A stretch of 64,000 nt of DNA from Minwuia sp. (GTDB taxonomy: Bacteria > Pseudomonadota > Alphaproteobacteria > Minwuiales > Minwuiaceae), in the NCBI GenBank assembly GCA_029210175.1, contig JARGPL010000030.1:1-64000 (forward strand), read 5' to 3'. The notes below the pieces were generated by a model. It made no database searches, had not been told where the DNA came from, and saw only the letters and a program-made list of their open reading frames with translations. The translations under genes and the position numbers were made by a program. Below are positions 1 to 64,000 of this stretch, piece after piece (within the stretch, counting starts at the first letter, position 1; each line of letters begins with the position of its first letter).

Positions 1-232
1 CAGTGGGCGGCGATTGAGCCGCATTTGCCGAAGAACCAGCCTGGCGCACGGCGTGTTGATGATCGCCGAGTGATCTCAGGTATCATCCATGTGCTCAAGA
101 GCGGCTGCCGCTGGTCCGATTGCCCTGTCGAGTACGGACCATCGACGACAATCTACAACCGTTTCAATCGCTGGTCGCGACGCCGTTTCTGTGTGGACAT
201 GGCCGAGGCATTGGCCGCGTCGGGCGCTGTCT
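1..232 (+). pseudogene. IS5-family transposase, N-terminal remnant
   Basis: The first codons of the window read in frame as the N-terminal DNA-binding part of an IS5-group transposase: AIEPHLPKNQPGARRVDD, then ISGIIHVLKSGCRW and TTIYNRFNRW, which are family hallmarks. The real start lies before the window. Family similarity fades after about base 232 (ASGAV); the frame runs on to a stop at 408 through unrelated sequence and no DDE catalytic core follows. It is therefore a 5' fragment of an insertion sequence, not an active element. It sits about 140 bases from a tRNA-Lys gene. Whether the copy is intact further left cannot be seen. Confidence 0.75.
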
Positions 233-370
233 GTTTGCTCTCGTCGCCCATCAGAACCTCACGTGAACGTGAACATAGCGCATCGTGCCAAAACGCCGCT
301 ACGCGCGTCATTTCCGAGCCTAGAAAGAATCTAACAATCTCTCGGATACCACCTAACCCCTTGAAAACAA

Positions 371-446
371 TGGTGAGCCCTGTTGGGTTCGAACCAACGA
401 CCTACTGATTAAAAGTCAGTTGCTCTACCAGCTGAGCTAAGGGCCC
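371..446 (-). tRNA. tRNA-Lys(TTT)
   Basis: On the minus strand a 76-base cloverleaf starts GGGCCCTTAGCTC and ends in an encoded CCA. The acceptor stem pairs GGGCCCT with AGGGCTC (one G:U), the T-arm carries GGTTCGAACC, and the anticodon loop CTTTTAA gives anticodon TTT (complement of 411-413), so lysine. Confidence 0.97.
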
Positions 447-558
447 CCAAGGGTGCGCGGGAAGGGTCGGAGGAGGCCTCCGGTCTCGCGGCGGGCGGAC
501 GATAGGCGGGGCAGGTTTCGGGGTCAAGACCGATGCGGGGATGACGTGGCGTAAGCCG

Positions 559-1695
559 CTAATCGCGGAGCGGGATGTCGCCTGCGACCTGTTCCGCATG
601 GAAGGCGGCGGCCATGTCATCGAAGGTGCCGTTGCGGATGGCGGCGCGCATGTCCTGCATCAGGGCCTGATAGTAGGTCAGGTTGTGCCAGGTGATCAGC
701 ATCGCCGCCAGGATCTCCTTCGCCTTGATCAGGTGATGCAGATAGGCGCGGCTGTGGTCCTGACAGGCGGGACAGGGGCAGCTTTCGTCCAGCGGGCGCG
801 GATCGTTGCGGTGGCGGCTGTTGCGCAGGTTGACGGTGCCGCGCCGGGTGAAGGCCTGACCGTTGCGGCCTGACCGTGTCGGTGCCACGCAATCGAACAT
901 GTCGACGCCGCGCTGCACCGCGCCCACCAGGTCGGCTGGCATGCCGACGCCCATCAGATAGCGGGGACGGTCGGCGGGCAGCACCGGGGCTGTGTAGTCC
1001 AGGGTGCGGAACATCTCTTCCTGCCCCTCCCCCACCGCCAGGCCGCCGATGGCATAGCCGTCGAAGCCGATGTCGGTCAGGGCAGTGATGGATTCGGCCC
1101 GCAGCCCTGCGAACGTGCCGCCCTGCACGATGCCGAACTGGCCATATCCGGGGCGGGCGCGAAAGGCGGTGCGGCAGCGCGCGGCCCAGCGCATCGACAG
1201 TTCCATGGATTCGCGGGCCTGAGCCTCCGTCGCCGGCCAGGGCGTGCATTCGTCGAACGCCATGGTGATCGTCGCATCCAGCTGGTCCTGGATCAGGGTG
1301 GAGCTTTCCGGTGTCAGGCGCACCTTCGCGCCATCGATGTGGCTGCGGAACGTCACTCCGTCCTCATCCAGTTTCCGCAGTTCGGCCAGGGACATGACCT
1401 GAAAGCCGCCGGAATCAGTCAGGATCGGCCCCGACCAGTTCATGAACCGGTGCAGCCCGCCCATTTCCTGCACCAGTTCCGCGCCAGGGCGCAGCATCAG
1501 ATGGTAGGTATTGCCGAGGATGATCGACGCGCCGGTCTGTTTCACGGCGGCTGCGGTCATGGCCTTGACCGTGCCCGCCGTGCCGACCGGCATGAAGATC
1601 GGTGTCTCTATCGGGCCATGTGCTGTTTCAAGCACCCCGGCGCGGGCCTGCCCGTCGGTTGCCTGCAGGTCGAAACGGAACTCCGGCGCGGTCAT
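559..1695 (-). CDS. tgt: queuine tRNA-ribosyltransferase (Tgt)
   Basis: Swaps guanine 34 in GUN-anticodon tRNAs for preQ1, the base-exchange step of queuosine synthesis. The 378-residue protein is full length. Visible signatures are TDSGGFQ with the general-base Asp94, the GGLAVGE loop near 217-223, FDCVAPTR with the nucleophile Asp268, and the zinc site CPCPAC (Cys306, Cys308, Cys311) with His337. It overlaps the upstream queA by four bases (ATGA), so the two are translationally coupled, and queA overlaps coaD in the same way. QueA acts directly on the product of Tgt, which fits the pairing. Nothing unusual is seen in the protein. Confidence 0.97.
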
Positions 1696-2747
1696 GGCTC
1701 CACCCGATGCAACAGGGTGGCGTCGCCGTAGGAATAGAAGCGGTAGTTGGCAGCGATTGCCGCGTCATAGGCACCGCGCATGCGATCCAGGCCGGAAAAG
1801 GCTGAAACCAGCATGAACAGGGTGGAACGGGGCAGGTGGAAATTGGTCATGAGCGTGTCCACGGCGCGGAAGCGGTATCCGGGCGTGATAAAGATATCCG
1901 TCGCGCCATGAAAGGGCTGGATCAGGCCCTGCGCATCCGCCGCACTTTCAAGCAGCCGCAGCGACGTGGTGCCCACAGACACGATGCGCCCGCCCGCTGC
2001 CCGCGCGCCATTGATGCGCGCCGCCGTCTCGGCCGTGATCTCCCCCACCTCCGCATGCATCTGATGGTCCTGGGTGTCATCGACCTTCACCGGCAGGAAC
2101 GTGCCCGCCCCGACATGCAGGGTGACGCGGGACGTGGCGATGCCGCGAGCCGCGAGTTCCGCGAACAGCCCCTCGGTGAAGTGCAGTCCCGCCGTTGGCG
2201 CTGCGACGGCCCCGGGCCGGTCGGCCATCACGGTCTGATAGTCATCCGTATCGCGATCATCCACGGCGCGTTGGGACGCGACATAGGGCGGCAGGGGCAG
2301 TTCGCCGACCCGATCGAAGGCGGCCAGCAGTTCCGCGTCACGCAGGTTGAAATCCAGCACGACCTCTCCGCCGTCGCGCTTTTCCACGACGGTTGCGGTC
2401 AGGACGCCATCAAATGTCACATGATCACCCGGCCTGAGACGCTTCGCAGGCCGCGCGAAGGCCGCCCAGCGATCCGGCCCGAGGTTCATGTGCAACATGA
2501 TCTCGACCTTCGCCGCGCCGCGCTTGCCGTTCTGCCCCCGCTGCCCGCGCAAGCGGGCACGGATCACGCGGGTGTCGTTGACAACCAGATGGTCACCGGG
2601 CTGCAGCAACCCGGGCAGATCAGCGATGGTGGCATGGTTCAGTCCGTCTGACCGGACCTCCAGCAGGCGCGCGGCTGTGCGGGGTTCCGCCGGCCGCAGG
2701 GCGATCCGGTCCGGTGGCAGGTCAAAATCGAAGAGATCAACCTTCAC
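1692..2747 (-). CDS. queA: S-adenosylmethionine:tRNA ribosyltransferase-isomerase (QueA)
   Basis: Transfers and isomerises the ribose of S-adenosylmethionine onto preQ1 in tRNA to make epoxyqueuosine, after Tgt has inserted preQ1. The 351-residue length is normal. Family landmarks are the N-terminal [16 protein letters not shown], the [13 protein letters not shown] segment, [25 protein letters not shown] and the C-terminal [17 protein letters not shown]. It overlaps coaD upstream and tgt downstream by four bases each, giving one coaD-queA-tgt transcript unit. CoaD has no known role in queuosine synthesis, so that linkage looks like operon packing rather than shared function. Confidence 0.97.
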
Positions 2748-3247
2748 TTCTTCCGGGCGGCCACCTTGGCCTCCAGCAGGCCCGCCACATGCGCGGACAA
2801 GAACGGCTTCGCATTGCCGTCCAGCATGGCGATTTCCTTGACCAGCTTGGAGGCGATGAACTGGTGGCTGTCGGATGCCATCAGGAACACGGTCTCCACG
2901 TTGGAGTTGAGCCGCAGATTCATGCCGACCATCTGCATTTCATATTCGAAGTCGGACACCGCACGCAGGCCGCGAACAATGGCGCGTGCGCCCAGTTCCT
3001 CAGCGAAGTGCATCAGCAGCCCTTCGAACGGGCGGACTTCCACCTGCCCGTCGAACTCCCGCACTTCGTGCTCCACCATCTGGACCCGTTCCTCAAGCGA
3101 AAACAGCGGTCCCTTGCCGGCGTTGATGGCGACGCCGATGATCAGGCGGTCCACCAGCCGCGCGGCGCGCCGGATGATGTCGAAGTGCCCCAGATGGATG
3201 GGGTCGAAGGTGCCGGGATACAGTCCGACAATACCATGTTCGCTCAA
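2744..3247 (-). CDS. coaD: phosphopantetheine adenylyltransferase (CoaD)
   Basis: Adenylylates 4'-phosphopantetheine to dephospho-CoA, the fourth step of coenzyme A synthesis. The N-terminus [14 protein letters not shown] contains the nucleotidyltransferase HxGH motif (His18, His21), and [11 protein letters not shown] near the C-terminus corresponds to the conserved lysine/serine region. I place the start at a TTG codon (3245-3247) because it has a GGGGAGAG ribosome site just upstream and gives 167 residues, the usual family length. An upstream in-frame ATG at 3307 would add 20 Arg-rich residues and overlap the gyrA stop. With the TTG start the gap to gyrA is 34 bases. Confidence 0.93.
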
Positions 3248-3281
3248 CTCTGCTCTCCCCTTCAGAGGTTGGCGACGACGA

Positions 3282-6050
3282 TCAGGCGTCCGCCTGCTCC
3301 GCTGCATCGCCGCCTTCTTCGTGATCGTCGTCCTCGCCTTCGTTCTCGGCTTCGGACAGGCGCGTCACCGAGACCACGCCTTCGTTCTTGCCTACATCGA
3401 ACAGCCGCACACCCTGCGTATTGCGCCCGGCGAGACGGACCTCGTCAACCCGAATACGGATCAGCTTGCCACCATTGGTCATCAGCATCATGTGGTCAGT
3501 TTCTTCCACCGGCCCGGACGCCACGACCTTACCATTGCGTTCACTGGTGACGATATTGACGATGCCCTGGCCGCCACGGCCCGTGACACGGTATTCATAC
3601 GCAGATGTGCGCTTGCCAAATCCGTTCTCGGTGATGGAAATCAGCAACTGCTCCGCGGCACCCAGTTCGGCAATCCGCTCCGACGTCAGGTTGACATCGT
3701 CATCGGAGCCGTTCTCGTCATCCGACACCTCTGGCGCCACCGTTTCGACGTCGGCCTGATCACCGCGGCGGATCATGCTCTGATGGCGCAGGTAGGCGCG
3801 CAGCTCGGCGGGTGAACTATCCACATGGCGCAGCACGCTCATGGAGATCACGGCCTCCCCCTTGCCCAGGCGAATGCCGCGCACACCGGTCGAATCGCGG
3901 CCCTTGAAGACCCGCACATCACTGGCTCGGAAGCGGATGCACTTGCCCCCGCCCACGGCCAGCAGAATGTCGTCCTCCTCCACGCACAGGCGCACATTGA
4001 CCAGGGCATCGCCCTCATCCAGCTTCATGGCAATCTTGCCGTTGGACTTCACATTGGAGAAATCGGACAGCAGATTGCGACGCACGTTGCCACTGCGGGT
4101 CGCGAACATGACCTGATGGTTCTGCCAGTCCGCCTCATCCTCCGGCAGCGGCAGCATGGTCTGAATGACCTCCCCCGGCTCCAGCGGCAGCAGATTCTGC
4201 ATCGGGCGACCGCGCCCGTTCGGCTGCGCCAGCGGAATGCGATAGGTCTTCATCTTGTAGACCCGCCCGGCGGAGGAGAAGAACAGCACCGGCATGTGGG
4301 TATTGACCACATGCACCTTGGTGACGAAATCCTCGTCGCGGGTGGCCATGCCGGACCGGCCCTTGCCGCCACGGCGCTGCACGCGATAGGTCGAGAGCGG
4401 CACGCGCTTGATGTAGCCCTTGTGACTGACGGTCACGACCATGTCCTCACGCTGGATCAGGTCTTCCTCATCATGTTCGAATTCGAATTCCAGAATCTCG
4501 GTCCGGCGCGGCGTGGCGAAACGTTCACGCACATCCGCCAGCTCCTCACGCAGGATATCCATCAGGCGGGCCCGGCTGGACAGGACATCCAGGTAATCGG
4601 CAATCTTCTCGCCCAGCCCCTTCAGCTCGTCCCCGATCTCGTCATTGCCAAGGGCGGTCAGGCGGTTCAGGCGCAGGTCCAGAATGGCGCGGGCCTGCGT
4701 ATCCGACAGGCGATAGCGTCCGTCGACCACCTTGTGGGTCGGATCATCGATCAGCGCCACCAGGCCACGGACATCTTCCGCCGGCCAGTCACGGTCCATC
4801 AGTTCGGTGCGCGCCGCGGCCGGATCGGGCGCGGCACGGATGATGCGGATCATCTCGTCGATATTGGCAACGGCAATCGCCAGCCCGACCAGCACATGAG
4901 CGCGATCGCGCGCCTTGCCCAGCAGATGCCGGGTACGACGGGCAATCACCACCTCGCGGAAGCGGACAAAGGCCTCGATCAGGTCGCGCAGGTTCATCAC
5001 CTCAGGGCGACCGGCCAGCAGGGCCAGACTGTTCACCGGGAAGCTCGTCTGCAGCGGCGTGAAGCGATGGAGCTGGTTCAGCACCACCTCCGGAATCGCA
5101 TCGCGGCGCAGTTCGATCACCACGCGGACACCATCACGATCTGATTCATCGCGCAGTTCGGAAATGCCTTCGACCCGCTTGGCCTTCACGGCTTCGGAGA
5201 TCTTCTGAATCATCGCCGCCTTGTTCACCTGGTAGGGAATCTCGGTGACGATGATGGCTTCGCGGTCCTTGCGGATCTCCTCGACCTGGCTGCGGCCCCG
5301 CATGATGACCGAACCACGGCCTTCGGTCAGCGCGGCACGGCTGCCTGCCCGCCCGAGGATCAGCCCGCCGGTGGGGAAATCAGGTGCCTGGACGAATTCC
5401 ATCAGCTCTGCGGCTGTCAGCGCCGGATTTTCCGCGAATGCCAGGCAGGCATCGATCACTTCGCCCAGATTGTGCGGCGGAATGTTGGTGGCCATGCCGA
5501 CGGCAATGCCGCCCGCGCCGTTGACCAGCAGGTTCGGAATGCGCGACGGCAGGACGATGGGTTCCTTCGTCGTGCCGTCATAGTTCTCCTGATAATCGAC
5601 CGTATCCAGATCGATATCCTGCAGCATCGCCTCACCCGCCTTGTCGAGACGGATCTCGGTATAGCGCATGGCGGCGGGGGGATCATTGTCCATGGAACCG
5701 AAGTTGCCCTGACCATCCAGCAAGGGCAGACGCATGGAGAAGTCCTGCGCCATCCGGACCATCGCGTCATAGATCGCCTGATCACCATGCGGGTGATACC
5801 GACCCATGACCTCACCCACGACACGGGCCGACTTGCGGTACGCCTTGTCGGAGGTAAACCCGTTCTCGTTCATCGAATGCAGGATGCGCCGGTGCACCGG
5901 CTTCAGGCCGTCGCGTGCGTCAGGCAGCGCGCGGGAGACGATGACGCTCATCGCATAGTCGAGGTAGGAGCGACGCATCTCCTCTTCGATCGTGATTCCG
6001 GAAATGTCCGACGGAAAGTCCGGCGGCGGAGTGCCCTGTTCGGTTGCCAA
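3282..6050 (-). CDS. gyrA: DNA gyrase subunit A
   Basis: Breakage-reunion subunit of gyrase, which introduces negative supercoils with GyrB and ATP. The 922-residue chain has the winged-helix core, the catalytic tyrosine in [10 protein letters not shown] (Tyr130), the DNA-wrapping GyrA box QRRGGKG, and the repeated beta-pinwheel blades of the C-terminal domain. The tail after about residue 895 is strongly acidic ([12 protein letters not shown]). The quinolone-pocket segment reads [10 protein letters not shown], so the position equivalent to E. coli Ser83 is Gln91 and the Asp87 equivalent is Asp95. An acidic insertion ([11 protein letters not shown]) sits between C-terminal blades. gyrB is not in the window. 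Confidence 0.98.
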
Positions 6051-6260
6051 GAATTAGGTCCTCAGGATTGCCCGCTGTCGGTCATGGCCGCCTACGGAAG
6101 CGGCACATCGACCAGGCCCGGATCAAGGAGCCGTACGGTGCAGTGAATCTCGTGCAGTTACAGAGATTTATTACCCCGCGAAGACACAAGGGGCAAGCCG
6201 CAGAGGGCCTGCAAACCGCAATATCTCGCGTTTCGTGGTGATAATATGATCAGGATGTGG

Positions 6261-6336
6261 TGGTGGGCGGTGACAGGTTCGAACTGCCGACCCTCTCGGT
6301 GTAAACGAGATGCTCTACCAGCTGAGCTAACCGCCC
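6261..6336 (-). tRNA. tRNA-Val(TAC)
   Basis: A 76-base minus-strand cloverleaf begins GGGCGGTTAGCTC and ends ACCGCCC-A-CCA with CCA encoded. The acceptor stem is fully paired, the anticodon stem is TCTCG/CGAGA and the loop TTTACAC gives anticodon TAC, valine. It lies between gyrA and hup; bases 6051-6260 hold no other recognisable gene. Confidence 0.97.
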
Positions 6337-6440
6337 GGCACCAGCAACGGGCGCCGATCATCGAATCGGCAATCCGGCCAATCCTTGACGCCATCCAGGC
6401 AAGGTATCATCCGGCAGCAAATCAGGGCCGGAACGACAAC

Positions 6441-6475
6441 GCCGGTCGTATCCACCTGATGGGGATACGACCGGC
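6441..6475 (-). terminator. hairpin downstream of hup
   Basis: A perfect 13-bp inverted repeat (6441-6453 with 6463-6475, nine-base loop) lies 27 bases past the hup stop. The run after it on the minus strand (GTTGTCGTT) is only mildly T-rich, so termination may be incomplete and read-through into tRNA-Val is possible. Confidence 0.6.
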
Positions 6476-6502
6476 GTGTCTTGGTCATCCGTCAGGACAG
6501 GG

Positions 6503-6775
6503 TCAGTTGACCGCATCCTTCAGCGCCTTGCCAGCCTTGAACTTCGGCTGGTTCGAAGCCGGAATATCAATCTCGGCACCGGTCTGCGGGTTGCGCCCCT
6601 TAGAGGCGGCACGCTTGGCAACCAGGAAAGTACCAAAGCCGACGAGGCGAACTTCTTCGCCCTTGGCCATTGAACTCTCGATGGCGGCAAGAGTTGCATC
6701 CACCGCGCTGCCTGCATCACGTTTGGAGAGATCTGCCGCTTCCGCGACCGCTGCTACCAGCTCGTTCTTATTCAC
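6503..6775 (-). CDS. hupB: HU family DNA-binding protein
   Basis: A 90-residue nucleoid protein that bends DNA non-specifically as a dimer. It is full length and typical: [18 protein letters not shown] start, the GFGTF turn, and the DNA-binding arm [14 protein letters not shown] with the intercalating proline. It lies directly downstream of lon, the position HU takes in many proteobacteria, but a strong hairpin separates the two, so it probably has its own promoter in the 203 bases between them. Alternative assignment to IHF is unlikely because both IHF subunits have other signature residues and are longer. Confidence 0.95.
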
Positions 6776-6854
6776 AAGGCGTCCCCTTCTCTATTGCCGG
6801 TCATATCGTAAATCCGCGGCAAGAATAGGGGGCGGCCTATGGCCCGTCAAAGGG

Positions 6855-6888
6855 AAAGGGGGAGAAATCCCAAGGATTCTCCCCCTTT
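6855..6888 (-). terminator. Rho-independent terminator of lon
   Basis: Between lon and hup, AAAGGGGGAGAA pairs with TTCTCCCCCTTT and continues with a TCC/GGA pair after a one-base bulge. On the minus strand the stem is followed by CCCTTT. It is 90 bases past the lon stop, with only spacer between. Confidence 0.7.
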
Positions 6889-6978
6889 TTGAATCATGCA
6901 CTTAGCGTGACATTTCCGCGACGGAATGCATCACCCTCTGCACATCCGATACGCAACCCGACCGATCCGGGGTACGAA

Positions 6979-9390
6979 TCAGTGGGTAACCACATCCTCA
7001 CCGACCGGCTCACCACGACGTGCGGCAAGCTGTTCGGCCTCATATGCAGCCTCATCCCACTCTACGGCGGTCAATGGCTGGGTCAGCGCCCGCGGCAGGA
7101 CATCGTCGATGGTCGCGACCGGCACGATTTCCATGTCCTTCTTCACATTGGCGGGAATGTCGTCGAGATCCTTCTCGTTGTCCTTCGGGATCAGCACCGT
7201 CTTGATGCCCGCGCGATGGGCAGCCAACAGCTTCTCCTTCAGGCCACCGATCGGCAGCACACGACCACGCAGCGTGACTTCGCCGGTCATGGCGATATCG
7301 CGACGCACAGGCACATTGGTCAACACCGAGACGATGGACGTCACCATCGCGATACCGGCGGACGGCCCATCCTTCGGGGTTGCGCCTTCTGGTACGTGAA
7401 TGTGGATGTCGCGCTTGTCGAACGTCGGCGGAACGACGCCAAAGCCCAGGGCACGGGACCGCACCAGCGACCGCGCCGCCTGAATGGATTCCTGCATCAC
7501 GTCACCAAGCTTGCCGGTGATCAGCATGCGCCCCTTGCCGGGAAGCATCACCGCCTCGATCGACAGCAGTTCGCCGCCGACCTCGGTCCAGGCCAGTCCG
7601 GTCGTGACGCCGACCAGATCCGTCTCCTCGATCTCGCCGAAGCGGAACCGGCGCGTGCCGGCGTACTTGTCGAGATTGCGGCTGGTGATCTTGATCGTCT
7701 TGGATTCGCCGGTGACGATCGCCTTGACGGACTTCCGTGCCAGCTTCGCCATCTCGCGTTCCAGATTCCGGACACCGGCTTCACGCGTGTAGTAGCGAAT
7801 GATGTCGCGCACCGCATTGTCGGTGATGTCCCATTCGCCCTTGCGCAGGCCATGGTCCTTCACCTGCTTCGGGATCAGATGGCGCTTGGCGATCTCCAGC
7901 TTCTCATCCTCGGTGTAACCCGACAGACGAATGACCTCCATGCGATCCAGCAGCGGCTGCGGCATGCGCAGCGTGTTGGCCGTGCAGATGAACATCACGT
8001 CGGAAAGGTCGTAATCGACCTCCAGATAATGATCGGCGAATGTGTGGTTCTGCTCCGGGTCCAGGACCTCAAGCAGTGCCGAAGACGGGTCACCGCGGAA
8101 ATCAGCACCCAGCTTGTCCACTTCATCCAGCAGGAACAGCGGATTGGACGACTTCGCCTTCTTCATCGACTGCACGATCTTGCCGGGCATGGAACCGATG
8201 TAGGTCCGGCGATGACCGCGAACTTCCGCCTCATCACGCACACCACCAAGCGACAGGCGCACGAAATTGCGCCCCGTGGCCCGTGCGATGGACTTGCCGA
8301 GGGAGGTCTTGCCGACGCCCGGAGGGCCGACGAGGCACAGGATCGGGCCCTTCAGTTTCTTGGCGCGTTGCTGCACCGAGAGATATTCAAGGATGCGTTC
8401 CTTGACCTTGTCGAGACCGTAGTGGTCGTTGTTCAGAACGACCTCGGCGGCATTGACGTCGCGCTTCACGCGGGATTTCTTGCCCCACGGAATGGACAGC
8501 AGCCAGTCGAGGTAATTGCGCACAACCGTCGCCTCGGCCGACATCGGACTCATGGCGCGGAGCTTCTTCATCTCCTGATCGGCTTTCTCGCGGGCTTCCT
8601 TGGTCAGCTTGGTCTCTTCGATGCGCTGTTCCAGTTCGGACAGTTCATCACCGCCCTCGTCGCCCTCACCCAGCTCCCGCTGGATCGCCTTCATCTGCTC
8701 GTTCAGGTAATACTCGCGCTGGGTCTTCTCCATCTGGCGCTTGACCCGGCCACGGATCTTCTTCTCGACCTGGATCACGCCCAGCTCGCCTTCCATCAGG
8801 CCGCTGATCTTTTCCAGACGCTCCGACACCGACAGCACTTCCAGCAAGGCCTGCTTGTCCGACAGCTTCAGCTGCAGATGCTGGGCCACCGTGTCGGCCA
8901 GCTTGCTGGAATCCTCGATCTGCTGGACGGTCGCCAGCACCTCGTTCGGGACTTTCCGCGAGACCTTCACATACTGCTCGAACTGATCAAGCACCGTGCG
9001 GCCCAGGGCGGCGACGGCTTCCGCATCGCCTTCGTCTTCTGTCAGCGTCCGGGCGGTTGCCTCGAAATATTCCGGGTTCTCGATGAAGTCGGTCAGTTCC
9101 GCACGGCGCCGACCTTCCACCAGCACCTTGACGGTGCCGTCCGGCAGCTTCAGCAACTGCAGGACCGTGGAAATCGCACCATAACGATAGATGTCGGGCG
9201 CTCCGGGATCGTCGACAGCGGCATCCTTCTGCGCCACCAGCAGGATTTCCTTCGATCCCTGCATCACGGCTTCAAGGGCACGGACAGAACGATCACGACC
9301 GACAAACAGCGGCACGATCATGTTCGGGAATACAACAATGTCGCGGAGCGGCAAGACCGGCAGCGTCACGAAATTCTCTGCGTCAGACAC
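6979..9390 (-). CDS. lon: ATP-dependent protease La (Lon)
   Basis: Homo-oligomeric cytosolic AAA+ protease that degrades misfolded and short-lived regulatory proteins. The 803-residue LonA layout is complete: an N-terminal substrate domain (about 10-205), a coiled-coil linker, Walker [14 protein letters not shown], Walker [12 protein letters not shown], and the C-terminal protease domain with catalytic Ser677 in [10 protein letters not shown] and Lys720 in [12 protein letters not shown], the same 43-residue spacing as in E. coli (679/722). It follows clpX in the usual proteostasis cluster. A heat-shock-like promoter is visible just upstream, so it is probably transcribed separately from clpX. 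Confidence 0.98.
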
Positions 9391-9451
9391 ACAATTCTCC
9401 TTTACGCACGGACCGCACGGCGCGCCATGGCGCCAGGTTCCTTACGTCATC

Positions 9452-9479
9452 ATCTATGCAATCGGTTTCATGCTTCAAG
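9452..9479 (-). promoter_or_regulatory. putative RpoH (heat-shock) promoter of lon
   Basis: On the minus strand CTTGAA (from 9479) is followed, 17 bases after CTTG, by CATAGAT. This resembles the alphaproteobacterial sigma-32 pattern CTTG-N17-CYTAT, with an exact -35 core and an imperfect -10. It lies about 60 bases before the lon start and immediately after a hairpin that could end clpX transcription. Lon is a known heat-shock gene; the promoter itself is inferred. Confidence 0.42.
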
Positions 9480-9497
9480 CGCCGCGTGATCGCGGCG
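9480..9497 (-). terminator. hairpin after clpX
   Basis: CGCCGCG pairs perfectly with CGCGGCG around a TGAT loop, 17 bases past the clpX stop. The following bases (CTTGAAGC) lack a T run, so it is a pause or weak terminator at best; it abuts the proposed lon promoter. Confidence 0.4.
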
Positions 9498-9513
9498 GGC
9501 AGACAAACCGCAA

Positions 9514-10779
9514 TCAGGCGGAGTTATCCATCTCGCCTGCGCGATCAGCGTAGAGTTTCAGGGGCTTGGCGCGCCCTTCCACCACTTCACCGTTCACGAC
9601 GACCTGTTCGACCCCATCCATGGTTGGCAGGTCGAACATGGAATCCAGCAGGATGTTTTCGAGAATCGACCTCAGACCACGTGCCCCGGTCTTGCGGGCA
9701 ATCGCCTTCTTGGAGATGCCCAGCAAGGCATCTTCGGTGAAGGTCAGGCCAACACCTTCCATGTCGAACAGTTTCTCGTACTGCTTGACCAGCGCGTTCT
9801 TGGGCTTGGTCAGGATCTGCATCAGTGCTTCGCTGTCGAGATCGGTCAGCGTCGCCAGAACCGGCAGACGACCAACGAATTCGGGAATCAACCCGAACTT
9901 CAGCAGATCTTCCGGTTCGACCTCGGCCAGGATCTCGCCTGTCTGGCGATCATCAGGGCTGCGCACATCAGCACCAAAACCGATGGACGTCCCCTGCCCG
10001 CGGGCGGCGATGATCTTGTCCAGCCCTGCAAAGGCACCACCACAGATGAACAGGATGTTGGTCGTGTCCACCTGCAGGAATTCCTGCTGCGGATGCTTGC
10101 GTCCACCCTGCGGCGGAACACTGGCGACCGTGCCTTCCATGATTTTCAGCAGTGCCTGCTGCACGCCTTCACCCGACACGTCACGCGTGATCGACGGGTT
10201 GTCGGACTTGCGGCTGATCTTGTCGACTTCATCGATGTAGACAATGCCGCGCTGGGCGCGTTCCACATTGTAATCCGCCGACTGCAGCAGCTTCAGGATG
10301 ATGTTCTCGACATCCTCACCCACGTAACCGGCTTCGGTCAGGGTGGTGGCGTCGGCCATGGTGAACGGCACATCCAGGATGCGGGCCAGCGTCTGGGCCA
10401 GCAGTGTCTTGCCGCAACCGGTTGGTCCCATCAGCAGGATGTTCGACTTCGCCAGTTCGACGTCGCCGGTCTTGCCGCCGTGGTTCAGCCGCTTGTAGTG
10501 ATTGTGCACAGCCACGGACAGCACGCGCTTGGCCACGAACTGGCCAATCACATAGTCATCCAGCACCGTGCAGATTTCCTGCGGTGTCGGAATGCCGTCC
10601 CGCGTCTTGACCAGCGATCCCTTGTTCTCCTCACGGATGATATCCATGCAGAGTTCCACGCATTCATCGCAGATGAACACGGTGGGACCGGCGATCAGCT
10701 TGCGCACCTCATGCTGGCTCTTCCCGCAGAAGGAGCAATACAGGGTGTTCTTCGAGTCGCTGCCGCTCAGCTTGGTCAT
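9514..10779 (-). CDS. clpX: ATP-dependent Clp protease ATP-binding subunit ClpX
   Basis: AAA+ unfoldase that recognises tagged or regulatory substrates and feeds them to ClpP. The 421 residues include the N-terminal zinc-binding domain (Cys15, Cys18, Cys37, Cys40), Walker [14 protein letters not shown], Walker [11 protein letters not shown], sensor regions and the [11 protein letters not shown] sensor-2 motif. It lies 178 bases downstream of clpP on the same strand; that gap contains a short hairpin near 10859-10875 but no gene. The order tig-clpP-clpX-lon-hup is the conserved proteobacterial arrangement. Confidence 0.98.
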
Positions 10780-10957
10780 TTTCGCTCCAGTCTTCTCATG
10801 GCTGTCGTCATTCTAGACAGCCGCTCGTGCGCCGTTCAACCCTGACAGAGCACCATGACGCCCGGAGGTCGGGCGCAGGTGATGGTCATCAAGGCGGGCC
10901 CGCATCAATAACCGACATGAATCAAGGTTCGGTTAACACGCCTGCCTGGCCCGATTA

Positions 10958-11593
10958 TCAGGCTTCTGCCCCGTCGACAGGCACCGGCCGATGTTCGACA
11001 ACCTCATCTATCAGACCATATTTCACCGCATCCTGCGGGGTCATGAAGTTGTCGCGGTCCATCGAATTTTCAACCGTGTCGATGTCCTGCCCCGTGTGCA
11101 CGACATAGAGTTCGTTCAGACGCTTGCGCAGGGCAATGATCTCGCGGGCATGAATTTCGATGTCAGACGCCTGGCCCTGGAAACCACCGGAGGGCTGATG
11201 GATCATGATTCGGGAATTCGGCAGGCTGAACCGCATGCCCTTCTCACCCGCCGTCAGCAGCAGCGACCCCATCGATGCCGCCTGGCCAATGCAGAGCGTC
11301 GCCACCTTCGGGCGGATGTACTGCATGGTGTCGTACATGGCGAGGCCGGAGGTCACGATACCGCCCGGCGAATTGATGTAGATGGAAATTTCCTTGGTCG
11401 GATTTTCCGCCTCAAGGAACAGCAACTGCGCTGTCACCAGCGATGACAGGCCATCGTGTACCGGGCCAACGATGAAGATGATCCGTTCCTTCAGCAGCCG
11501 GGAATAGATGTCATAGGCACGCTCACCCCGGTTGGTCTGTTCCACGACCATCGGGACAAGGGTGTTCATGTATACGTCGCGGGGGTCCTGCAT
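10958..11593 (-). CDS. clpP: ATP-dependent Clp protease proteolytic subunit ClpP
   Basis: Serine peptidase that assembles as a tetradecamer and degrades proteins delivered by ClpX or ClpA. The catalytic triad is Ser107 in GQAASMGS, His132 in [10 protein letters not shown] and Asp181. I chose the ATG at 11593 ([16 protein letters not shown]) because a GAGGAG site sits six bases upstream and it gives 211 residues, near the family length; an in-frame ATG at 11641 would add 16 atypical residues and lie inside a hairpin. The processed form probably begins near the [10 protein letters not shown] segment, as in other ClpPs. Confidence 0.97.
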
Positions 11594-11618
11594 CTCGGCT
11601 CCTCGAAGATTTGGAAAG

Positions 11619-11654
11619 CCCGCAGCGGTGTCCGGTTTCAAACACCGCTGCGGG
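11619..11654 (-). terminator. strong hairpin between tig and clpP
   Basis: A perfect 13-bp stem (11619-11631 with 11642-11654, ten-base loop) lies 115 bases past the tig stop and 26 bases before the clpP start, followed on the minus strand by CTTTCC. It most likely ends tig transcription. If clpP is transcribed from a promoter near 11671 it would instead lie at the start of the clpP leader. Confidence 0.6.
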
Positions 11655-11768
11655 AAAAGACAGATGCCCTATATGGCGCTGATTCACGCCGAGGCAAAGC
11701 CCTGTCGAAAAGTCTCCGTGAAACAGGTGCTGATCAGGCCCCGGAAAGAGGCCCGGTCAGGCATTGTC

Positions 11769-13193
11769 TCAGGCCGCTGCCTCGTCTTCCGCGTCAGGAT
11801 CCTTGGTCAGTTCCTCGATGGAAATGACCTTCTCCTCGACCTTGGCCATTTCGACGATGAAATCGATGACCTTGTCCTCGAACAACGGTGCGCGCAGCTG
11901 CATCATCGCATCAGGGTTCTTCTGGTAATATTCCATCACCATGCGTTCCTGACCGGGGAAATTGCGCGCCTGTTCCATGATGGCGCGGTTCACTTCCTCG
12001 GGGCCGACTTCCAGCTTGTTCTGGCGACCGATCTCGGCAAGCACCAGACCAAGACGCACGCGACGTTCGGCGATGCTGCGATATTCGGCCTTCTTCTCGT
12101 CATCCAGCCCCTCATCGACCGGCTTCTCGTCATGACTGTGATCATGGTCGTGGTCGTGGTCGTGGTCGTGGTCATGGTCATGGTCATGATCGTGGGCCTC
12201 TTCGGTCTTGGCTTCCTCGGCCTGACCATTCTCGGCTTCCGACTGACGGATGATCTGGCCATATTCCTCGGCAACCATGCCTTCCGGCACGCCGAAGTCA
12301 TGACGCTCTGCCAGCAGGTCCAGCACATTGCGCTTGAGGCGCATGCGGGAAACCTGACCGTATTCCTCACCAATGCGGTCGCGCATGATCTGCTGCAGCG
12401 CTTCCAGGTTCTCCAGCCCCATGTTGGTGGCGAGATCATCGTCGATCTTCGTCTCACCGGCGGTGCGGATTTCCTTCAGCTTGACCTCGAAGACCGCATC
12501 CTTGCCGGCCAGGTGGTCTGCACCATACTCGGCCGGGAACGTGACGTTGATCTCCCCTTCGAAGCCAACGGACTGGCCCTGCAACTGCTCCTCGAAGCCC
12601 GGAATGAACTGACCGGACCCGAGCACCAGCGGCACATCCTCGCCGGCGCCACCCTCGAACGGCTCACCGTCCAGCTTGCCCAGGAAATCGATCAGCACCT
12701 GGTCGCCTTCGGCGGCGGGGCGATCTTCCTCGACCTTCACATAGTTCTTCTGGTCGGCGGCGAGGCGCTCCAGCGCTTCCGTCACCTTGTCCTCGTCGAC
12801 TTCCGCCTTCAGGCGCTCGACTTCCAGCGCCGACAGGTCGGTGATCTCGAAATCGGGGATGACCTCGACTTCCATCGTGTATTCCAGGTCCGCACCTTCA
12901 TCGAAGCTCTTGATCTCGATCTTGGGCTGTGCGGCCGGGCGCAGGTCATTGTCTTCCAGCGCCTTCTGGCTGCTCTCGTTGACCGCTTCCTCCAGCACCT
13001 CACCCATCACCGACTTGCCGTAGAGCTGACGGATCAGACGCGCAGGCACCTTGCCCGGGCGAAAGCCCTTCATCTGGACCTGCTTGCCGAGTTCGCCCAA
13101 TTTCGCCGACATCCGTTCCTCGACTTCAGCAGCCGTGAGGACAATGTTGAACTCGCGTTTCAGGCCTTCCGCCGAGAGCTGTTCGATCTTCAT
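11769..13193 (-). CDS. tig: trigger factor (peptidyl-prolyl isomerase chaperone)
   Basis: Ribosome-bound chaperone that meets nascent chains at the exit tunnel. The ribosome-binding signature GFRPGKVP is at residues 43-50, the FKBP-type isomerase domain spans about 150-245, and the helical C-terminal arms follow. The start at 13193 (MKIEQLSAEGLKREF) has an AAGGGA site ten bases upstream; the longer reading frame adds 33 non-conserved residues. The length is 474 residues, longer than the roughly 430-450 typical, because residues 334-355 form a (His-Asp)9-His-Ser-His-Asp tract in the arm region, flanked by Glu/Ala-rich sequence. This tract is the only oddity. Confidence 0.96.
   Translation of the reverse strand: MKIEQLSAEGLKREFNIVLTAAEVEERMSAKLGELGKQVQMKGFRPGKVPARLIRQLYGKSVMGEVLEEAVNESSQKALEDNDLRPAAQPKIEIKSFDEGADLEYTMEVEVIPDFEITDLSALEVERLKAEVDEDKVTEALERLAADQKNYVKVEEDRPAAEGDQVLIDFLGKLDGEPFEGGAGEDVPLVLGSGQFIPGFEEQLQGQSVGFEGEINVTFPAEYGADHLAGKDAVFEVKLKEIRTAGETKIDDDLATNMGLENLEALQQIMRDRIGEEYGQVSRMRLKRNVLDLLAERHDFGVPEGMVAEEYGQIIRQSEAENGQAEEAKTEEAHDHDHDHDHDHDHDHDHDHSHDEKPVDEGLDDEKKAEYRSIAERRVRLGLVLAEIGRQNKLEVGPEEVNRAIMEQARNFPGQERMVMEYYQKNPDAMMQLRAPLFEDKVIDFIVEMAKVEEKVISIEELTKDPDAEDEAAA
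12129..12194 (-). repeat. six-base tandem repeat encoding (His-Asp)9 in tig
   Basis: Tandem CAY-GAY units (mostly CACGAC and CATGAC) code for nine His-Asp pairs followed by His-Ser-His-Asp. The two unit variants are clustered, which suggests expansion by slippage of a short ancestral His-rich loop. Repeat number may vary between strains. Confidence 0.9.
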
Positions 13194-13347
13194 CGAGAAC
13201 GTATCCCTTGTTTGTCGTCTCGCACCTGTTGGTGCGACCTGCCCGCCAGGCGGGCCCGTATCCGGCCCCGGTCCGAATGATCGGGGCGTCATGTCTCTCT
13301 ATTGCATCGCGCCACCGCGCCATCCCAAGGGCTGACCCGGTTGCCGA

Positions 13348-13432
13348 TGGTGCGGGCGGAGGGACTCGAACCCCCAAGACTTTCGTCACCAGGACCTAAA
13401 CCTGGCGCGTCTACCAGTTCCGCCACGCCCGC
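13348..13432 (-). tRNA. tRNA-Leu(TAG)
   Basis: An 85-base minus-strand tRNA with a long variable arm, starting GCGGGCGTGGCGGAACTGG and ending CCGCCCGC-A-CCA with encoded CCA. The anticodon loop TTTAGGT gives anticodon TAG. The class II variable arm and GTTCGAGTC T-loop support leucine. Confidence 0.97.
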
Positions 13433-13619
13433 TTGATCCACGGGCTCGCGGAGCTGCACCGCGCCGTGACCGATTTCCTGCGTCGATCCCCTGCCATTCC
13501 TGCCTGCATCGCCGCGGCGGAGCCATACGCGTCAGTGTCCGGCACGTCAAGCGTACAGCGGCCTGTTTCACCGCCCCGGCAGCCATCGCCTCACGTCAGC
13601 CCGACAGCTTGCCGCTTGC

Positions 13620-15035
13620 CTATCGCGCCAGTTTTGACACCGCAGGCGCGATGGCGATCTTCGCCTCACCACGATAGGCCTCATGGTTCCGTTCGATGTG
13701 GTCCAGATTGTAGAGGTAATTGACCATCATTCCCGCCGCCTGCCGCAGGCCGGACGGGGACCGGTCCCCCAGCCAGTTCAGCCGTTCGATGCGCGCGCCA
13801 TTGTTCAGGTGGAACCGCGCCACCGGGTCCAGCGGCCGGCCCCGGCTATCCTTTTCAAGCGACAGGTAACGTGCGGCAAGCGCCAGCAGCGGCTCCTTCA
13901 GCGCGCCTTCGATGTCATGATCATTCGGCCAGTTGTCATTCGACAGCAATCCGCGCAGGGCCTGATTGACATCCGTTTCGCGGGCTATGGCCTTGATCAG
14001 TCGCGCCTGTGCATCGCTCAGCACGATCGGCTCGCCGTCAAGCTGCTGGCCGAGCCAGCGGCGGAAGCCCGGAACCGGCGACAGGGTGGCAAAGGTCTTC
14101 AGGTTCGGCATCCGCTTCGACAGGCGGTCGACAACCCGCTTGATCAGGAAATCGCCAAAGCCGACACCTGCAAGCCCGCGCTGGCAGTTGGAAATGGAAT
14201 AGAAGATCGCCGTGTCTGCCTGTTCGGGGTCCATTGCCGGTGCGGCTTCATCCAGCAGGTCATGCACATTGTCGGCGATGCCATTGACCAGCGCCACCTC
14301 GACAAAGATCAGCGGCTCATCGGGCATGTTGGGATGCACGAAGGAGAAACAGCGTCTGTCGGAGTCGAGTCGGTTCTTCAGGTCCGCCCAGGACTGAATC
14401 TCGTGCACGGCTTCATAGGCGATCAGCTTTTCCAGCAGAGACGCCGGTGAATTGAACGTGATCTGCGCCATTTCCAGAAAGCCGACGTCGAACCAGGCCC
14501 GCAGCAGATCCTGCAGATCATCCTCGACACCCTGCAGCCCCGGATTGTCCCGCAGCAGGCGCAGCAGGTCCGCCCGCATGTCCACCAGAAACTTCACACC
14601 GCGATCCAGGCTGTTGAACTGCCGGAACAGGTTAACCCGTGGCGTGGCCAGGCTGCGTCGCAGGTTCCGCCGCGCCAGCACGCGATCCGCATCATTGTCC
14701 GCTGCAGAGAGGTCGCGCGCGGCATCGTCGACCATCGATTCATCCACGTCGAACCGTTCGGCCAGCAGGGTGAAGAAACGCAGACGGCCCGCCTGGTCCA
14801 GGCTCAGGTAGGCGCGCCCGAGCTCGGCCGCCCGCAGCCGCGCCGAGACCGCGCCCCCGCGACCGTCGAGGCAGGCATCGATCTGCTTGGCTATGGTTTC
14901 GAGGTCGTCGCCCGCCAGGTCGACACTGACATTGAGCGGGCGCACACCGGCCACATCGTCCCTGCGCCAATCCTGCAGTCGCGACAGGGTACGTGTCCAG
15001 AAACTGCTGGTCTGTCTGCTCACGGTATTCACCAT
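13620..15035 (-). CDS. malonyl-CoA decarboxylase
   Basis: Decarboxylates malonyl-CoA to acetyl-CoA and CO2. The 471-residue protein has the helical N-terminal domain and the C-terminal acetyltransferase-like catalytic domain of this family: FVHPNMPDEPLIFVEVAL, FYSISNCQRGLAGV, LKTFATLSPVPGF and PVARFHLNNGA. Ser319 in LSPVPGF and His409 in RFHLNNGA fit the Ser-His pair described for the human enzyme. It is the last gene of a minus-strand run after the amidase and the NAD(P)HX repair enzyme, 25 bases from the latter. The genes usually found with it for malonate use (malonyl-CoA synthetase, malonate transporter) are absent, so its job may be to drain malonyl-CoA formed from other substrates. Confidence 0.92.
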   Translation of the reverse strand: MVNTVSRQTSSFWTRTLSRLQDWRRDDVAGVRPLNVSVDLAGDDLETIAKQIDACLDGRGGAVSARLRAAELGRAYLSLDQAGRLRFFTLLAERFDVDESMVDDAARDLSAADNDADRVLARRNLRRSLATPRVNLFRQFNSLDRGVKFLVDMRADLLRLLRDNPGLQGVEDDLQDLLRAWFDVGFLEMAQITFNSPASLLEKLIAYEAVHEIQSWADLKNRLDSDRRCFSFVHPNMPDEPLIFVEVALVNGIADNVHDLLDEAAPAMDPEQADTAIFYSISNCQRGLAGVGFGDFLIKRVVDRLSKRMPNLKTFATLSPVPGFRRWLGQQLDGEPIVLSDAQARLIKAIARETDVNQALRGLLSNDNWPNDHDIEGALKEPLLALAARYLSLEKDSRGRPLDPVARFHLNNGARIERLNWLGDRSPSGLRQAAGMMVNYLYNLDHIERNHEAYRGEAKIAIAPAVSKLAR

Positions 15036-15060
15036 TCAGATCAAGGTTTTGAAGACAATT

Positions 15061-16557
15061 TCACACGTCCTGCCGCAGGTTCTTCCAGACCGCGGGCAGG
15101 CTCGGTGCCAGATCCTCTGCGATCATCCCCGGACCCGCAACCCCTGCGGCTGCGCCATGCAGCCACACCGCCATGCAGGCTGCTTCGAACGCCGGCACCT
15201 GCTGCGCCAGCAGCCCGACCGCCATGCCCGCCAGAACATCACCGGATCCGGCGGTGGCGAGATCAGGCGGGGCATTGCAATTGATTGCAGCACGACCGTC
15301 GGGCGCGGCAATGACCGTGTCCGGCCCCTTGGAAATGATCACTGCGCCGCTGCGGCGGGCGGCTTCTCTGGTATCGTGCAGCTTGTTACCCGTGACATTG
15401 AACAGGCGCGCGAATTCCCCCGCATGAGGGGTCATGATGCAGGGTGCCGTGATCCGCTTGAACAGCGCCTTCGGTTCATCCGCAAACACCGTGATCGCAT
15501 CGGCATCCAGTACTGCCGCGCGATCCGCATCCAGCGTCGCGATGGCGAAGTCGCGGGTGCGCTGGTTGATGCCATTGCCGGGACCGATCAGCACCGCATT
15601 GTGGCGGGGGTCTTCCAGCAGCGCCGTCCAGTCCTGCGGCGTGTCCGCTGGCTTCAGCATCACCGCCGTCAGATGGCTGGCATAGACCAGGGTTGCGCTG
15701 CGCGGCGGCACGGCGGAAACCAGCCCTGCCCCGGCACGGAGCGCGGAAATGGCCGACAGCCGGGCCGCACCGCTGCTGCTGATGCCACCACCAACAACCA
15801 GTGCATGCCCCCGCCCGAACTTGTGGCCCTCCACATCCGGCACAGGCAACAGCGGTCGCCAGAGCGCGGGACCGTTCACCCATGTCCGGGGACCAATGGT
15901 TTCAACTGCCGTGTCCGGGATACCGATATCGATGACCCTGACTTCCCCCGAGAGCCTTCGACCGGGCATCAGCAGGTGGCCCGGCTTGCGCAGGTGAAAC
16001 GTCAGCGTCAGATCGGCGCGAAACGCGACCGCACCCGTCTCCCCTTCGATGCGGCCGCTGTCGCCGGACACGCCACTCGGCACATCGACGGCAACGGTCA
16101 GGCGCGCGCGCGCAGTCTCGGCGAGTGCAGCGGCGACACCTTCCAGCGGTCTGGTCAGACCTGCACCAAACAAGGCATCAACCACCAGTTCCGCGTCCGC
16201 CAGGCAATCTGCCGTCACGGACTCCACAGTGCCCGACCACTGACGGGCCATGATGGCAGCGTCACCCTTCAACCGGTCCAAGGCCACCAGCGACGCCAGC
16301 CGCACCGGCCAGCCGGCACGCGCCAGATGGCGGGCGATGACATGGCCATCTCCGCCATTGTTGCCCGGCCCGCAGAGAACGATTGCGGGGCGGGGCGACC
16401 AGCGATCCATGATGGCGCGGGCAGATCCGGCACCGGCAGACTCCATCAGCGTCGCGCCAGAAACACCGCACTTGATGGCGTGGGCATCAGCCGCATACAT
16501 TTCCTGCACCGACAACAGCGGTTCGGGCGCGATGGTCTGGTCGGGTTTCGTGATCAA
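15061..16557 (-). CDS. nnr: bifunctional NAD(P)HX epimerase / ADP-dependent NAD(P)HX dehydratase
   Basis: Repairs NADH and NADPH that have been hydrated to the useless NADHX and NADPHX. The N-terminal half (about 1-215) is the YjeF_N epimerase, with the VLCGPGNNGGDGHVIARHL nucleotide motif, and the C-terminal half (about 225-495) is the carbohydrate-kinase-like dehydratase, with MTPHAGEFARLF and the ATAGSGDVLAGMAVGLLAQ catalytic Gly/Asp loop. The 498-residue fused form is the common bacterial one. It begins two bases after the amidase stop and ends 25 bases before malonyl-CoA decarboxylase, so all three are probably co-transcribed, though no shared pathway is evident. Confidence 0.95.
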   Translation of the reverse strand: MITKPDQTIAPEPLLSVQEMYAADAHAIKCGVSGATLMESAGAGSARAIMDRWSPRPAIVLCGPGNNGGDGHVIARHLARAGWPVRLASLVALDRLKGDAAIMARQWSGTVESVTADCLADAELVVDALFGAGLTRPLEGVAAALAETARARLTVAVDVPSGVSGDSGRIEGETGAVAFRADLTLTFHLRKPGHLLMPGRRLSGEVRVIDIGIPDTAVETIGPRTWVNGPALWRPLLPVPDVEGHKFGRGHALVVGGGISSSGAARLSAISALRAGAGLVSAVPPRSATLVYASHLTAVMLKPADTPQDWTALLEDPRHNAVLIGPGNGINQRTRDFAIATLDADRAAVLDADAITVFADEPKALFKRITAPCIMTPHAGEFARLFNVTGNKLHDTREAARRSGAVIISKGPDTVIAAPDGRAAINCNAPPDLATAGSGDVLAGMAVGLLAQQVPAFEAACMAVWLHGAAAGVAGPGMIAEDLAPSLPAVWKNLRQDV

Positions 16558-16559
16558 GA

Positions 16560-17966
16560 TCAGATCTCCGGGCGGTGGTGCCTGTGCAGGGGGTTGGCAT
16601 CCTCATAGGCCTGCGCCGCGCGCAGCACGGTTGCATCATCGAACATCCGGCCAACGATCTGCAGCCCAATCGGCAGGCCGGATTTCGTGAAACCACAGGG
16701 GATCGAGCAAGCTGGCTGCTGTGTCAGATTGAAGGGGTAGGAAAAGGGCGTCCAGGCCACCCAGCTGTTCGGCGCATCCTCTGACCAGCCTTCCGGCACC
16801 AGCCGGTCAACACCAAATGCAGGCACCGCGAGGCTGGGCGTCAGAAGCAGGTCGTAGTCGGCCATGAAGACCTTCATCGCGGACCCGAAGGCAGCCCGGT
16901 CGCGCTGCGCATCCATGTAGGTGCCGAGCTCTATGTCGCGTGCATCGTCGAGCACCTTGGCGAGCCCCGGATCCAGTTTCGCATGATCCTCGGCGCTCAG
17001 GTTGCGCAGGGCACCGTGCGCGCCTGACTGCCAGAGCGTATTGAACATGGCGACCGGGTCCCGGGTAAACGGGTCCCGCTCCTCCACATGTGCCCCAAGC
17101 TCTGCAAGCAGGGCCGCAGCCGCCGCGACCGATTCCGCGACCTCCGCATCCACATGGGCATGGCCAAGTGCCGGACTGAAGGCAACGCGCAGCCCCTTCA
17201 CGCCACCGGAGAGGGCGGCCAGGTGGATGCCGTCGCTTGGTTGCGTGAACCAGTCCAGGGTCTCCTCCCCGCTCATCGCGTTCAGCATCAGGACGGCATC
17301 GGCGACCGTGCGGGTCAGGGGACCGGCATGCGACAGGGTTCCCATCGGGCTGGGCGGTGAGTACGGCACCCGGCCGAACGAAGGCTTGTGTCCGAAAACC
17401 CCGGCGAAGGCGGCAGGGATGCGGATCGAGCCACCACCGTCGGAGCCGAGATGCAGCACACCCATTTCGGCCGCAGCTGAGGCGGACGCCCCGCCTGACG
17501 AGCCGCCGGGTGTCATGTCCGTGTTCCAGGGATTGCGGGTCGTGCCGGTGACGGGACTGTCGGTGATTCCCTTCCAGCCGAACTCCGGCGTCGTGGTCTT
17601 GCCCAGGATCACGGCACCGGCTGCCCGCAGCCGCGCCACCGCAGGCGCATCCGCCGGGTCCGGCGTGTCAGGTGTGGTGAGGGAACCCTTGCGGTTGCTC
17701 ATCCCCTCGACGGCGAACAGATCCTTGATGCTGGTCGGCGCGCCATCGATGGGGGACAGGGGCGCACCCTTCTGCCAGCGGTCTGCCGATGCCCTGGCTG
17801 CCGCCGTCGCACCTTCGCGATCCAGCAGGCGGAACGCGTTCAGCTTTCCATCAATGGCTTCGATCCGGTCAAACACCGCATCGGTCACCTCGACCGGGGA
17901 GAAATCGCCCTTTTCATAGCCCACCACCAGTTCGGCTGCCGACTTCCTGATCAATTCATCCGCCAT
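16560..17966 (-). CDS. amidase (amidase signature family)
   Basis: Hydrolyses a carboxamide to acid and ammonia by the Ser-cisSer-Lys mechanism. The triad is visible as Lys81 (SIKDLF), Ser156 (GGSSGG) and Ser180 (SDGGGSIRIPA). The 468-residue length is normal for the family. It resembles catabolic amidases more than the GatA subunit of tRNA amidotransferase: gatB and gatC are not adjacent and the C-terminal half is shorter and more variable. It leads the three-gene operon and faces the divergent FAD oxidoreductase gene across 125 bases, which probably hold promoters for both directions. The substrate cannot be predicted. Confidence 0.88.
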   Translation of the reverse strand: MADELIRKSAAELVVGYEKGDFSPVEVTDAVFDRIEAIDGKLNAFRLLDREGATAAARASADRWQKGAPLSPIDGAPTSIKDLFAVEGMSNRKGSLTTPDTPDPADAPAVARLRAAGAVILGKTTTPEFGWKGITDSPVTGTTRNPWNTDMTPGGSSGGASASAAAEMGVLHLGSDGGGSIRIPAAFAGVFGHKPSFGRVPYSPPSPMGTLSHAGPLTRTVADAVLMLNAMSGEETLDWFTQPSDGIHLAALSGGVKGLRVAFSPALGHAHVDAEVAESVAAAAALLAELGAHVEERDPFTRDPVAMFNTLWQSGAHGALRNLSAEDHAKLDPGLAKVLDDARDIELGTYMDAQRDRAAFGSAMKVFMADYDLLLTPSLAVPAFGVDRLVPEGWSEDAPNSWVAWTPFSYPFNLTQQPACSIPCGFTKSGLPIGLQIVGRMFDDATVLRAAQAYEDANPLHRHHRPEI

Positions 17967-18091
17967 GGTCCCTGCCCCTCCCCAAGAATTGCCCGATCAC
18001 CGGGTCGCATTCCGCCAGTACGTGTCGTGCATTGTCACCGACGCGATGCCGTCCGACAATGTGCTGATCGGCAAGGGGAGCAAGACGTTTC

Positions 18092-19225
18092 ATGAAACAC
18101 GTGCACATAGCCATTGTCGGCGGTGGCATGGCAGGGGCCTCCGCCGCCTGTTTCCTGGCCGAAAAGGCGGGAACCGGGAAGCATATCGCCCTTCTGGAGC
18201 GGGAATCACAGCCCGGCTATCACACCACCGGTCGCTCCGCCGCCATGTACACGGAAGTCTATGGCAACGACGTGATCCGCGCCCTGGTCAGGGCCAGCCG
18301 GTCGTTTCTTGAAACCCCCGCCGAGCGATATGCCGACCATCCGCTGCTCACCCCGCGCGGTGCGCTTATGGTTGCGGCACACGGCGAAGGTGAACGGCTT
18401 GACGCCTTCATGACGGAAATGAACCGGCCCGACGTTCTGAGCCGGGTGGACGCCGCCCGCTGCGCAGAGATCTGCCCCGCCCTGCGGACCGATGGCTTGA
18501 GCGGCGGCGTGCACGAACCAATGGCCATGGATATAGACGTGCACAGCCTGTTGCAGGGCTACATCCGGGTCTTCCGCGGACTCGATGGCCAGATCATGAC
18601 GGATACAGAGGTACGTGCGATCGACCGTTCCGATGACGGTTTCCTGATCAATACAGCTGCCGGGCAGATACGTGCCGAGGTCGTGGTCAATGCAGCGGGG
18701 GCCTGGGGCGATGCGCTGGGTGCCATGGTCGGCGCGGCGCCCGTGGGGCTGGTACCGAAACGGCGAACGGCAGTCACGTTCGACGCCACGCCCGGAACCG
18801 ATATCTCCGGCTGGCCCCTGACCCTTGATCTCAGCGGTGCCTGGTACTTCAAGCCCGACGCCGGGCGCATCCTCGCCTCCCCCGCCGATGAAACACCGTC
18901 CGACCCCTGCGATGCCCAGCCTGATGAGATGGACATCGCGATCTGCATCGACCGGATCGAAACCGCGACTGACCTGAAGGTCCGCCGTCTGGCCAGCCGC
19001 TGGGCCGGCCTGCGCTGCTTCGTCGATGACCATTCGCCGGTGAACGGCTTCGATGACACGGTCGCCGGGTTCTACTGGCTGGTCGGCCAGGGCGGTTATG
19101 GCATCAAGACCTCCCCCGCAATGGGGCGGATCGCGGCGGCACAGATCGATGGGGACAAGGTGCCCGACGACATTCTGGATCAGGGACTTGATCCGGCCAG
19201 CCTGGCGGTCGCACGCCTGCGCTGA
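18092..19225 (+). CDS. FAD-dependent oxidoreductase (D-amino-acid oxidase / DAO fold)
   Basis: A single-domain flavoprotein of 377 residues. The N-terminal dinucleotide motif IAIVGGGMAG (residues 6-15) binds FAD, GYHTTGRSAAMY resembles the substrate-side loop of glycine/D-amino-acid oxidases, VVNAAGAWGDALG is the second FAD contact, and WLVGQGGYGIKTSP with SPAMGRIAAA is the C-terminal flavin segment. It may oxidise an amine or hydroxy-acid. No signal peptide is seen. It is followed 34 bases later by a cyclase-family hydrolase and then an MFS carrier on the same strand, which suggests uptake and breakdown of one unknown compound. Confidence 0.85.
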   Translation: MKHVHIAIVGGGMAGASAACFLAEKAGTGKHIALLERESQPGYHTTGRSAAMYTEVYGNDVIRALVRASRSFLETPAERYADHPLLTPRGALMVAAHGEGERLDAFMTEMNRPDVLSRVDAARCAEICPALRTDGLSGGVHEPMAMDIDVHSLLQGYIRVFRGLDGQIMTDTEVRAIDRSDDGFLINTAAGQIRAEVVVNAAGAWGDALGAMVGAAPVGLVPKRRTAVTFDATPGTDISGWPLTLDLSGAWYFKPDAGRILASPADETPSDPCDAQPDEMDIAICIDRIETATDLKVRRLASRWAGLRCFVDDHSPVNGFDDTVAGFYWLVGQGGYGIKTSPAMGRIAAAQIDGDKVPDDILDQGLDPASLAVARLR

Positions 19226-19259
19226 AGCAACGGACCTAAATCTGGGGGAGAACACGATC

Positions 19260-20297
19260 ATGGCGACGACACGCTGGAAGAACCGGCCCGAAGGGTCCAA
19301 CTGGGGTGATTTCGGGGATGATGACCAACTGGGACGCATCAACCTGATCACACCCGAAAAGGTGCGCCAGGGCGTGGCCGAGGTGCAGGAAGGCCGGACG
19401 TTCTGCCTCAGCCTGCCGCTCGACTATCCCGGTGGCAATACATTGAATGAGCGCCGTCACCCGCCCCACCGGCAGCCGACATTCCTGGGCGACAAGCCCT
19501 ACATCAACTTTCCGCTGAAGAGCATCGACGGCCAGAACACCGACGTGGTCAGCGACGACCAGGTGACGATCTGCCTGCAGTATTCGACGCAGTGGGATGC
19601 CCTGTCCCACGTCGGCTCCTTCTTCGATGCCGACGGGAATGGCACGGCCGAGAAGGTCTATTACAACGGCTTTCGCGCCGGCGAGCATATCGTCGGACCC
19701 CGGTCCTACGACGGGGAAGACAGTGACGAACAGCTGTTCGGGGCGAAATCCCTCGGCATCGAGAACTTCGCCTGTCACGGCATCCAGGGACGCGCCGTCA
19801 TGGTGGATCTGGAAGCGCATGTCGGGCGGGCGCGGACCTATATCGGCCACGACCAGCTGATGCAGATCATGGCCGACGATGGGGTGACGGTGGAACCGGG
19901 CGACATGGTCGTGTTCCGCACCGGCTTTGCCGACGAGATCCTGGCCATGGACCGCAAGCCGACCAAGGAAAGGCTGGAAAACAGTTGCGCCGTGCTGGAC
20001 GGTCGCGACCAGAAGCTGCTGGACTGGGTGACAGCATCCGGTGTGTCAGCGCTGATCGCCGACAATTACGCGGTCGAGGGCATTCCCGCCACGCCAAAGG
20101 CTGGCCCGCGCCCTGCCCTGCCGCTGCATCACCATTGCCTGTTCAAGCTTGGCCTGCCGCTGGCAGAACTCTGGTTCCTGTCGGAACTGGCCGACTGGCT
20201 GCGCGCCAACAACCGCAACCGCTTCCTGCTGACCGCCCCGCCGCTGCGCCTGCCTGGCGCCGTCGGCAGCCCGGCGACACCCATCGCGACGGTTTGA
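19260..20297 (+). CDS. cyclase-family protein (putative metal-dependent hydrolase)
   Basis: Member of the cyclase/kynurenine-formamidase-like fold (PF04199 type), long subfamily. The 345-residue protein shows WDALSHVGSFFD, the counterpart of the family's HxGTHxD metal site, GIQGRAVMVDLEAH, VEPGDMVVFRTGF and the C-terminal LHHHCLFKLGLPLAELWFL. The start at 19260 has a TGGGGGAG site eight bases upstream; the frame opens earlier inside the preceding gene and that part is spurious. It probably hydrolyses an amide, lactam or lactone. The adjacent flavoenzyme and carrier imply a small catabolic set. The metal motif departs from the classical one, so the substrate class is open. Confidence 0.82.
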   Translation: MATTRWKNRPEGSNWGDFGDDDQLGRINLITPEKVRQGVAEVQEGRTFCLSLPLDYPGGNTLNERRHPPHRQPTFLGDKPYINFPLKSIDGQNTDVVSDDQVTICLQYSTQWDALSHVGSFFDADGNGTAEKVYYNGFRAGEHIVGPRSYDGEDSDEQLFGAKSLGIENFACHGIQGRAVMVDLEAHVGRARTYIGHDQLMQIMADDGVTVEPGDMVVFRTGFADEILAMDRKPTKERLENSCAVLDGRDQKLLDWVTASGVSALIADNYAVEGIPATPKAGPRPALPLHHHCLFKLGLPLAELWFLSELADWLRANNRNRFLLTAPPLRLPGAVGSPATPIATV

Positions 20298-20415
20298 GCA
20301 GGGCAGAAGTCGGGACTGACACCGGGGCACATGCAGTGAGGTCATTCCACGCAGACCAACTGTGCAAATTTGCGGTTGGCGGTGAGCGGAGGCGCTGCGT
20401 ATTGTCCGCCGCATC

Positions 20416-21642
20416 ATGACAAACCCATCCCCAGAGGCTGGAGCCCCCGCTGGTTTCGCAAGTATCCGCCGCAACGTCATCCTGTTGTCGGTCTGTCAGG
20501 CGCTGTTCACCTCCACCTCGTCGATCATGATCGCGCTGGGTGGGTTGATCGGGTTCAGCCTGGCGGAAGACAAGGCGCTGGCGACCCTGCCGGTGACTGC
20601 GGTCGTCGCGGGCACTGCGCTGATGACCATTCCCGCCGCGATGCTGATGGGGCGGGTCGGGCGGCGGGCCGGTTTCATCTTCGGTACCATGCTGGGGACG
20701 GCGGGCACCTGGCTGGGCGTTGTCGCACTCTATGAGGCCAACTTCTGGCTGTTCTGCTGTGCCACCGGCCTGGTCGGCATGTTCTCCGCCTTCGGGCAGC
20801 AGTACCGTCATGCCGCTGTCGACATGGCACCTGCACCGCTGCGCGGCCAGGCCGTGTCACTGGTGATGGCAGGTGGCGTGGTGGCCGGGTTCATGGGGCC
20901 GGAGCTGGCCAAATGGACCAAGGACATGATCGAACCAATCACGTTCGCCGGCAGCTATATCGCGGCTTCCGGTCTGACGATCCTCTCGGCTCTGATTCTG
21001 ATCGGCCTGCGCATTCCGAAGCCGGTTCGCCACACTGCGGCAACCCGTGGGCGTCCGTTCCGGGAGATCGCGAAGCAGCCGGTGTTTCTGGTTGCTGCCG
21101 GGTCTGCCATGGCCGGATTTGGTGCCATGAGCCTGATCATGACCGCGACGCCGCTGGCGATGATGGCTTGCGGACATGACTTCAACAGTTCGGCCACGGT
21201 CATCCAGTGGCACGTGGTGGGCATGTTCGCCCCCAGCTTCTTCACCGGAATTCTGATCGCTAAGTTCGGCGTACTGCGGATCATCTCGATCGGCGCGGTC
21301 CTGAACATGATCTGTATCGCCGTGGCCCTGTCCGGACTGGAGTTCCTGAATTTCTGGAGCGCCCTGATCCTGCTCGGCATCGGCTGGAACTTCATGTTTG
21401 TCGGCGGCACCACCCTGCTGGCCGAAGCCCACACCCCGGCAGAGGCCGCGCGTGTCCAGGGCATCAACGACTTCATGGTCTTCGGTGTCGTCGCCGTCAG
21501 TTCCCTCAGTTCCGGACAGTTGCTGCATGTCTTCGGCTGGGATGTGGTCACCAGTGCCGCCCTGCCGATGGTCAGCCTGGCCCTGCTGGGCACCATCTGG
21601 CTGGCCATGCACCGGCGTCGGACAGCGGGCGTCGGAGTCTGA
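20416..21642 (+). CDS. MFS transporter
   Basis: A 408-residue integral membrane carrier with about twelve hydrophobic helices in two halves. The loop after helix 2 reads MGRVGRRAGFIFG, matching the MFS GxxxDRxGRR-type signature, and LSSGQLLHVFGWDVV closes the second half. It resembles the YnfM/NarK-like or sugar-phosphate-type carriers only loosely; substrate is unknown. It lies 118 bases after the cyclase gene on the same strand and probably imports or exports the substrate of the two enzymes. No regulator gene is adjacent. Confidence 0.85.
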   Translation: MTNPSPEAGAPAGFASIRRNVILLSVCQALFTSTSSIMIALGGLIGFSLAEDKALATLPVTAVVAGTALMTIPAAMLMGRVGRRAGFIFGTMLGTAGTWLGVVALYEANFWLFCCATGLVGMFSAFGQQYRHAAVDMAPAPLRGQAVSLVMAGGVVAGFMGPELAKWTKDMIEPITFAGSYIAASGLTILSALILIGLRIPKPVRHTAATRGRPFREIAKQPVFLVAAGSAMAGFGAMSLIMTATPLAMMACGHDFNSSATVIQWHVVGMFAPSFFTGILIAKFGVLRIISIGAVLNMICIAVALSGLEFLNFWSALILLGIGWNFMFVGGTTLLAEAHTPAEAARVQGINDFMVFGVVAVSSLSSGQLLHVFGWDVVTSAALPMVSLALLGTIWLAMHRRRTAGVGV

Positions 21643-21855
21643 GGCCAAGCAGCCATGCGTGACACTGTTACCGCACCGCCTTGCATGGTGCGCCGCACTT
21701 TGGCATAAGCCAGCGCAACTGACCTGGCGGAAGTGATCCGGGATGGGGTCCGCGTGTCGGATTCGGGAATCCTTCCAGCAGCCAGAACATCAGTCACCAC
21801 AGGCGCGACACGTGTCGGGCCGTTCATGCGTATTGAACACAGGGGACAAGAAAAA

Positions 21856-23952
21856 ATGACAGCAATGCTTTGGGCCGTGATCGGCTGCGGCGTGCTGGCG
21901 CTGATCTACGGCATCGTCACCGCACGGAGCGTTCTCGCTTCGTCGGCGGGCAACGCCCGGATGCAGGAAATCGCCGGCGCCATCCAGGAAGGCGCCTCCG
22001 CCTACCTCAATCGTCAGTACAAGACCATCGCGATCGTCGGTGTGGTGGTCACCATCATCATTGGCCTGCTGCTCGGCTGGCTGGTCGCCATCGGCTTCGT
22101 CGTCGGTGCGGTGCTTTCAGGTGCCACCGGTTTCATCGGCATGAACGTGTCCGTACGCGCCAACGTGCGCACCACGGAAGCGGCCCGCCAGAGCCTCGGC
22201 GCCGGCCTGTCCGTCGCGTTCCGCGCCGGTGCCGTCACCGGCATGCTGGTTGCTGGTCTGGCCCTGCTGGCCTGTGCCGGTTACTACGGCGTGCTGCTCA
22301 GCATGGGTGTCGACGGTCGCGAACTGATCGACAGCCTGATCGCTCTGGGCTTCGGTGCGTCCCTGATCTCCATCTTCGCCCGTCTCGGCGGCGGCATCTT
22401 CACCAAGGGTGCGGACGTCGGTGCTGACCTGGTCGGCAAGGTCGAAGCCGGCATCCCGGAAGATGACCCCCGCAACCCGGCGGTGATCGCCGACAACGTT
22501 GGTGACAATGTGGGCGACTGCGCCGGCATGGCCGCTGACCTGTTCGAGACCTATGCCGTGACCATCGTCGCGACCATGGTCCTGGCGTCGATCCTGTTCA
22601 TGGGCACGACGGCGGAAGCCGCCATGATGTACCCGCTGGCCATCGGTGCCGTCGCCATTCCGGCGTCGATCATCGGGACCTTCTTCGTCCGTCTGGGTTC
22701 GTCCAACAACATCATGGGCGCGCTCTACAAGGGCTTCATCGTTTCGGCAGTCCTGTCGGCCATCGCCTTCTACCCGGTCACCGAGTACATTCTCGGCACC
22801 GGTGCCATCGAAGGCGTCGCCTTCACCGGCATGGACCTGTTCTGGTGTGCGCTCACCGGTCTGGTGATCACCGGCCTGCTCATCTGGGTGACCGAGTACT
22901 ACACCTCGACCGAGTATCGTCCGGTGCGTTCGGTGGCTTCGGCGTCCGAAACCGGCCATGCGACGAACATCATCCAGGGTCTGGCCATCGGCATGGAATC
23001 GACCGCGATCCCCGCGGTCATCATCTCCGCCGGTATCATCATCACCTACAGCCTGGCGGGCCTGTTCGGCATCGCCATTGCGGTCACCGCCATGCTGGCG
23101 CTGGCCGGCATGGTTGTGGCCCTCGACGCCTACGGCCCGGTAACGGACAACGCCGGTGGCATCGCGGAAATGGCGGAACTGGACGAATCGGTGCGTAACA
23201 CCACTGACGCCCTGGACGCCGTCGGCAACACCACCAAGGCCGTCACCAAGGGCTATGCCATTGGTTCCGCCGGTCTGGGTGCACTGGTGCTGTTCGCGGC
23301 CTACACGCAGGATCTGCTGTACTTCGCATCGAAGCCGGACCTGTATCCGTACTTCGCCGGTGTGACCGTCGATTTCGCGCTGTCCAACCCCTACGTCGTG
23401 GTTGGCCTGATCATGGGTGGCCTGCTGCCGTTCCTGTTCGGTGCCATGTCCATGACCGCCGTGGGTCGTGCCGCCGGTTCCGTGGTCGAGGAAGTACGTC
23501 GTCAGTTCCGCGACGATCCGGGCATCATGGCCGGTACGTCCAAGCCCGAATACAGCCGCGCGGTCGATCTGCTGACCAAGTCCGCCATCAAGGAGATGAT
23601 CATCCCCTCGATGCTGCCGGTCCTGGCCCCGATCGTGATGTACTTCGTCATTCTGGCCGTGTCCGACAAGGCGTCCGCTCTGGCCGCCCTTGGTGCGATG
23701 CTGCTGGGCGTGATTGCCACGGGCCTGTTCGTCGCCATCTCCATGACCGTTGGTGGTGGTGCCTGGGACAACGCCAAGAAGTACATCGAAGACGGCAATC
23801 ATGGTGGCAAGGGTTCCGAGCCGCACAAGGCGTCCGTCACCGGTGATACCGTTGGTGATCCCTACAAGGACACCGCCGGCCCGGCCGTCAATCCGATGAT
23901 CAAGATCACGAACATCATCGCGTTGCTGCTGCTGGCCGTTCTGGCCCACTGA
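21856..23952 (+). CDS. hppA: K+-independent H+-translocating membrane pyrophosphatase
   Basis: Couples pyrophosphate hydrolysis to proton pumping across the inner membrane. The 698-residue protein has about sixteen helices and the substrate site motif [14 protein letters not shown] plus the Asp-rich [19 protein letters not shown] (residues 184-221). In the [10 protein letters not shown] segment Lys461 and Thr464 replace the Ala/Gly of potassium-requiring enzymes, so it should be the K+-insensitive H+ type found in alphaproteobacteria such as Rhodospirillum. I chose the ATG at 21856 with AGGGGA nearby; the frame extends 41 residues further upstream without family similarity. A good terminator follows, so it is likely monocistronic. 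Confidence 0.97.
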
Positions 23953-23982
23953 TCAGCCTGCTGATGCGGCCTTCGGGTCGCG

Positions 23983-24309
23983 TCAGCTCCTGACCTTGAG
24001 CGTTACAACGACAAGGGGCGTCGCAGTCATTGCGGCGCCCCTTTTCCATGTCGGCCCGTGGCATGGCTGTCGCAGCAGATCCGGCTGATAGATTTCGATT
24101 GCCCAGACAGGCAGTTCCGGTTTGACACAGGTTACCTGTCCCAGTGTGAAACCGATGATCCGTTCGGGCGGTGTGTTCAGGCGGAAATTGTCGAAGACGT
24201 GCCCCTGGTTGCAGAGCAGCATCGCCTGGCGGATGATGGGGCCGTTCCTGCCATACCGGTCGCGGATTTTCTGCTCGGGACCGGCCAGCAGGACCATGAG
24301 GGGTGTCAC
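23983..24309 (-). pseudogene. zeta-type toxin remnant with the kinase core deleted
   Basis: The 108-codon frame starts at a GTG and reads MTPLMVLLAGP, the beginning of the P-loop of COG4185/zeta-like kinases (normally continuing NGAGKST), then jumps directly to EQKIRDRYGRNGPIIRQAML, VFDNFRLNTPPERIIGFTLG and LPVWAIEIYQPDL, which match the C-terminal third of the same family. Roughly a hundred residues, including the rest of Walker A and the catalytic core, are missing in frame, so it cannot phosphorylate its substrate. The GTG overlaps the ancestral antitoxin stop by four bases (GTGA), the classic toxin-antitoxin arrangement. Residues after about 80 run through the hppA terminator and are probably not part of the old protein. 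Confidence 0.78.
24013..24045 (+). terminator. Rho-independent terminator of hppA
   Basis: AAGGGGCGTCGCA pairs with TGCGGCGCCCCTT (one G:U) around a short loop, followed by TTTTCC on the plus strand, 60 bases after the hppA stop. It overlaps the 3' end of the zeta remnant on the other strand. Confidence 0.85.
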
Positions 24310-24656
24310 GAGGCATCAGGTTCCCGAATGATCTCACCGCATTCGGAAGGCCCCACACCAAGACCAAGCTTGCGGCGTTCGGCAAAGAATGCCTCCGCCT
24401 CCGTGCTCGGCTACGCCATCTTGTCGCCAAATGCGCTGAGCCAGACTTCATGCTCCTCGACCGTCAGATCCTCAGGTGGGGAAGATGCTTCAAGTGCCGC
24501 AATGACACGACGGTTGTCGAAGCTGCCCGATTCTTCGATGGCACGCCCGATACGAAGCCAATGGGTGATCTGCCCCGCCACGGATCGGCTCTGCAGGGAT
24601 GATTCCCGGCGCACCAGTGCCATCACCTCGTCACTCAGCTTGACGGACTGTGCCAT
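24306..24656 (-). pseudogene. ParD-like antitoxin, interrupted by an amber codon
   Basis: The open part (24411-24656, 81 residues) begins MAQSVKLSDEVMALVRRE and continues SRSVAGQITHWLRIGRAIEE, typical of the ribbon-helix-helix ParD-like antitoxins found upstream of zeta-like kinases. A TAG at 24411-24413 follows GDKMA, but the same frame then continues PSTEAEAFFAERRKLGLGVG and on to a TGA at 24306 that overlaps the toxin GTG. The downstream part resembles the C-terminal segment of full-length relatives, where a Gln codon (CAG) would sit at the stop. I therefore read it as a single C-to-T nonsense mutation. The 81-residue product may still bind DNA but lacks the toxin-contacting tail. Confidence 0.72.
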
Positions 24657-24748
24657 GCGCGCCTCCTGTCTGTGTGAATTCGAAGGTGGCTTTCTGCCAC
24701 CTTCAAATCAGGAATCGTTGTCGGACGGCGCAGCATCAGAAGTGCCCT

Positions 24749-25906
24749 TCAGAACCCCAGCTGTTTCGCGGCCAGGTCACGCATGATCTCCTCCGCGCCG
24801 CCGCCGATGGCGTTGACGCGGACTTCGCGGTAGATGCGCTCCACCTTCGGGCCCTTCAGGTATCCCGCGCCCCCCAGCGTCTGCACGCCCTCGCGGGCAC
24901 AGAATTCCATGGTCAGGGTCGCCTGATTCTTCAGCATGCAGATCTCCGCCACCGGATTGTCGCCCTGCATGATCCGCCAGGCCAGTTGTTCCAGCATCGC
25001 CTGCGTCGCATGGATGCGCATGGCCATGTCCACCAGCTTGTGGCGCACCACCTGATGGTCGATCAGGCGTTTCGAGAACGTCTGGCGCTCCTGCGCGTAG
25101 GCCACGGTCTCGTCATAGCAGACACGGGCAAAGCTGGTGCAGCCTGCCGCCATCATCAGCCGTTCATAGTTGAAGTTCTGCATGATGATGCGGAAGCCCT
25201 GGTTCTCCGCCCCGATCAGGTTTTCCACCGGCACCCGTACATCATCGAAATAGAGTGTGGCGGTATCGGAGGCATGCCAGCCCATCTTCTTCAGGGGGGT
25301 GCGGGTAAAGCCCTCCATCCCCGCCTCCAGCAACAGCAGCGACACGCCGCCCATGCCCGGACCACCTGTCCGGACGGCGACAGTCAGGAAATCTGCCTGC
25401 ATGCCAGAGGTGATGAAGGTCTTGGAGCCATTGACGATGTAGTGGTCGCCGTCGCGCCGCGCCGTGGTGGCAAGATTGGCAACATCGGACCCGCCCGACG
25501 GTTCCGTGATGGCCAGGGCCATGATCTTCTCACCGGCAAGCACCAGCGGCACCACCCGCCGCTTCATGGCTTCCGGACCCGCGCGGACGACCGGTGGCAA
25601 TCCGATGGCGTGGCTGCCCAGACTGGCGCTGACACCACCGGCACCGGCCCGCGCCATCTCCTGACTGGCAACGATCATGTAGAACACGTCCAGCCCCAGC
25701 CCACCGACATCCTCGGGGTAGTGGGCCGCAAAGAACCCCATGTCCGCTGCCTTGCGATAGAGTGCACGCGGCAGGCGTTCTGCGGCCTCCCATTCCTCCA
25801 CGAACGGCTCGATCTCCCGTTCCGTGAAGCGGCGCACCGAGTCCCGCCAGGCCTCATGATCATCGGTCAGAAACGGGCTGCGTGACTGGTTCGGTATCAT
25901 GATCAT
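24749..25906 (-). CDS. acyl-CoA dehydrogenase
   Basis: FAD enzyme that introduces the alpha-beta double bond in an acyl-CoA. The 385-residue chain has the family order: N-terminal helical domain, ALAITEPSGGSDVANL flavin segment, beta domain, and C-terminal helices with QTLGGAGYLK and IYREVRVNAIGGGAEEIM. The position used by short- and medium-chain enzymes for the catalytic Glu is Gly here (GGGAEE), while NYERLMM supplies a Glu where long-chain and isovaleryl-type enzymes carry theirs, so it belongs to that branch. It overlaps the esterase gene by four bases and is the last gene of a long minus-strand operon. Confidence 0.93.
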   Translation of the reverse strand: MIMIPNQSRSPFLTDDHEAWRDSVRRFTEREIEPFVEEWEAAERLPRALYRKAADMGFFAAHYPEDVGGLGLDVFYMIVASQEMARAGAGGVSASLGSHAIGLPPVVRAGPEAMKRRVVPLVLAGEKIMALAITEPSGGSDVANLATTARRDGDHYIVNGSKTFITSGMQADFLTVAVRTGGPGMGGVSLLLLEAGMEGFTRTPLKKMGWHASDTATLYFDDVRVPVENLIGAENQGFRIIMQNFNYERLMMAAGCTSFARVCYDETVAYAQERQTFSKRLIDHQVVRHKLVDMAMRIHATQAMLEQLAWRIMQGDNPVAEICMLKNQATLTMEFCAREGVQTLGGAGYLKGPKVERIYREVRVNAIGGGAEEIMRDLAAKQLGF

Positions 25907-26928
25907 GTTCCTTCCCCGACGACCACGGATGGGCCATCATCATGAGCGGCTTGGTCAGGCTTCCTGAACGCCGCCCGCAAGGCGGCTGCCATATCGTCCA
26001 GGCCCACCTGAGCCATGTTCACCAGCCGTCCCATGCGCAGGAAGCCGTGGATCATGGACGGGTAGGCAACGACCTTCGTCGCGACGCCCGCTTCGCGCAG
26101 TTTCATGGCATAGGCCAGCCCCTCATCGCGCAGCGGGTCATAGCCTGCGACCTGCACCAGTGCGGCTGGCAATCCGGCCAGATCGTCCGCCAGCAGCGGG
26201 GACGCATCGGGGTCACGCCAGGCGGCTTCATCGGCCAGATACAAGCTGCGGAACTGGTCCATCGTGGCCTTGGTCAGCATGTAGCCGGAGCCGTTTTCCA
26301 CCAGGCTGCCGCCCTCTGCCGTGAAATCCGTCGCCGGATAGGTCAGGACCTGAAGCACAAGCCCCGCGCCATCACCGCTGTCGCGCAGGCGGCGTGCGGT
26401 GACAGCCGCCAGATTGCCCCCGGCGCTGTCCCCGGCAAGGGCCATCCGGTTCGGGTCAATGCCGAAGTCCGCTGCATTCGCGGCGATGAAACGCGTTGCA
26501 CGCTCGCAATCGTCAGGCGCAGCCGGGAAAAGGTGCTCCGGCGCCAGACGATAGTCGACTGACACGACAATCGCGTCAGACCGGACAGCCAGGATTCGGC
26601 AGATCGCATCATGACTCTCGATGTCGCCCAGCACCCAGCCACCACCATGAAAGAACATGACAACGGGGGCTAGGCTTTCGACACCAACCGGATGGTAAAT
26701 GCGGATCGGGATCGCCGGATCATCTCCATTGGCCGGGACGGACATGTCCTGCACCCGCGCCAGATCCGGTGTGGGCGGCGCGAACGCGGCTGTCGTCGCG
26801 CCATATCCGGCGCGGATTGCCCGATGATCGGGCTTTTCAAATGCAAAGCCGCCAGCCGCAGCAGCAGCGTCGAGCACGGCCTGGCACTGGGGATCGAGGG
26901 GCGGGCGAGAGTGGGACTGGTCAGGCAT
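25903..26928 (-). CDS. alpha/beta hydrolase, hormone-sensitive lipase (family IV) type
   Basis: Esterase-like hydrolase of 341 residues. The oxyanion motif HGGGWVLG, the nucleophile elbow GDSAGGNLAAV, the acid in GYDPLRDEG and the histidine in MIHGFLRMG make the complete family IV signature. No signal peptide, so it acts in the cytoplasm on small acyl esters. It begins 12 bases after the GST stop and its stop overlaps the acyl-CoA dehydrogenase start, which points to translation coupling and use of the released acid through acyl-CoA chemistry; the substrate is unknown. Confidence 0.92.
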   Translation of the reverse strand: MPDQSHSRPPLDPQCQAVLDAAAAAGGFAFEKPDHRAIRAGYGATTAAFAPPTPDLARVQDMSVPANGDDPAIPIRIYHPVGVESLAPVVMFFHGGGWVLGDIESHDAICRILAVRSDAIVVSVDYRLAPEHLFPAAPDDCERATRFIAANAADFGIDPNRMALAGDSAGGNLAAVTARRLRDSGDGAGLVLQVLTYPATDFTAEGGSLVENGSGYMLTKATMDQFRSLYLADEAAWRDPDASPLLADDLAGLPAALVQVAGYDPLRDEGLAYAMKLREAGVATKVVAYPSMIHGFLRMGRLVNMAQVGLDDMAAALRAAFRKPDQAAHDDGPSVVVGEGT

Positions 26929-26940
26929 GGAAACCTCCCG

Positions 26941-27561
26941 TCAGGACAAGGGGATCATGACATGCTGGCGGTAGGCCGGGCGTTCCGACAGGCGCGCATA
27001 ATACGCCGCAACCGCGGGCAGGTCCGGTCGGTCGATCGGCAGTTCGGACCAGCGGTAGACCAATGCACCAACGGCCAGATCCCCCATGCTCATGGCCTTG
27101 CCGGCAACCCATTCGCTGGACTGCAACTGCGCGTCCAAAATGCCCATCTGATCGTTCACCCGACCGGTCGCGGCATTGATTGCATCCATGTTGCGCTCGG
27201 CTTCCGGCAGTCGGATCAGACCGAAGAAGACCGTCGTCATGTCGGCAATCGTGCTTGCCGCCTGCCAGTCCATCCAGCGGTCGGCCAGGCTGCGTTGACC
27301 CGGATCACTGGCCCAGAGCTTGCCTGCCGAATGCCTGGCGCAGAGATAGCGGACGATGGCATTGCTTTCCCAGATCGCCAGATCGCCATCCAGCAGCACC
27401 GGCACCCGGCGGTTGGGGTTCATCGCGACATATTCGGGCGTGTCGAGGCCACCGTGCGGTCCACCAACCGTCGTATGCTCATGCTCAAGACCCAGTTCGC
27501 CGATGGTCCACATGGCCTTCTGCACGTTGATCGAGTTCGTTCGTCCCCAGATCTTCAGCAT
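26941..27561 (-). CDS. glutathione S-transferase family protein
   Basis: A 206-residue cytosolic protein with an N-terminal thioredoxin-like domain (about 1-80) and an all-helical C-terminal domain. The opening MLKIWGRTNSINVQKAMW places Asn9/Ser10 at the usual catalytic corner, NPNRRVPVLLDGD carries the cis-proline that contacts glutathione, and IWESNAIVRYL is the Glu-Ser glutathione gamma-glutamyl site. It follows the MFS gene by 47 bases in the same operon. Its presence next to an esterase, an acyl-CoA dehydrogenase and an exporter-like carrier suggests handling of an electrophilic or xenobiotic compound. Confidence 0.92.
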   Translation of the reverse strand: MLKIWGRTNSINVQKAMWTIGELGLEHEHTTVGGPHGGLDTPEYVAMNPNRRVPVLLDGDLAIWESNAIVRYLCARHSAGKLWASDPGQRSLADRWMDWQAASTIADMTTVFFGLIRLPEAERNMDAINAATGRVNDQMGILDAQLQSSEWVAGKAMSMGDLAVGALVYRWSELPIDRPDLPAVAAYYARLSERPAYRQHVMIPLS

Positions 27562-27608
27562 CGCACCCTCCCCCTTTTGAAACCTGTCCTGCCTAACCTA
27601 GCATTGCG

Positions 27609-28784
27609 TCAGCCCGGATCGCCACGCTGCTTGGCCCGCTGTCGAATGATCGTGAAGACAAGGAAGATCGCGCTGACGCCCGACATCACCCAGATGTAGC
27701 CATTCGGGTCATCCAGATCCATGGCGACCCCGGTGATCGCCGGCCCGACCAGCGACCCCAGTCCATAGAGAACACCAAATGCCGCGTTCGCGGTAACCAG
27801 GTCCGCGCCGGAAAACCGCTCACCCTGAAGCGCCAGTGCAATGGTGTAGATCGACGCCCCTGCGCCACCCCAGACGAACAGCACGCTGTATGTCAGCCAG
27901 ATGGTGCCGGTGGTGGACGGCACGATCAGGATGCCCAGTACGCAGATGATTGCCAGAAATGTCATCAGCCTGATCTTGTCGAAGCGGTCGGCCAGCCAGC
28001 CAACCGGATAGGCGAAGAACATGCCGCCGATGACGACCGCACTCAGCATGGCCAGCGCCGCAGGGTCTTCCAGTCCGGTGCGGCGACCGAAGACGGGCAG
28101 CATCGCACTCGTCGAATTCTCCATCATCGCATAGAGCAGGATCGCCCCCACCAGCGTCGGGGCCACCTTCACGTAACTCAGGACATTGAAACTTGGCGTG
28201 CCATCGAAACGGGGCGCCGTTACCGTGATGAAGGCCATGGGGATCGCCGCCACGAACATGATCGCCGCGCCGATCAGGAACGGTGCCCAGCCATCGACGC
28301 CGACGACACCCAGCAGCAGCGGCCCCGATGCGAAGCCAGCCGAGAGGGCAATGTTGTAGATCGCCATGACCTGGCCGCGTTGATTGTTGTTCGCAACCTG
28401 ATTGATCCAGCTCTCCGACGCAACGAACAGACCCGCCATCACCGCACCGCTGATCACACGCAGGCCGAGCCAGACCAGATACCAGTCCAGCAGCTTGAAC
28501 AGGATCAGCAGGATACCGCTGGTCAGAATGCAGAAGACGATGAAGCGTTTGGCGCCGAAGCGGGCAATCCAGGCGGGCACGAAGGCGGAAGCGAGCAGAA
28601 TGCCCAGCGGCCCCATGGCACTGTTGATGCCGATGGCCGTGCCGCTGAAGCCTTTCGCTTCCAGCAGCAATGCCAGAAGCGGGAACGTCAGTCCGATGGC
28701 AAGGGCGGCAACGGCAATGCACAGGATCGAAATCGTCATGCCTGCCCGGCGCTGCGCGTCGGTCAGTTCCAGCGCGGCGCTCAT
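27609..28784 (-). CDS. MFS transporter, YcaD-like
   Basis: A 391-residue membrane carrier with about twelve helices. The helix 2-3 loop PAWIARFGAKRFI and the long central cytoplasmic loop after about residue 190 are standard for the superfamily, and GRRTGLEDPAALAMLSAVVIGG plus PVGWLADRFDKIRLM (second-half DRxG-type signature) resemble the YcaD/UMF-type exporters. It lies in the middle of the six-gene run Nudix-Nudix-MFS-GST-esterase-acyl-CoA dehydrogenase, with gaps of 24 bases upstream and 47 downstream. The direction of transport and substrate are not predictable. Confidence 0.87.
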   Translation of the reverse strand: MSAALELTDAQRRAGMTISILCIAVAALAIGLTFPLLALLLEAKGFSGTAIGINSAMGPLGILLASAFVPAWIARFGAKRFIVFCILTSGILLILFKLLDWYLVWLGLRVISGAVMAGLFVASESWINQVANNNQRGQVMAIYNIALSAGFASGPLLLGVVGVDGWAPFLIGAAIMFVAAIPMAFITVTAPRFDGTPSFNVLSYVKVAPTLVGAILLYAMMENSTSAMLPVFGRRTGLEDPAALAMLSAVVIGGMFFAYPVGWLADRFDKIRLMTFLAIICVLGILIVPSTTGTIWLTYSVLFVWGGAGASIYTIALALQGERFSGADLVTANAAFGVLYGLGSLVGPAITGVAMDLDDPNGYIWVMSGVSAIFLVFTIIRQRAKQRGDPG

Positions 28785-28808
28785 GGCAGGTAAATCACGG
28801 GCAGGCGC

Positions 28809-29489
28809 TCATTCAGGCTCGAAACGGTGGTAGCGGATGATTGGCGCATTGTTCTGGTAACTGAAAAGCGGAATGGCCTCGATCGAGGTTCCCCTGACCC
28901 GACGACCGACCTCTTCAAGGATGAACTCCGTGACGTCGGCAATGGGCATCTTCAGGGCTTCCGGCAATGGCCGCCAGTCCAGGTCCAGCAGCTCGCCGGA
29001 CCCCGCCAGGGGTGCGTCACCGCCACCATCTGCGCCGTCCGCATGCGTGATGAAGAACCTTGCGTGAAACCGGATCGGCATGGGGGGCGGGGTGATCGCC
29101 CGCGCCAGATAGTCGATGCCGGAAAGCCGGGGGACGAATCTATCGCCCTGCATCTCGCCGAAGCGCAGCCCCGTCTCTTCCCAGGTCTCGCGTACCGCAG
29201 CGACAGCCAGGCCATGCGCCGTCTCGCCGCCGAACTGGGCCGCCAGGCGACGCAGGGGGCGTGAATCGAGCGTATCAAGGGTGTCTGCGGTCAGATCCAC
29301 CTTGTCGAGGCGGCCGCCGGGAAAGACGTACATGTGGGGCATGAACCGGTGGCGTCCGGCACGCCGGCCCAGCAGAACCTCCGCCTTGTCACCCTCCCCC
29401 CGCACGATGACGAGGCTGGATGCATCTCGCGGACGAACAGGACGCGGCATTCCCTTGACGGGCTGTGTCTCTTCTTCTGTCTCGCTCAC
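28809..29489 (-). CDS. Nudix hydrolase, long-loop (NUDT19-like) type
   Basis: A 226-residue Nudix protein. The box is split: FPGGRLD at about 53-59, an insertion of roughly thirty residues, then AAVRETWEETGL carrying the REUXEE catalytic glutamates. This long loop is seen in the NUDT19/NUDT7-related CoA-diphosphatase-like group, so acyl-CoA or another nucleoside diphosphate derivative is a plausible substrate. It starts 14 bases after the stop of a clearly related Nudix gene, so the two look like a tandem duplication. It precedes the MFS gene by 24 bases. Confidence 0.85.
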   Translation of the reverse strand: MSETEEETQPVKGMPRPVRPRDASSLVIVRGEGDKAEVLLGRRAGRHRFMPHMYVFPGGRLDKVDLTADTLDTLDSRPLRRLAAQFGGETAHGLAVAAVRETWEETGLRFGEMQGDRFVPRLSGIDYLARAITPPPMPIRFHARFFITHADGADGGGDAPLAGSGELLDLDWRPLPEALKMPIADVTEFILEEVGRRVRGTSIEAIPLFSYQNNAPIIRYHRFEPE

Positions 29490-29503
29490 TTGTCCTGCTC
29501 CGC

Positions 29504-30232
29504 TTACTGAAATGTATCCGTGTGCTGACCGCGCACGTACTGGTACAGCGGCAGCTTGTGTTCTGCCGTCGGCGGCGGGGGATTGGACACGAATTCCTCC
29601 ACGTACTTCAGCATCACGCCCGTGATGCGTGGAATTTCCAGATTCAGCGCCTTCTCGATCGTCACCCAGTGAATATCCAGCAATTCGCCGTCGCCTTCGA
29701 TCACTTCGTTGGCCAGCCGGTTGGCATCGGCCATGAAGAAGCGCGCGTTGAAACGCCGGGGGCGGAATGGCGGGGTAACAGCCCTGGCAACAAAGTCCAG
29801 GGCATCGAAATCCGGTGCGAAGCCAGTTTCGAAGAAGCCCTTCCAGTTGCGAGGCACGCTGCGATCAGGTTCAGGGTCGGGCTTGCCCAGAATGAGGCCG
29901 GTTTCCTCGAACGTTTCGCGAATGGCCGCTGCCGCGAGTGCGCGGGCACGCGCCGGAGACGCAGCCTTGGTCAGGTGCCCGTCGACATGGGGCTTCAGTT
30001 CGGTGGAGCTGCGCACCCGCCAGTCGGTCGGATCGACCCGTCCGCCCGGGAAGACCCAGCGGTTCGGCATGAAGGCATGCTTGCCGTGCCGTTCGCCCAT
30101 GACGATCTCGACAGTCTTCGCGGTTCGCCGCCACAGGACAAGGGTTGCCGCATCGCGTGGCCGCAGCGCCTTCTGCCCCTCTGGCCGCAGGTGCTTGTCT
30201 TTCGGATCATGGGGGTTTTCGACCATCGTCAT
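29504..30232 (-). CDS. Nudix hydrolase, long-loop (NUDT19-like) type, tandem paralogue
   Basis: A 242-residue homologue of the next gene, with the same opening (RPRDAATLVLWRR), MPNRWVFPGGRVDP, an inserted loop, and AAAIRETFEETGL. The C-terminal PFRPRRFNARFFMAD and DGELLDIHWVTIEKAL blocks match the neighbour as well, so both proteins share one full-length domain design. It is the first gene of the six-gene operon; 139 bases without a gene separate it from the upstream DUF983 gene. Loss or gain of a second substrate between the two copies is possible but cannot be judged here. Confidence 0.85.
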   Translation of the reverse strand: MTMVENPHDPKDKHLRPEGQKALRPRDAATLVLWRRTAKTVEIVMGERHGKHAFMPNRWVFPGGRVDPTDWRVRSSTELKPHVDGHLTKAASPARARALAAAAIRETFEETGLILGKPDPEPDRSVPRNWKGFFETGFAPDFDALDFVARAVTPPFRPRRFNARFFMADANRLANEVIEGDGELLDIHWVTIEKALNLEIPRITGVMLKYVEEFVSNPPPPTAEHKLPLYQYVRGQHTDTFQ

Positions 30233-30371
30233 CGTCCGCTGCTGGTATCAAGTGCGCGCCAAGATGGCCGCACAGACCCCGCCTGTCCAGCCCGTGACGA
30301 CACATGCCGGACCCGCATCGGGCCCCGACATCGAACCGCTTCCGTCATTGGCAGGCGCAACGGTCGCACAA

Positions 30372-30785
30372 TCAGGGCTGGACGGGTTCGTCCTCATCCT
30401 CCAGCCCGAAACCGTGCATCCGATTGGCCCACTGCAGGCCGATCACGGCCCCCTTGAGACGCGGCAGCAGATAAAGTGACAACAGCACGACCAGCGGCAG
30501 CCAGATCGCCATGTGCAGCCATTGGGACGGGTGCCAGGTCTGTTCGACAATCAGCACCAGCGGCACGATGATGTGACCCACGATCATGATCGACAGGTAC
30601 GGCGGCAGATCATCGGAGCGGTGATGATGCAGCTCTTCCCCACACGTGCCGCAGGTGTCGTGCACCTTCGTGTATCCGTCGAACACACGGCCCACTCCGC
30701 AGGACGGGCAGCGCTGCCGCCAGCCCTTGCGCATCGCGGCCCAGACGGGGCGCGGTTCCAGTTCCTGGAAAGTTGCGTTTGCCAT
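30372..30785 (-). CDS. DUF983 membrane protein with two CxxC motifs
   Basis: A 137-residue protein of unknown function. An N-terminal zinc-ribbon-like region has CPSCG and CGTCG, followed by a His-rich HHHR stretch and DLPPYLSIMIVGHI, then two membrane helices (about 65-85 and 93-112). This is the standard DUF983 layout in alphaproteobacteria, where it is often near cytochrome oxidase or Nudix genes. It is co-directional with the downstream Nudix genes across a 139-base gap. The CxxC pairs probably bind a metal on the cytoplasmic face. Confidence 0.88.
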   Translation of the reverse strand: MANATFQELEPRPVWAAMRKGWRQRCPSCGVGRVFDGYTKVHDTCGTCGEELHHHRSDDLPPYLSIMIVGHIIVPLVLIVEQTWHPSQWLHMAIWLPLVVLLSLYLLPRLKGAVIGLQWANRMHGFGLEDEDEPVQP

Positions 30786-30874
30786 GACTGTTCAGATAGC
30801 ACCTGCCGCGCCGCCCGACATGTGTCCGGCGGTCGCAGTGCGCGGCTGTCGCAGGCCCCATCGATCACCAGCGC

Positions 30875-32023
30875 TCAGACGCCGTAGACAACCCGTTCGA
30901 ACGTCCAGTACAGACCGACGGCGGCTATACAGAGCGATCCTGGCAAGGTCACGGTGCGGCGATAGGTTTCCTCTGTCATCTTCCAGAAAGCCAACGCGAG
31001 CCAGGCCACCAGAATGACACTCAGCTGCCCCACTTCAACACCGACATTGAATCCGATCAGGGCGGTGACGAACTGATCCTGCGGCAAGCCAAGCTCCATC
31101 AGCACACCCGCAAACCCAAGCCCATGCAGCAGACCAAAGGCAAAGACCACGATCGGTCGCCACGGGCTGAGGCCACGCATGAACAGGTTCTCGATCGCGA
31201 CATAGGCAATCGACAGCGCGATCAGCGGCTCGACGATGGACGCCGGCAACGCCACCAGATCATAAAGCGACAGGGCCAGGGTGATCGAATGGGCAACCGT
31301 GAAACAGGTGACCTGCACCAGCAGCGGCCGCATCCGGGTGCTGAGCAGGAACAGGCCGAGCACGAACAGGATGTGATCCAGGCCGCGCGGCACGATGTGG
31401 ATGTAGCCAAGCTCCACATAATCCACCAGCGTCTCCAGCGTGCCCCGTTCCGGCACCAGGCCCTGCATGGGGAAAGGTTCCGACCGCTCCCCCGGCTGCA
31501 GCCACGCGGATGTGAACCCTTCATCGCCATCGCGGCGGAGCTTCACGGCAACCGCACCATAGCTGCCCGGATAGTCCCAGACGAATTGGGCCGCGCCCGG
31601 CGGAATGGCCGCCGAAAGCCGAACATCGGAATTGCGCGCCAGCCGGATGTCGCCCAGGGGCGCAACCTCGACACCGGTCACGCGCAGCGGCACGGCAAGG
31701 CCGTCGAATGTCAGGTTGAAACCGTCGAGAAACCGGTCCTGTCGGGCGCTGAGCCGTTCAGCCAGTTGCTCCGGCGGCAGGCTGCGCAATTCGTCATATC
31801 GTGCTGCATTGAGACTGTCGTCGGTGTCGGCGAGGCCTGGTTCCACTTCCGCCAGTACGGCTTCGAGACTGAGGTCGAGATCGACTGTCATCGTGCCATC
31901 GGCACCGAACTGCACCTCCGCCACGATCGGCCGAATTTCGTGGGCTGAGGCCCGGTCAGTTGCGGCGACGGAAAGCCCGACAAGCATGACGGCTGAGAGC
32001 ATTGCAGCTATAAGGGACCGCAT
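30875..32023 (-). CDS. HupE/UreJ-like membrane protein with exported N-terminal domain
   Basis: A 382-residue protein. It has a signal peptide ending near RASAHEIRP, an extracytoplasmic beta-type domain (about 27-190), then seven or so helices with the HupE/UreJ_2 signatures HIVPRGLDHILFVLGLFLL, FTVAHSITLAL and FGLLHGLGFAGVL. Related small HupE and UreJ proteins import nickel; this large form is not experimentally defined. The start at 32023 is only 16 bases from the divergent DUF4198 gene. The longer frame to 32326 is antisense to that gene and spurious. Together the pair suggests metal acquisition or a periplasmic metal-dependent process. Confidence 0.85.
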   Translation of the reverse strand: MRSLIAAMLSAVMLVGLSVAATDRASAHEIRPIVAEVQFGADGTMTVDLDLSLEAVLAEVEPGLADTDDSLNAARYDELRSLPPEQLAERLSARQDRFLDGFNLTFDGLAVPLRVTGVEVAPLGDIRLARNSDVRLSAAIPPGAAQFVWDYPGSYGAVAVKLRRDGDEGFTSAWLQPGERSEPFPMQGLVPERGTLETLVDYVELGYIHIVPRGLDHILFVLGLFLLSTRMRPLLVQVTCFTVAHSITLALSLYDLVALPASIVEPLIALSIAYVAIENLFMRGLSPWRPIVVFAFGLLHGLGFAGVLMELGLPQDQFVTALIGFNVGVEVGQLSVILVAWLALAFWKMTEETYRRTVTLPGSLCIAAVGLYWTFERVVYGV

Positions 32024-32039
32024 CTGTAGGCTCCAAAGG

Positions 32040-32867
32040 ATGGGTTTGAACGTGAAAGCTGCATACCGGATTTCAGGCCTGGTCGCCATGGCCCTGATCG
32101 GCAGTGTGTTGCTGATCGCTTCCGCTTCGGCGCACGAGTACTGGATCGAACCGTCCAAGACCCGGGCCGCAGCGGGCGAGACCGTGTCCCTGACCATGGC
32201 CGTCGGGCAGGACTTCGTCGGCGACACACAGATATACATCCCGGACCGGACAGTGCGTTTCGATGTCATCGGTCCTGTCGGCACCGTCTCGGCGGACGCC
32301 GGTTTTGCCTCAGACCCGGCGGGCAAGGTGGCTGTTTCCGCGCCCGGCCTCTACACCATCGTCTACCAGAACAAGGGCAACAGGATCACGCTCGATCCGG
32401 AAACATTCGAAACCTACGCACGCCGCGACGGCCTGGAACATGCGCTGGCCGCCCGCGCAAAGGCGGGAACAAGCGACCAGCCGGCGCGGGAGCATTACAC
32501 GCGCTTTCCGAAGACGTGGGTTCTGTCGGGCGATCCGTCTGCTGGTCAGGCGGCGACGGAGGCCGTCGGCATGCGCTTCGAACTGGTGCCCGCCAGCAAC
32601 CCGTTTACCCTGTCACCCGGCACAACCCTGCCCGTCAGCGTGCTTTACGAAGGCAAGCCCCTGTCGGGCATTCTGGTACAGGCTTTCCACAAGCAGACCG
32701 AGACACTGGTCGGCGGTGACCGTTCCGATGCCGCCGGGCTGACAGGCATCGAACTGCCATTCGCTGGCCGCTGGATGATCAGCGCCGTGCACCTGATCCC
32801 CATGCCCGAGGACACGGCCCTGGACTGGCAGAGCTTCTGGGCATCGTTCGTGATCGATATCGAATGA
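32040..32867 (+). CDS. DUF4198 periplasmic protein
   Basis: A 275-residue exported protein. After a signal peptide ending ASASAHEYWIEP, it has a beta-sandwich-like PF10670-type region (VSLTMAVGQDFVGDT, NPFTLSPGTTLPVSVLYEGKPLSGILVQAF) and a C-terminal SFWASFVIDIE. The mature N-terminus begins with His, as in many proteins of this family linked to nickel or cobalt uptake. The ATG at 32040 leaves almost no room for a ribosome site (AAAGG touches it); a GTG at 32052 preceded by AAGGATG is a good alternative and gives MKAAYRISG. It diverges from the HupE-like gene. Confidence 0.82.
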   Translation: MGLNVKAAYRISGLVAMALIGSVLLIASASAHEYWIEPSKTRAAAGETVSLTMAVGQDFVGDTQIYIPDRTVRFDVIGPVGTVSADAGFASDPAGKVAVSAPGLYTIVYQNKGNRITLDPETFETYARRDGLEHALAARAKAGTSDQPAREHYTRFPKTWVLSGDPSAGQAATEAVGMRFELVPASNPFTLSPGTTLPVSVLYEGKPLSGILVQAFHKQTETLVGGDRSDAAGLTGIELPFAGRWMISAVHLIPMPEDTALDWQSFWASFVIDIE

Positions 32868-32937
32868 CAAGCCTTACTTCAGATGAGGCAGCCTTGCAGG
32901 GCAGCGCCTGACGCCACCCGCCCGCTCTTGAGGCCCG

Positions 32938-33360
32938 TCAACGGTTCTGGAACACCAGACTGACGTGATTGCCGTCACTTTCACGGGTGTAGGTCATTGC
33001 GCTCGACAGGTTGATGGCCAGACGTACTCCGACACCACCGACGGCGCCGGCGACCGGGTCACCCGTCACCCGATCCGCGTCTGCAACCGGGTCGAAATGG
33101 ATTCCATTGTCGCGAAAATCGAGGCGGATGCTCCCATCCTGCTCGCGCTGAATCTGCAGGCGCACACTGGCATCAGGCAACGCGCCACCATGATGAACGC
33201 TGTTGGCAAACAGTTCCTCGAACGCAACCGCCATCCGCGACACGGCCTTGTCGTCAAATCCCAGGTCCCTGGCTTGGCGCTCCACCCACAGGGTCGCGTT
33301 GCGGACCTCACGCAGATCGCATGTGAACTCCGCACGCCGGGACTTGGGACTGGCATTCAC
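32938..33360 (-). CDS. RsbW-like ATP-binding anti-sigma factor kinase
   Basis: A stand-alone GHKL ATPase domain of 140 residues, the type that phosphorylates an STAS anti-anti-sigma partner and sequesters a sigma factor. The N box is EELFANSVHHG (Glu48-Asn53), the G1 box RDNGIHFDP (Asp84) and the G2 box GGVGVRL (108-114). No STAS protein, PP2C phosphatase or sigma factor gene is nearby, so its partner must be elsewhere. It diverges from the FecR-domain gene across 69 bases and converges with the DUF4198 gene. Confidence 0.88.
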   Translation of the reverse strand: MNASPKSRRAEFTCDLREVRNATLWVERQARDLGFDDKAVSRMAVAFEELFANSVHHGGALPDASVRLQIQREQDGSIRLDFRDNGIHFDPVADADRVTGDPVAGAVGGVGVRLAINLSSAMTYTRESDGNHVSLVFQNR

Positions 33361-33429
33361 TTGGCTTACACTCCAGAGTCTTCGGACCGGACGGGGTTCG
33401 TGTCGGAGAAGTTTAGGGATGGAACGATC

Positions 33430-33894
33430 ATGCGCAAAGTGACCTCAATCGCAGTCCTGTTTCTTCTCGCTGCTTTCAGTGTCGCAATCCTGATGCCAGC
33501 GGGCGGGTTGCAAGCAGCGGAAACCGTTGCTGTCATTGAACAAATGAGCGGCTCCGTCACCATCGACCGAAACGGCGAGAAACGCACTGCTGCCGAAGGT
33601 CAGGCCATCGAAGCTCAGGATACCGTTGCAACGGCCCCCGGCGGCGCTGTCGGCATGCGCTTCACGGATGGTGCCCTGATCGCGCTGGGTCCCGAAACCA
33701 CGTTCCGCATTCAGGAATACAGCTACGACAAGGTGAAGGATGAGGGCGCTTTCAAGGGGCGCCTCAGTCGTGGCACGCTCTCGGCGCGTTCCGGTCGAAT
33801 TGCAAAACGCGGCACGGACCGGATGCTGGTCGAGACGCCATCGACCATCCTCGGTGTGCGCGGCACCCGTTTCATGGTCAAGGTCGACGAATAG
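33430..33894 (+). CDS. small exported FecR-domain protein
   Basis: A 154-residue protein consisting of a signal peptide (about 1-28, ending GGLQAAE) and a single FecR domain: GSVTIDRNGEKRTAAEGQ, GGAVGMRFTDGALIALGP and TPSTILGVRGTRFMVKVDE. It lacks the N-terminal cytoplasmic region and membrane helix of true FecR signal transducers, and no FecI-type sigma gene is next to it, so it is a free or loosely attached periplasmic protein. In alphaproteobacteria such proteins often accompany CHASE2 or adenylate cyclase genes, which are not here. The ATG at 33430 has GGGATGGA upstream. Confidence 0.87.
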   Translation: MRKVTSIAVLFLLAAFSVAILMPAGGLQAAETVAVIEQMSGSVTIDRNGEKRTAAEGQAIEAQDTVATAPGGAVGMRFTDGALIALGPETTFRIQEYSYDKVKDEGAFKGRLSRGTLSARSGRIAKRGTDRMLVETPSTILGVRGTRFMVKVDE

Positions 33895-33917
33895 CCGACC
33901 GGAACCAGCGATCCCGG

Positions 33918-34424
33918 TCAGACGCCCGGACCAAACCGGATCTGGTCCGTCCAGCCCCGTTCCAGTTCCGTCATGCGCGCCACCATCTCGGTGAAATGCG
34001 TTGCATCACTGCCAAAGCTGGTGGCGAACTGCTCCTCCGACGCATCAATGCGCCTGCAGAGGTCCAGCCCCTGTTCGGTCAGCCGCACGATGGTTGCGCG
34101 CCGGTCATGGCTGGACCGGAACTGTTCGATGTAGCCGGCCTCGACCAGTTTCTTCAGGTTGTAGCTGGCGTTGGAGCCCTGATAGTAACCACGCTCCATC
34201 AGCGTTTTGACGTTGAGTTCCGCCGTTCCGATGTTGGCGAGCAACAGGGCCTGCACGGCTGACAGATCCTCGACCCCCAACCGATCCAGCTCAGCGCGGA
34301 TGACATCGAGGTACAACCGATGAAGCCGTTCGATCAGCCGTGTGGCTGCGCGATAGGACTCGGTCTGCGGGGAAAGAGCCGTCTGTTCGACGGCGGAATG
34401 GGCGGGTCGGGCTGTATCGGCCAT
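33918..34424 (-). CDS. MarR-family regulator, LdtR-like
   Basis: A 168-residue winged-helix regulator. TRLIERLHRLYLDVIRAELDRLG and DLSAVQALLLANIG, then YYQGSNASYNLKKLVEAGYI (recognition helix) and SSHDRRATIVRLTEQG (wing), match the LdtR group first described in Sinorhizobium and Liberibacter, which controls an L,D-transpeptidase gene for cell-wall cross-linking and osmotic stress. No transpeptidase gene lies in the window, so a target elsewhere is implied. It diverges from a receiver-domain gene across 128 bases that contain several short GTTAACG-type palindromic pieces suitable for an operator. Confidence 0.88.
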   Translation of the reverse strand: MADTARPAHSAVEQTALSPQTESYRAATRLIERLHRLYLDVIRAELDRLGVEDLSAVQALLLANIGTAELNVKTLMERGYYQGSNASYNLKKLVEAGYIEQFRSSHDRRATIVRLTEQGLDLCRRIDASEEQFATSFGSDATHFTEMVARMTELERGWTDQIRFGPGV

Positions 34425-34552
34425 GACGAAGTACCTGTGTTTCTGGGCGTTCGAACCAGAGCATGGGCCAACTTCGTTAACGTTCCTTTTCCGATTGGCG
34501 TGCGAAACAGAAGTCCTTCAATCAGGGATTTGCAAGGAAATCAGGTTTAGCG

Positions 34553-34942
34553 ATGGCCGGAGGCGGCTCTGAACAGGAAACCGGCCCGGTTTCCGTACTG
34601 GTGATCGACGACGACAAGGCAACGGCGGCGGCGATTGTCGCCTACCTGCGCAATGGCGGGCTGTCTGCGCATGCAGAAAACAATGGCTTCGCTGGCGTCA
34701 GTGCCGCGAAGAGCCTGAACCCGCGTCTGGTGCTGCTGGATGTGCAGATGCCCGGACTGGATGGCATAGAGACTGCGGCACTGATCCGGCGCGCCCTGCC
34801 CCAAACCCGGATCATCCTGATGTCGGGCCACCCGGCGTCACTGGTGGAGGCGAACCGGAATGCGAAGGTCGCGTTCGCCGTCCTGGAAAAGCCCCTGCCA
34901 CTGCCTGCCATCCTCGATTTCGTACGGCGGGTTCTCAGCTAA
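34553..34942 (+). CDS. single-domain response regulator (CheY-like receiver)
   Basis: A 129-residue lone REC domain: acidic pocket Asp19-Asp20-Asp21 in VIDDDK, phospho-acceptor Asp63 in LLDVQMPG, Ser91 in LMSGHP and Lys113 in LEKPLP. No output domain is present, so it acts by protein contact or phosphotransfer. It lies 118 bases before the DUF2336 gene on the same strand and diverges from the LdtR-like regulator. No kinase is adjacent; the nearest histidine kinase in the window is 13 kb away. An AAGGAAA site lies upstream of the ATG. Confidence 0.93.
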   Translation: MAGGGSEQETGPVSVLVIDDDKATAAAIVAYLRNGGLSAHAENNGFAGVSAAKSLNPRLVLLDVQMPGLDGIETAALIRRALPQTRIILMSGHPASLVEANRNAKVAFAVLEKPLPLPAILDFVRRVLS

Positions 34943-35060
34943 CCGCATGACCTGAAACCGTAACTCTGGTCGAGCCGGTTCCTGACCGGATGCGCATGCG
35001 AACAGATTGTTAACCCCATTCCCATAAGTTCGGCCTGCTAGTCCTTCGAGGAGTTGAACC

Positions 35061-36200
35061 ATGGCTGATACCGCACCGTCAGACGCACGGCCCAACATCG
35101 GCAGTCTGTTTGATCTTGCCCAGCGCAAGAGCCGCGAAGGACGTGCCCAGCTTTATGAGGATATCTGGAACCTTTTCGAAACCGACGGCGAAACGCTGAC
35201 CGGCAGCGAACGGAAACTGATGACGGACATCCTGCGCCGCCTGAGTCATGACGTCGAAATGAGCGTACGCAAGCGTCTTGCAGAACGGCTCAACGACATG
35301 GCGCATGCACCGATGGAACTCGCGGCCATGCTGGCCAACGATCAGATCGAGGTGGCCTATCCCATCCTGATGAACAACCGCGCGCTCCGGGATGCCGACC
35401 TGATAGAGGTCGTGCGGCATCGGACACTGCAGCATCAGCTGGCCACCGCCATGCGTGCCAACATCTCGGAAGCCGTCGCCGGTGCGCTGGTGGAAACCGG
35501 CAGCGAGGACGTGGTGGAGGCACTTCTCGATAACGACACGGCACAGATTTCTGACGCCTTGCTGGAACACCTGGTCGCCGAGAGCCAGCGCGTCGATCGC
35601 TATCAGAAGCCCTTGCTGCGCCGCCCGGACCTGCCCAAGGCACTGGCCAAGCGCATGTACGCATGGGTGTCAGCTGCACTGCGCCAGTACATCGTCGACA
35701 ACTACAAGTTCGACGCGTCCGAGCTGGACGACACCATGCTGAACGCCATGCGTGACGCTGTGCTTGAAAGCACTGGCGAAGTGGAAGTGACCGACCCGTC
35801 GCAGCGCCTGGTGGAAAAACTGCATGCTGCCGGACAACTGAACGTCGGCTTTGCGATCAAGGCACTGCGCCAGGGTGAAGTCAGCCTGTTCGAATATGCG
35901 CTGGCCCGCATAGCCGAGATGCGCCCCGAACTGATGCGCCGGATGATCTACGAACCGGGCGGTGAGGCCCTGGCCATTGTCTGCCGCGCCCTGGAGTTCG
36001 ACAGGCAGGTATTCCTGACCATCTACGAGCTGACGCGTGTGGCGCGTGGGATGCTTGCGCGCCAGATTTCGGCAGACCGGAAACGTCTGCAGGAATTCTA
36101 CGACGGCATGTCGCTGGAAGATGCAACTGCTGTGGTGCGCCGCTGGCGCCAGGACCCCGAGTATCTGGCGGCCCTCAACCAGCTTGGTGCCAAGGACTGA
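35061..36200 (+). CDS. DUF2336 domain protein
   Basis: A 379-residue, almost wholly helical cytoplasmic protein. The region about 25-330 is built of HEAT-like repeats: [43 protein letters not shown] and [22 protein letters not shown]. This is the DUF2336 pattern, common in Rhodospirillales and related groups but without known function. It has no signal peptide or membrane helix. Its position between a receiver-domain gene and moaA on the same strand hints at a role as a scaffold in signalling, though the 118-base gap does not prove an operon. Upstream a GAGGAG site lies ten bases before the ATG. Confidence 0.88.
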
Positions 36201-36279
36201 ACGTCGCAGTTCATCCTTTACTCGGCCCACCCTACGCGCAATATCAACGTCTCGAACTCTTGTACCGGGACCAGATGTC

Positions 36280-37269
36280 GTGATTGATCCGTTCGGCCGT
36301 ACCGTCAACTACCTGCGTGTCTCCGTGACTGACCGGTGTGACTTCCGCTGTGTCTATTGCATGTCGGAACACATGACGTTCCTGCCCAAGTCCGATCTGC
36401 TGTCGCTGGAGGAACTGGACCGTGTCTGCACGGCGTTCATTGCCAAGGGCGTGCGAAAACTGCGTGTGACCGGTGGAGAGCCCCTGGTTCGGCGCAATGT
36501 CATGGAACTGTTTCACGACCTGGGGCGGCACCTGAAGACCGGCGATCTGGATGAACTGACCCTGACAACCAATGGCAGCCAGCTGCCCCGTTTCGCCGAT
36601 GACCTGCGCCGGGCAGGCGTGCGCCGCGTCAATGTTTCCATCGACACGCTGGACCCCGAGAAATTCCAGAAGATCACGCGCTGGGGTAGCCTTGAGAAAG
36701 TGCAGGACGGCCTGCGCGCCGCGAAGGAAGCGGGCTTGAACGTGAAGATCAATGCCGTCGCGCTGAAGGGCGTGAACGAGGATGAGATTTCGGAGATGGT
36801 TGGCTGGTGCGGCACGCAGGGCATCGACCTCTGCCTGATCGAGACCATGCCGCTGGGCGAGATTGACGGTGACCGGTCGGACCAGTATCTGCCGCTGTCT
36901 CTGGTACGGGCCAACCTGCAGAAGGACTGGACGCTGGAAGACACCGACTACTCCACCGGTGGTCCGGCGCGCTATACCATCGTGAAGGAGACCGGTCAGC
37001 GCCTCGGCTTCATCACGCCGCTGACCCATAACTTCTGCGAAAGCTGCAATCGGGTGCGCCTGACCTGCACTGGCACGCTCTACATGTGTCTCGGACAGGA
37101 TGATGCGGCGGATCTGCGTACCGCACTGCGCACGGACCCGAGTGGCGAATTGCTGGACCGCACGATTGACGAGGCGATTGGCCGGAAGCCGAAGGGCCAT
37201 GATTTCGTGATCGACAGGCGGCAGAAGCAGCCTGCCCTCACCCGTCACATGAGCGTCACGGGCGGTTGA
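36280..37269 (+). CDS. moaA: GTP 3',8-cyclase (MoaA)
   Basis: Radical-SAM enzyme that, with MoaC, makes cyclic pyranopterin monophosphate in molybdenum cofactor synthesis. The 329-residue protein has the N-terminal cluster motif Cys20-x3-Cys24-x2-Cys27, the [11 protein letters not shown] segment, the second cluster [14 protein letters not shown] and the essential C-terminal Gly-Gly (SVTGG). The start is taken as the GTG at 36280 with GGGA nearby, since [20 protein letters not shown] is the conserved beginning; the frame opens earlier within the DUF2336 gene. It is 79 bases after that gene. A molybdopterin oxidoreductase that needs this cofactor is encoded at 59.7-61.7 kb. Confidence 0.96.
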
Positions 37270-37375
37270 CGTCAGAGGCATGCTAATTGCTTGATCAGGG
37301 GCATCAGGCGGTACGGGAATCACCTATCCTGTACGATCTGATGCAATTCGAAACGAAAGTCCTCTGATCCGTCCC

Positions 37376-39568
37376 ATGATCGCACGGCGCGCCATACCCA
37401 TCTTCCTGAGTTTCGGCGAGAACATCAGCCGGGGATCCGCCGTGTCTGCCGTCAGTCACGTGGCCCTGCTTGTCGGGCTGGCCGTCGCATCGCCGGGCCT
37501 GTTCGATGGAGAGCCGGACGACATCGGCGGCTTCCCGATTTCGATCCAGGTCTTTCCGGACGTCTATCAGGAACCGCTGGTCGTTGAACTCGTCGATGAG
37601 TCCGCCCTGCTGCCTGAGCCTGTCTCTGAACCTGTCTCTGAACCCGAGCCTGAGCCTGAAATTCCGGTTGTGGCGGAACCTGAAGTGGCCGAGGCCGAAC
37701 CCGCGCCCGAACCGACCCGGGTGCTGGTGCCGGAACCTGCGACCATCGAAGCCCCGCCCCAGGCACCTGAGATTTCACTCCCCGACGTCCGTCAGGCTGC
37801 AATTGAAGCTGCCAGACGTGCGGAGAGGCCAGTGGCCGGACCTGCGGCCCTCGCCCCGAATGCCGGCGATGTATCCCTGATCTATGAAAAAGGCCCCGAC
37901 CTGACACCTCAGGAGGAGCAAGGCCTGTCGGCACCGCCAAGCACGCTTCGGCTTGGGGGGCAGACACCGCCTGTCGTGCCCAATGCAGCCCCTCCGGCGA
38001 CCGACGCCCCGGACATCCCCGAAGACCCAAAGGACATCGCGCGCGAGATCCGCAAGACCGAGGCCTTGCAGGCACAGGCGGAACTGGCTGAGAAGACCGC
38101 GCCTGACGATGCCGCCGCACTGGAGGCTGCAGCCAGAGCTGCGGCGCTGAAGGAGCGGTTGCAGCAGTTGGAGCTGGCCCGCCTGACCCCTGACGACTCG
38201 CTGGCCGCCGCAGCCCAGGCTGCCGATGGCGCAAGCAGCGCAGCCGCCAAGGCCCTGGCACTGGCACAGGCCACGACCGCAGCCGTGTTGCAGGCCCGGG
38301 CCGCCAACCCCGCCCCCACGCCGCCGGCCCGCAAGGCACTGCAGGAAGCATCCGACGCGGCACGCGATGTGACCAGTGCGGCGACAGACGCGCAGAACGC
38401 AGCCGAGGCCGCACGCCGGGCCGCAGCAGCAGGGGCCGTCGACAAGGCGGAACAGGAACGCGCGACTGCCGAGACCGCGCTTGATCGCGCCGAGCGATCA
38501 CGCCAGACAGCCATTGCCGCGCTTGACCGTGTGATCGACGCCGCGGCGACTGCCTTGGCGCAGGCGGAAAAAGAGTCGCAGGCCAAGCCGGATGTCCCGG
38601 ACAGCGCCAGCGCCGAGAAGGTACTGAGCGAGAGCAAGCCACCGACGGAAGACAAGCCCCTGACCGCCGAAGAGCAGGCCCGCGCCAGGAGCGCCGTGGA
38701 ACGCTATCGGAAAGCCGCCGAAGAGGGCTATGCCCACGCCGAATACAATCTGGCAAAGGCCATTGATGAGGGACGGGGCGCCGAGAAGGATCCCGCGAAG
38801 TCCGCACGGATCCTCGAACGGCTGGCCAGGCGTGGTTATCAACCGGCGCAGGTTCGCCTCGCCGAAAAGCATCTGAAGGGTGACGGCGTCGAAAAGGATC
38901 GCAAGCGCGCGTTCGTTCTGTTGAAGATGGCTGCCGATGAAGGCAACCGCACTGCGAAACGGGCCGTGAAGGCACTGGATCGGGAGATGTCGGCGGAAGA
39001 ACGCCAGAAGGCTGAAATTGAATCCGGCCGCTGGCGTCGCTTCATCGAGAAGGAAAAGACCGACCGCGCCATTGCGCCCGCACAGCAGAGACAGCTCGAC
39101 GGCGATCTGCGCAAGGCAGTATCCGGCGGCAATGTGGAGCAGATCGAGGTGCTTCTGCGTTCCGGTGCCGATCCGAATGCCATCGATGCCGCGGGGCGCG
39201 ACGCCATCATCGCAGCATCATGGCGCGGCAAGGAAATGGTGGTGGAGTTCCTGATCGAGCGGGGCGTGGATATCGACACGCGCGACTTCGAGGGCCGCAC
39301 CCCCCTCGCCTGGGCCGCGATCAATGGCTATGCGTCGATTACCGAAGACCTGTTGAGCCAGCAGGCCGACCCGGACGCCACTGACGGATCAGGCGTCACA
39401 CCGCTGATGCGCGCGGCCTGGAACGGGCACGAGGATGTGGTCAAGACCCTGCTTGAGATGGGCGCCAGCCCTGACCTGCGGGATGCCGAAGGCAAGACCG
39501 CCCGCGACAGGGCGCTGGAGGAACGCTGGGAACGCGTCGCACGCATTCTGGATCGCCAGTCGAACTGA
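37376..39568 (+). CDS. TolA-like anchored protein with Sel1 and ankyrin repeats
   Basis: A 730-residue protein with an unusual layout. A short cytoplasmic N-terminus is followed by one membrane helix (about 22-42, SAVSAVSHVALLVGLAVASP, as in TonB/TolA), a Pro-Glu-rich spacer (about 75-140, EPVSEPEPEPE), a long Ala-rich helix (about 190-430, resembling TolA domain II), two or three Sel1-type repeats (about 440-540, AEEGYAHAEYNLAKAIDEGR) and four ankyrin repeats (about 580-725, GRTPLAWAAINGYASITEDL). If oriented like TolA, the repeats lie in the periplasm and would offer a protein-binding surface near the outer membrane. No tolQ/R or exbB/D genes are adjacent. Function unknown. Confidence 0.8.
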   Translation: MIARRAIPIFLSFGENISRGSAVSAVSHVALLVGLAVASPGLFDGEPDDIGGFPISIQVFPDVYQEPLVVELVDESALLPEPVSEPVSEPEPEPEIPVVAEPEVAEAEPAPEPTRVLVPEPATIEAPPQAPEISLPDVRQAAIEAARRAERPVAGPAALAPNAGDVSLIYEKGPDLTPQEEQGLSAPPSTLRLGGQTPPVVPNAAPPATDAPDIPEDPKDIAREIRKTEALQAQAELAEKTAPDDAAALEAAARAAALKERLQQLELARLTPDDSLAAAAQAADGASSAAAKALALAQATTAAVLQARAANPAPTPPARKALQEASDAARDVTSAATDAQNAAEAARRAAAAGAVDKAEQERATAETALDRAERSRQTAIAALDRVIDAAATALAQAEKESQAKPDVPDSASAEKVLSESKPPTEDKPLTAEEQARARSAVERYRKAAEEGYAHAEYNLAKAIDEGRGAEKDPAKSARILERLARRGYQPAQVRLAEKHLKGDGVEKDRKRAFVLLKMAADEGNRTAKRAVKALDREMSAEERQKAEIESGRWRRFIEKEKTDRAIAPAQQRQLDGDLRKAVSGGNVEQIEVLLRSGADPNAIDAAGRDAIIAASWRGKEMVVEFLIERGVDIDTRDFEGRTPLAWAAINGYASITEDLLSQQADPDATDGSGVTPLMRAAWNGHEDVVKTLLEMGASPDLRDAEGKTARDRALEERWERVARILDRQSN

Positions 39569-39713
39569 CGGATGGTCCACGGACGGCCGGCCCGTCGCCC
39601 CTTGCCTGTCCAGACAGCGCCGCGCACCGAAACCGGACCCAGCGACCGAACCGTCATCCGGCACAACAGTCCGTTCCATGGAATGATGGCATCACCGGAC
39701 CACGCATGAAAAC

Positions 39714-39741
39714 GGCACCGCCGGATTGCTCCGGCGATGCC
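39714..39741 (-). terminator. terminator downstream of the MscS gene
   Basis: GGCA-C-CGCCGGA pairs with TCCGGCG-A-TGCC around a TTGC loop (one internal mismatch), followed on the minus strand by GTTTTC, 40 bases after the mscS-type stop. Confidence 0.7.
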
Positions 39742-39781
39742 GCATTCAGATCAGATGGCTCTGAGCGCCGGATCGAAAGGT

Positions 39782-40615
39782 TCAGTCGGCGGCGTCCTTG
39801 ATCATATGGATGGAGCGCTGCGGGAACGGAATTTCAACCCCGATTTCGTCCATCTTTTCCTTCATGGCCTGCGTGTAATCGAACTTCAGGCCCCAGTAGT
39901 CGGCAGCCGCGCACCAGAGGCGGATCGTGATGTCCACCGAGCTGTCGCCCAGATTGGACACAACGATCTGCGGTGCCGGTTCCTGCATCACGCGGGAATC
40001 TGCATCGGCAATCGCACGCAGCGTCTTCATGGCTTCCACGTGGCTGGAGCCATAGCCGATACCGAGCACGAAATCGCAGCGCCGGGTCGGATGATGGCTG
40101 AAGTTCTTGATTGCCGTGTTCCAGAGCGATCCGTTCGGGACAATGATGTGCACATTGTCAGCCGTGTGCATCTCTGTGACGAACAGCGACACGCTGTCGA
40201 CCGTTCCCGCGACGCCGCCAGCTTCAATGAAATGCCCCTGCTTGAACGGGCGGAACGCCAGGATCATGACGCCTGCAGCCAGGTTGCCCAGGGCCCCCTG
40301 AAACGCCAGACCGATGGCCAGGCCCGCAGCACCCATCAGGGCCACGAAGCTGGTGGTCTCCACACCGAACTGGTCCAGCGCGGCAATGATCGTGAACGCG
40401 ATCACGCCATACCGGGCAATGTTGGACACGAAATTCGCGATCAGGGGATCGGTCTTCTTCGTGCGGGTCAGCAGCTTGCGGACGGCGCGGCCAACCCAAC
40501 CGGCGGCCATGAAGCCGACGACCAGGATGACGATCACGCCGACCACGGCGATGGCATATTCAGCCGCATAGGCGATGAGGAATTCCATCGCCTCCGAGGT
40601 CTTTTCTGAATCCAT
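39782..40615 (-). CDS. small-conductance mechanosensitive channel, MscS family
   Basis: A 277-residue channel of the minimal MscS size. Three membrane helices lead into the pore helix GAAGLAIGLAFQGALGNLAAGVMIL, with the Gly/Ala packing typical of TM3, then the beta domain FIEAGGVAGTVDSVSLFVTEMHTADNVHIIVPNG and the C-terminal alpha-beta vestibule. It opens under membrane tension to release solutes on hypo-osmotic shock. It is 34 bases downstream of the AsmA gene, so they may be co-transcribed, and a terminator follows. Confidence 0.95.
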   Translation of the reverse strand: MDSEKTSEAMEFLIAYAAEYAIAVVGVIVILVVGFMAAGWVGRAVRKLLTRTKKTDPLIANFVSNIARYGVIAFTIIAALDQFGVETTSFVALMGAAGLAIGLAFQGALGNLAAGVMILAFRPFKQGHFIEAGGVAGTVDSVSLFVTEMHTADNVHIIVPNGSLWNTAIKNFSHHPTRRCDFVLGIGYGSSHVEAMKTLRAIADADSRVMQEPAPQIVVSNLGDSSVDITIRLWCAAADYWGLKFDYTQAMKEKMDEIGVEIPFPQRSIHMIKDAAD

Positions 40616-40649
40616 TCTTGTTATTCCCTCTCAGATGGTCGGTGTCGGG

Positions 40650-42758
40650 TCAGTTTGTCCCGAACAGCCCCTTGAGCTTTTTCGTCGCGCCTTCGACCGG
40701 GTTGGAGGATTCTTCCTTCGTCGGTTCGGTGGCACTCCCACTTTCCGGAGCCGACGCTGCGCCGCCGCCGGTCACACTGTCGAGCAGTCCCTTGACGGCA
40801 CCTGCGCCGCCTTCGGTCACGCCCTTCACGGCACCACCGGCACCATCGATCACACCCTTGACGGCATCACCCGGTGCCTCCAGCACGCCACGCACCACGC
40901 CCTCCAGATCCGGCTGGATCGACGGATCGTCGAAGCTGCCGGTGATCTTGATCGGAACGCCCAGACCACCAGCGGACTTGGAACCCTGACCGGCAAGGCT
41001 GGCCACCAGTTTCGGCAGTACGCGGTAGTCGATCTGGCGCGGCGGCAGGGACACCTTGCCCTCACCCGTCACGCGCAGCAGCGGTGCATTCATCATCAGA
41101 TCGGAGTTGCTGATGACGCCATTGCTGGCCGTCCAGGTCGCGGAGATCTCGGCAAAGTCGGTCTTTTCGGCCTTGTCGTAATCAAGGTCCAGATTGGCGG
41201 TGGAAACGCCTCGCACCGCAGCGGCGAGGTTGTAGCCGATGATCGCACCATCGCGCACCGTCAGGCCACCGGAGCCATTCAGCGCCGAGACGATCTGGCG
41301 CTCCGATGCGCCCGCAGTCGTCATGTCGATCGCCAGTTCGACAGTACCCAGGAAGTCGCCGAAGTCAGCAAACTGCTGCAGCATCGGCTGTGCCTGGATC
41401 CCGTCACCATTCAGCTTGATGGCGAACTTCGGGCTTTCACCGCGACGGTCGATGCTGACCGCACCGGTGGCATTGCCGTCATAGAGACCCAGTTCCGCGA
41501 TCGTCAGGTTGGTACGCTTGCCCTGTGACACCAGCTTGATGTCCGTGGCGGCGGTGTCGAGGATGCCTGTCTTGATCGAATCCGCCTTGATGCGCATGTC
41601 CACATCCGCAGCGTCCAGACCGGACAGGTCGATGACATCGTCGGACCAGTCCTTGCTGCCGCCAGCCGTATCTGCTGTCGCCGCTTTCGTTGCTGTGGCG
41701 TCTTCCTTCGCTGTCGCCGGCATGTAGGGACGCAGGTCCAGGTCACCGGCGGACAGGTCCGCAAACAGGGACGGACGCGCACCCGCCAGCCCGGCGCGGA
41801 TCGCACCGGTCAGACGGTTCTGATCAAAGCCGATGGCTGCGTCGCTCAGCGCCACCGCCGACGGATCACCGGTGACATTGGCATCCAGGGAGATGGAAGC
41901 AGGCAGCTTCACATCCGGACCCAGGGCAACACCCACCCAGGCCAGCAGATCGCCCAGCTTGTCAGCTGCCACCGTCAACCGGCCCGCACCTTTCGGCGCG
42001 ACCCCGGCACTGGCGGTGCCGTTGAAATCAACCTTGAACAGGTCGCCGCTGTCCACGGTCAGCCGCAGCGCGGTTTCCTGACCTGCGGCAATGGCCTGCG
42101 GCTTGTCCACATGGGTCACGACCGTGACCGTACGGCCCTGCCAGTCAGCACTGGCTTCCATGTCGAAGGGACCGGCGAAATCCGGCAGGGAAAGCTTTGC
42201 GTTGATGCCGTCGAGCCGCTGGCGCATGCCCGTCTGCGCATCGAAATAGCTGAACGTCGCGTTCTCCAGCCGCACATCCGACAGGCGCAGGGCAAGTGCA
42301 TCACCGCCGCTGCCGCCATCGCCGCCGGTTCCTGCCGAACTGTCGGCAGCCGGTGCCGCCGCACCGGCGGCCGGTGTGAATTCAAAGTTGAAGCGGCCCT
42401 TGGCATCCTTCTCGATGGCGATGACCGGCTCGACGAGCACGAAACGCTTGATCACGACCTCGCCGGAGATGGCAGCCATCAGGTCGACTTCGATGTCAGC
42501 CGCCTTCAACTGCACCAGATTATCGGCCTCGCCGCCAGCGGCATTGCTGAGGGCAACTTCCGGCAGCGTCAGCTTTACATTGGGGAAGATGGAGAAGCTC
42601 GGATCACCATTGACGGTCAGCTTGCGCCCCGTCGTGCTCTCGACCTCTTCCTTCACATAATCGACCAGCGTGCTGGTCGGCACCACGAAGGGCACGATGA
42701 TGACAACAGCCACCAGCAGCACCAGAATTATCCCGATAGCGATCAGAACGCGTTTCAT
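40650..42758 (-). CDS. AsmA family protein
   Basis: A 702-residue inner-membrane-anchored periplasmic protein. One N-terminal helix (about 4-26, VLIAIGIILVLLVAVVIIVP) is followed by YVKEEVESTTGRKLTVNGD, the AsmA N-terminal signature, beta-strand-rich repeats with a Gly/Ser/Asp-rich insert near residue 150 (AADSSAGTGGDGGSGGDA), and the AsmA C-terminal DYRVLPKLVASLAG plus IKITGSFDDPSIQPDL. The tail (about 625-700) is low-complexity Gly/Ala/Lys. Family members are thought to carry phospholipid between membranes. I use the ATG at 42758 with GAGGGAG upstream; the frame extends to 43790 without sense. It probably heads a transcript with the MscS gene. Confidence 0.92.
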   Translation of the reverse strand: MKRVLIAIGIILVLLVAVVIIVPFVVPTSTLVDYVKEEVESTTGRKLTVNGDPSFSIFPNVKLTLPEVALSNAAGGEADNLVQLKAADIEVDLMAAISGEVVIKRFVLVEPVIAIEKDAKGRFNFEFTPAAGAAAPAADSSAGTGGDGGSGGDALALRLSDVRLENATFSYFDAQTGMRQRLDGINAKLSLPDFAGPFDMEASADWQGRTVTVVTHVDKPQAIAAGQETALRLTVDSGDLFKVDFNGTASAGVAPKGAGRLTVAADKLGDLLAWVGVALGPDVKLPASISLDANVTGDPSAVALSDAAIGFDQNRLTGAIRAGLAGARPSLFADLSAGDLDLRPYMPATAKEDATATKAATADTAGGSKDWSDDVIDLSGLDAADVDMRIKADSIKTGILDTAATDIKLVSQGKRTNLTIAELGLYDGNATGAVSIDRRGESPKFAIKLNGDGIQAQPMLQQFADFGDFLGTVELAIDMTTAGASERQIVSALNGSGGLTVRDGAIIGYNLAAAVRGVSTANLDLDYDKAEKTDFAEISATWTASNGVISNSDLMMNAPLLRVTGEGKVSLPPRQIDYRVLPKLVASLAGQGSKSAGGLGVPIKITGSFDDPSIQPDLEGVVRGVLEAPGDAVKGVIDGAGGAVKGVTEGGAGAVKGLLDSVTGGGAASAPESGSATEPTKEESSNPVEGATKKLKGLFGTN

Positions 42759-43040
42759 CGGTCTCCCTCTCATTGCAATTTGTGACACTTCTTGACTGAC
42801 ATTTCGCACCAGTCCAGCCCCTGTCGGAGTTGTCACACGCATGGCACAGGCCGTCAGCCAGGAAATGTCCCTGTTGGCGGGCATGATAGCAGGTTGTGTG
42901 CCACCATTGCGTCCACGGATGCCGCGCTTCAGCTTGCAGGCGATGCATGGGGGTATGCCGCCGGCCTTTCGGCACTTCCGGTTCGCACCCCCCTGCCGTA
43001 ATGTCGGACATCGCCGTGACAACCCTGGGGAGGATAGCTG

Positions 43041-43877
43041 ATGTCCAATGGCAACGTACTGGCGGGTGCCGCCGATCTGAATGGCAAGTATGCCGATGTC
43101 GTGCCCCGCGCGGCGAGCAGTATCCTGCTGATCCGCGACGGTGATGACGGGCTGGAAGTCTTCATGGTGAAACGCCATCACAAGATCGACTTCGCATCCG
43201 GCGCGATGGTCTTCCCCGGCGGCAAGGTCGACCCTGAGGACAGTGACGCAGAAGCACGCGCGGCAACTGTCGGTGCCGATGGCCTGGATGACACCCAACT
43301 GGGGTTTCAGGTTTCCGCCATCCGGGAGGCGTTCGAGGAAACCGGTGTCCTGATTGCCACGAAGGCAGACGGAACGGAACTGACCGGCACGGAAGCCACC
43401 GCACTGAAGGATCTCTATGCCGAGAAGCTGGAAGCCAACCAGATCACCATGGGCGCGATGGCCAGGGCCGAGGGCCTGCTGTTCCGCGTCGATCGACTGG
43501 AAGCCTTCGCCCACTGGATCACGCCGCCGGTCATGCCGAAGCGCTTCGACACCCCGTTCTTCATCGCCGAGGCACCGGAGGCCCAGGTGGCAGGTGCCCT
43601 GCACGACGGCAAGGAAGCCGTGGAAAGCGTCTGGACCACCCCGCATGGCGTGCTTGAGCAGGTGGATCGTGGCGAAGTGACCATGGTCTTTGCCACGCGC
43701 CTGAACCTCAACCTGCTGGGCGAATCCAGCACGGTAGAGGAAGCCATGGCGAGTGCCGCGGCCCGGACCCCGGTCATCGTGACGCCGCATGTCTACGTGA
43801 AGGATGGCCGACGCATGATCGACATTCCGGCCGACGCGGGTTTTGGCAAGGCAACCTGGGATACGGGCGCAGGCTGA
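43041..43877 (+). CDS. Nudix hydrolase, long-loop (NUDT19-like) type
   Basis: A 278-residue Nudix protein, third of this type in the window. VPRAASSILLIRDGDD and FASGAMVFPGGKVDPED lead into an insertion of about thirty residues, followed by SAIREAFEETGVLIA with the catalytic REUXEE glutamates, and HWITPPVMPKRFDTPFFIAEAP is shared with the pair at 28.8-30.2 kb. It is likely a CoA- or nucleotide-diphosphate hydrolase. It is alone on the plus strand, 282 bases from the divergent AsmA gene, and it borders the AT-rich islet on its 3' side. Confidence 0.85.
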   Translation: MSNGNVLAGAADLNGKYADVVPRAASSILLIRDGDDGLEVFMVKRHHKIDFASGAMVFPGGKVDPEDSDAEARAATVGADGLDDTQLGFQVSAIREAFEETGVLIATKADGTELTGTEATALKDLYAEKLEANQITMGAMARAEGLLFRVDRLEAFAHWITPPVMPKRFDTPFFIAEAPEAQVAGALHDGKEAVESVWTTPHGVLEQVDRGEVTMVFATRLNLNLLGESSTVEEAMASAAARTPVIVTPHVYVKDGRRMIDIPADAGFGKATWDTGAG

Positions 43878-43885
43878 CTTCCAGT

Positions 43886-44455
43886 CTATCGCCTTAAAAC
43901 CAGGTCAATTTCGATTGTTGCAATACAATCTGGACGATCGGAATTAATAGCGTAAGTTCCAAGATATAGGTCGTGCGCGGAATCCAATCTGATTAAACGA
44001 GAACCGTTTACAGGAATTCTGAGGACCGACGGACTAGACATAATATTATTATCCGAAATTATCCAATCCACCCCAACAAATCGGTACGACTGCTTGATAA
44101 GGGCATTCTTGATGACTTTATTGATTCTTTGCTCAAAATCACTCAACGAGTCTCCATCATTTGATCCAGTCAATTCAGCATCAATACCGTAACCACCTAA
44201 ATGTGTACCACCCATACCCAAGAAAACTTCAGGATTCTTTGTAATTTGAACTGGGTTTTGACTATCACATCCCTCAAATTGCTGAGCAGTTCTTCCCATA
44301 GTTAGGTTTTTTTGCAACAACTCTGGTGGATTAACGTACTTCGAAATAGAAAAAAGCAAAGTATCGTAATACCAAGGACTTCCCCCCAGCAAAATTGCTG
44401 GAACTACCAACCTCCTTAATCGAACCCATATGTTTTCTTTTCCTATCTCATCCAT
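43886..44455 (-). CDS. hypothetical protein of AT-rich islet
   Basis: An unrecognised 189-residue protein. Charged residues at the N-terminus (MDEIGKENIWVRLRRL) precede one likely membrane segment (VVPAILLGGSPWYYDTLLF), and the rest looks like an alpha-beta domain (FEQRINKVIKNALIKQSY, RFVGVDWIISDNN, CIATIEIDLVLRR). No motif places it in a known family. Base composition and codon choice are far more A/T-rich than all neighbours, so it was probably acquired. It follows the Cas2-like gene by 82 bases on the same strand and may be its partner. A CTCC-rich stretch just upstream (GGAGGAG on the minus strand) gives a strong ribosome site, which supports real translation. Confidence 0.6.
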   Translation of the reverse strand: MDEIGKENIWVRLRRLVVPAILLGGSPWYYDTLLFSISKYVNPPELLQKNLTMGRTAQQFEGCDSQNPVQITKNPEVFLGMGGTHLGGYGIDAELTGSNDGDSLSDFEQRINKVIKNALIKQSYRFVGVDWIISDNNIMSSPSVLRIPVNGSRLIRLDSAHDLYLGTYAINSDRPDCIATIEIDLVLRR

Positions 44456-44537
44456 CAGCTCCTCCTAAGATCATCAAAAAAACCTACAAAACTTAAACAT
44501 CACCTCTCAAGAACCAATCAAATAACTTCAAATAACA

Positions 44538-44807
44538 CTACCAATTTCTATTCTCACCCTTAAGCCAAGCACCGCACCCATAATTCAACGCCGCCCAGTT
44601 TTTCCTTAACCGAGCGACAAATAGAATATCATCTTGGTCGAGGAACCCTTTCAAACTATCACGAACTTCAGATACTGAGTCAGTTGTGTCGAGCAACCAA
44701 ACAGATTCTAATTCTTTGCAATGCGTATGCTTGCGAAGCGCCTTGAATAGTCCAGAATAGTTCTGCCCCGGCTTGCGAAGGTCATAAGTCACGAGAACAA
44801 CTGCCAT
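44538..44807 (-). CDS. Cas2/SinR-like protein without CRISPR locus
   Basis: An 89-residue protein with the ferredoxin-like Cas2 fold pattern: VVLVTYDLRKPGQNY (Asp9 at the place of the Cas2 metal-binding aspartate), ALRKHTHCKELESVWLLDTT, then DDILFVARLRKNWAALNYG. This wording is that of the solitary SinR-type Cas2 relatives rather than adaptation Cas2. The ATG at 44807 has GGAGG eleven bases upstream; a TTG at 44825 would add six residues. No cas1, repeats or spacers are seen within the window. The gene lies in A/T-rich DNA unlike its surroundings. Function unknown; solitary relatives are often small nucleases or VapD-like. Confidence 0.75.
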   Translation of the reverse strand: MAVVLVTYDLRKPGQNYSGLFKALRKHTHCKELESVWLLDTTDSVSEVRDSLKGFLDQDDILFVARLRKNWAALNYGCGAWLKGENRNW

Positions 44808-44883
44808 GGCACCGCACACCTCCAAGATCGATTGACACTACAAAAATGCAACCCTGAGTCAATACTCTGCGATCCAAAAACGC

Positions 44884-44917
44884 CAAAAAAAAGAGCCGCT
44901 ACCTTTCGGTGCGGCTC
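44884..44917 (-). terminator. Rho-independent terminator of leuB
   Basis: GAGCCGC pairs with GCGGCTC, with an inner ACC/GGT pair and a short loop, followed on the minus strand by eight T residues. It lies about 170 bases past the leuB stop and marks the right edge of the AT-rich islet. Confidence 0.9.
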
Positions 44918-45006
44918 CTTCTTGAGGCTTTGGTCTGCTGACTGCGATGGGGCTCTTGATCGGCCCTCTGGCGCAGTTTCCTCCCGAGACTCGGGTCAAA
45001 GCTGAA

Positions 45007-45051
45007 CAAACGTTAACCGCATCTTTTCGATGACGCAACGTCAACGTTTGT
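45007..45051 (-). repeat. nested inverted repeat downstream of leuB
   Basis: ACAAACGTT (45007-45015) is repeated inverted as AACGTTTGT (45043-45051), and inside it CATC/GATG forms a second small stem. It lies 36-80 bases past the leuB stop, before the true terminator. It may be a protein-binding site or an RNA 3' structure. Confidence 0.5.
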
Positions 45052-45086
45052 CCGTCTGCACATTAAATCACCTGAATGCCTGGCGA

Positions 45087-46199
45087 TCAGGCAGCCAGCT
45101 TGTCCAGTTCCTTCAACAGGGCATCGGACATGGTCGCGGTGGACACCTGTGCCATGCCTTCCGCCATGATGTCGGGGGTGCGCAGGCCGCGGCTCAGCAC
45201 GTTGTTGACGGCGGTTTCGATCAGGTCTGCATCTTCGGGCAGATCGAAGGTGTAGCGCAGTGACATGGCGTAGGACAGCAAGGTCGCCAGCGGGTTGGCC
45301 TTGCCCTGTCCGGCGATGTCGGGGGCCGAGCCATGCACCGGCTCATAGAGTGACTTGCGGCGGCCCGTCTCGTCCACATCGCCCAGCGAGGCCGACGGCA
45401 GCATGCCCAGCGAACCCGTCAGCATCGCTGCGGTGTCGGACAGCATGTCGCCGAACAGGTTGTCGGTGACGATGACGTCGAACTGCTTCGGCGCGCGCAC
45501 CAGCTGCATGGAACAATTGTCGGCATACATGTGGCTGAGTTCGACGTCGGAGAAGGATTCGGCATGCAGCTTCGTCACTTCCTCACGCCATAGCACACCG
45601 GATTCCATCACGTTGGCCTTCTCGACGGAGCAGACCTTGTTGCCCCGCTTGCGGGCCAGGTCGAAGGCAACGGCGGCAACGCGATGAATTTCCGAGGTGG
45701 TATAGACCTGCGTGTTGATGCCGCGACGCTCTCCGTTCGGCAAGTCCTCGATCCCGCGCGGTTCGCCGAAGTACACGCCACCGGTCAGTTCCCGGATGAT
45801 CATGATATCCAGACCCTCGATGATCTCGCGCTTCAGGGTGGAAGCGTCAACCAGCGGCGCAAAGCAGAGCGCGGGACGCAGGTTGGCATAGAGGCCCAGG
45901 TCCTTGCGCAGGCGCAGCAGGCCCCGCTCCGGCTTCTGCGCGAACGGCAGGTCGTCCCACTTCGGGCCACCAACCGCCCCCAGCAGCACGGCATCGGAAT
46001 TCATTGCCGTGTCGACCACCTTGTCGGTGACGGGAATGCCATGCTTGTCGATGGACGCTCCACCGACCAGGTCTTCGGTCACGTCGAAGCTGACGGCGCG
46101 GCGATGATCCATCCAGTCGATCACCTTGCGCACCACACTCATCACTTCCGGGCCAATCCCGTCGCCGGGCAGCATCAGCAGCTTGCGGTTGGATGCCAT
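45087..46199 (-). CDS. leuB: 3-isopropylmalate dehydrogenase
   Basis: NAD-dependent oxidative decarboxylation of 3-isopropylmalate, the third leucine-specific step. The 370-residue homodimeric enzyme shows [27 protein letters not shown] (substrate-specific loop), [14 protein letters not shown], the metal/substrate site [14 protein letters not shown] and [18 protein letters not shown]. It lies 39 bases downstream of leuD on the same strand. leuC lies 3 kb upstream beyond three plus-strand genes. Terminator and a nested repeat follow. Confidence 0.98.
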
Positions 46200-46238
46200 G
46201 GTTTCAAGTCCTCCGGTTCAGGGTCGTTGTCTGGTCAA

Positions 46239-46853
46239 TCAGGATGCGGCGCGGTACAGCCACGGGGCCGCACCCTTCTGCTGGGTTTCAAATCCGTCGA
46301 TCGCGTCACCGCGCTGCATCGTCAGGCCGATGTCGTCCAGGCCGTTCAGCAGGCAATGCTTGCGGAAGGGGTCGATCTCGAACCTGAAGGTCTTGCCGTT
46401 GGACGCAAACACGGTCTGGCTCTCCAGATCGACGTCGATCTCCAGCCCCTCGGCCGCGTCAGCCATCAGATACTCGATGGCATCCTTCGGCAGGGGCACG
46501 GCGACGATGCCGTTCTTGGAGCAGTTGTTGTAGAAGATGTCGGCAAAGCTTTCCGCGATGACACAGCGGATGCCGAAGTCCAGCAGCGCCCAGGGCGCAT
46601 GCTCACGGCTGGAGCCACAGCCGAAATTGTCGCCTGCCACAAGGATCTCGGCCCTGCGATAGGGTTCCTTGTTCAGCACGAAATCCGGGTTCTCGGTCAC
46701 ACCATCGGTATAGCGCATCTCGTCGAACAGGTTCTTGCCAAGACCGGAACGCTTGATGGTCTTCAGGAACTGCTTCGGGATGATCATGTCGGTATCGATG
46801 TTGGCAATCTTCATCGGCGCGGCAATTGCCTTCAGGCGGTCGAACTTCTGCAT
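46239..46853 (-). CDS. leuD: 3-isopropylmalate dehydratase small subunit
   Basis: Small subunit that pairs with LeuC to isomerise 2- to 3-isopropylmalate. The 204 residues match the family: [14 protein letters not shown], the swivel-domain signature [43 protein letters not shown] and the C-terminal [19 protein letters not shown]. It reads directly into leuB. leuC is separated from it by the TM2, DUF2892 and histidine-kinase genes on the opposite strand, so leuD-leuB must have their own promoter in the 86 bases before the TM2 gene or inside it. Confidence 0.97.
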
Positions 46854-46939
46854 CGGTCGGGCTCCCTCTCCGTTCGCGCGTTGTCATAGCGCCCGGCAGC
46901 GCATAGATAAAGCGCCATGCAGCAGTGGAGATATGCGCC

Positions 46940-47266
46940 ATGCCACAACCCGATGCCGAATTCCCCGGCGGAGCAGACACATCGACCGCGCGCTACAAGG
47001 CCAATGAACGCTCCGCGGTCGTCGCGTATCTGCTCTGGTTCTTCCTCGGCTGGCTCGGGCTGCACCGCTTCTATCTGGGCCGCATCGGCTCCGGTCTGTT
47101 CATGTTGCTGCTCTGGGGTGCAGGCACCGGACTGGCCGTGGTCCTGATCGGCTACCTGCTGCTGATCCCCTGGGCGCTCTGGTGGTGCCTCGACCTGTTC
47201 CTGATCCCCGGCATGGTCCGCGCCGAAAACAATGCCGTTGTGGACAGGATCGAAGGCCGTCGCTGA
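46940..47266 (+). CDS. TM2-domain membrane protein
   Basis: A 108-residue protein with a short soluble N-terminus and two membrane helices joined by the TM2 hairpin signature: AYLLWFFLGWLGLHRFYLGR, then WGAGTGLAVVLIGYLLL and WALWWCLDLFLIPGMV. The conserved GxHRFYLG motif is intact. Function of the family is unknown. The start at 46940 has GGAG nine bases upstream; the frame's first GTG at 46925 overlaps that site. It is divergent from leuD. Confidence 0.88.
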   Translation: MPQPDAEFPGGADTSTARYKANERSAVVAYLLWFFLGWLGLHRFYLGRIGSGLFMLLLWGAGTGLAVVLIGYLLLIPWALWWCLDLFLIPGMVRAENNAVVDRIEGRR

Positions 47267-47536
47267 AAGCGAAGAGGCGCGCCGCGACGATTCTCTGACA
47301 GGCTGACCGATAATCCAGGTCGGCGCATCTGGCGCCGGAGTCGTGTCACGGATGCGCAGATCAGGCAATGGCCCATCTTGTCGAACCAGTATCGCTGACG
47401 GGCGGGCTCGAATCACAAAATGTTAACTTCTGGCGGCAATGCTCCGGCATCGTTCCTGCGGGGAAGCGTTCAGTCCAGACAGAATCCGATACGCCCTGCC
47501 GGTGGGCAGTCGATTGGTGAAACAAGAAAAACAAGA

Positions 47537-47767
47537 ATGGAAACCAGCGCAATGCCCGCCAGAAATCTCGGAAACCTCGATGCCATCATCCGCTTCTTTG
47601 CAGGCGCTCTGCTGATCTGGGTGGGCTTCATTGACGATGGGATCATCTTCAATGACCTGCTCGCTGTCATCATTGGCGTCTTCGGGGTGATCAACGTGGT
47701 TTCGAGCAGCCTCCGCTTCTGCCCGGTCTACATGATCGCAAGCCTGAGTACGGTGAAAGCTGGCTGA
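47537..47767 (+). CDS. DUF2892 (YgaP-like) membrane protein
   Basis: A small protein, 76 residues from the ATG at 47537 or 71 from the ATG at 47552; no clear ribosome site decides. Two hydrophobic helices with NLGNLDAIIRFFAGALLIWVG and the RFCPVYM turn match the DUF2892 domain that forms the membrane part of YgaP rhodanese, here without a rhodanese domain. The stop is one base from the start of the histidine kinase, so the two are translated together, and the protein may be a membrane accessory of the kinase. Upstream, 270 bases hold no gene. Confidence 0.75.
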   Translation: METSAMPARNLGNLDAIIRFFAGALLIWVGFIDDGIIFNDLLAVIIGVFGVINVVSSSLRFCPVYMIASLSTVKAG

Positions 47768-47768
47768 C

Positions 47769-49139
47769 TTGAACGTCACACGCACGATCATCCTCACAGC
47801 GGCCTTTGCGGTCGCGTGTTTCGGCTTTTTTGGTTTCATCACATACCAGAACACCGAAGCCCTGAGCACGGTTCGCCAGCAGACAGTGTTGCGGTCCATC
47901 ACGGAGATGGTGATCGGCGACGCTGCTGGTCAGGATTCGTCTGTCTGGCAATCCTCAGCCTGGCTGAGTGAACGCCCGGCGCTGGCGACGGGCGATCTGC
48001 TGGCCATTGTGGTCGGCGCCGATGGCCAGATCGTGAGCGAGAGCCGTGATACCGACAACAAGAGCCACAGCCTGCCCGTCGCCACGATCCTGTCCTGGGA
48101 CGAGAACCGCAAGAGCCACGAACAGAGGATCAACGATCCAGGCTGCCGTTGGGTCTGGGTTAGCGCCCCCCTGCCGGGCACTGACAAGACCCTCGTGTTG
48201 GTCCACGCATCCTTCGATGGGGGCATCAGCCAGCTGGCTGACCTCTACATCGTGCCCACCGCCATCGCGATCCTGATCATCATCTGGTCACTGGTCTGGG
48301 TACGCCTGTCCATGCTGCGTCGGGTAAGCATCATGGCACGGCAGGAGCAGTTGGAAGTCGAACTGGTCCGGGAACAGGAAGCCAGCCGCATAAAATCCGC
48401 GTTCCTGGCCAACATGAGCCATGAACTGCGCACACCCCTGAATGCAATCACCGGCTTTGCCCAGATGTTGCGAAATGAGACCTTCGGGCCGCTGGGCAGC
48501 GCGAAGAACACGGAATATGTCGGCATCATCCATGATTCCGGCTCTCACCTGTCACGCCTGATCGGCCATGTGCTTGATCTGTCGCAGGTGGAATCCGGCA
48601 GTGCCGATCTGCAGGAAAGCGAAATCATACCAGCCGAGTTGTTCGACGAATGCCAGACGCTGGTCCGCGGAGTCATCGAATCCCGCGACCAGAATATCAC
48701 CTGCAGCATAGGGAACGACATTGGCCGGGTTTCCGGGGACAAGCTGCGCCTGACACAGGTCTTGGTGAACCTGCTCAGCAACGCAGCAAAGTTCTCACCA
48801 CGCAACAGCACCATCCGCCTTCAGGCCAGACTGCAGTCAAATGGCGATCTGCTGCTGCAGGTCATTGACAAGGGGCGAGGTATTGCGGCGGAAGACATCG
48901 CCAAGGTGCTGCAGCCCTTCGGACAGGCCGAAGTCAGCGCCGATACCGCCCGTGACGGCACCGGCCTTGGTTTGCCGATCAGCCTGGCATTGATGGAACT
49001 GCATGGCGGATCGCTGACCATTTGCAGCCAGCCCGGACTGGGCACGACCGTGACGGCGCGGTTGCCCGCCAACCGTCACCTTGCGCCAGCTCAGGACGTG
49101 TTCGCGCAGGCCGCGCCAGCAAAAGCCGCAAACCTTTAG
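47769..49139 (+). CDS. membrane sensor histidine kinase
   Basis: A 456-residue sensor. Helix 1 (about 5-25) and helix 2 (about 160-180) enclose a 130-residue periplasmic sensor domain with no recognised fold, followed by HisKA with the phospho-acceptor His218 in ANMSHELRTPLNAITGFAQM and the HATPase with N box LVNLLSNAAKFS, G1 DKGRGIA and G2 GTGLGLPIS. The start is a TTG one base after the DUF2892 stop; a later ATG would delete helix 1. It lacks a receiver or response regulator neighbour, so the partner is elsewhere. It ends 23 bases before the convergent leuC stop. Confidence 0.9.
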   Translation: MNVTRTIILTAAFAVACFGFFGFITYQNTEALSTVRQQTVLRSITEMVIGDAAGQDSSVWQSSAWLSERPALATGDLLAIVVGADGQIVSESRDTDNKSHSLPVATILSWDENRKSHEQRINDPGCRWVWVSAPLPGTDKTLVLVHASFDGGISQLADLYIVPTAIAILIIIWSLVWVRLSMLRRVSIMARQEQLEVELVREQEASRIKSAFLANMSHELRTPLNAITGFAQMLRNETFGPLGSAKNTEYVGIIHDSGSHLSRLIGHVLDLSQVESGSADLQESEIIPAELFDECQTLVRGVIESRDQNITCSIGNDIGRVSGDKLRLTQVLVNLLSNAAKFSPRNSTIRLQARLQSNGDLLLQVIDKGRGIAAEDIAKVLQPFGQAEVSADTARDGTGLGLPISLALMELHGGSLTICSQPGLGTTVTARLPANRHLAPAQDVFAQAAPAKAANL

Positions 49140-49162
49140 CACTGCCTGCCGCTGCGGACTGC

Positions 49163-50566
49163 TCAGAGGTCGCGAACGTCGGCCAGCTTGCCTGCAATGG
49201 CGGCGGCAGCGGCCATGCCCGGGCTGACCAGATGGGTACGCCCGCCACGGCCCTGACGGCCTTCGAAGTTGCGGTTGGAGGTTGAGGCGCAACGCTGCCC
49301 AGGTTCCAGCCGGTCGGCGTTCATGGCCAGGCACATGGAACAGCCCGGCTCCCGCCAGTCGAACCCGGCCTCGACGAAGATCTTGTCCAGCCCTTCCGAT
49401 TCCGCCTGCTCCTTCACGAGGCCGGAGCCGGGAACGATCATGGCATGCACGCCGTCCGCGACCTTGCGCCCCTTCGCGACTTCAGCCACGGCGCGCAGAT
49501 CCTCGATCCGCCCATTGGTGCAGGATCCGATGAACACCTTCTCGATGGCCACGTCGGTCAGCTTCACGCCTGGTTCCAGACCCATGTAGTTCAGGGCGCG
49601 GATCAGCGAGTCGCGCTTGATCTCGTCATCGACCTCTGCCGGGTCCGGGACCCGCGCGGTGATCGGGGCCACGTCCTGCGGGCTGGTGCCCCAGGTGACG
49701 TGCGGCACGATATCGCCTGCGGCCATCTCGATGACCTTGTCGTAATGGGCGCCCTCGTCCGACACCATGGTCTTCCAGTATTCGACCGCCTGCTCGTAGC
49801 CACCGGCCTTCGGCGCCATCGCCCGGCCACGGACGTAGTCGAATGTCTTTTGATCCGCCGCGATCAGCCCGGCCCGCGCACCAGCCTCAATCGACATGTT
49901 GCAGACTGTCATGCGGCCTTCCATGGACAGGTCGCGAATGGCAGAGCCTGCATATTCGATGACATAGCCGGTGCCGCCTGCCGTACCGGTAACACCGATG
50001 ACGGCCAGCACCAGATCCTTGGCGGTGACACCCGGGGTCAGATCGCCCTCGATCCGCACCAGCATGTTCTTGGATTTCTGCTGCAGCAGGCACTGGGTGG
50101 CCAGCACATGCTCCACCTCCGACGTGCCGATGCCGAACGCCAGCGCCCCGAATGCGCCATGGGTCGCGGTGTGGCTGTCGCCGCAGACAATGGTCATGCC
50201 CGGCAGGGTAAAGCCCTGCTCCGGCCCGATGATGTGGACTATGCCCTGGCGAATGTCGTCCATGCCGAAGTAAGGCACACCGAACTCTGCGCAGTTCTTT
50301 TCCAGCGTTTCCACCTGGATGCGGCTTTCCTCATCCGCGATACCGGCGGAGCGATCCGTGGTGGGCACATTGTGGTCAGCCACGGCCAGGGTCGCATCCG
50401 GCCGGCGCACGGTGCGGCCCGTGTTGCGCAGCCCCTCGAACGCCTGCGGGCTGGTGACTTCATGCACCAGATGGCGGTCGATATACAGGATTGCCGACCC
50501 GTCGGGGCGCGTCTCCACGACATGCGCATCCCAGATCTTGTCGAACAGTGTCTTTGCCTGGCTCAT
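49163..50566 (-). CDS. leuC: 3-isopropylmalate dehydratase large subunit
   Basis: Iron-sulfur subunit of the leucine-pathway isomerase. The 467-residue protein, from the ATG at 50566 with GGAGGAG upstream, shows [29 protein letters not shown], the cluster ligands in [12 protein letters not shown] and [10 protein letters not shown], and the C-terminal [18 protein letters not shown]. The 21-residue upstream extension is not conserved. It is monocistronic here because the histidine kinase gene runs into it from the other strand; leuD is 2.3 kb further on. Confidence 0.97.
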
Positions 50567-50739
50567 GTCAAATCTCCTCCACCCGGCACGGGTCCACGCC
50601 ACATGCCGCCATACCCCGGTCAGGACCACCCGCCCGACCGGGCGCTATCCCTATGCGCAACGGGGAATGCCGTCAATCGGGCAGGACGAAATCGGACGCC
50701 TGCATCCAGGCAAGACCAGATCGCCGGGGATACGAACGG

Positions 50740-51653
50740 CTAGCCTTCGGATGCGCCGTCACGAACGCCGAACAATATCTGGCTCAGCTTCCCTTCGGCT
50801 TCAGGCGGGAAGAATCTCTGCACCGAGGCACCTTGGTTATGGGTGATCTCACCGACGAAGAACTGCTCCTCGTTCGTGTACATGTCGACCCGTACAAACT
50901 CGAAATGCTTCCCGATGGCCTCGGCGGCGCGCACCATTGCTTCGATATTTGGATGGGCGCGGCCTCACCTTTGTCGCAAAAGGCCCACCGATCGCACAGT
51001 GAAGGTTGTTCCAGTCCCGGTCGAAGGTCTGCCGGGTGAAATTTCCGAAGCGGTCGAAATCACTCTGGATCAGCCTCACCTTACCCTTGTACAGGAAGCA
51101 CTTAGATGTTCTCGGCGACCGGGTTGTCGAAAATCAGGGGCTCGACAATGATCTTCGGTGTCAGGGGCTTGTAGTTCCGCTCTCGTGTGAAGTCGTACTG
51201 GTTCTCGGACAGCCAATGGACCAGCGCATCGCGGTCAACCACCCCGTCCTCGACGATCTTCGCCAGGCCTGAGCCGGCAGTGCCCTTGATGCAGCATCTC
51301 TGCGGAAACACGAAGGCATCAAGCTCCTGTTCGTTCCGAATGATCGCTATCGTCTCGACGACATGCTCCGCGCCGACAACGCTGGAGATGAAGGACTTCG
51401 CCAGTTCCTTGTCCGTCGTGTACACGCGCAGGAAATTGTCCAGATCGCCATTGATCTGAATCCTGCACAGGAGGTCGTTGAACGACTTTCTCCGGTAGGG
51501 CAGCCGACCGTGAAACTGGTAGAATCTGGTCAGGCTTACCGCGCTGTCGCCAAATCGGTTCTTCGGCATCCTGTGGGCCAGACGACACAGAAAAGCGGCA
51601 AGATGGCGATTGGCAACCTTGAACACCTGAACAACGCCCAATTTCTCAGCCAT
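50740..51653 (-). pseudogene. TupA-like ATP-grasp protein, two frameshifts
   Basis: Three overlapping reading frames together make one protein of the TupA-like ATP-grasp family, which acts in exopolysaccharide or teichuronopeptide synthesis. Frame one (51653-51102) reads LPYRRKSFNDLLCRIQ, FPQRCCIKGTAGSG and PLTPKIIVEPLIFDN; frame two (about 51110-50950) reads KCFLYKGKVRLIQSDFDRF and RDWNNLHCAIGG; frame three (about 50950-50740) reads MVRAAEAIGKHFEFVRVDMY and FFVGEITHNQGA. Frameshifts fall near 51105 and 50950. The Met at 51653 may be the original start. It is non-functional unless frameshifts are sequencing errors. It lies between leuC and ssb, with no glycan genes nearby. Confidence 0.85.
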
Positions 51654-51713
51654 TCATCGAGAGACTGTAGATCCCGGTCCGCATCCCTGTGCAGGCGAGA
51701 TGTTCCAACGGCA

Positions 51714-52241
51714 TCAGAACGGAATTTCGTCGTCCAGATCACCACCGCCACCGCCGAAGTCATCACCGCCGCGGTCACTGCCGCCACGGTCGTTGCCACC
51801 ACGGGAGCCGCCGCCGGAACCACCGCCGTAGCCGCCGCCACCGGAACCGCCACCGTAGCTGCCGCCACCACCACCGCCGCCACCTTCACCACGACTGTCG
51901 AGCATCTGCAGGTCGCCGCGGAAGCGGTTGAGGATGATCTCCGTATTGTACTTGTCCTGGCCGTTCTGATCCGTCCACTTGCGGGTCTGGATCTGGCCTT
52001 CGATGAACACCTTGGCGCCCTTGCGCAGGTACTGTTCAGCGACCTTGGCCAGGTTCTCGTTGAAGATGACAACGCGATGCCATTCCGTCTTCTCGCGACG
52101 CTCCCCCGATGACTTGTCGCGCCATGATTCACTGGTGGCGATGCGCAGGTTGACGACGGGATCGCCGTTCGACATGCGGCGCACTTCCGGATCTGCGCCC
52201 AGATTGCCGACCAGAATGACCTTGTTGACGCTGCCTGCCAT
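51714..52241 (-). CDS. ssb: single-stranded DNA-binding protein
   Basis: Coats single-stranded DNA in replication, repair and recombination. The start at 52241 gives 175 residues: the OB fold [33 protein letters not shown] and [14 protein letters not shown], then a Gly/Ser/Asp linker of about 50 residues (near 115-168) and the C-terminal interaction tip LDDEIPF. The longer frame to 52361 runs across the hairpin and is not conserved. It is divergent from uvrA; the shared spacer holds a LexA box and a long inverted repeat, so both are likely SOS-induced, as in E. coli. Confidence 0.97.
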
Positions 52242-52271
52242 GTCCCCGCTCCGTAGCTTGATTCTGTTTCT

Positions 52272-52358
52272 GACTGTTCCACCCACTCTCCCCCCCCCGG
52301 CCACCCACGCAAGTATCCGGCAACGGGTGGCCGGGAGGGGGAGAGGGATGGAACAGTC
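52272..52358. repeat. long imperfect inverted repeat between ssb and uvrA
   Basis: Arms 52272-52306 and 52325-52358 pair at 32 positions with two mismatches and one bulge, leaving an 18-base loop. One arm contains a nine-base C run. The outer ten bases (GACTGTTCCA and TGGAACAGTC) overlap the LexA box. As ssb mRNA leader it would form a very stable hairpin about 30 bases before the ATG. Confidence 0.8.
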
Positions 52359-52365
52359 CACGAAC
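52351..52365. promoter_or_regulatory. LexA (SOS) box of the ssb-uvrA divergent promoters
   Basis: GAAC-AGTCCAC-GAAC on the plus strand is GTTC-N7-GTTC on the minus strand, the direct-repeat operator of alphaproteobacterial LexA. It lies 110 bases from the ssb start and 168 from the uvrA start in the shared regulatory region. Both neighbours are classical SOS genes. Confidence 0.85.
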
Positions 52366-52532
52366 TGATACTGCCCTTATAGCCGCTGAAGTTCGGGAGT
52401 CGCCAGAAGAGTCTGGCTGCGGTCATGTGGTACTGGCCTTGTGCACCCGTGCACCCTATGTTCCCACTCTTCAGACAGCGCAGGGGCCATTCCGCCCGTG
52501 CAGAGCTAATCCCCCGGAACGGTGGTTTTGAG

Positions 52533-55445
52533 ATGCAGAAGATGATCAGCGTCCGCGGGGCGCGGGAACATAATCTGAAGGGTATCGATGTCGATATTCC
52601 GCGCGACCAGCTTGTCGTGATCACCGGTCTGTCCGGGTCCGGCAAGTCGTCGCTGGCATTCGACACGATCTATGCGGAGGGGCAGCGACGGTATGTCGAG
52701 AGCCTTTCGGCCTATGCGCGCCAGTTCCTGGAACTGATGCAGAAACCCGACATGGACAGCATCGAAGGGCTCAGCCCGGCGATCTCCATCGAGCAGAAGA
52801 CGACATCGAAGAACCCGCGATCCACTGTCGGCACCGTGACCGAGATCTATGACTACATGCGCTTGCTCTGGGCGCGGATCGGCATCCCCTATTCCCCCGC
52901 CACCGGCCTGCCCATCGAAAGCCAAACGATCAGCCAGATGGTTGATCGCATCATGGACATGCCGGAAGAAACCCGCCTGTACCTGCTGGCCCCCATCGTG
53001 CGTGGCCGCAAGGGCGAATACCGCAAGGAATTCCGCGAACTGCGCAAGCAGGGGTTCCAGCGCGTGAAGGTGGACGGGGAACTGTACGAGATCGAGGACC
53101 TGCCTGTTCTCGACAAGAAGCTGAAGCATGACATCGACGTGGTGGTGGACCGGGTCGTGGTGCGCGATGACATCGCCACGCGGTTGGCGGATTCGCTGGA
53201 AACCGCGCTCGGCCTCACCGACGGCATCGCGATCACGGAGAATGCGGACGGCGGCGAGCGGACGATCTTCTCTGCCAAGTTCGCCTGCCCCGTGTCCGGT
53301 TTCACGATCGACGAGATCGAACCCCGCCTGTTCTCCTTCAACAACCCCTTCGGCGCCTGCCCGGCCTGTGATGGCCTGGGGACGGAGATGTATGTCGATC
53401 CCGATCTCGTGGTACCGGACACGACGCTGACCGTGCGCGGCGGGGCCATTGCGCCCTGGTCCAAGACCACCAGCCCCTATTACCTGCAGACGCTGGACAG
53501 CATCCTGCGCCATTACAGGCAATCCTCCAGCACACCCTGGGAAGAACTGCCCAAGGACGTGCAGGATGTGCTGCTTTTCGGGTCGGGTGATGAAACCATC
53601 GAATTCACCTACGACGATGGCATGCGCAGCTATGCCACCAAGAAGAGCTTCGAGGGCGTGGTGCGCAATCTGGAGCGCCGCTGGAAGGAAACCGACTCAT
53701 CGCGGATGCGCGAGGAGATCGAGCATTTCCAGGCGGTCACCAACTGCTCCGTCTGTGAAGGCTATCGTCTGAAACCGGAAGCGCTGGCGGTGAAGATCGA
53801 CGGCATTCATGCCGGCCATGCGGCCCAGTTCTCCATCCTGGACGGGGCGCGCTGGTTCTCGGAACTGAACGACAAGCTGTCCCCGAAACATCAGGAAATT
53901 GCCGGGCGTATCCTGAAGGAAATCAACGAACGGCTGGGGTTCCTGGTCAACGTCGGCCTGGAATACCTGACCCTGTCACGCAATTCCGGCACCCTTTCCG
54001 GTGGCGAGAGCCAGCGCATCCGCCTCGCCTCGCAAATCGGCTCCGGCCTGACGGGCGTGCTCTACGTTCTGGATGAACCGTCCATCGGACTGCATCAGCG
54101 CGACAATGCGCGACTGCTGGAAACACTGAAGAACCTGCGCGACCTGGGCAACACCGTGATCGTCGTGGAACATGATGAGGAAGCCATCATGGCTGCCGAT
54201 CATGTCATCGACATCGGTCCCCTGGCCGGGATGCACGGCGGCGAGCTGATCGCCGTCGGCACGCCCGAAGACGTGATGCAGGCCCCGCGCAGCATCACCG
54301 GCCAGTACCTGTCCGGCATGAAACAGGTGCCGGTGCCGAAGAAGCGGCGGCAGGGATACCGTGATCGTTTCATCCGCATCGTCGGCGCGACCGGCAACAA
54401 CCTGCGCAACATCTCCGTCACCCTGCCGCTCGGCACCTTCACCTGCGTCACCGGCGTGTCCGGGTCCGGCAAGTCCACGCTGACCATCGAAACGCTGTAC
54501 AAGGCGGTTGCGCGTCGGCTGCATAACGCCAAGGCAGGTCCGGCACCGCATGAACGGATCGATGGGCTGGAATGGCTCGACAAGATCATCGACATCGACC
54601 AGTCCCCCATCGGGCGCACACCCCGGTCCAACCCTGCCACCTATACCGGGGCCTTCGGGCCGATCCGCGACTGGTACACCGGGCTGCCGGAATCCAAGGC
54701 ACGCGGCTACAAGGCCGGTCGGTTCTCCTTCAATGTGAAGGGCGGACGCTGCGAGGCCTGTCAGGGCGACGGACTGATCAAGATCGAGATGCATTTCCTG
54801 CCCGACGTCTACGTCCAGTGCGACGTCTGCAAGGGCAAGCGCTACAACCGCGAAACGCTGGAGATCAAGTTCAAGAACAAGTCGATTTCCGACGTGCTCG
54901 ACATGACGGTGGAGGAGGCGCAGGATTTCTTCACTGCCGTGCCTTCCGTGCGCGAGAAGATGGATACCCTGATGCAGGTCGGCCTCGGCTACATCAAGGT
55001 CGGACAGCCTGCGACGACGCTTTCGGGCGGTGAGGCCCAGCGGGTGAAGCTGGCCAAGGAACTGGCCAAGCGCGCCACCGGCCGCACGCTCTACATCCTG
55101 GACGAGCCAACCACGGGCCTGCATTTCGAGGACGTGCGCAAGCTGCTGGAAGTGCTGCACGCGCTGGTCGATTCCGGGAATTCCGTCATCGTGATCGAGC
55201 ACAATCTGGAAGTCATCAAGACCGCAGACTGGGTCGTCGACATCGGGCCGGAAGGCGGTGACGGTGGTGGCTATGTCGTCGGCGTCGGCACACCGGAGGA
55301 AGTGGCGACCGTCAGCGACAGCCATACAGGCCGCTACCTCGCCGAGGTCCTCGCCCGCCGCTCTTCGAAGACGGTCAAGCCGAAGAAGGCAACGGCAAGG
55401 ACCGCGGCAAAGGCGAAAGCGAAACCGAGGAAGTCGGCCGCCTGA
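52533..55445 (+). CDS. uvrA: excinuclease ABC subunit A
   Basis: Damage-recognition ATPase of nucleotide excision repair, acting with UvrB. The 970-residue protein has two ABC modules: Walker [14 protein letters not shown] and [13 protein letters not shown], signatures [12 protein letters not shown] and [12 protein letters not shown], and Walker B-side [14 protein letters not shown] and [13 protein letters not shown], plus zinc modules CPACDG/CSVCEG and CEACQG/CDVCKG. The tail after about 945 is Lys/Ala-rich. The start at 52533 (MQKMISVRG) is taken because the upstream frame is not conserved; the ATG at 52542 (MISVRG) is an alternative. It is SOS-controlled by the adjacent LexA box. Confidence 0.97.
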
Positions 55446-55473
55446 ACGGTGCTGCCTGAAGAAAGGCTACCCG

Positions 55474-55875
55474 ATGCCCGAGTTTGTCGCCGCAACCCCG
55501 GCCTTTGCCGTGCAGGACATCGACCGCGCCATCGCGTTCTACCGGGACAATCTGGATTTCACGCCTGATGCGCAGGGACCGGGCTTTGCCGTGCTGCAAC
55601 GCAACCGTGTCTTCCTGCACCTCTGGCTGTCCGACGATACCAGTTGGAAGAAGCGAACCGGCCAAAATCCGATCATCTCCGGCGCCGAATCCTTCCTTGC
55701 CGGAACGGTCAGTTGCCGCATCGAAGTGTCCGACATCGATGACCTGTTCGCGTCCTGCACATCGAAGGGCATCGTCCATCCCAACGGTCCGCTGAAACAC
55801 GCAGTCCACGGTGCCATGGAATTCGCCATCCTGGACCATGATGGCAACCTCATCACCTTCTTCGAGATGGACTGA
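55474..55875 (+). CDS. VOC-family protein (glyoxalase / bleomycin-resistance type)
   Basis: A 133-residue protein of the vicinal-oxygen-chelate fold, two beta-alpha-beta-beta-beta modules: PAFAVQDIDRAIAFYRDNL in the first and SCRIEVSDIDDLFASC with HGAMEFAILDHDGNLITFFE in the second. Such proteins are often bleomycin-resistance (drug-sequestering) or glyoxalase-like enzymes. It starts 28 bases after uvrA, with a GAAAGG site upstream, and may ride on the uvrA transcript. The ligand is not predictable. Confidence 0.9.
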   Translation: MPEFVAATPAFAVQDIDRAIAFYRDNLDFTPDAQGPGFAVLQRNRVFLHLWLSDDTSWKKRTGQNPIISGAESFLAGTVSCRIEVSDIDDLFASCTSKGIVHPNGPLKHAVHGAMEFAILDHDGNLITFFEMD

Positions 55876-55961
55876 CCAGCAGACATCCGAAGCCACATGT
55901 TGCAGCCTGTCCTTTTTGCCTTAGACTTCCGCCGGATCGATGGTGGGGAGGAAATGATCCG

Positions 55962-57527
55962 ATGCAGATGGCCTTGACGCAATTCATCCGACGCAACGCG
56001 CAGATCACGCGGAACGCGACCGCGACGACGTTCGGGGATCGCACGCAGGACTGGACCGGATTTCTGGACAGGATCAGCCGCCTGGCGGCCGGCTTGCAGA
56101 AACTGGGCGTCACGCCGGGGGATCGCGTGGCTTTGCTGGCCAACAATTCCGACCGCTACCTCGAATATTTCTTCGCCGTACCGTGGGCCGGGGCGGTTTT
56201 CGTGCCCGTCAACACCCGGCTTGCCCCGCCGGAAGTGGAATACTGGATCAGCGATTCCGGCAGCCGCGTGCTGTTCATCGATGATGACTTCCTGCCCTAC
56301 CTCGAGAAGCTGCAGGGCAAGATGCCCTCCGTGGAACACATCGTCTATGTGGGCGATGGCACGGCACCGGACGGGCTGGTGCACTACGAGAGCCTGATCA
56401 GCGACAACAGCCCCGCCGACGACGCGGGCCGCTGTGGTGAGGATCTGGCGGGTCTGTTCTACACGGGCGGTACGACCGGTGTTTCAAAGGGCGTGATGCT
56501 GAGCCACCGGAACCTGGTGTCCAATGCACTGCATGTCGTCCATGACATCGATTTCTCGGCGGACATGGTCTGGCTGCATGCCGGGCCGATGTTCCATCTG
56601 GCGGACGGCACAGCCACCTTCGGGGCCAGCCTGCTGGGTGCAGCGCATTGCTTCATCCCGAAGTTCGAACCGGCAACGGCGCTGGAAGCGCTGGAAAAGC
56701 ACAAGGTCACCAACAGCCTGTTCGTGCCGACAATGATGAACATGGTGGTCGACCATCCGGACGTGACGAAGCGCGATCTGTCGAACCTGCGGGGCATCCT
56801 GTACGGGGCGTCACCCATGCCTGAAGCGGTGGTCCGTCGTGCCATCGAACTGATGCCTCAGGTCGGGTTCTACCATGCCTATGGGCAGACCGAATGCTCC
56901 CCTCTGCTGACGGTCCTGAAACCGGAATATCATGTCTTCGATGACCCCAAGGCGGGCCTGGCCAAGTCGGTCGGGCGCGCCACCCTGGGTGTGGAGCTGA
57001 TCGTCCTTGATGAGGGTGGCAACGAAGTGCCCCGCGGCACGGTCGGGGAGATCTGCGCCAAGGGTCCGAACGTCATGCAGGGGTACTGGAACAAGCCGGA
57101 CCTGACGGCCACCACGATACGCGATGGCTGGATCCATACCGGTGACGGCGGCACGATGGATGAAGACGGCTTCGTCTTCGTTGTCGACCGGGTGAAGGAC
57201 ATGATCATCTCCGGCGGCGAGAACGTGTATTCGGCAGAGGTCGAGAATGCCATCTATCAGCATGCGTCCGTGGTGGAATGCGCCGTCGTCGGCGTGCCCG
57301 ACGACAAGTGGGGGGAACGGGTGCATGCCATCGTTCGCCTGCGCGAAGGGGCAACGGCCAGCGACGAGGACATCATGGCCCACTGCCACGCGCTGATCGC
57401 CAACTACAAATGCCCGCGCTCCGTCACTTTCCGTGCCGAGCCGATGCCGCTTTCCGGCGCAGGCAAGGTCCTGAAGACGGAACTGCGCAAACCCTATTGG
57501 GAAGGCAAGACGAAGCAGGTCAATTGA
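55962..57527 (+). CDS. acyl-CoA synthetase (AMP-forming)
   Basis: Activates a carboxylic acid to its CoA ester through an acyl-adenylate. The 521 residues include the P-loop FYTGGTTGVSKGVMLSH, the A5 segment YGQTECSPL, GWIHTGDGGTMDEDGF and the C-terminal hinge and lysine region LSGAGKVLKTELRKP (catalytic Lys). The Asp and Arg of VVDRVKDMIISGGENVY contact the adenylate ribose. It is the first of a three-gene run with the AtuA pair, 13 bases from the next gene, so its product probably enters that pathway. Chain-length specificity cannot be read. Confidence 0.95.
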   Translation: MQMALTQFIRRNAQITRNATATTFGDRTQDWTGFLDRISRLAAGLQKLGVTPGDRVALLANNSDRYLEYFFAVPWAGAVFVPVNTRLAPPEVEYWISDSGSRVLFIDDDFLPYLEKLQGKMPSVEHIVYVGDGTAPDGLVHYESLISDNSPADDAGRCGEDLAGLFYTGGTTGVSKGVMLSHRNLVSNALHVVHDIDFSADMVWLHAGPMFHLADGTATFGASLLGAAHCFIPKFEPATALEALEKHKVTNSLFVPTMMNMVVDHPDVTKRDLSNLRGILYGASPMPEAVVRRAIELMPQVGFYHAYGQTECSPLLTVLKPEYHVFDDPKAGLAKSVGRATLGVELIVLDEGGNEVPRGTVGEICAKGPNVMQGYWNKPDLTATTIRDGWIHTGDGGTMDEDGFVFVVDRVKDMIISGGENVYSAEVENAIYQHASVVECAVVGVPDDKWGERVHAIVRLREGATASDEDIMAHCHALIANYKCPRSVTFRAEPMPLSGAGKVLKTELRKPYWEGKTKQVN

Positions 57528-57540
57528 GATAACAGATCCC

Positions 57541-58869
57541 ATGCGTATCGGCTGCGGTGCCGGTTTCTCCGCAGATCGCCTGGACCCTGCGGTCGATCTG
57601 GCGCGGGACGGGAAACTGGATGCGCTGGTGTTCGAGTGCGTGGGTGAACGCACCCTCGCCTTCGGCCACCGCGACCGGTGCGCCAACCCGGATGCGGGCT
57701 ACAACACCCTGCTGGCGACCCGATTGATGGCTGTGTGGCCCCTGACCGTGCGCAACGGCTGTCGCATTGTCACCAACATGGGGGCCGCAAACCCGATTGC
57801 TGCGGGGCATGCTGCCGTGTCTGTCGCCCGCGATCGTGGTCTGCGCGGGCAATCGGTTGCGGTCGTGCTGGGCGACGATGTGACGGATCGCATCAATGAA
57901 GATACGTCCCTGCCCCTGTCCAACTGCAGTGTCGGTGATATCGGGCGCGACCTGATCGGGGCCAATGCCTACATCGGGGCTGACGCGATCCTGCCCGCGC
58001 TGGAGGCTGACGCCAGCCTGGTGATTGGCGGACGCCTGGCTGACCCATCCATGTTCCTGGCACTGCTGCGGCATCGCTTCGGCTGGGACGCTGCGGACTG
58101 GCCAAGGCTTGGTGCAGGTATCCTGGCCGGCCACCTGATGGAATGCGGCGCCCAGATCACCGGCGGTTACTTTGCTGACCCAGGGCACAAGGATGTGCCG
58201 AATCTCGCCTTCGTCGGATATCCGATTGCCGAGGTGGGTGCGGACGGCGCGATCACCATCACCAAGCTGCCGGATGCTGGCGGCATGGTGACCGAAGCAA
58301 CGGTGAAGGAGCAGCTGCTCTATGAAGTGCATGACCCGGCCCGTTATCTGACACCTGACGTGACGGCAGATTTCAGCAATGTGCGCATCGCTGACCGGGG
58401 TGGCGATCGTGTCGCCTTGTACGGCGCGACCGGCACCAGACAGCCAGACACCCTGAAGGTCACAGTCGCGTTCGATGGCGGCCTGCTGGCCGAAGCCGAG
58501 GTATCCTACGCCGGTCGTGGAGCCGCTGACCGGGCGCGTCTGGCTGCCGAGATCACCGAGACACGTCTGCGTCGGGTCCACGGCGTGACCGAGGAACTGC
58601 GTTCCGACCTGATCGGCCTGCGTTCCCTGCATGCGCATGCTGACTATGGCGACAGCGCGCCAGACACGGATATCCGCCTGCGGGTTGCCAGTCGGTTCGA
58701 AAGTCGCGAACGGGCAGAAGCCGTGTTGTGGGAAGTGGAATCACTGCTCTGCTCCGGTCCGGCTGGTGGCGGTGGATTTCGGGGACGCATCACCCCATCC
58801 ATCGTCACGCATGACGCATTCCTGCCCCGGGGCGACGTCCCCACCCGCATCGAGGTCCTGAACACATGA
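57541..58869 (+). CDS. AtuA-family (DUF1446) protein
   Basis: A 442-residue homologue of AtuA, a protein of acyclic terpene utilisation in Pseudomonas and of related acyl-CoA pathways. The IGCGAGFSADRLDPAVDLA start, LDALVFECVGERTLA, RIVTNMGAANPIAAGHA and LVIGGRLADPSMFLALLRH are DUF1446 signatures. Its biochemical activity is not established in the family; it is thought to work on acyl-CoA intermediates. It overlaps the small downstream gene by four bases (ATGA) and follows an acyl-CoA synthetase by 13 bases, supporting joint catabolism of a branched or terpenoid acid, though the Atu carboxylase genes are missing. Confidence 0.9.
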   Translation: MRIGCGAGFSADRLDPAVDLARDGKLDALVFECVGERTLAFGHRDRCANPDAGYNTLLATRLMAVWPLTVRNGCRIVTNMGAANPIAAGHAAVSVARDRGLRGQSVAVVLGDDVTDRINEDTSLPLSNCSVGDIGRDLIGANAYIGADAILPALEADASLVIGGRLADPSMFLALLRHRFGWDAADWPRLGAGILAGHLMECGAQITGGYFADPGHKDVPNLAFVGYPIAEVGADGAITITKLPDAGGMVTEATVKEQLLYEVHDPARYLTPDVTADFSNVRIADRGGDRVALYGATGTRQPDTLKVTVAFDGGLLAEAEVSYAGRGAADRARLAAEITETRLRRVHGVTEELRSDLIGLRSLHAHADYGDSAPDTDIRLRVASRFESRERAEAVLWEVESLLCSGPAGGGGFRGRITPSIVTHDAFLPRGDVPTRIEVLNT

Positions 58870-59192
58870 GCCGCCGTACCCTGCCGCTCCGCGCCATCGC
58901 TCACGCCCGCGCAGGTGACAAGGGCAACACGTCCAATATTTCGTTATGGGTGAATGACCCGGCCCACTTCGCCGCCGTCCGCGATCAGGTGACGGCAGAC
59001 GCCGTGAAACATCACTTCGGCGCGCAGGTGCACGGCACGGTCGCCCGCCATGTGGTGCCGCGACTTCACGGGCTGAATTTCGTCATGACTGCGGCACTGG
59101 ACGGTGGGGTCAACGGATCCCTGAACCTGGATGGCCATGGCAAGAGCTGGTCGTTCATCCTGCTCGACATGCATGTCCAGATCGACGCCTGA
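58866..59192 (+). CDS. AtuA-related small protein
   Basis: A 108-residue protein that matches the separate C-terminal AtuA-like domain: PLRAIAHARAGDKGNTSNISLWV, then RHVVPRLHGLNFVMTAALDGG and LNLDGHGKSWSFILLDMHVQI. In some species it is fused to DUF1446; here it is a separate polypeptide whose ATG overlaps the AtuA stop. The two surely form one enzyme or complex. It ends the plus-strand run; 44 bases later comes the convergent DUF6524 gene. Confidence 0.88.
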   Translation: MSRRTLPLRAIAHARAGDKGNTSNISLWVNDPAHFAAVRDQVTADAVKHHFGAQVHGTVARHVVPRLHGLNFVMTAALDGGVNGSLNLDGHGKSWSFILLDMHVQIDA

Positions 59193-59236
59193 ACGGTTCC
59201 GGTCCCGGACGAGACTGTCAGCCCCTTCGGCAGACC

Positions 59237-59647
59237 TCAGCTTTCCACGTCGTCGACGTCGGCCTGGCCCGAGATGCGGCGACGCACGTGGCTCCAACTC
59301 ACACCGATGGCGAGAACGGTCGCGGCAACGAGCAGGATCAGCCAGGTGACCAGGTCACGGTTGGCCGTATCGAGCAACCGCAGATCCGCCAGCACCCAGA
59401 ACAGGGCACCGAACAGCGCCACGACCAGCAGGATGCCGAATGCGCCAATGGACCGCCATGTGGCCCGCAGGAAGATCACATAGGCGATGAACAGCAGCAC
59501 CCCGGCCAGTGCCTTGTAAGGCAGTTGCGCCATCAGGTCGTCCAGCACCCAGGTGACGAATGACCAGGGTGTCGGATTGTAGGTCGCAAAGACCAGAACC
59601 AGCGCGATCACCCAGCGCTTGATGAAATCACCAAAATCGAAATGCAT
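59237..59647 (-). CDS. DUF6524 membrane protein
   Basis: A 136-residue protein with four hydrophobic helices (about 11-31, 43-61, 67-88 and 101-118) starting MHFDFGDFIKRWVIALVLVF. The FATYNPTPWSFVTWV and YVIFLRATWRSIGAFG segments match the DUF6524 family of proteobacterial membrane proteins of unknown function. It begins seven bases after the stop of the molybdopterin oxidoreductase, so the two are co-transcribed, but no membrane-anchor role for the oxidoreductase can be assigned. Confidence 0.8.
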   Translation of the reverse strand: MHFDFGDFIKRWVIALVLVFATYNPTPWSFVTWVLDDLMAQLPYKALAGVLLFIAYVIFLRATWRSIGAFGILLVVALFGALFWVLADLRLLDTANRDLVTWLILLVAATVLAIGVSWSHVRRRISGQADVDDVES

Positions 59648-59654
59648 GGTCTGT

Positions 59655-61736
59655 TCAAGCCTTCTCGATATTCACTGCCGTGTCATGGAACAGCCCGCCA
59701 CCGACCGGTGCACCGGGTTCCGCGCTGGTCAGCACGTTGATCCCGATCCCGTCGACGAACGCCTGGTTTGGCCAGACGGATTCGACGATCACGATGCCCT
59801 GCTGCACGCCGTCGAAGCATTCGACGTGAATCCGCGTCGCCCCGTTCCTGTTGCTCAGGCGAACCAGATCACCATTCGTGACCCCCAGTTTCTCGGCGTC
59901 CAGAGGGTGCAGCTTGACGGCTGGCCGGCCTTCCTTCTTCTTCGATCCCGCAGTCTCGGTGAAGGATGAATTCAGGAAGCTGCGGGCCGGACTGGTTGCC
60001 ATGCGGAACGGATGCTCTGCCGTCGCCTTGTCTTCCCGTCCCCAGTAGTCGGGAAAGGTCGGCATGTCGTCGGGTACACCTTTCGGCCCGAAACCGCGCG
60101 GCATTGCCGTCGTCCAGTCGGCCTTGAAGTGGAACTTGCCGTCTGCGTGCCCGAACCCTTTCAGGTAATGCGAGGTTTCGAAATCCGGCTGCACGTCGAT
60201 CCAGCGGCTGGACTTCAGGGTCTCGAAGTCGGGCAGGCCCGATGCCTTCAGCGTTTCGTCGATGATTTCCTCGACCGTCATGTCGAAGCCGCGATGTTCA
60301 GCGCCCAGCCGCCTGGCAAGGTCACAGATGACGTCATGGTTCGACCGGCATTCTCCCGGCACCTCGATCGCCCTCGGCCCCAGCAGGACGTGCTGATGCC
60401 CGCCCCCCTGATAGATGTCCGTATGCTCCAGGAACATGGTCGCTGGCAGCACCACGTCGGCCATCTTCGCGGTGTCGGTCATGAACTGCTCATGCACGAC
60501 GGTGAACAGGTCTTCCCGCGCGAAACCGGCGTGCACACGCGACAGGTCCGGTGCAACCATCATCGGGTTGGTGTTCTGAATGAACAGCGCCTTCACCGGC
60601 GGACCGCCCTTCAGCGCATCCGCGTCCCCGGCAAGGATCTGGCCAATGCGCGACTGATCCAGAATACGGGTATGGCGGCGCTTCGCGTCCAGCCCCTCGA
60701 TCAGGGTGCGGTCCCAGTTATAGATGGCGCCGTTGTTGTGAAACGCGCCACCGCCCTCATGCTTCCAGCAGCCGGTCACGGCAGCAATGCAGGACGCGGC
60801 GTGCATGTTCACCGCACCGTTGCGTCCGCGCGTGAAACCATAGCCAAGGCGGAAGAACGTGCGTGGTGTGGTCCCGACCAGCGTGGCAAATGCTTCGATC
60901 TCCTCGACCGAAAGCCCCGTGATCCCAGCCGCCCATTCCGGCGTCCGGGTCTGCAGATGTGCCTCCAGACCCGCCGGGTCATCGGCATATTGCGCCAGGT
61001 ACTCACGGTCGGCGTGGCCGTCGCGAAACAGCACATGCATGACCGCACAGGCCAGCGCACCATCACTGCCGGGGCGCAGCACCAGCCCCATGTCTGCCTG
61101 GTCGATGGTGCCATTGCGATAGACATCGATGGCGACGATCTTGGCACCGCGTTCCTTTCGCGCCTTCATCGCGTGGGTCATGACGTTGACCTGCGTGTTG
61201 ACGGCATTGGTGCCCCAGATCACCACGCAGTCGGACTTCGCCATCTCCCGCGGGTCGGCACCTGCCAGCTTGCCCGTGCCGACCACGAAGCCCGCAAAGG
61301 CCATGGATACGCAGAAGGTGCTATGCATCTGGCTGTAGCCCATCGAATGCCGCAGCCGGTTGATGCCATCGCGCATCACCAGCCCCATCGTCCCGGCATA
61401 GAAATACGGCCAGACCGATTCGGTACCGAATTCCCGATCCGCTGCCTGAATGCCTTCCACGGCCATCGTCATGGCCTCGTCCCAGGTTGCCTGGCGGAAT
61501 TCGCCGGACCCCTTTGGCCCGGTGCGGATCATCGGATGCATCAGCCGGTCCGGGTGATGCACACGCTCGGCATAGCGGGCGACCTTGGCGCAGATGACAC
61601 CGTCGGTATAGCTGTTGTCCTTCGCCCCGCGCACCCGACCGATCCGTTCCGGCGTCAGCACTTCCACCTCCAGCGCGCATGTGGACGGGCAATCATGCGG
61701 GCAAGCGGAATAGGCCAGTTTCACCGGTGCGCTCAT
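59655..61736 (-). CDS. molybdopterin-dependent oxidoreductase, cytoplasmic
   Basis: Member of the DMSO reductase superfamily. The 693-residue protein has an N-terminal 4Fe-4S site Cys12-x3-Cys16-x3-Cys20 and Cys49 (TDGVICAKV), the molybdopterin domain (NAVNTQVNVMTHAMKARKERG, GYGFTRGRNG) and the C-terminal dinucleotide domain (VKLHPLDAEKLGVTNGDLV). There is no Tat signal, so it is cytoplasmic, and no electron-transfer subunits follow. It resembles formate-dehydrogenase-like or biotin-sulfoxide-type enzymes of unknown substrate. The cofactor enzyme MoaA is encoded in the same window. Confidence 0.9.
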   Translation of the reverse strand: MSAPVKLAYSACPHDCPSTCALEVEVLTPERIGRVRGAKDNSYTDGVICAKVARYAERVHHPDRLMHPMIRTGPKGSGEFRQATWDEAMTMAVEGIQAADREFGTESVWPYFYAGTMGLVMRDGINRLRHSMGYSQMHSTFCVSMAFAGFVVGTGKLAGADPREMAKSDCVVIWGTNAVNTQVNVMTHAMKARKERGAKIVAIDVYRNGTIDQADMGLVLRPGSDGALACAVMHVLFRDGHADREYLAQYADDPAGLEAHLQTRTPEWAAGITGLSVEEIEAFATLVGTTPRTFFRLGYGFTRGRNGAVNMHAASCIAAVTGCWKHEGGGAFHNNGAIYNWDRTLIEGLDAKRRHTRILDQSRIGQILAGDADALKGGPPVKALFIQNTNPMMVAPDLSRVHAGFAREDLFTVVHEQFMTDTAKMADVVLPATMFLEHTDIYQGGGHQHVLLGPRAIEVPGECRSNHDVICDLARRLGAEHRGFDMTVEEIIDETLKASGLPDFETLKSSRWIDVQPDFETSHYLKGFGHADGKFHFKADWTTAMPRGFGPKGVPDDMPTFPDYWGREDKATAEHPFRMATSPARSFLNSSFTETAGSKKKEGRPAVKLHPLDAEKLGVTNGDLVRLSNRNGATRIHVECFDGVQQGIVIVESVWPNQAFVDGIGINVLTSAEPGAPVGGGLFHDTAVNIEKA

Positions 61737-61866
61737 CGATCAATCTCCAAACCCGGCGGGGGCGAAAGCAGAATTCGAGTGGCAGCATAGACAGGAAACC
61801 AGAGGCTTTGAAGCCGTCGGTTCCGCGCAGGCACCCGTCGGTCGCAAACTGGTCCTCCGCTGGTCC

Positions 61867-62571
61867 TCAGTCGGTTTTCCGCTGTGCGAAGGTCCGTTCC
61901 AGCGTCGTACGCCAGTCCACCGTTTTCAGCACATCGTCGGGGCGATAGTTCAGCATGCGGAGATAGCGGCGGGTAATGGCCCCGTCGATCACGTCCACGT
62001 CGAAGATGTTCAGCGCCGCCGTGTCCTGTTCATAGGCATACATCGTGGCCAGCCCGCCACCGGTCAGCCAGGACAGGATCGCCCGGTTGGTGCCGCCATG
62101 GGCAACGATCAGCATCGATTTCCAGTCGTCCTGCACCAGGACTTCCTCGATACCGCGGGTCACCCGCGCGTAGAAATCCGCATAGGCCTCACCGCGGGCA
62201 AACCGGGCGCCGGGTTTCGCGGCATGTTCCATGGAATAGACGAATTCGTTGACCGCCTCCGCCCGCGTCATCAGATCGGTGGCACCCGACTTGATCTCCC
62301 GCAGGTCCGGCGCGACAGCAAGCTCTGGCGCGGTTCGGCCACCCAGCGCGCCCTCTGCCGTCTGGCGGGTACGCAACAGGCCGGTGCAATAGGCCTTGTC
62401 GAAGTTCGTGTCCGCCAGCAATTCACCCATCATCCGGGCCTGATCCAGGCCGCGTTCGGTCAGCGGCACCAGGTCCGGGTCCGCCACCCGCATCCCGGCG
62501 TCGTCGTAGTAGCGGACATCACCATGCCGCATCAGATAGACACGCCGCCGGTTGGCTGTCGGATTTTCCAT
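61867..62571 (-). CDS. histidine phosphatase family protein
   Basis: A 234-residue phosphoglycerate-mutase-like phosphatase. The phospho-histidine motif is VYLMRHGDV (Arg15-His16-Gly17) and the second histidine is in MLIVAHGGTNRAIL, with a glutamate in SGATDLMTRAEAV-like acidic region between. Substrates range from sugar phosphates to adenosylcobalamin phosphates; no cobalamin gene lies here. It stands 71 bases after the aspartate dehydrogenase gene on the same strand. Confidence 0.9.
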   Translation of the reverse strand: MENPTANRRRVYLMRHGDVRYYDDAGMRVADPDLVPLTERGLDQARMMGELLADTNFDKAYCTGLLRTRQTAEGALGGRTAPELAVAPDLREIKSGATDLMTRAEAVNEFVYSMEHAAKPGARFARGEAYADFYARVTRGIEEVLVQDDWKSMLIVAHGGTNRAILSWLTGGGLATMYAYEQDTAALNIFDVDVIDGAITRRYLRMLNYRPDDVLKTVDWRTTLERTFAQRKTD

Positions 62572-62642
62572 GTTGCCTCTCCCCAGGATGTTCAGTTAGC
62601 GATGGTCATAGCATCCGACAACGCCTTCGTTGCGACAGAAGC

Positions 62643-63479
62643 TCACGATCCGATCTTCAGGGTGCTGACCAGCCCCTCCAGCGCGGCCATGGCGGACAGG
62701 GGTGTCAGCCTGCCCGTCGCAGGTTTGCCGGGCGACGGCACACCGGCGATCTCCATGCGGAACCGGGTGCTGTCGGCCTCCACCTCGATGACATGCGTAT
62801 TGCGGCTGACCCCGGGGTCAGCCCAGATCTCGTAGCGGGTACGGTCCAGCCCGATCCCGGCCAGCGCCAGGGCGACCGAGACATTGACGTTGGCGGGGAA
62901 CTTCTGCGCCGCATCACGCACCGGGCCTTCGTAGAGCTTCATCGGTTCGGTCAGGTTCGTCAGATCAAGACCGAGTTCCACGACATGGGGCGTATCGATC
63001 AGGCCAGCCGGCGGTTTCCGCGTCATCATGGTGACCGACTGCACATTCCCCTTGGCCGCCGCCCGCACTGCGTCCAGCCCCAGAATCGCACCGGTTGGCA
63101 CGATGATCCGCGCACCGTTCGCCTCCGCCAGGTCAATCAGGTCCATGTGCAGGATCAGCTGTGTAACGGTCAGCGGCACGAAGATCAGACCCTGCCCCAG
63201 CACACACTCCGCCAGCGGCCGGAACAGGGCTGGTGGCAGCCCCTCCACCACCACGTCCGCACCATCGCAGAGGGTGTCCAGATCACGGATGGGAGGCAGC
63301 ACCCTGAAATCCGACATGCGGGCGGTTGCGCGGGCCTGATCCTGCGCACTGACGGCATGCAGGGCCAGGCGCCGCTGGCCCTGGTCCAGCCAGCGGGCCA
63401 GCGGCAGGCCGACTGCGCCAAGCCCGGCCACGGCAACCTTCAAGGGGCTCGAGGGGACATTCTGCATTGTTTCATCCAT
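62643..63479 (-). CDS. nadX: L-aspartate dehydrogenase
   Basis: NAD(P)-dependent dehydrogenase that converts aspartate to iminoaspartate, which can feed NAD synthesis. The 278-residue protein has the Rossmann motif VAVAGLGAVGLPLARWLD and the family core VPTGAILGLDAVRAAAKGNVQ, with MMTRKPPAGL and SVALALAGIGLDRTRYEIWADP near the end. The ATG at 63467 (MQNVPSS) is an alternative start. NadA and NadC genes are not adjacent, so a role in NAD synthesis is inferred. It is 31 bases after the ruvC stop. Confidence 0.9.
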   Translation of the reverse strand: MDETMQNVPSSPLKVAVAGLGAVGLPLARWLDQGQRRLALHAVSAQDQARATARMSDFRVLPPIRDLDTLCDGADVVVEGLPPALFRPLAECVLGQGLIFVPLTVTQLILHMDLIDLAEANGARIIVPTGAILGLDAVRAAAKGNVQSVTMMTRKPPAGLIDTPHVVELGLDLTNLTEPMKLYEGPVRDAAQKFPANVNVSVALALAGIGLDRTRYEIWADPGVSRNTHVIEVEADSTRFRMEIAGVPSPGKPATGRLTPLSAMAALEGLVSTLKIGS

Positions 63480-63510
63480 CCTCGATCAGAGTTTCCGGTC
63501 GACAAGTCTA

Positions 63511-64000
63511 TCAGGCACCCTTGACGCCAGCCTGCCGCAGCAGGGCACCGCGCCGTCCACCTTCATTGTGAGCCAGACAGATCGCGGCAGCCAGCGCATC
63601 CGCCGCATGTTCGTTGGCGATCACCGCACCTGGCAACAGGGTCTTCACCATCAGGTGGATCTGTTCCTTGGCGGCGTGGCCGGTGCCGACGACAGCCTTC
63701 TTGATGGCGTTTGGGGCATATTCGGTCACCGGCAGGCCGTTCAGCGCAGCCACCAGCAGGGATACGCCCCGCGCCTGCCCCAGTTTCAGGGTGGAAACCG
63801 GGTTCTTGTTCACGAAGGTTTCCTCCACCGCCGCGATGTCGGGCTGCCATTCGGCGATCACCTGCTGGATACCGTCATGCAACTGGCGCAGGCGCGTGGC
63901 GAGATCGTCCTCTGCATTCGATGCCACGGCACCGTCAGCCACCCAGCTGAGGCGGTTGCCGCGCTGGTCGACAATTCCCCAGCCGGTAAAGCGCAGGCCG
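63511..64000 (-). CDS. ruvC: crossover junction endodeoxyribonuclease RuvC (partial)
   Basis: Holliday-junction resolvase; cuts the junction after RuvAB branch migration. About 163 residues are visible and the N-terminus, with the first catalytic Asp ([10 protein letters not shown]), is cut by the window end (the frame is open to 64000). The remaining acidic residues are Glu in [12 protein letters not shown] and the C-terminal Asp in [14 protein letters not shown]. Family cores [17 protein letters not shown] are present. ruvAB should lie further away or beyond the window. An ATG at 63942 lies inside the domain and is not the start. Confidence 0.94.

Follow-up and report, generated by a model that had tools for sequence, protein, structure and literature searches.

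Between the Nudix hydrolase gene (43041..43877, + strand) and leuB (45087..46199, − strand), the window, by which we mean the whole 64,000-nt stretch of DNA analysed here, contains an AT-rich islet of 1009 nt with approximately 41% GC (43878..44886, no strand assigned). It extends from the Nudix stop codon (43877) to the leuB terminator (~44887), a hairpin read by eye at 44887..44925 on the − strand, which forms the right edge of the islet and is mostly retained in relatives. The two islet genes share the − strand, and are thus codirectional with leuB and convergent with the Nudix gene. The first encodes a SinR-like (phrog_1090) protein of 89 aa with a predicted Cas2/VapD fold (44538..44807, ATG at 44807, stop to 44538), and its Shine-Dalgarno sequence GGAGGT (44818..44823, − strand) is located 10 nt ahead of the ATG. 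The second, 82 nt downstream, is a 189-aa ORFan (43886..44455, − strand, ATG at 44455, stop to 43886) with the Shine-Dalgarno sequence AGGAGGAG (44459..44466, − strand) 3 nt ahead of its ATG. The lowest 500-nt GC of the window falls within the islet (0.376 at 44041, compared with a window mean of 0.624 and a lowest value outside the islet of 0.546). The 60-base line at 43561 contains 43 G+C, while those at 43921, 44281 and 44461 contain 27, 25 and 21, respectively. An earlier sequence-only reading of this DNA had reported these four counts, which proved exact on recount. It had also described frames of 89 and 189 residues lying 82 bases apart between the Nudix gene and the leuB terminator, the longer one with a strong ribosome site, and the coordinates and spacings given above agree on every point. 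Its statement that the islet is compositionally foreign is borne out by the GC minimum as well as by the empty site in relatives.

The adjacency of the Nudix gene and leuB is kept in four same-genus genomes (G001, G002, G003 and G005), where 42, 42, 64 and 37 nt, respectively, separate the Nudix stop from the leuB terminator, against 1009 nt in the window. The two genes lie apart in the remaining two same-genus genomes (G004 and G006), which are uninformative on the site. Furthermore, the SinR family profile found no match in the six same-genus and two same-family genomes, so that the window's own genome is the only positive one. Because four same-genus genomes have a short spacer and SinR is absent from these eight genus and family genomes, the islet is an acquisition: approximately 0.95 kb was horizontally acquired in one species between two convergent housekeeping genes. 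The alternative, loss in every relative, is less simple. Insertion with target duplication was considered and rejected, as an exact direct repeat of 5-12 nt is lacking between the islet edges, neither of the two frames encodes a transposase, and the nearest tRNA within the window (13348-13432) is remote from the islet. A promoter search of the islet returned 2 sites with 1.9 expected, none of them convincing, and a structured-RNA search of 43700-45200 gave two matches, each far under the gathering score. An inverted repeat, TTGAC-N21-GTCAA, is situated at window positions 44832-44862 between the leuB terminator and the SinR start and is a possible operator. Two weak matches to paralogues of the Nudix gene lie inside the window at 29160-30163.

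The sequence-only reading had called the 89-residue protein Cas2/SinR-like and had proposed a profile search and structure prediction. The profile search succeeded for phrog_1090, whose function is unannotated (E 1.6e-25, residues 1-82), but not for Pfam Cas2 (PF09827), where the score of 18.6 bits lies under the gathering cut-off of 23.8 bits. The PADLOC Cas2 models match weakly (best 4.8e-5), as do the sequences of solved Cas2 proteins (best E 0.013). A frame of 89 codons is by itself not rare by chance, as it appeared in 531 of 2000 islets simulated with a first-order Markov model; the SinR frame, however, does have homologues. Structure prediction gave a usable result for this protein alone. 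Its AlphaFold2 model, calculated from a 32-row alignment, reaches a mean pLDDT of 93, and its strands and helices follow the order of a ferredoxin-like fold, whereas the prediction for the 189-aa ORF reached a pLDDT of 33.5 and is unusable. The top Foldseek rows for the SinR-like model are Cas2 proteins (4es1, E 1.4e-3, TM 0.62; nothing below 1e-3). Among the VIA matches, BPSL1038 (Z 9.3, 83 aligned residues, rmsd 2.8) is followed by 1zpw (Z 9.2), listed as hypothetical protein TT1823, which we take to be a Cas2, and by Cas2 8d3l (Z 9.0, 84 aligned residues, rmsd 2.7). Cas2 chains occupy much of the VIA list, and its best Z values are just slightly over the level reached by common folds, according to the tool's own note. 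As judged from this model, the SinR-like protein has a Cas2/VapD-type fold, in agreement with the assignment made in the sequence-only reading.

Two candidate active-site residues stand out in the model, Asp9 at the end of β1 and Ser35 at the β2-β3 turn. Across 32 aligned SinR rows, position 9 holds D in 29 rows and E in the other 3, position 35 is S in 31 of 32, and D60 is invariant (32/32). The C-terminus reads R-W/F or R-x-W/F in 16 of the 32 proteins, including the window copy. In the available part of the BPSL1038 report, the active site is proposed to be D11(X20)SST (PMC10491678), and the accessible text on VapD describes an Asp/Ser pair, D11/S46 (PMC11980593). S35 may be equivalent to the VapD serine, given its place at the β2-β3 turn of the model rather than an alignment with VapD. 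The predicted fold together with Asp9/Ser35 suggests a dimeric nuclease of the Cas2/VapD/BPSL1038 kind, in which both the nuclease activity and the dimer are features expected from the model.

Among known proteins, the islet protein is close to the phage proteins of phrog_1090, or 'SinR'. The SinR of Klebsiella phage ST437-OXA245phi4.1 is a full-length homologue with 54% identity, and has in common with the window copy the C-terminal R-x-W tail and its nature as a mobile-element gene; the window copy differs in being located in a bacterial intergenic islet, where an ORFan follows it. BPSL1038 is the top VIA match and is likewise an orphan without CRISPR, with an Asp near the first strand and a Ser at the β2-β3 turn, places that appear similar to those of Asp9 and Ser35. 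However, identity is 5% over the aligned residues, and BPSL1038, according to the part of its description available, carries a long C-terminal helix and is a conserved protein throughout Burkholderia. VapD shares the conserved Asp and Ser and occurs stand-alone or paired, but no VapX, VapY or VapW was recognised in the islet, and VapD is absent among the 50 VIA rows listed, which does not speak against a relationship. The likeness to CRISPR Cas2 lies in the ferredoxin-like fold of the model and the catalytic-type Asp. It differs in that the islet protein stays below the Pfam cut-off and has no cas1 beside it, while the genome possesses a separate cas1 together with a true cas2. Contig C3 carries the genome's only Cas1 match, and the only Cas2 match above cut-off adjoins it on the same strand (G000, 138778-139917). 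The absence of cas1 and of a CRISPR array, claimed earlier from the sequence, holds for the islet, whereas the genome as a whole does carry cas1. A repeat search of the flanks, which had also been suggested, found no CRISPR-type repeats within 43860-44960. Since the genome's Cas1 and true Cas2 sit on another contig and the islet lacks CRISPR-type repeats, the idea of a CRISPR remnant was rejected.

The 189-aa ORFan is probably a real gene. Of 2000 islets simulated with a first-order Markov model, 3 contained a frame of 189 codons, and the GC of the ORFan at the three codon positions is 0.47/0.38/0.35, compared with 0.65/0.42/0.83 for leuB. Searches of 143 relatives, of 385 genomes of the class and of 398 of the phylum, which are overlapping sets, matched only the own genome; plasmids and phages gave no homologue, and neither did viral or genome contigs, a search that reaches close relatives only. 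Among 176 loci searched with phmmer in six frames, there was no match beyond the window's own four (next best E 0.64). The protein belongs to no PADLOC, NCBIfam or PHROG family, has no Pfam match above cut-off and gave no phmmer match in the PDB at E ≤ 1. A TruB-C_2 match (E 0.088) is below cut-off and was taken as chance. The protein is also not a SinR homologue. The sequence-only reading had assigned it one membrane segment; this appears weak, as the best 19-residue Kyte-Doolittle mean is 1.12, under the usual 1.6. That reading had further raised the prospect of a conserved, membrane-linked two-gene system, and had itself named what would refute it: that homologues of the two genes never co-occur, or that the 189-residue frame lacks both homologues and conserved codons. 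As far as these searches reach, the frame has no homologue and hence no recurring pair, and the protein has no clear membrane helix. On the evidence of these sequence searches, the pair of SinR and the 189-aa gene is not conserved.

The SinR family itself is much more widespread. Its distribution is patchy in the class, with 21 positive genomes out of 385 (profile A3, E ≤ 1e-3), and 16 of 398 phylum genomes are positive (profile A6, E ≤ 1e-6), the own genome being counted in both cases. Searching with the SinR-like protein by tblastn at E ≤ 0.1 retrieved 79 phage and 107 plasmid records, and pattern scans for SinR retrieved 30 viral contigs and 19 genome contigs. In the SinR tree, which is built on few columns and contains many weak forks, the window copy falls inside a 10-row clade (support 97/93) of P2-like phage, viral-contig and bacterial copies. 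Besides the P2-like phage copies, this clade includes a viral contig that is also present in a Brevundimonas genome (L006/L045), a second viral contig (L023), and copies from Paracoccus, Pelagerythrobacter, Sphingomonas, Alloalcanivorax and another member of the class.

In 13 P2-like loci, several of them nearly identical, SinR adjoins the portal and terminase genes, which are annotated in some loci and recognised by similarity in the rest. The gpA-gpQ region of P2-like phages is described as an anti-phage hotspot, occupied in P2 by old and tin, in the part of the work by Rousset and colleagues that is available (PMC9122126). Besides old and tin, the gpA-gpQ hotspot contains further exclusion genes, and the 13 P2-like relatives of SinR are situated at its portal/terminase end. 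SinR has a lower GC than its own locus in 33 of the 36 loci whose GC is 50% or more, and in 10 of the remaining 13, which is consistent with mobility. A 64-aa cysteine-rich, zinc-finger-like ORF (phrog_19700) ends 3-4 nt upstream of SinR in the 13 P2-like loci (L007, L013-L022, L042 and L043), and the same ORF is present at L089-L101. It was tried as an obligate SinR partner in P2-like phages and rejected, as SinR lies within 1.5 kb in 10 of 13 viral loci that have this ORF; two of the remaining three retain a C-terminal stub of SinR, as read by eye, and one is without SinR.

To compare the gene neighbours of SinR elsewhere, 90 loci, gathered by similarity rather than sampled, were reduced by single linkage at 60% identity to 49 clusters with one representative each. 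A close neighbour was defined, on simple longest-frame gene calls, as a gene on the same strand of at least 150 aa within 110 nt. Downstream of SinR, the next gene is on the opposite strand in 25 of the 49 clusters; in 11 the same strand offers nothing but a short or distant gene, one reaches the contig end and 12 have a close neighbour. A close neighbour is found upstream in 5 of 49, and on neither side in 33 of 49. Within the window clade, none of the nine other rows has a close downstream neighbour, which makes the window an exception in its own clade. The solitude of SinR is nevertheless incomplete there, since three of these nine have a close upstream gene, namely an AAA-type gene (L046), a DUF4236 gene (L048) and an integrase (L047), and three more rows have a small ORF upstream (L006, L013 and L018).

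In other branches of the family, SinR is clearly part of operons. A TIR protein (PDC-S66, 2.2e-34) follows SinR by 24 nt at L053; an HNH-SAVED effector follows by 1 nt at L056, succeeded by the CD-NTase of a CBASS set (6001-9096); a half-length HsdS follows by 4 nt at L162, succeeded by HsdM; and a PIN_8 protein lies downstream at L164 after a gap of 21 nt. Also close downstream are a DUF3800 protein (L126) and a protein with a PDC-M36A match (L131). The remaining six of the 12 are not known as defence genes: they encode a transport protein (L011), a glycosyltransferase (L051), a protein with an ArsC match (L135), a 232-aa protein with a HEPN-like motif (L057) and, at L170 and L171, two proteins with no PADLOC match. 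The HEPN calls at L129 and L057 refer to an R-x4/5-H motif seen by eye with no Pfam match, and L058 was classed with L057 because the two are similar. Plasmid loci outside the 49 representatives repeat the same themes. On plasmid pDE of Cereibacter sphaeroides 2.4.1 (L144, 3489-6763), SinR is followed 104 nt downstream by a cyclase, then by a 160-aa gene and SAVED; an Acinetobacter plasmid (L140) has the order SinR-HsdS-HsdM-HsdS, with 45 nt between SinR and the half-length HsdS; and a Rahnella plasmid (L010) has an Abi_2-like gene (below the Pfam cut-off; PD-T4-5, 2.4e-15), SinR and PIN_8. At larger distances, DUF4145 lies approximately 0.24 kb upstream of SinR in L006/L045, and putAbiC approximately 0.34 kb upstream in L041. 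DUF4145 is a HEPN family, as stated in the available portion of PMC3710099.

The two CBASS sets preceded by SinR (L144 and L056) come from different phyla. On the tree, the two CBASS-linked SinRs need two changes, of which the well-supported branches force just one, and the two HEPN-like copies also need two. Among the 12 downstream genes, four have a PADLOC match at E ≤ 1e-10 (L053, L056, L131 and L162). As a control, 60 ORFs taken from these loci gave matches to 40 PADLOC families; each of the 25 listed was matched by a single ORF, and two of these listed families come from one ORF, so that the 40 families may stand for fewer ORFs. The sequence-only reading had suggested looking for enrichment in defence islands: defence genes do adjoin SinR in some loci, but enrichment is not established. 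Its guess at a defence role survives in a changed form, as the family is partly defence-linked, with partners other than the 189-aa gene. Neither the TIR protein nor CBASS appears to be an obligate partner. Of three close plasmid homologues of the TIR protein, both of those inspected are without SinR (annotation within 3 kb; SinR profile), and L145, the sister of the Cereibacter SinR (100/98), has no annotated CBASS gene in 7.2 kb; L145 and L144 have flanking ImmA/IrrE-type genes in common. Since phages and plasmids collect defence genes, the neighbourhood of SinR and defence genes may also be a shared habitat. The family-level tie of SinR to defence operons is therefore suggestive, and we regard it as the more interesting lead.

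Combined, these results favour an explanation on which our confidence is evenly balanced: the islet would carry a prophage-type, self-sufficient Cas2-fold nuclease that excludes phages or arrests growth. Without a dedicated partner, the SinR-like protein would be triggered by infection to cleave RNA or DNA, and this cleavage would block the invading phage at a cost borne by the infected cell. The 189-aa gene would be a passenger or a recent, lineage-specific accessory, co-transcribed or expressed from its own strong ribosome site, and no fixed partner. Several points speak against this explanation. A lone nuclease must stay silent, and no means for this is visible; the strong ribosome site of the 189-aa gene and the 82-nt spacing would fit a real partner too. 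The Foldseek E-values and the sequence matches to solved Cas2 proteins are weak, the islet has no convincing promoter, and SinR is neither wholly solitary in the window clade nor outside operons in other branches.

If the downstream gene is instead given a role, the operons of other branches offer a broader, tentative reading that we consider rather doubtful. SinR-like Cas2-fold proteins would serve as a shared, interchangeable front-end of immunity, acting alone in prophages or standing first in operons, where they would sense or license unrelated effectors (CBASS, type I restriction, TIR, PIN_8, DUF3800 and perhaps HEPN). In the islet, this front-end would then be joined to a brand-new effector, namely the 189-aa ORFan.

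Also unlikely is a type V toxin-antitoxin or defence module resembling GhoS/GhoT, in which the SinR-like protein, as an RNase antitoxin, would cut the mRNA of the 189-aa effector until infection or stress relieves this control and the effector acts at the membrane. GhoS/GhoT is a type V system with a Cas2-like antitoxin, according to the accessible part of PMC7438911. The islet resembles it in placing a Cas2-fold gene first and a second gene with a strong ribosome site 82 nt after it on the same strand, and SinR elsewhere precedes varied effectors at short distance (TIR, 24 nt; HNH-SAVED, 1 nt; HsdS, 4 nt; PIN_8, 21 nt). GhoS, whose fold is related, is also among the structural matches of the SinR-like model (2llz, VIA Z 6.6; Foldseek E 0.058), but it scores under many Cas2s and BPSL1038. 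GhoT is far smaller than 189 aa. The downstream protein is thus far above GhoT size, and it has no clear membrane helix, so that no GhoT-like membrane peptide is present in the islet. The pair is not conserved, and in 33 of 49 SinR clusters there would be no close gene to silence.

It is about equally unlikely, in our estimate, that the islet is decaying cargo, co-transferred at random and without present function. A single occurrence, in one member of the genus and at a tolerant convergent site, would suit such cargo, as would an ORFan without family and the lack of a convincing promoter. Against this, neither frame is disrupted, each has a good ribosome site, and the conserved residues of the SinR family are in place.

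A type II toxin-antitoxin system of the VapD kind, in which SinR would be the toxin and the 189-aa protein would bind and neutralise it, appears quite improbable. A conserved Asp and Ser are likewise present in VapD and BPSL1038, and both stand-alone and paired VapDs exist in the sources as far as available. However, the VapD antitoxins named in these sources are SH3-fold proteins or VapD homologues, while the 189-aa protein, whose structure prediction is unusable, is no homologue of SinR, and lone SinRs elsewhere have no adjacent antitoxin.

Orphan Cas2 homologues near mobile-element genes, with a proposed toxin role, were described in 2012 (PMC3506569), a paper of 2013 mentions integrons with Cas2-like toxins (PMC3710099), and Cas2 is regarded as a relative of toxin-type nucleases (PMC12737573, PMC7438911), in each case according to the portion of the text available. 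For defence operons led by SinR, no paper was found among those listed in a search by title and start of abstract, covering literature mainly outside subscription journals and bioRxiv. If one Cas2-fold family both moves with phages and heads several unrelated defence operons, it would open a direct route to the question of what the relatives of Cas2 do without CRISPR. The contribution of the window is one clean acquisition, for which relatives supply the empty-site control, together with a possible new effector.

A minor observation concerns the Tistrella-type SinR-like genes L051 and L003, in which D9 is replaced by E. At L051, the GC of SinR equals that of the host and the gene lies 30 nt ahead of the glycosyltransferase frame, so that this copy looks resident.
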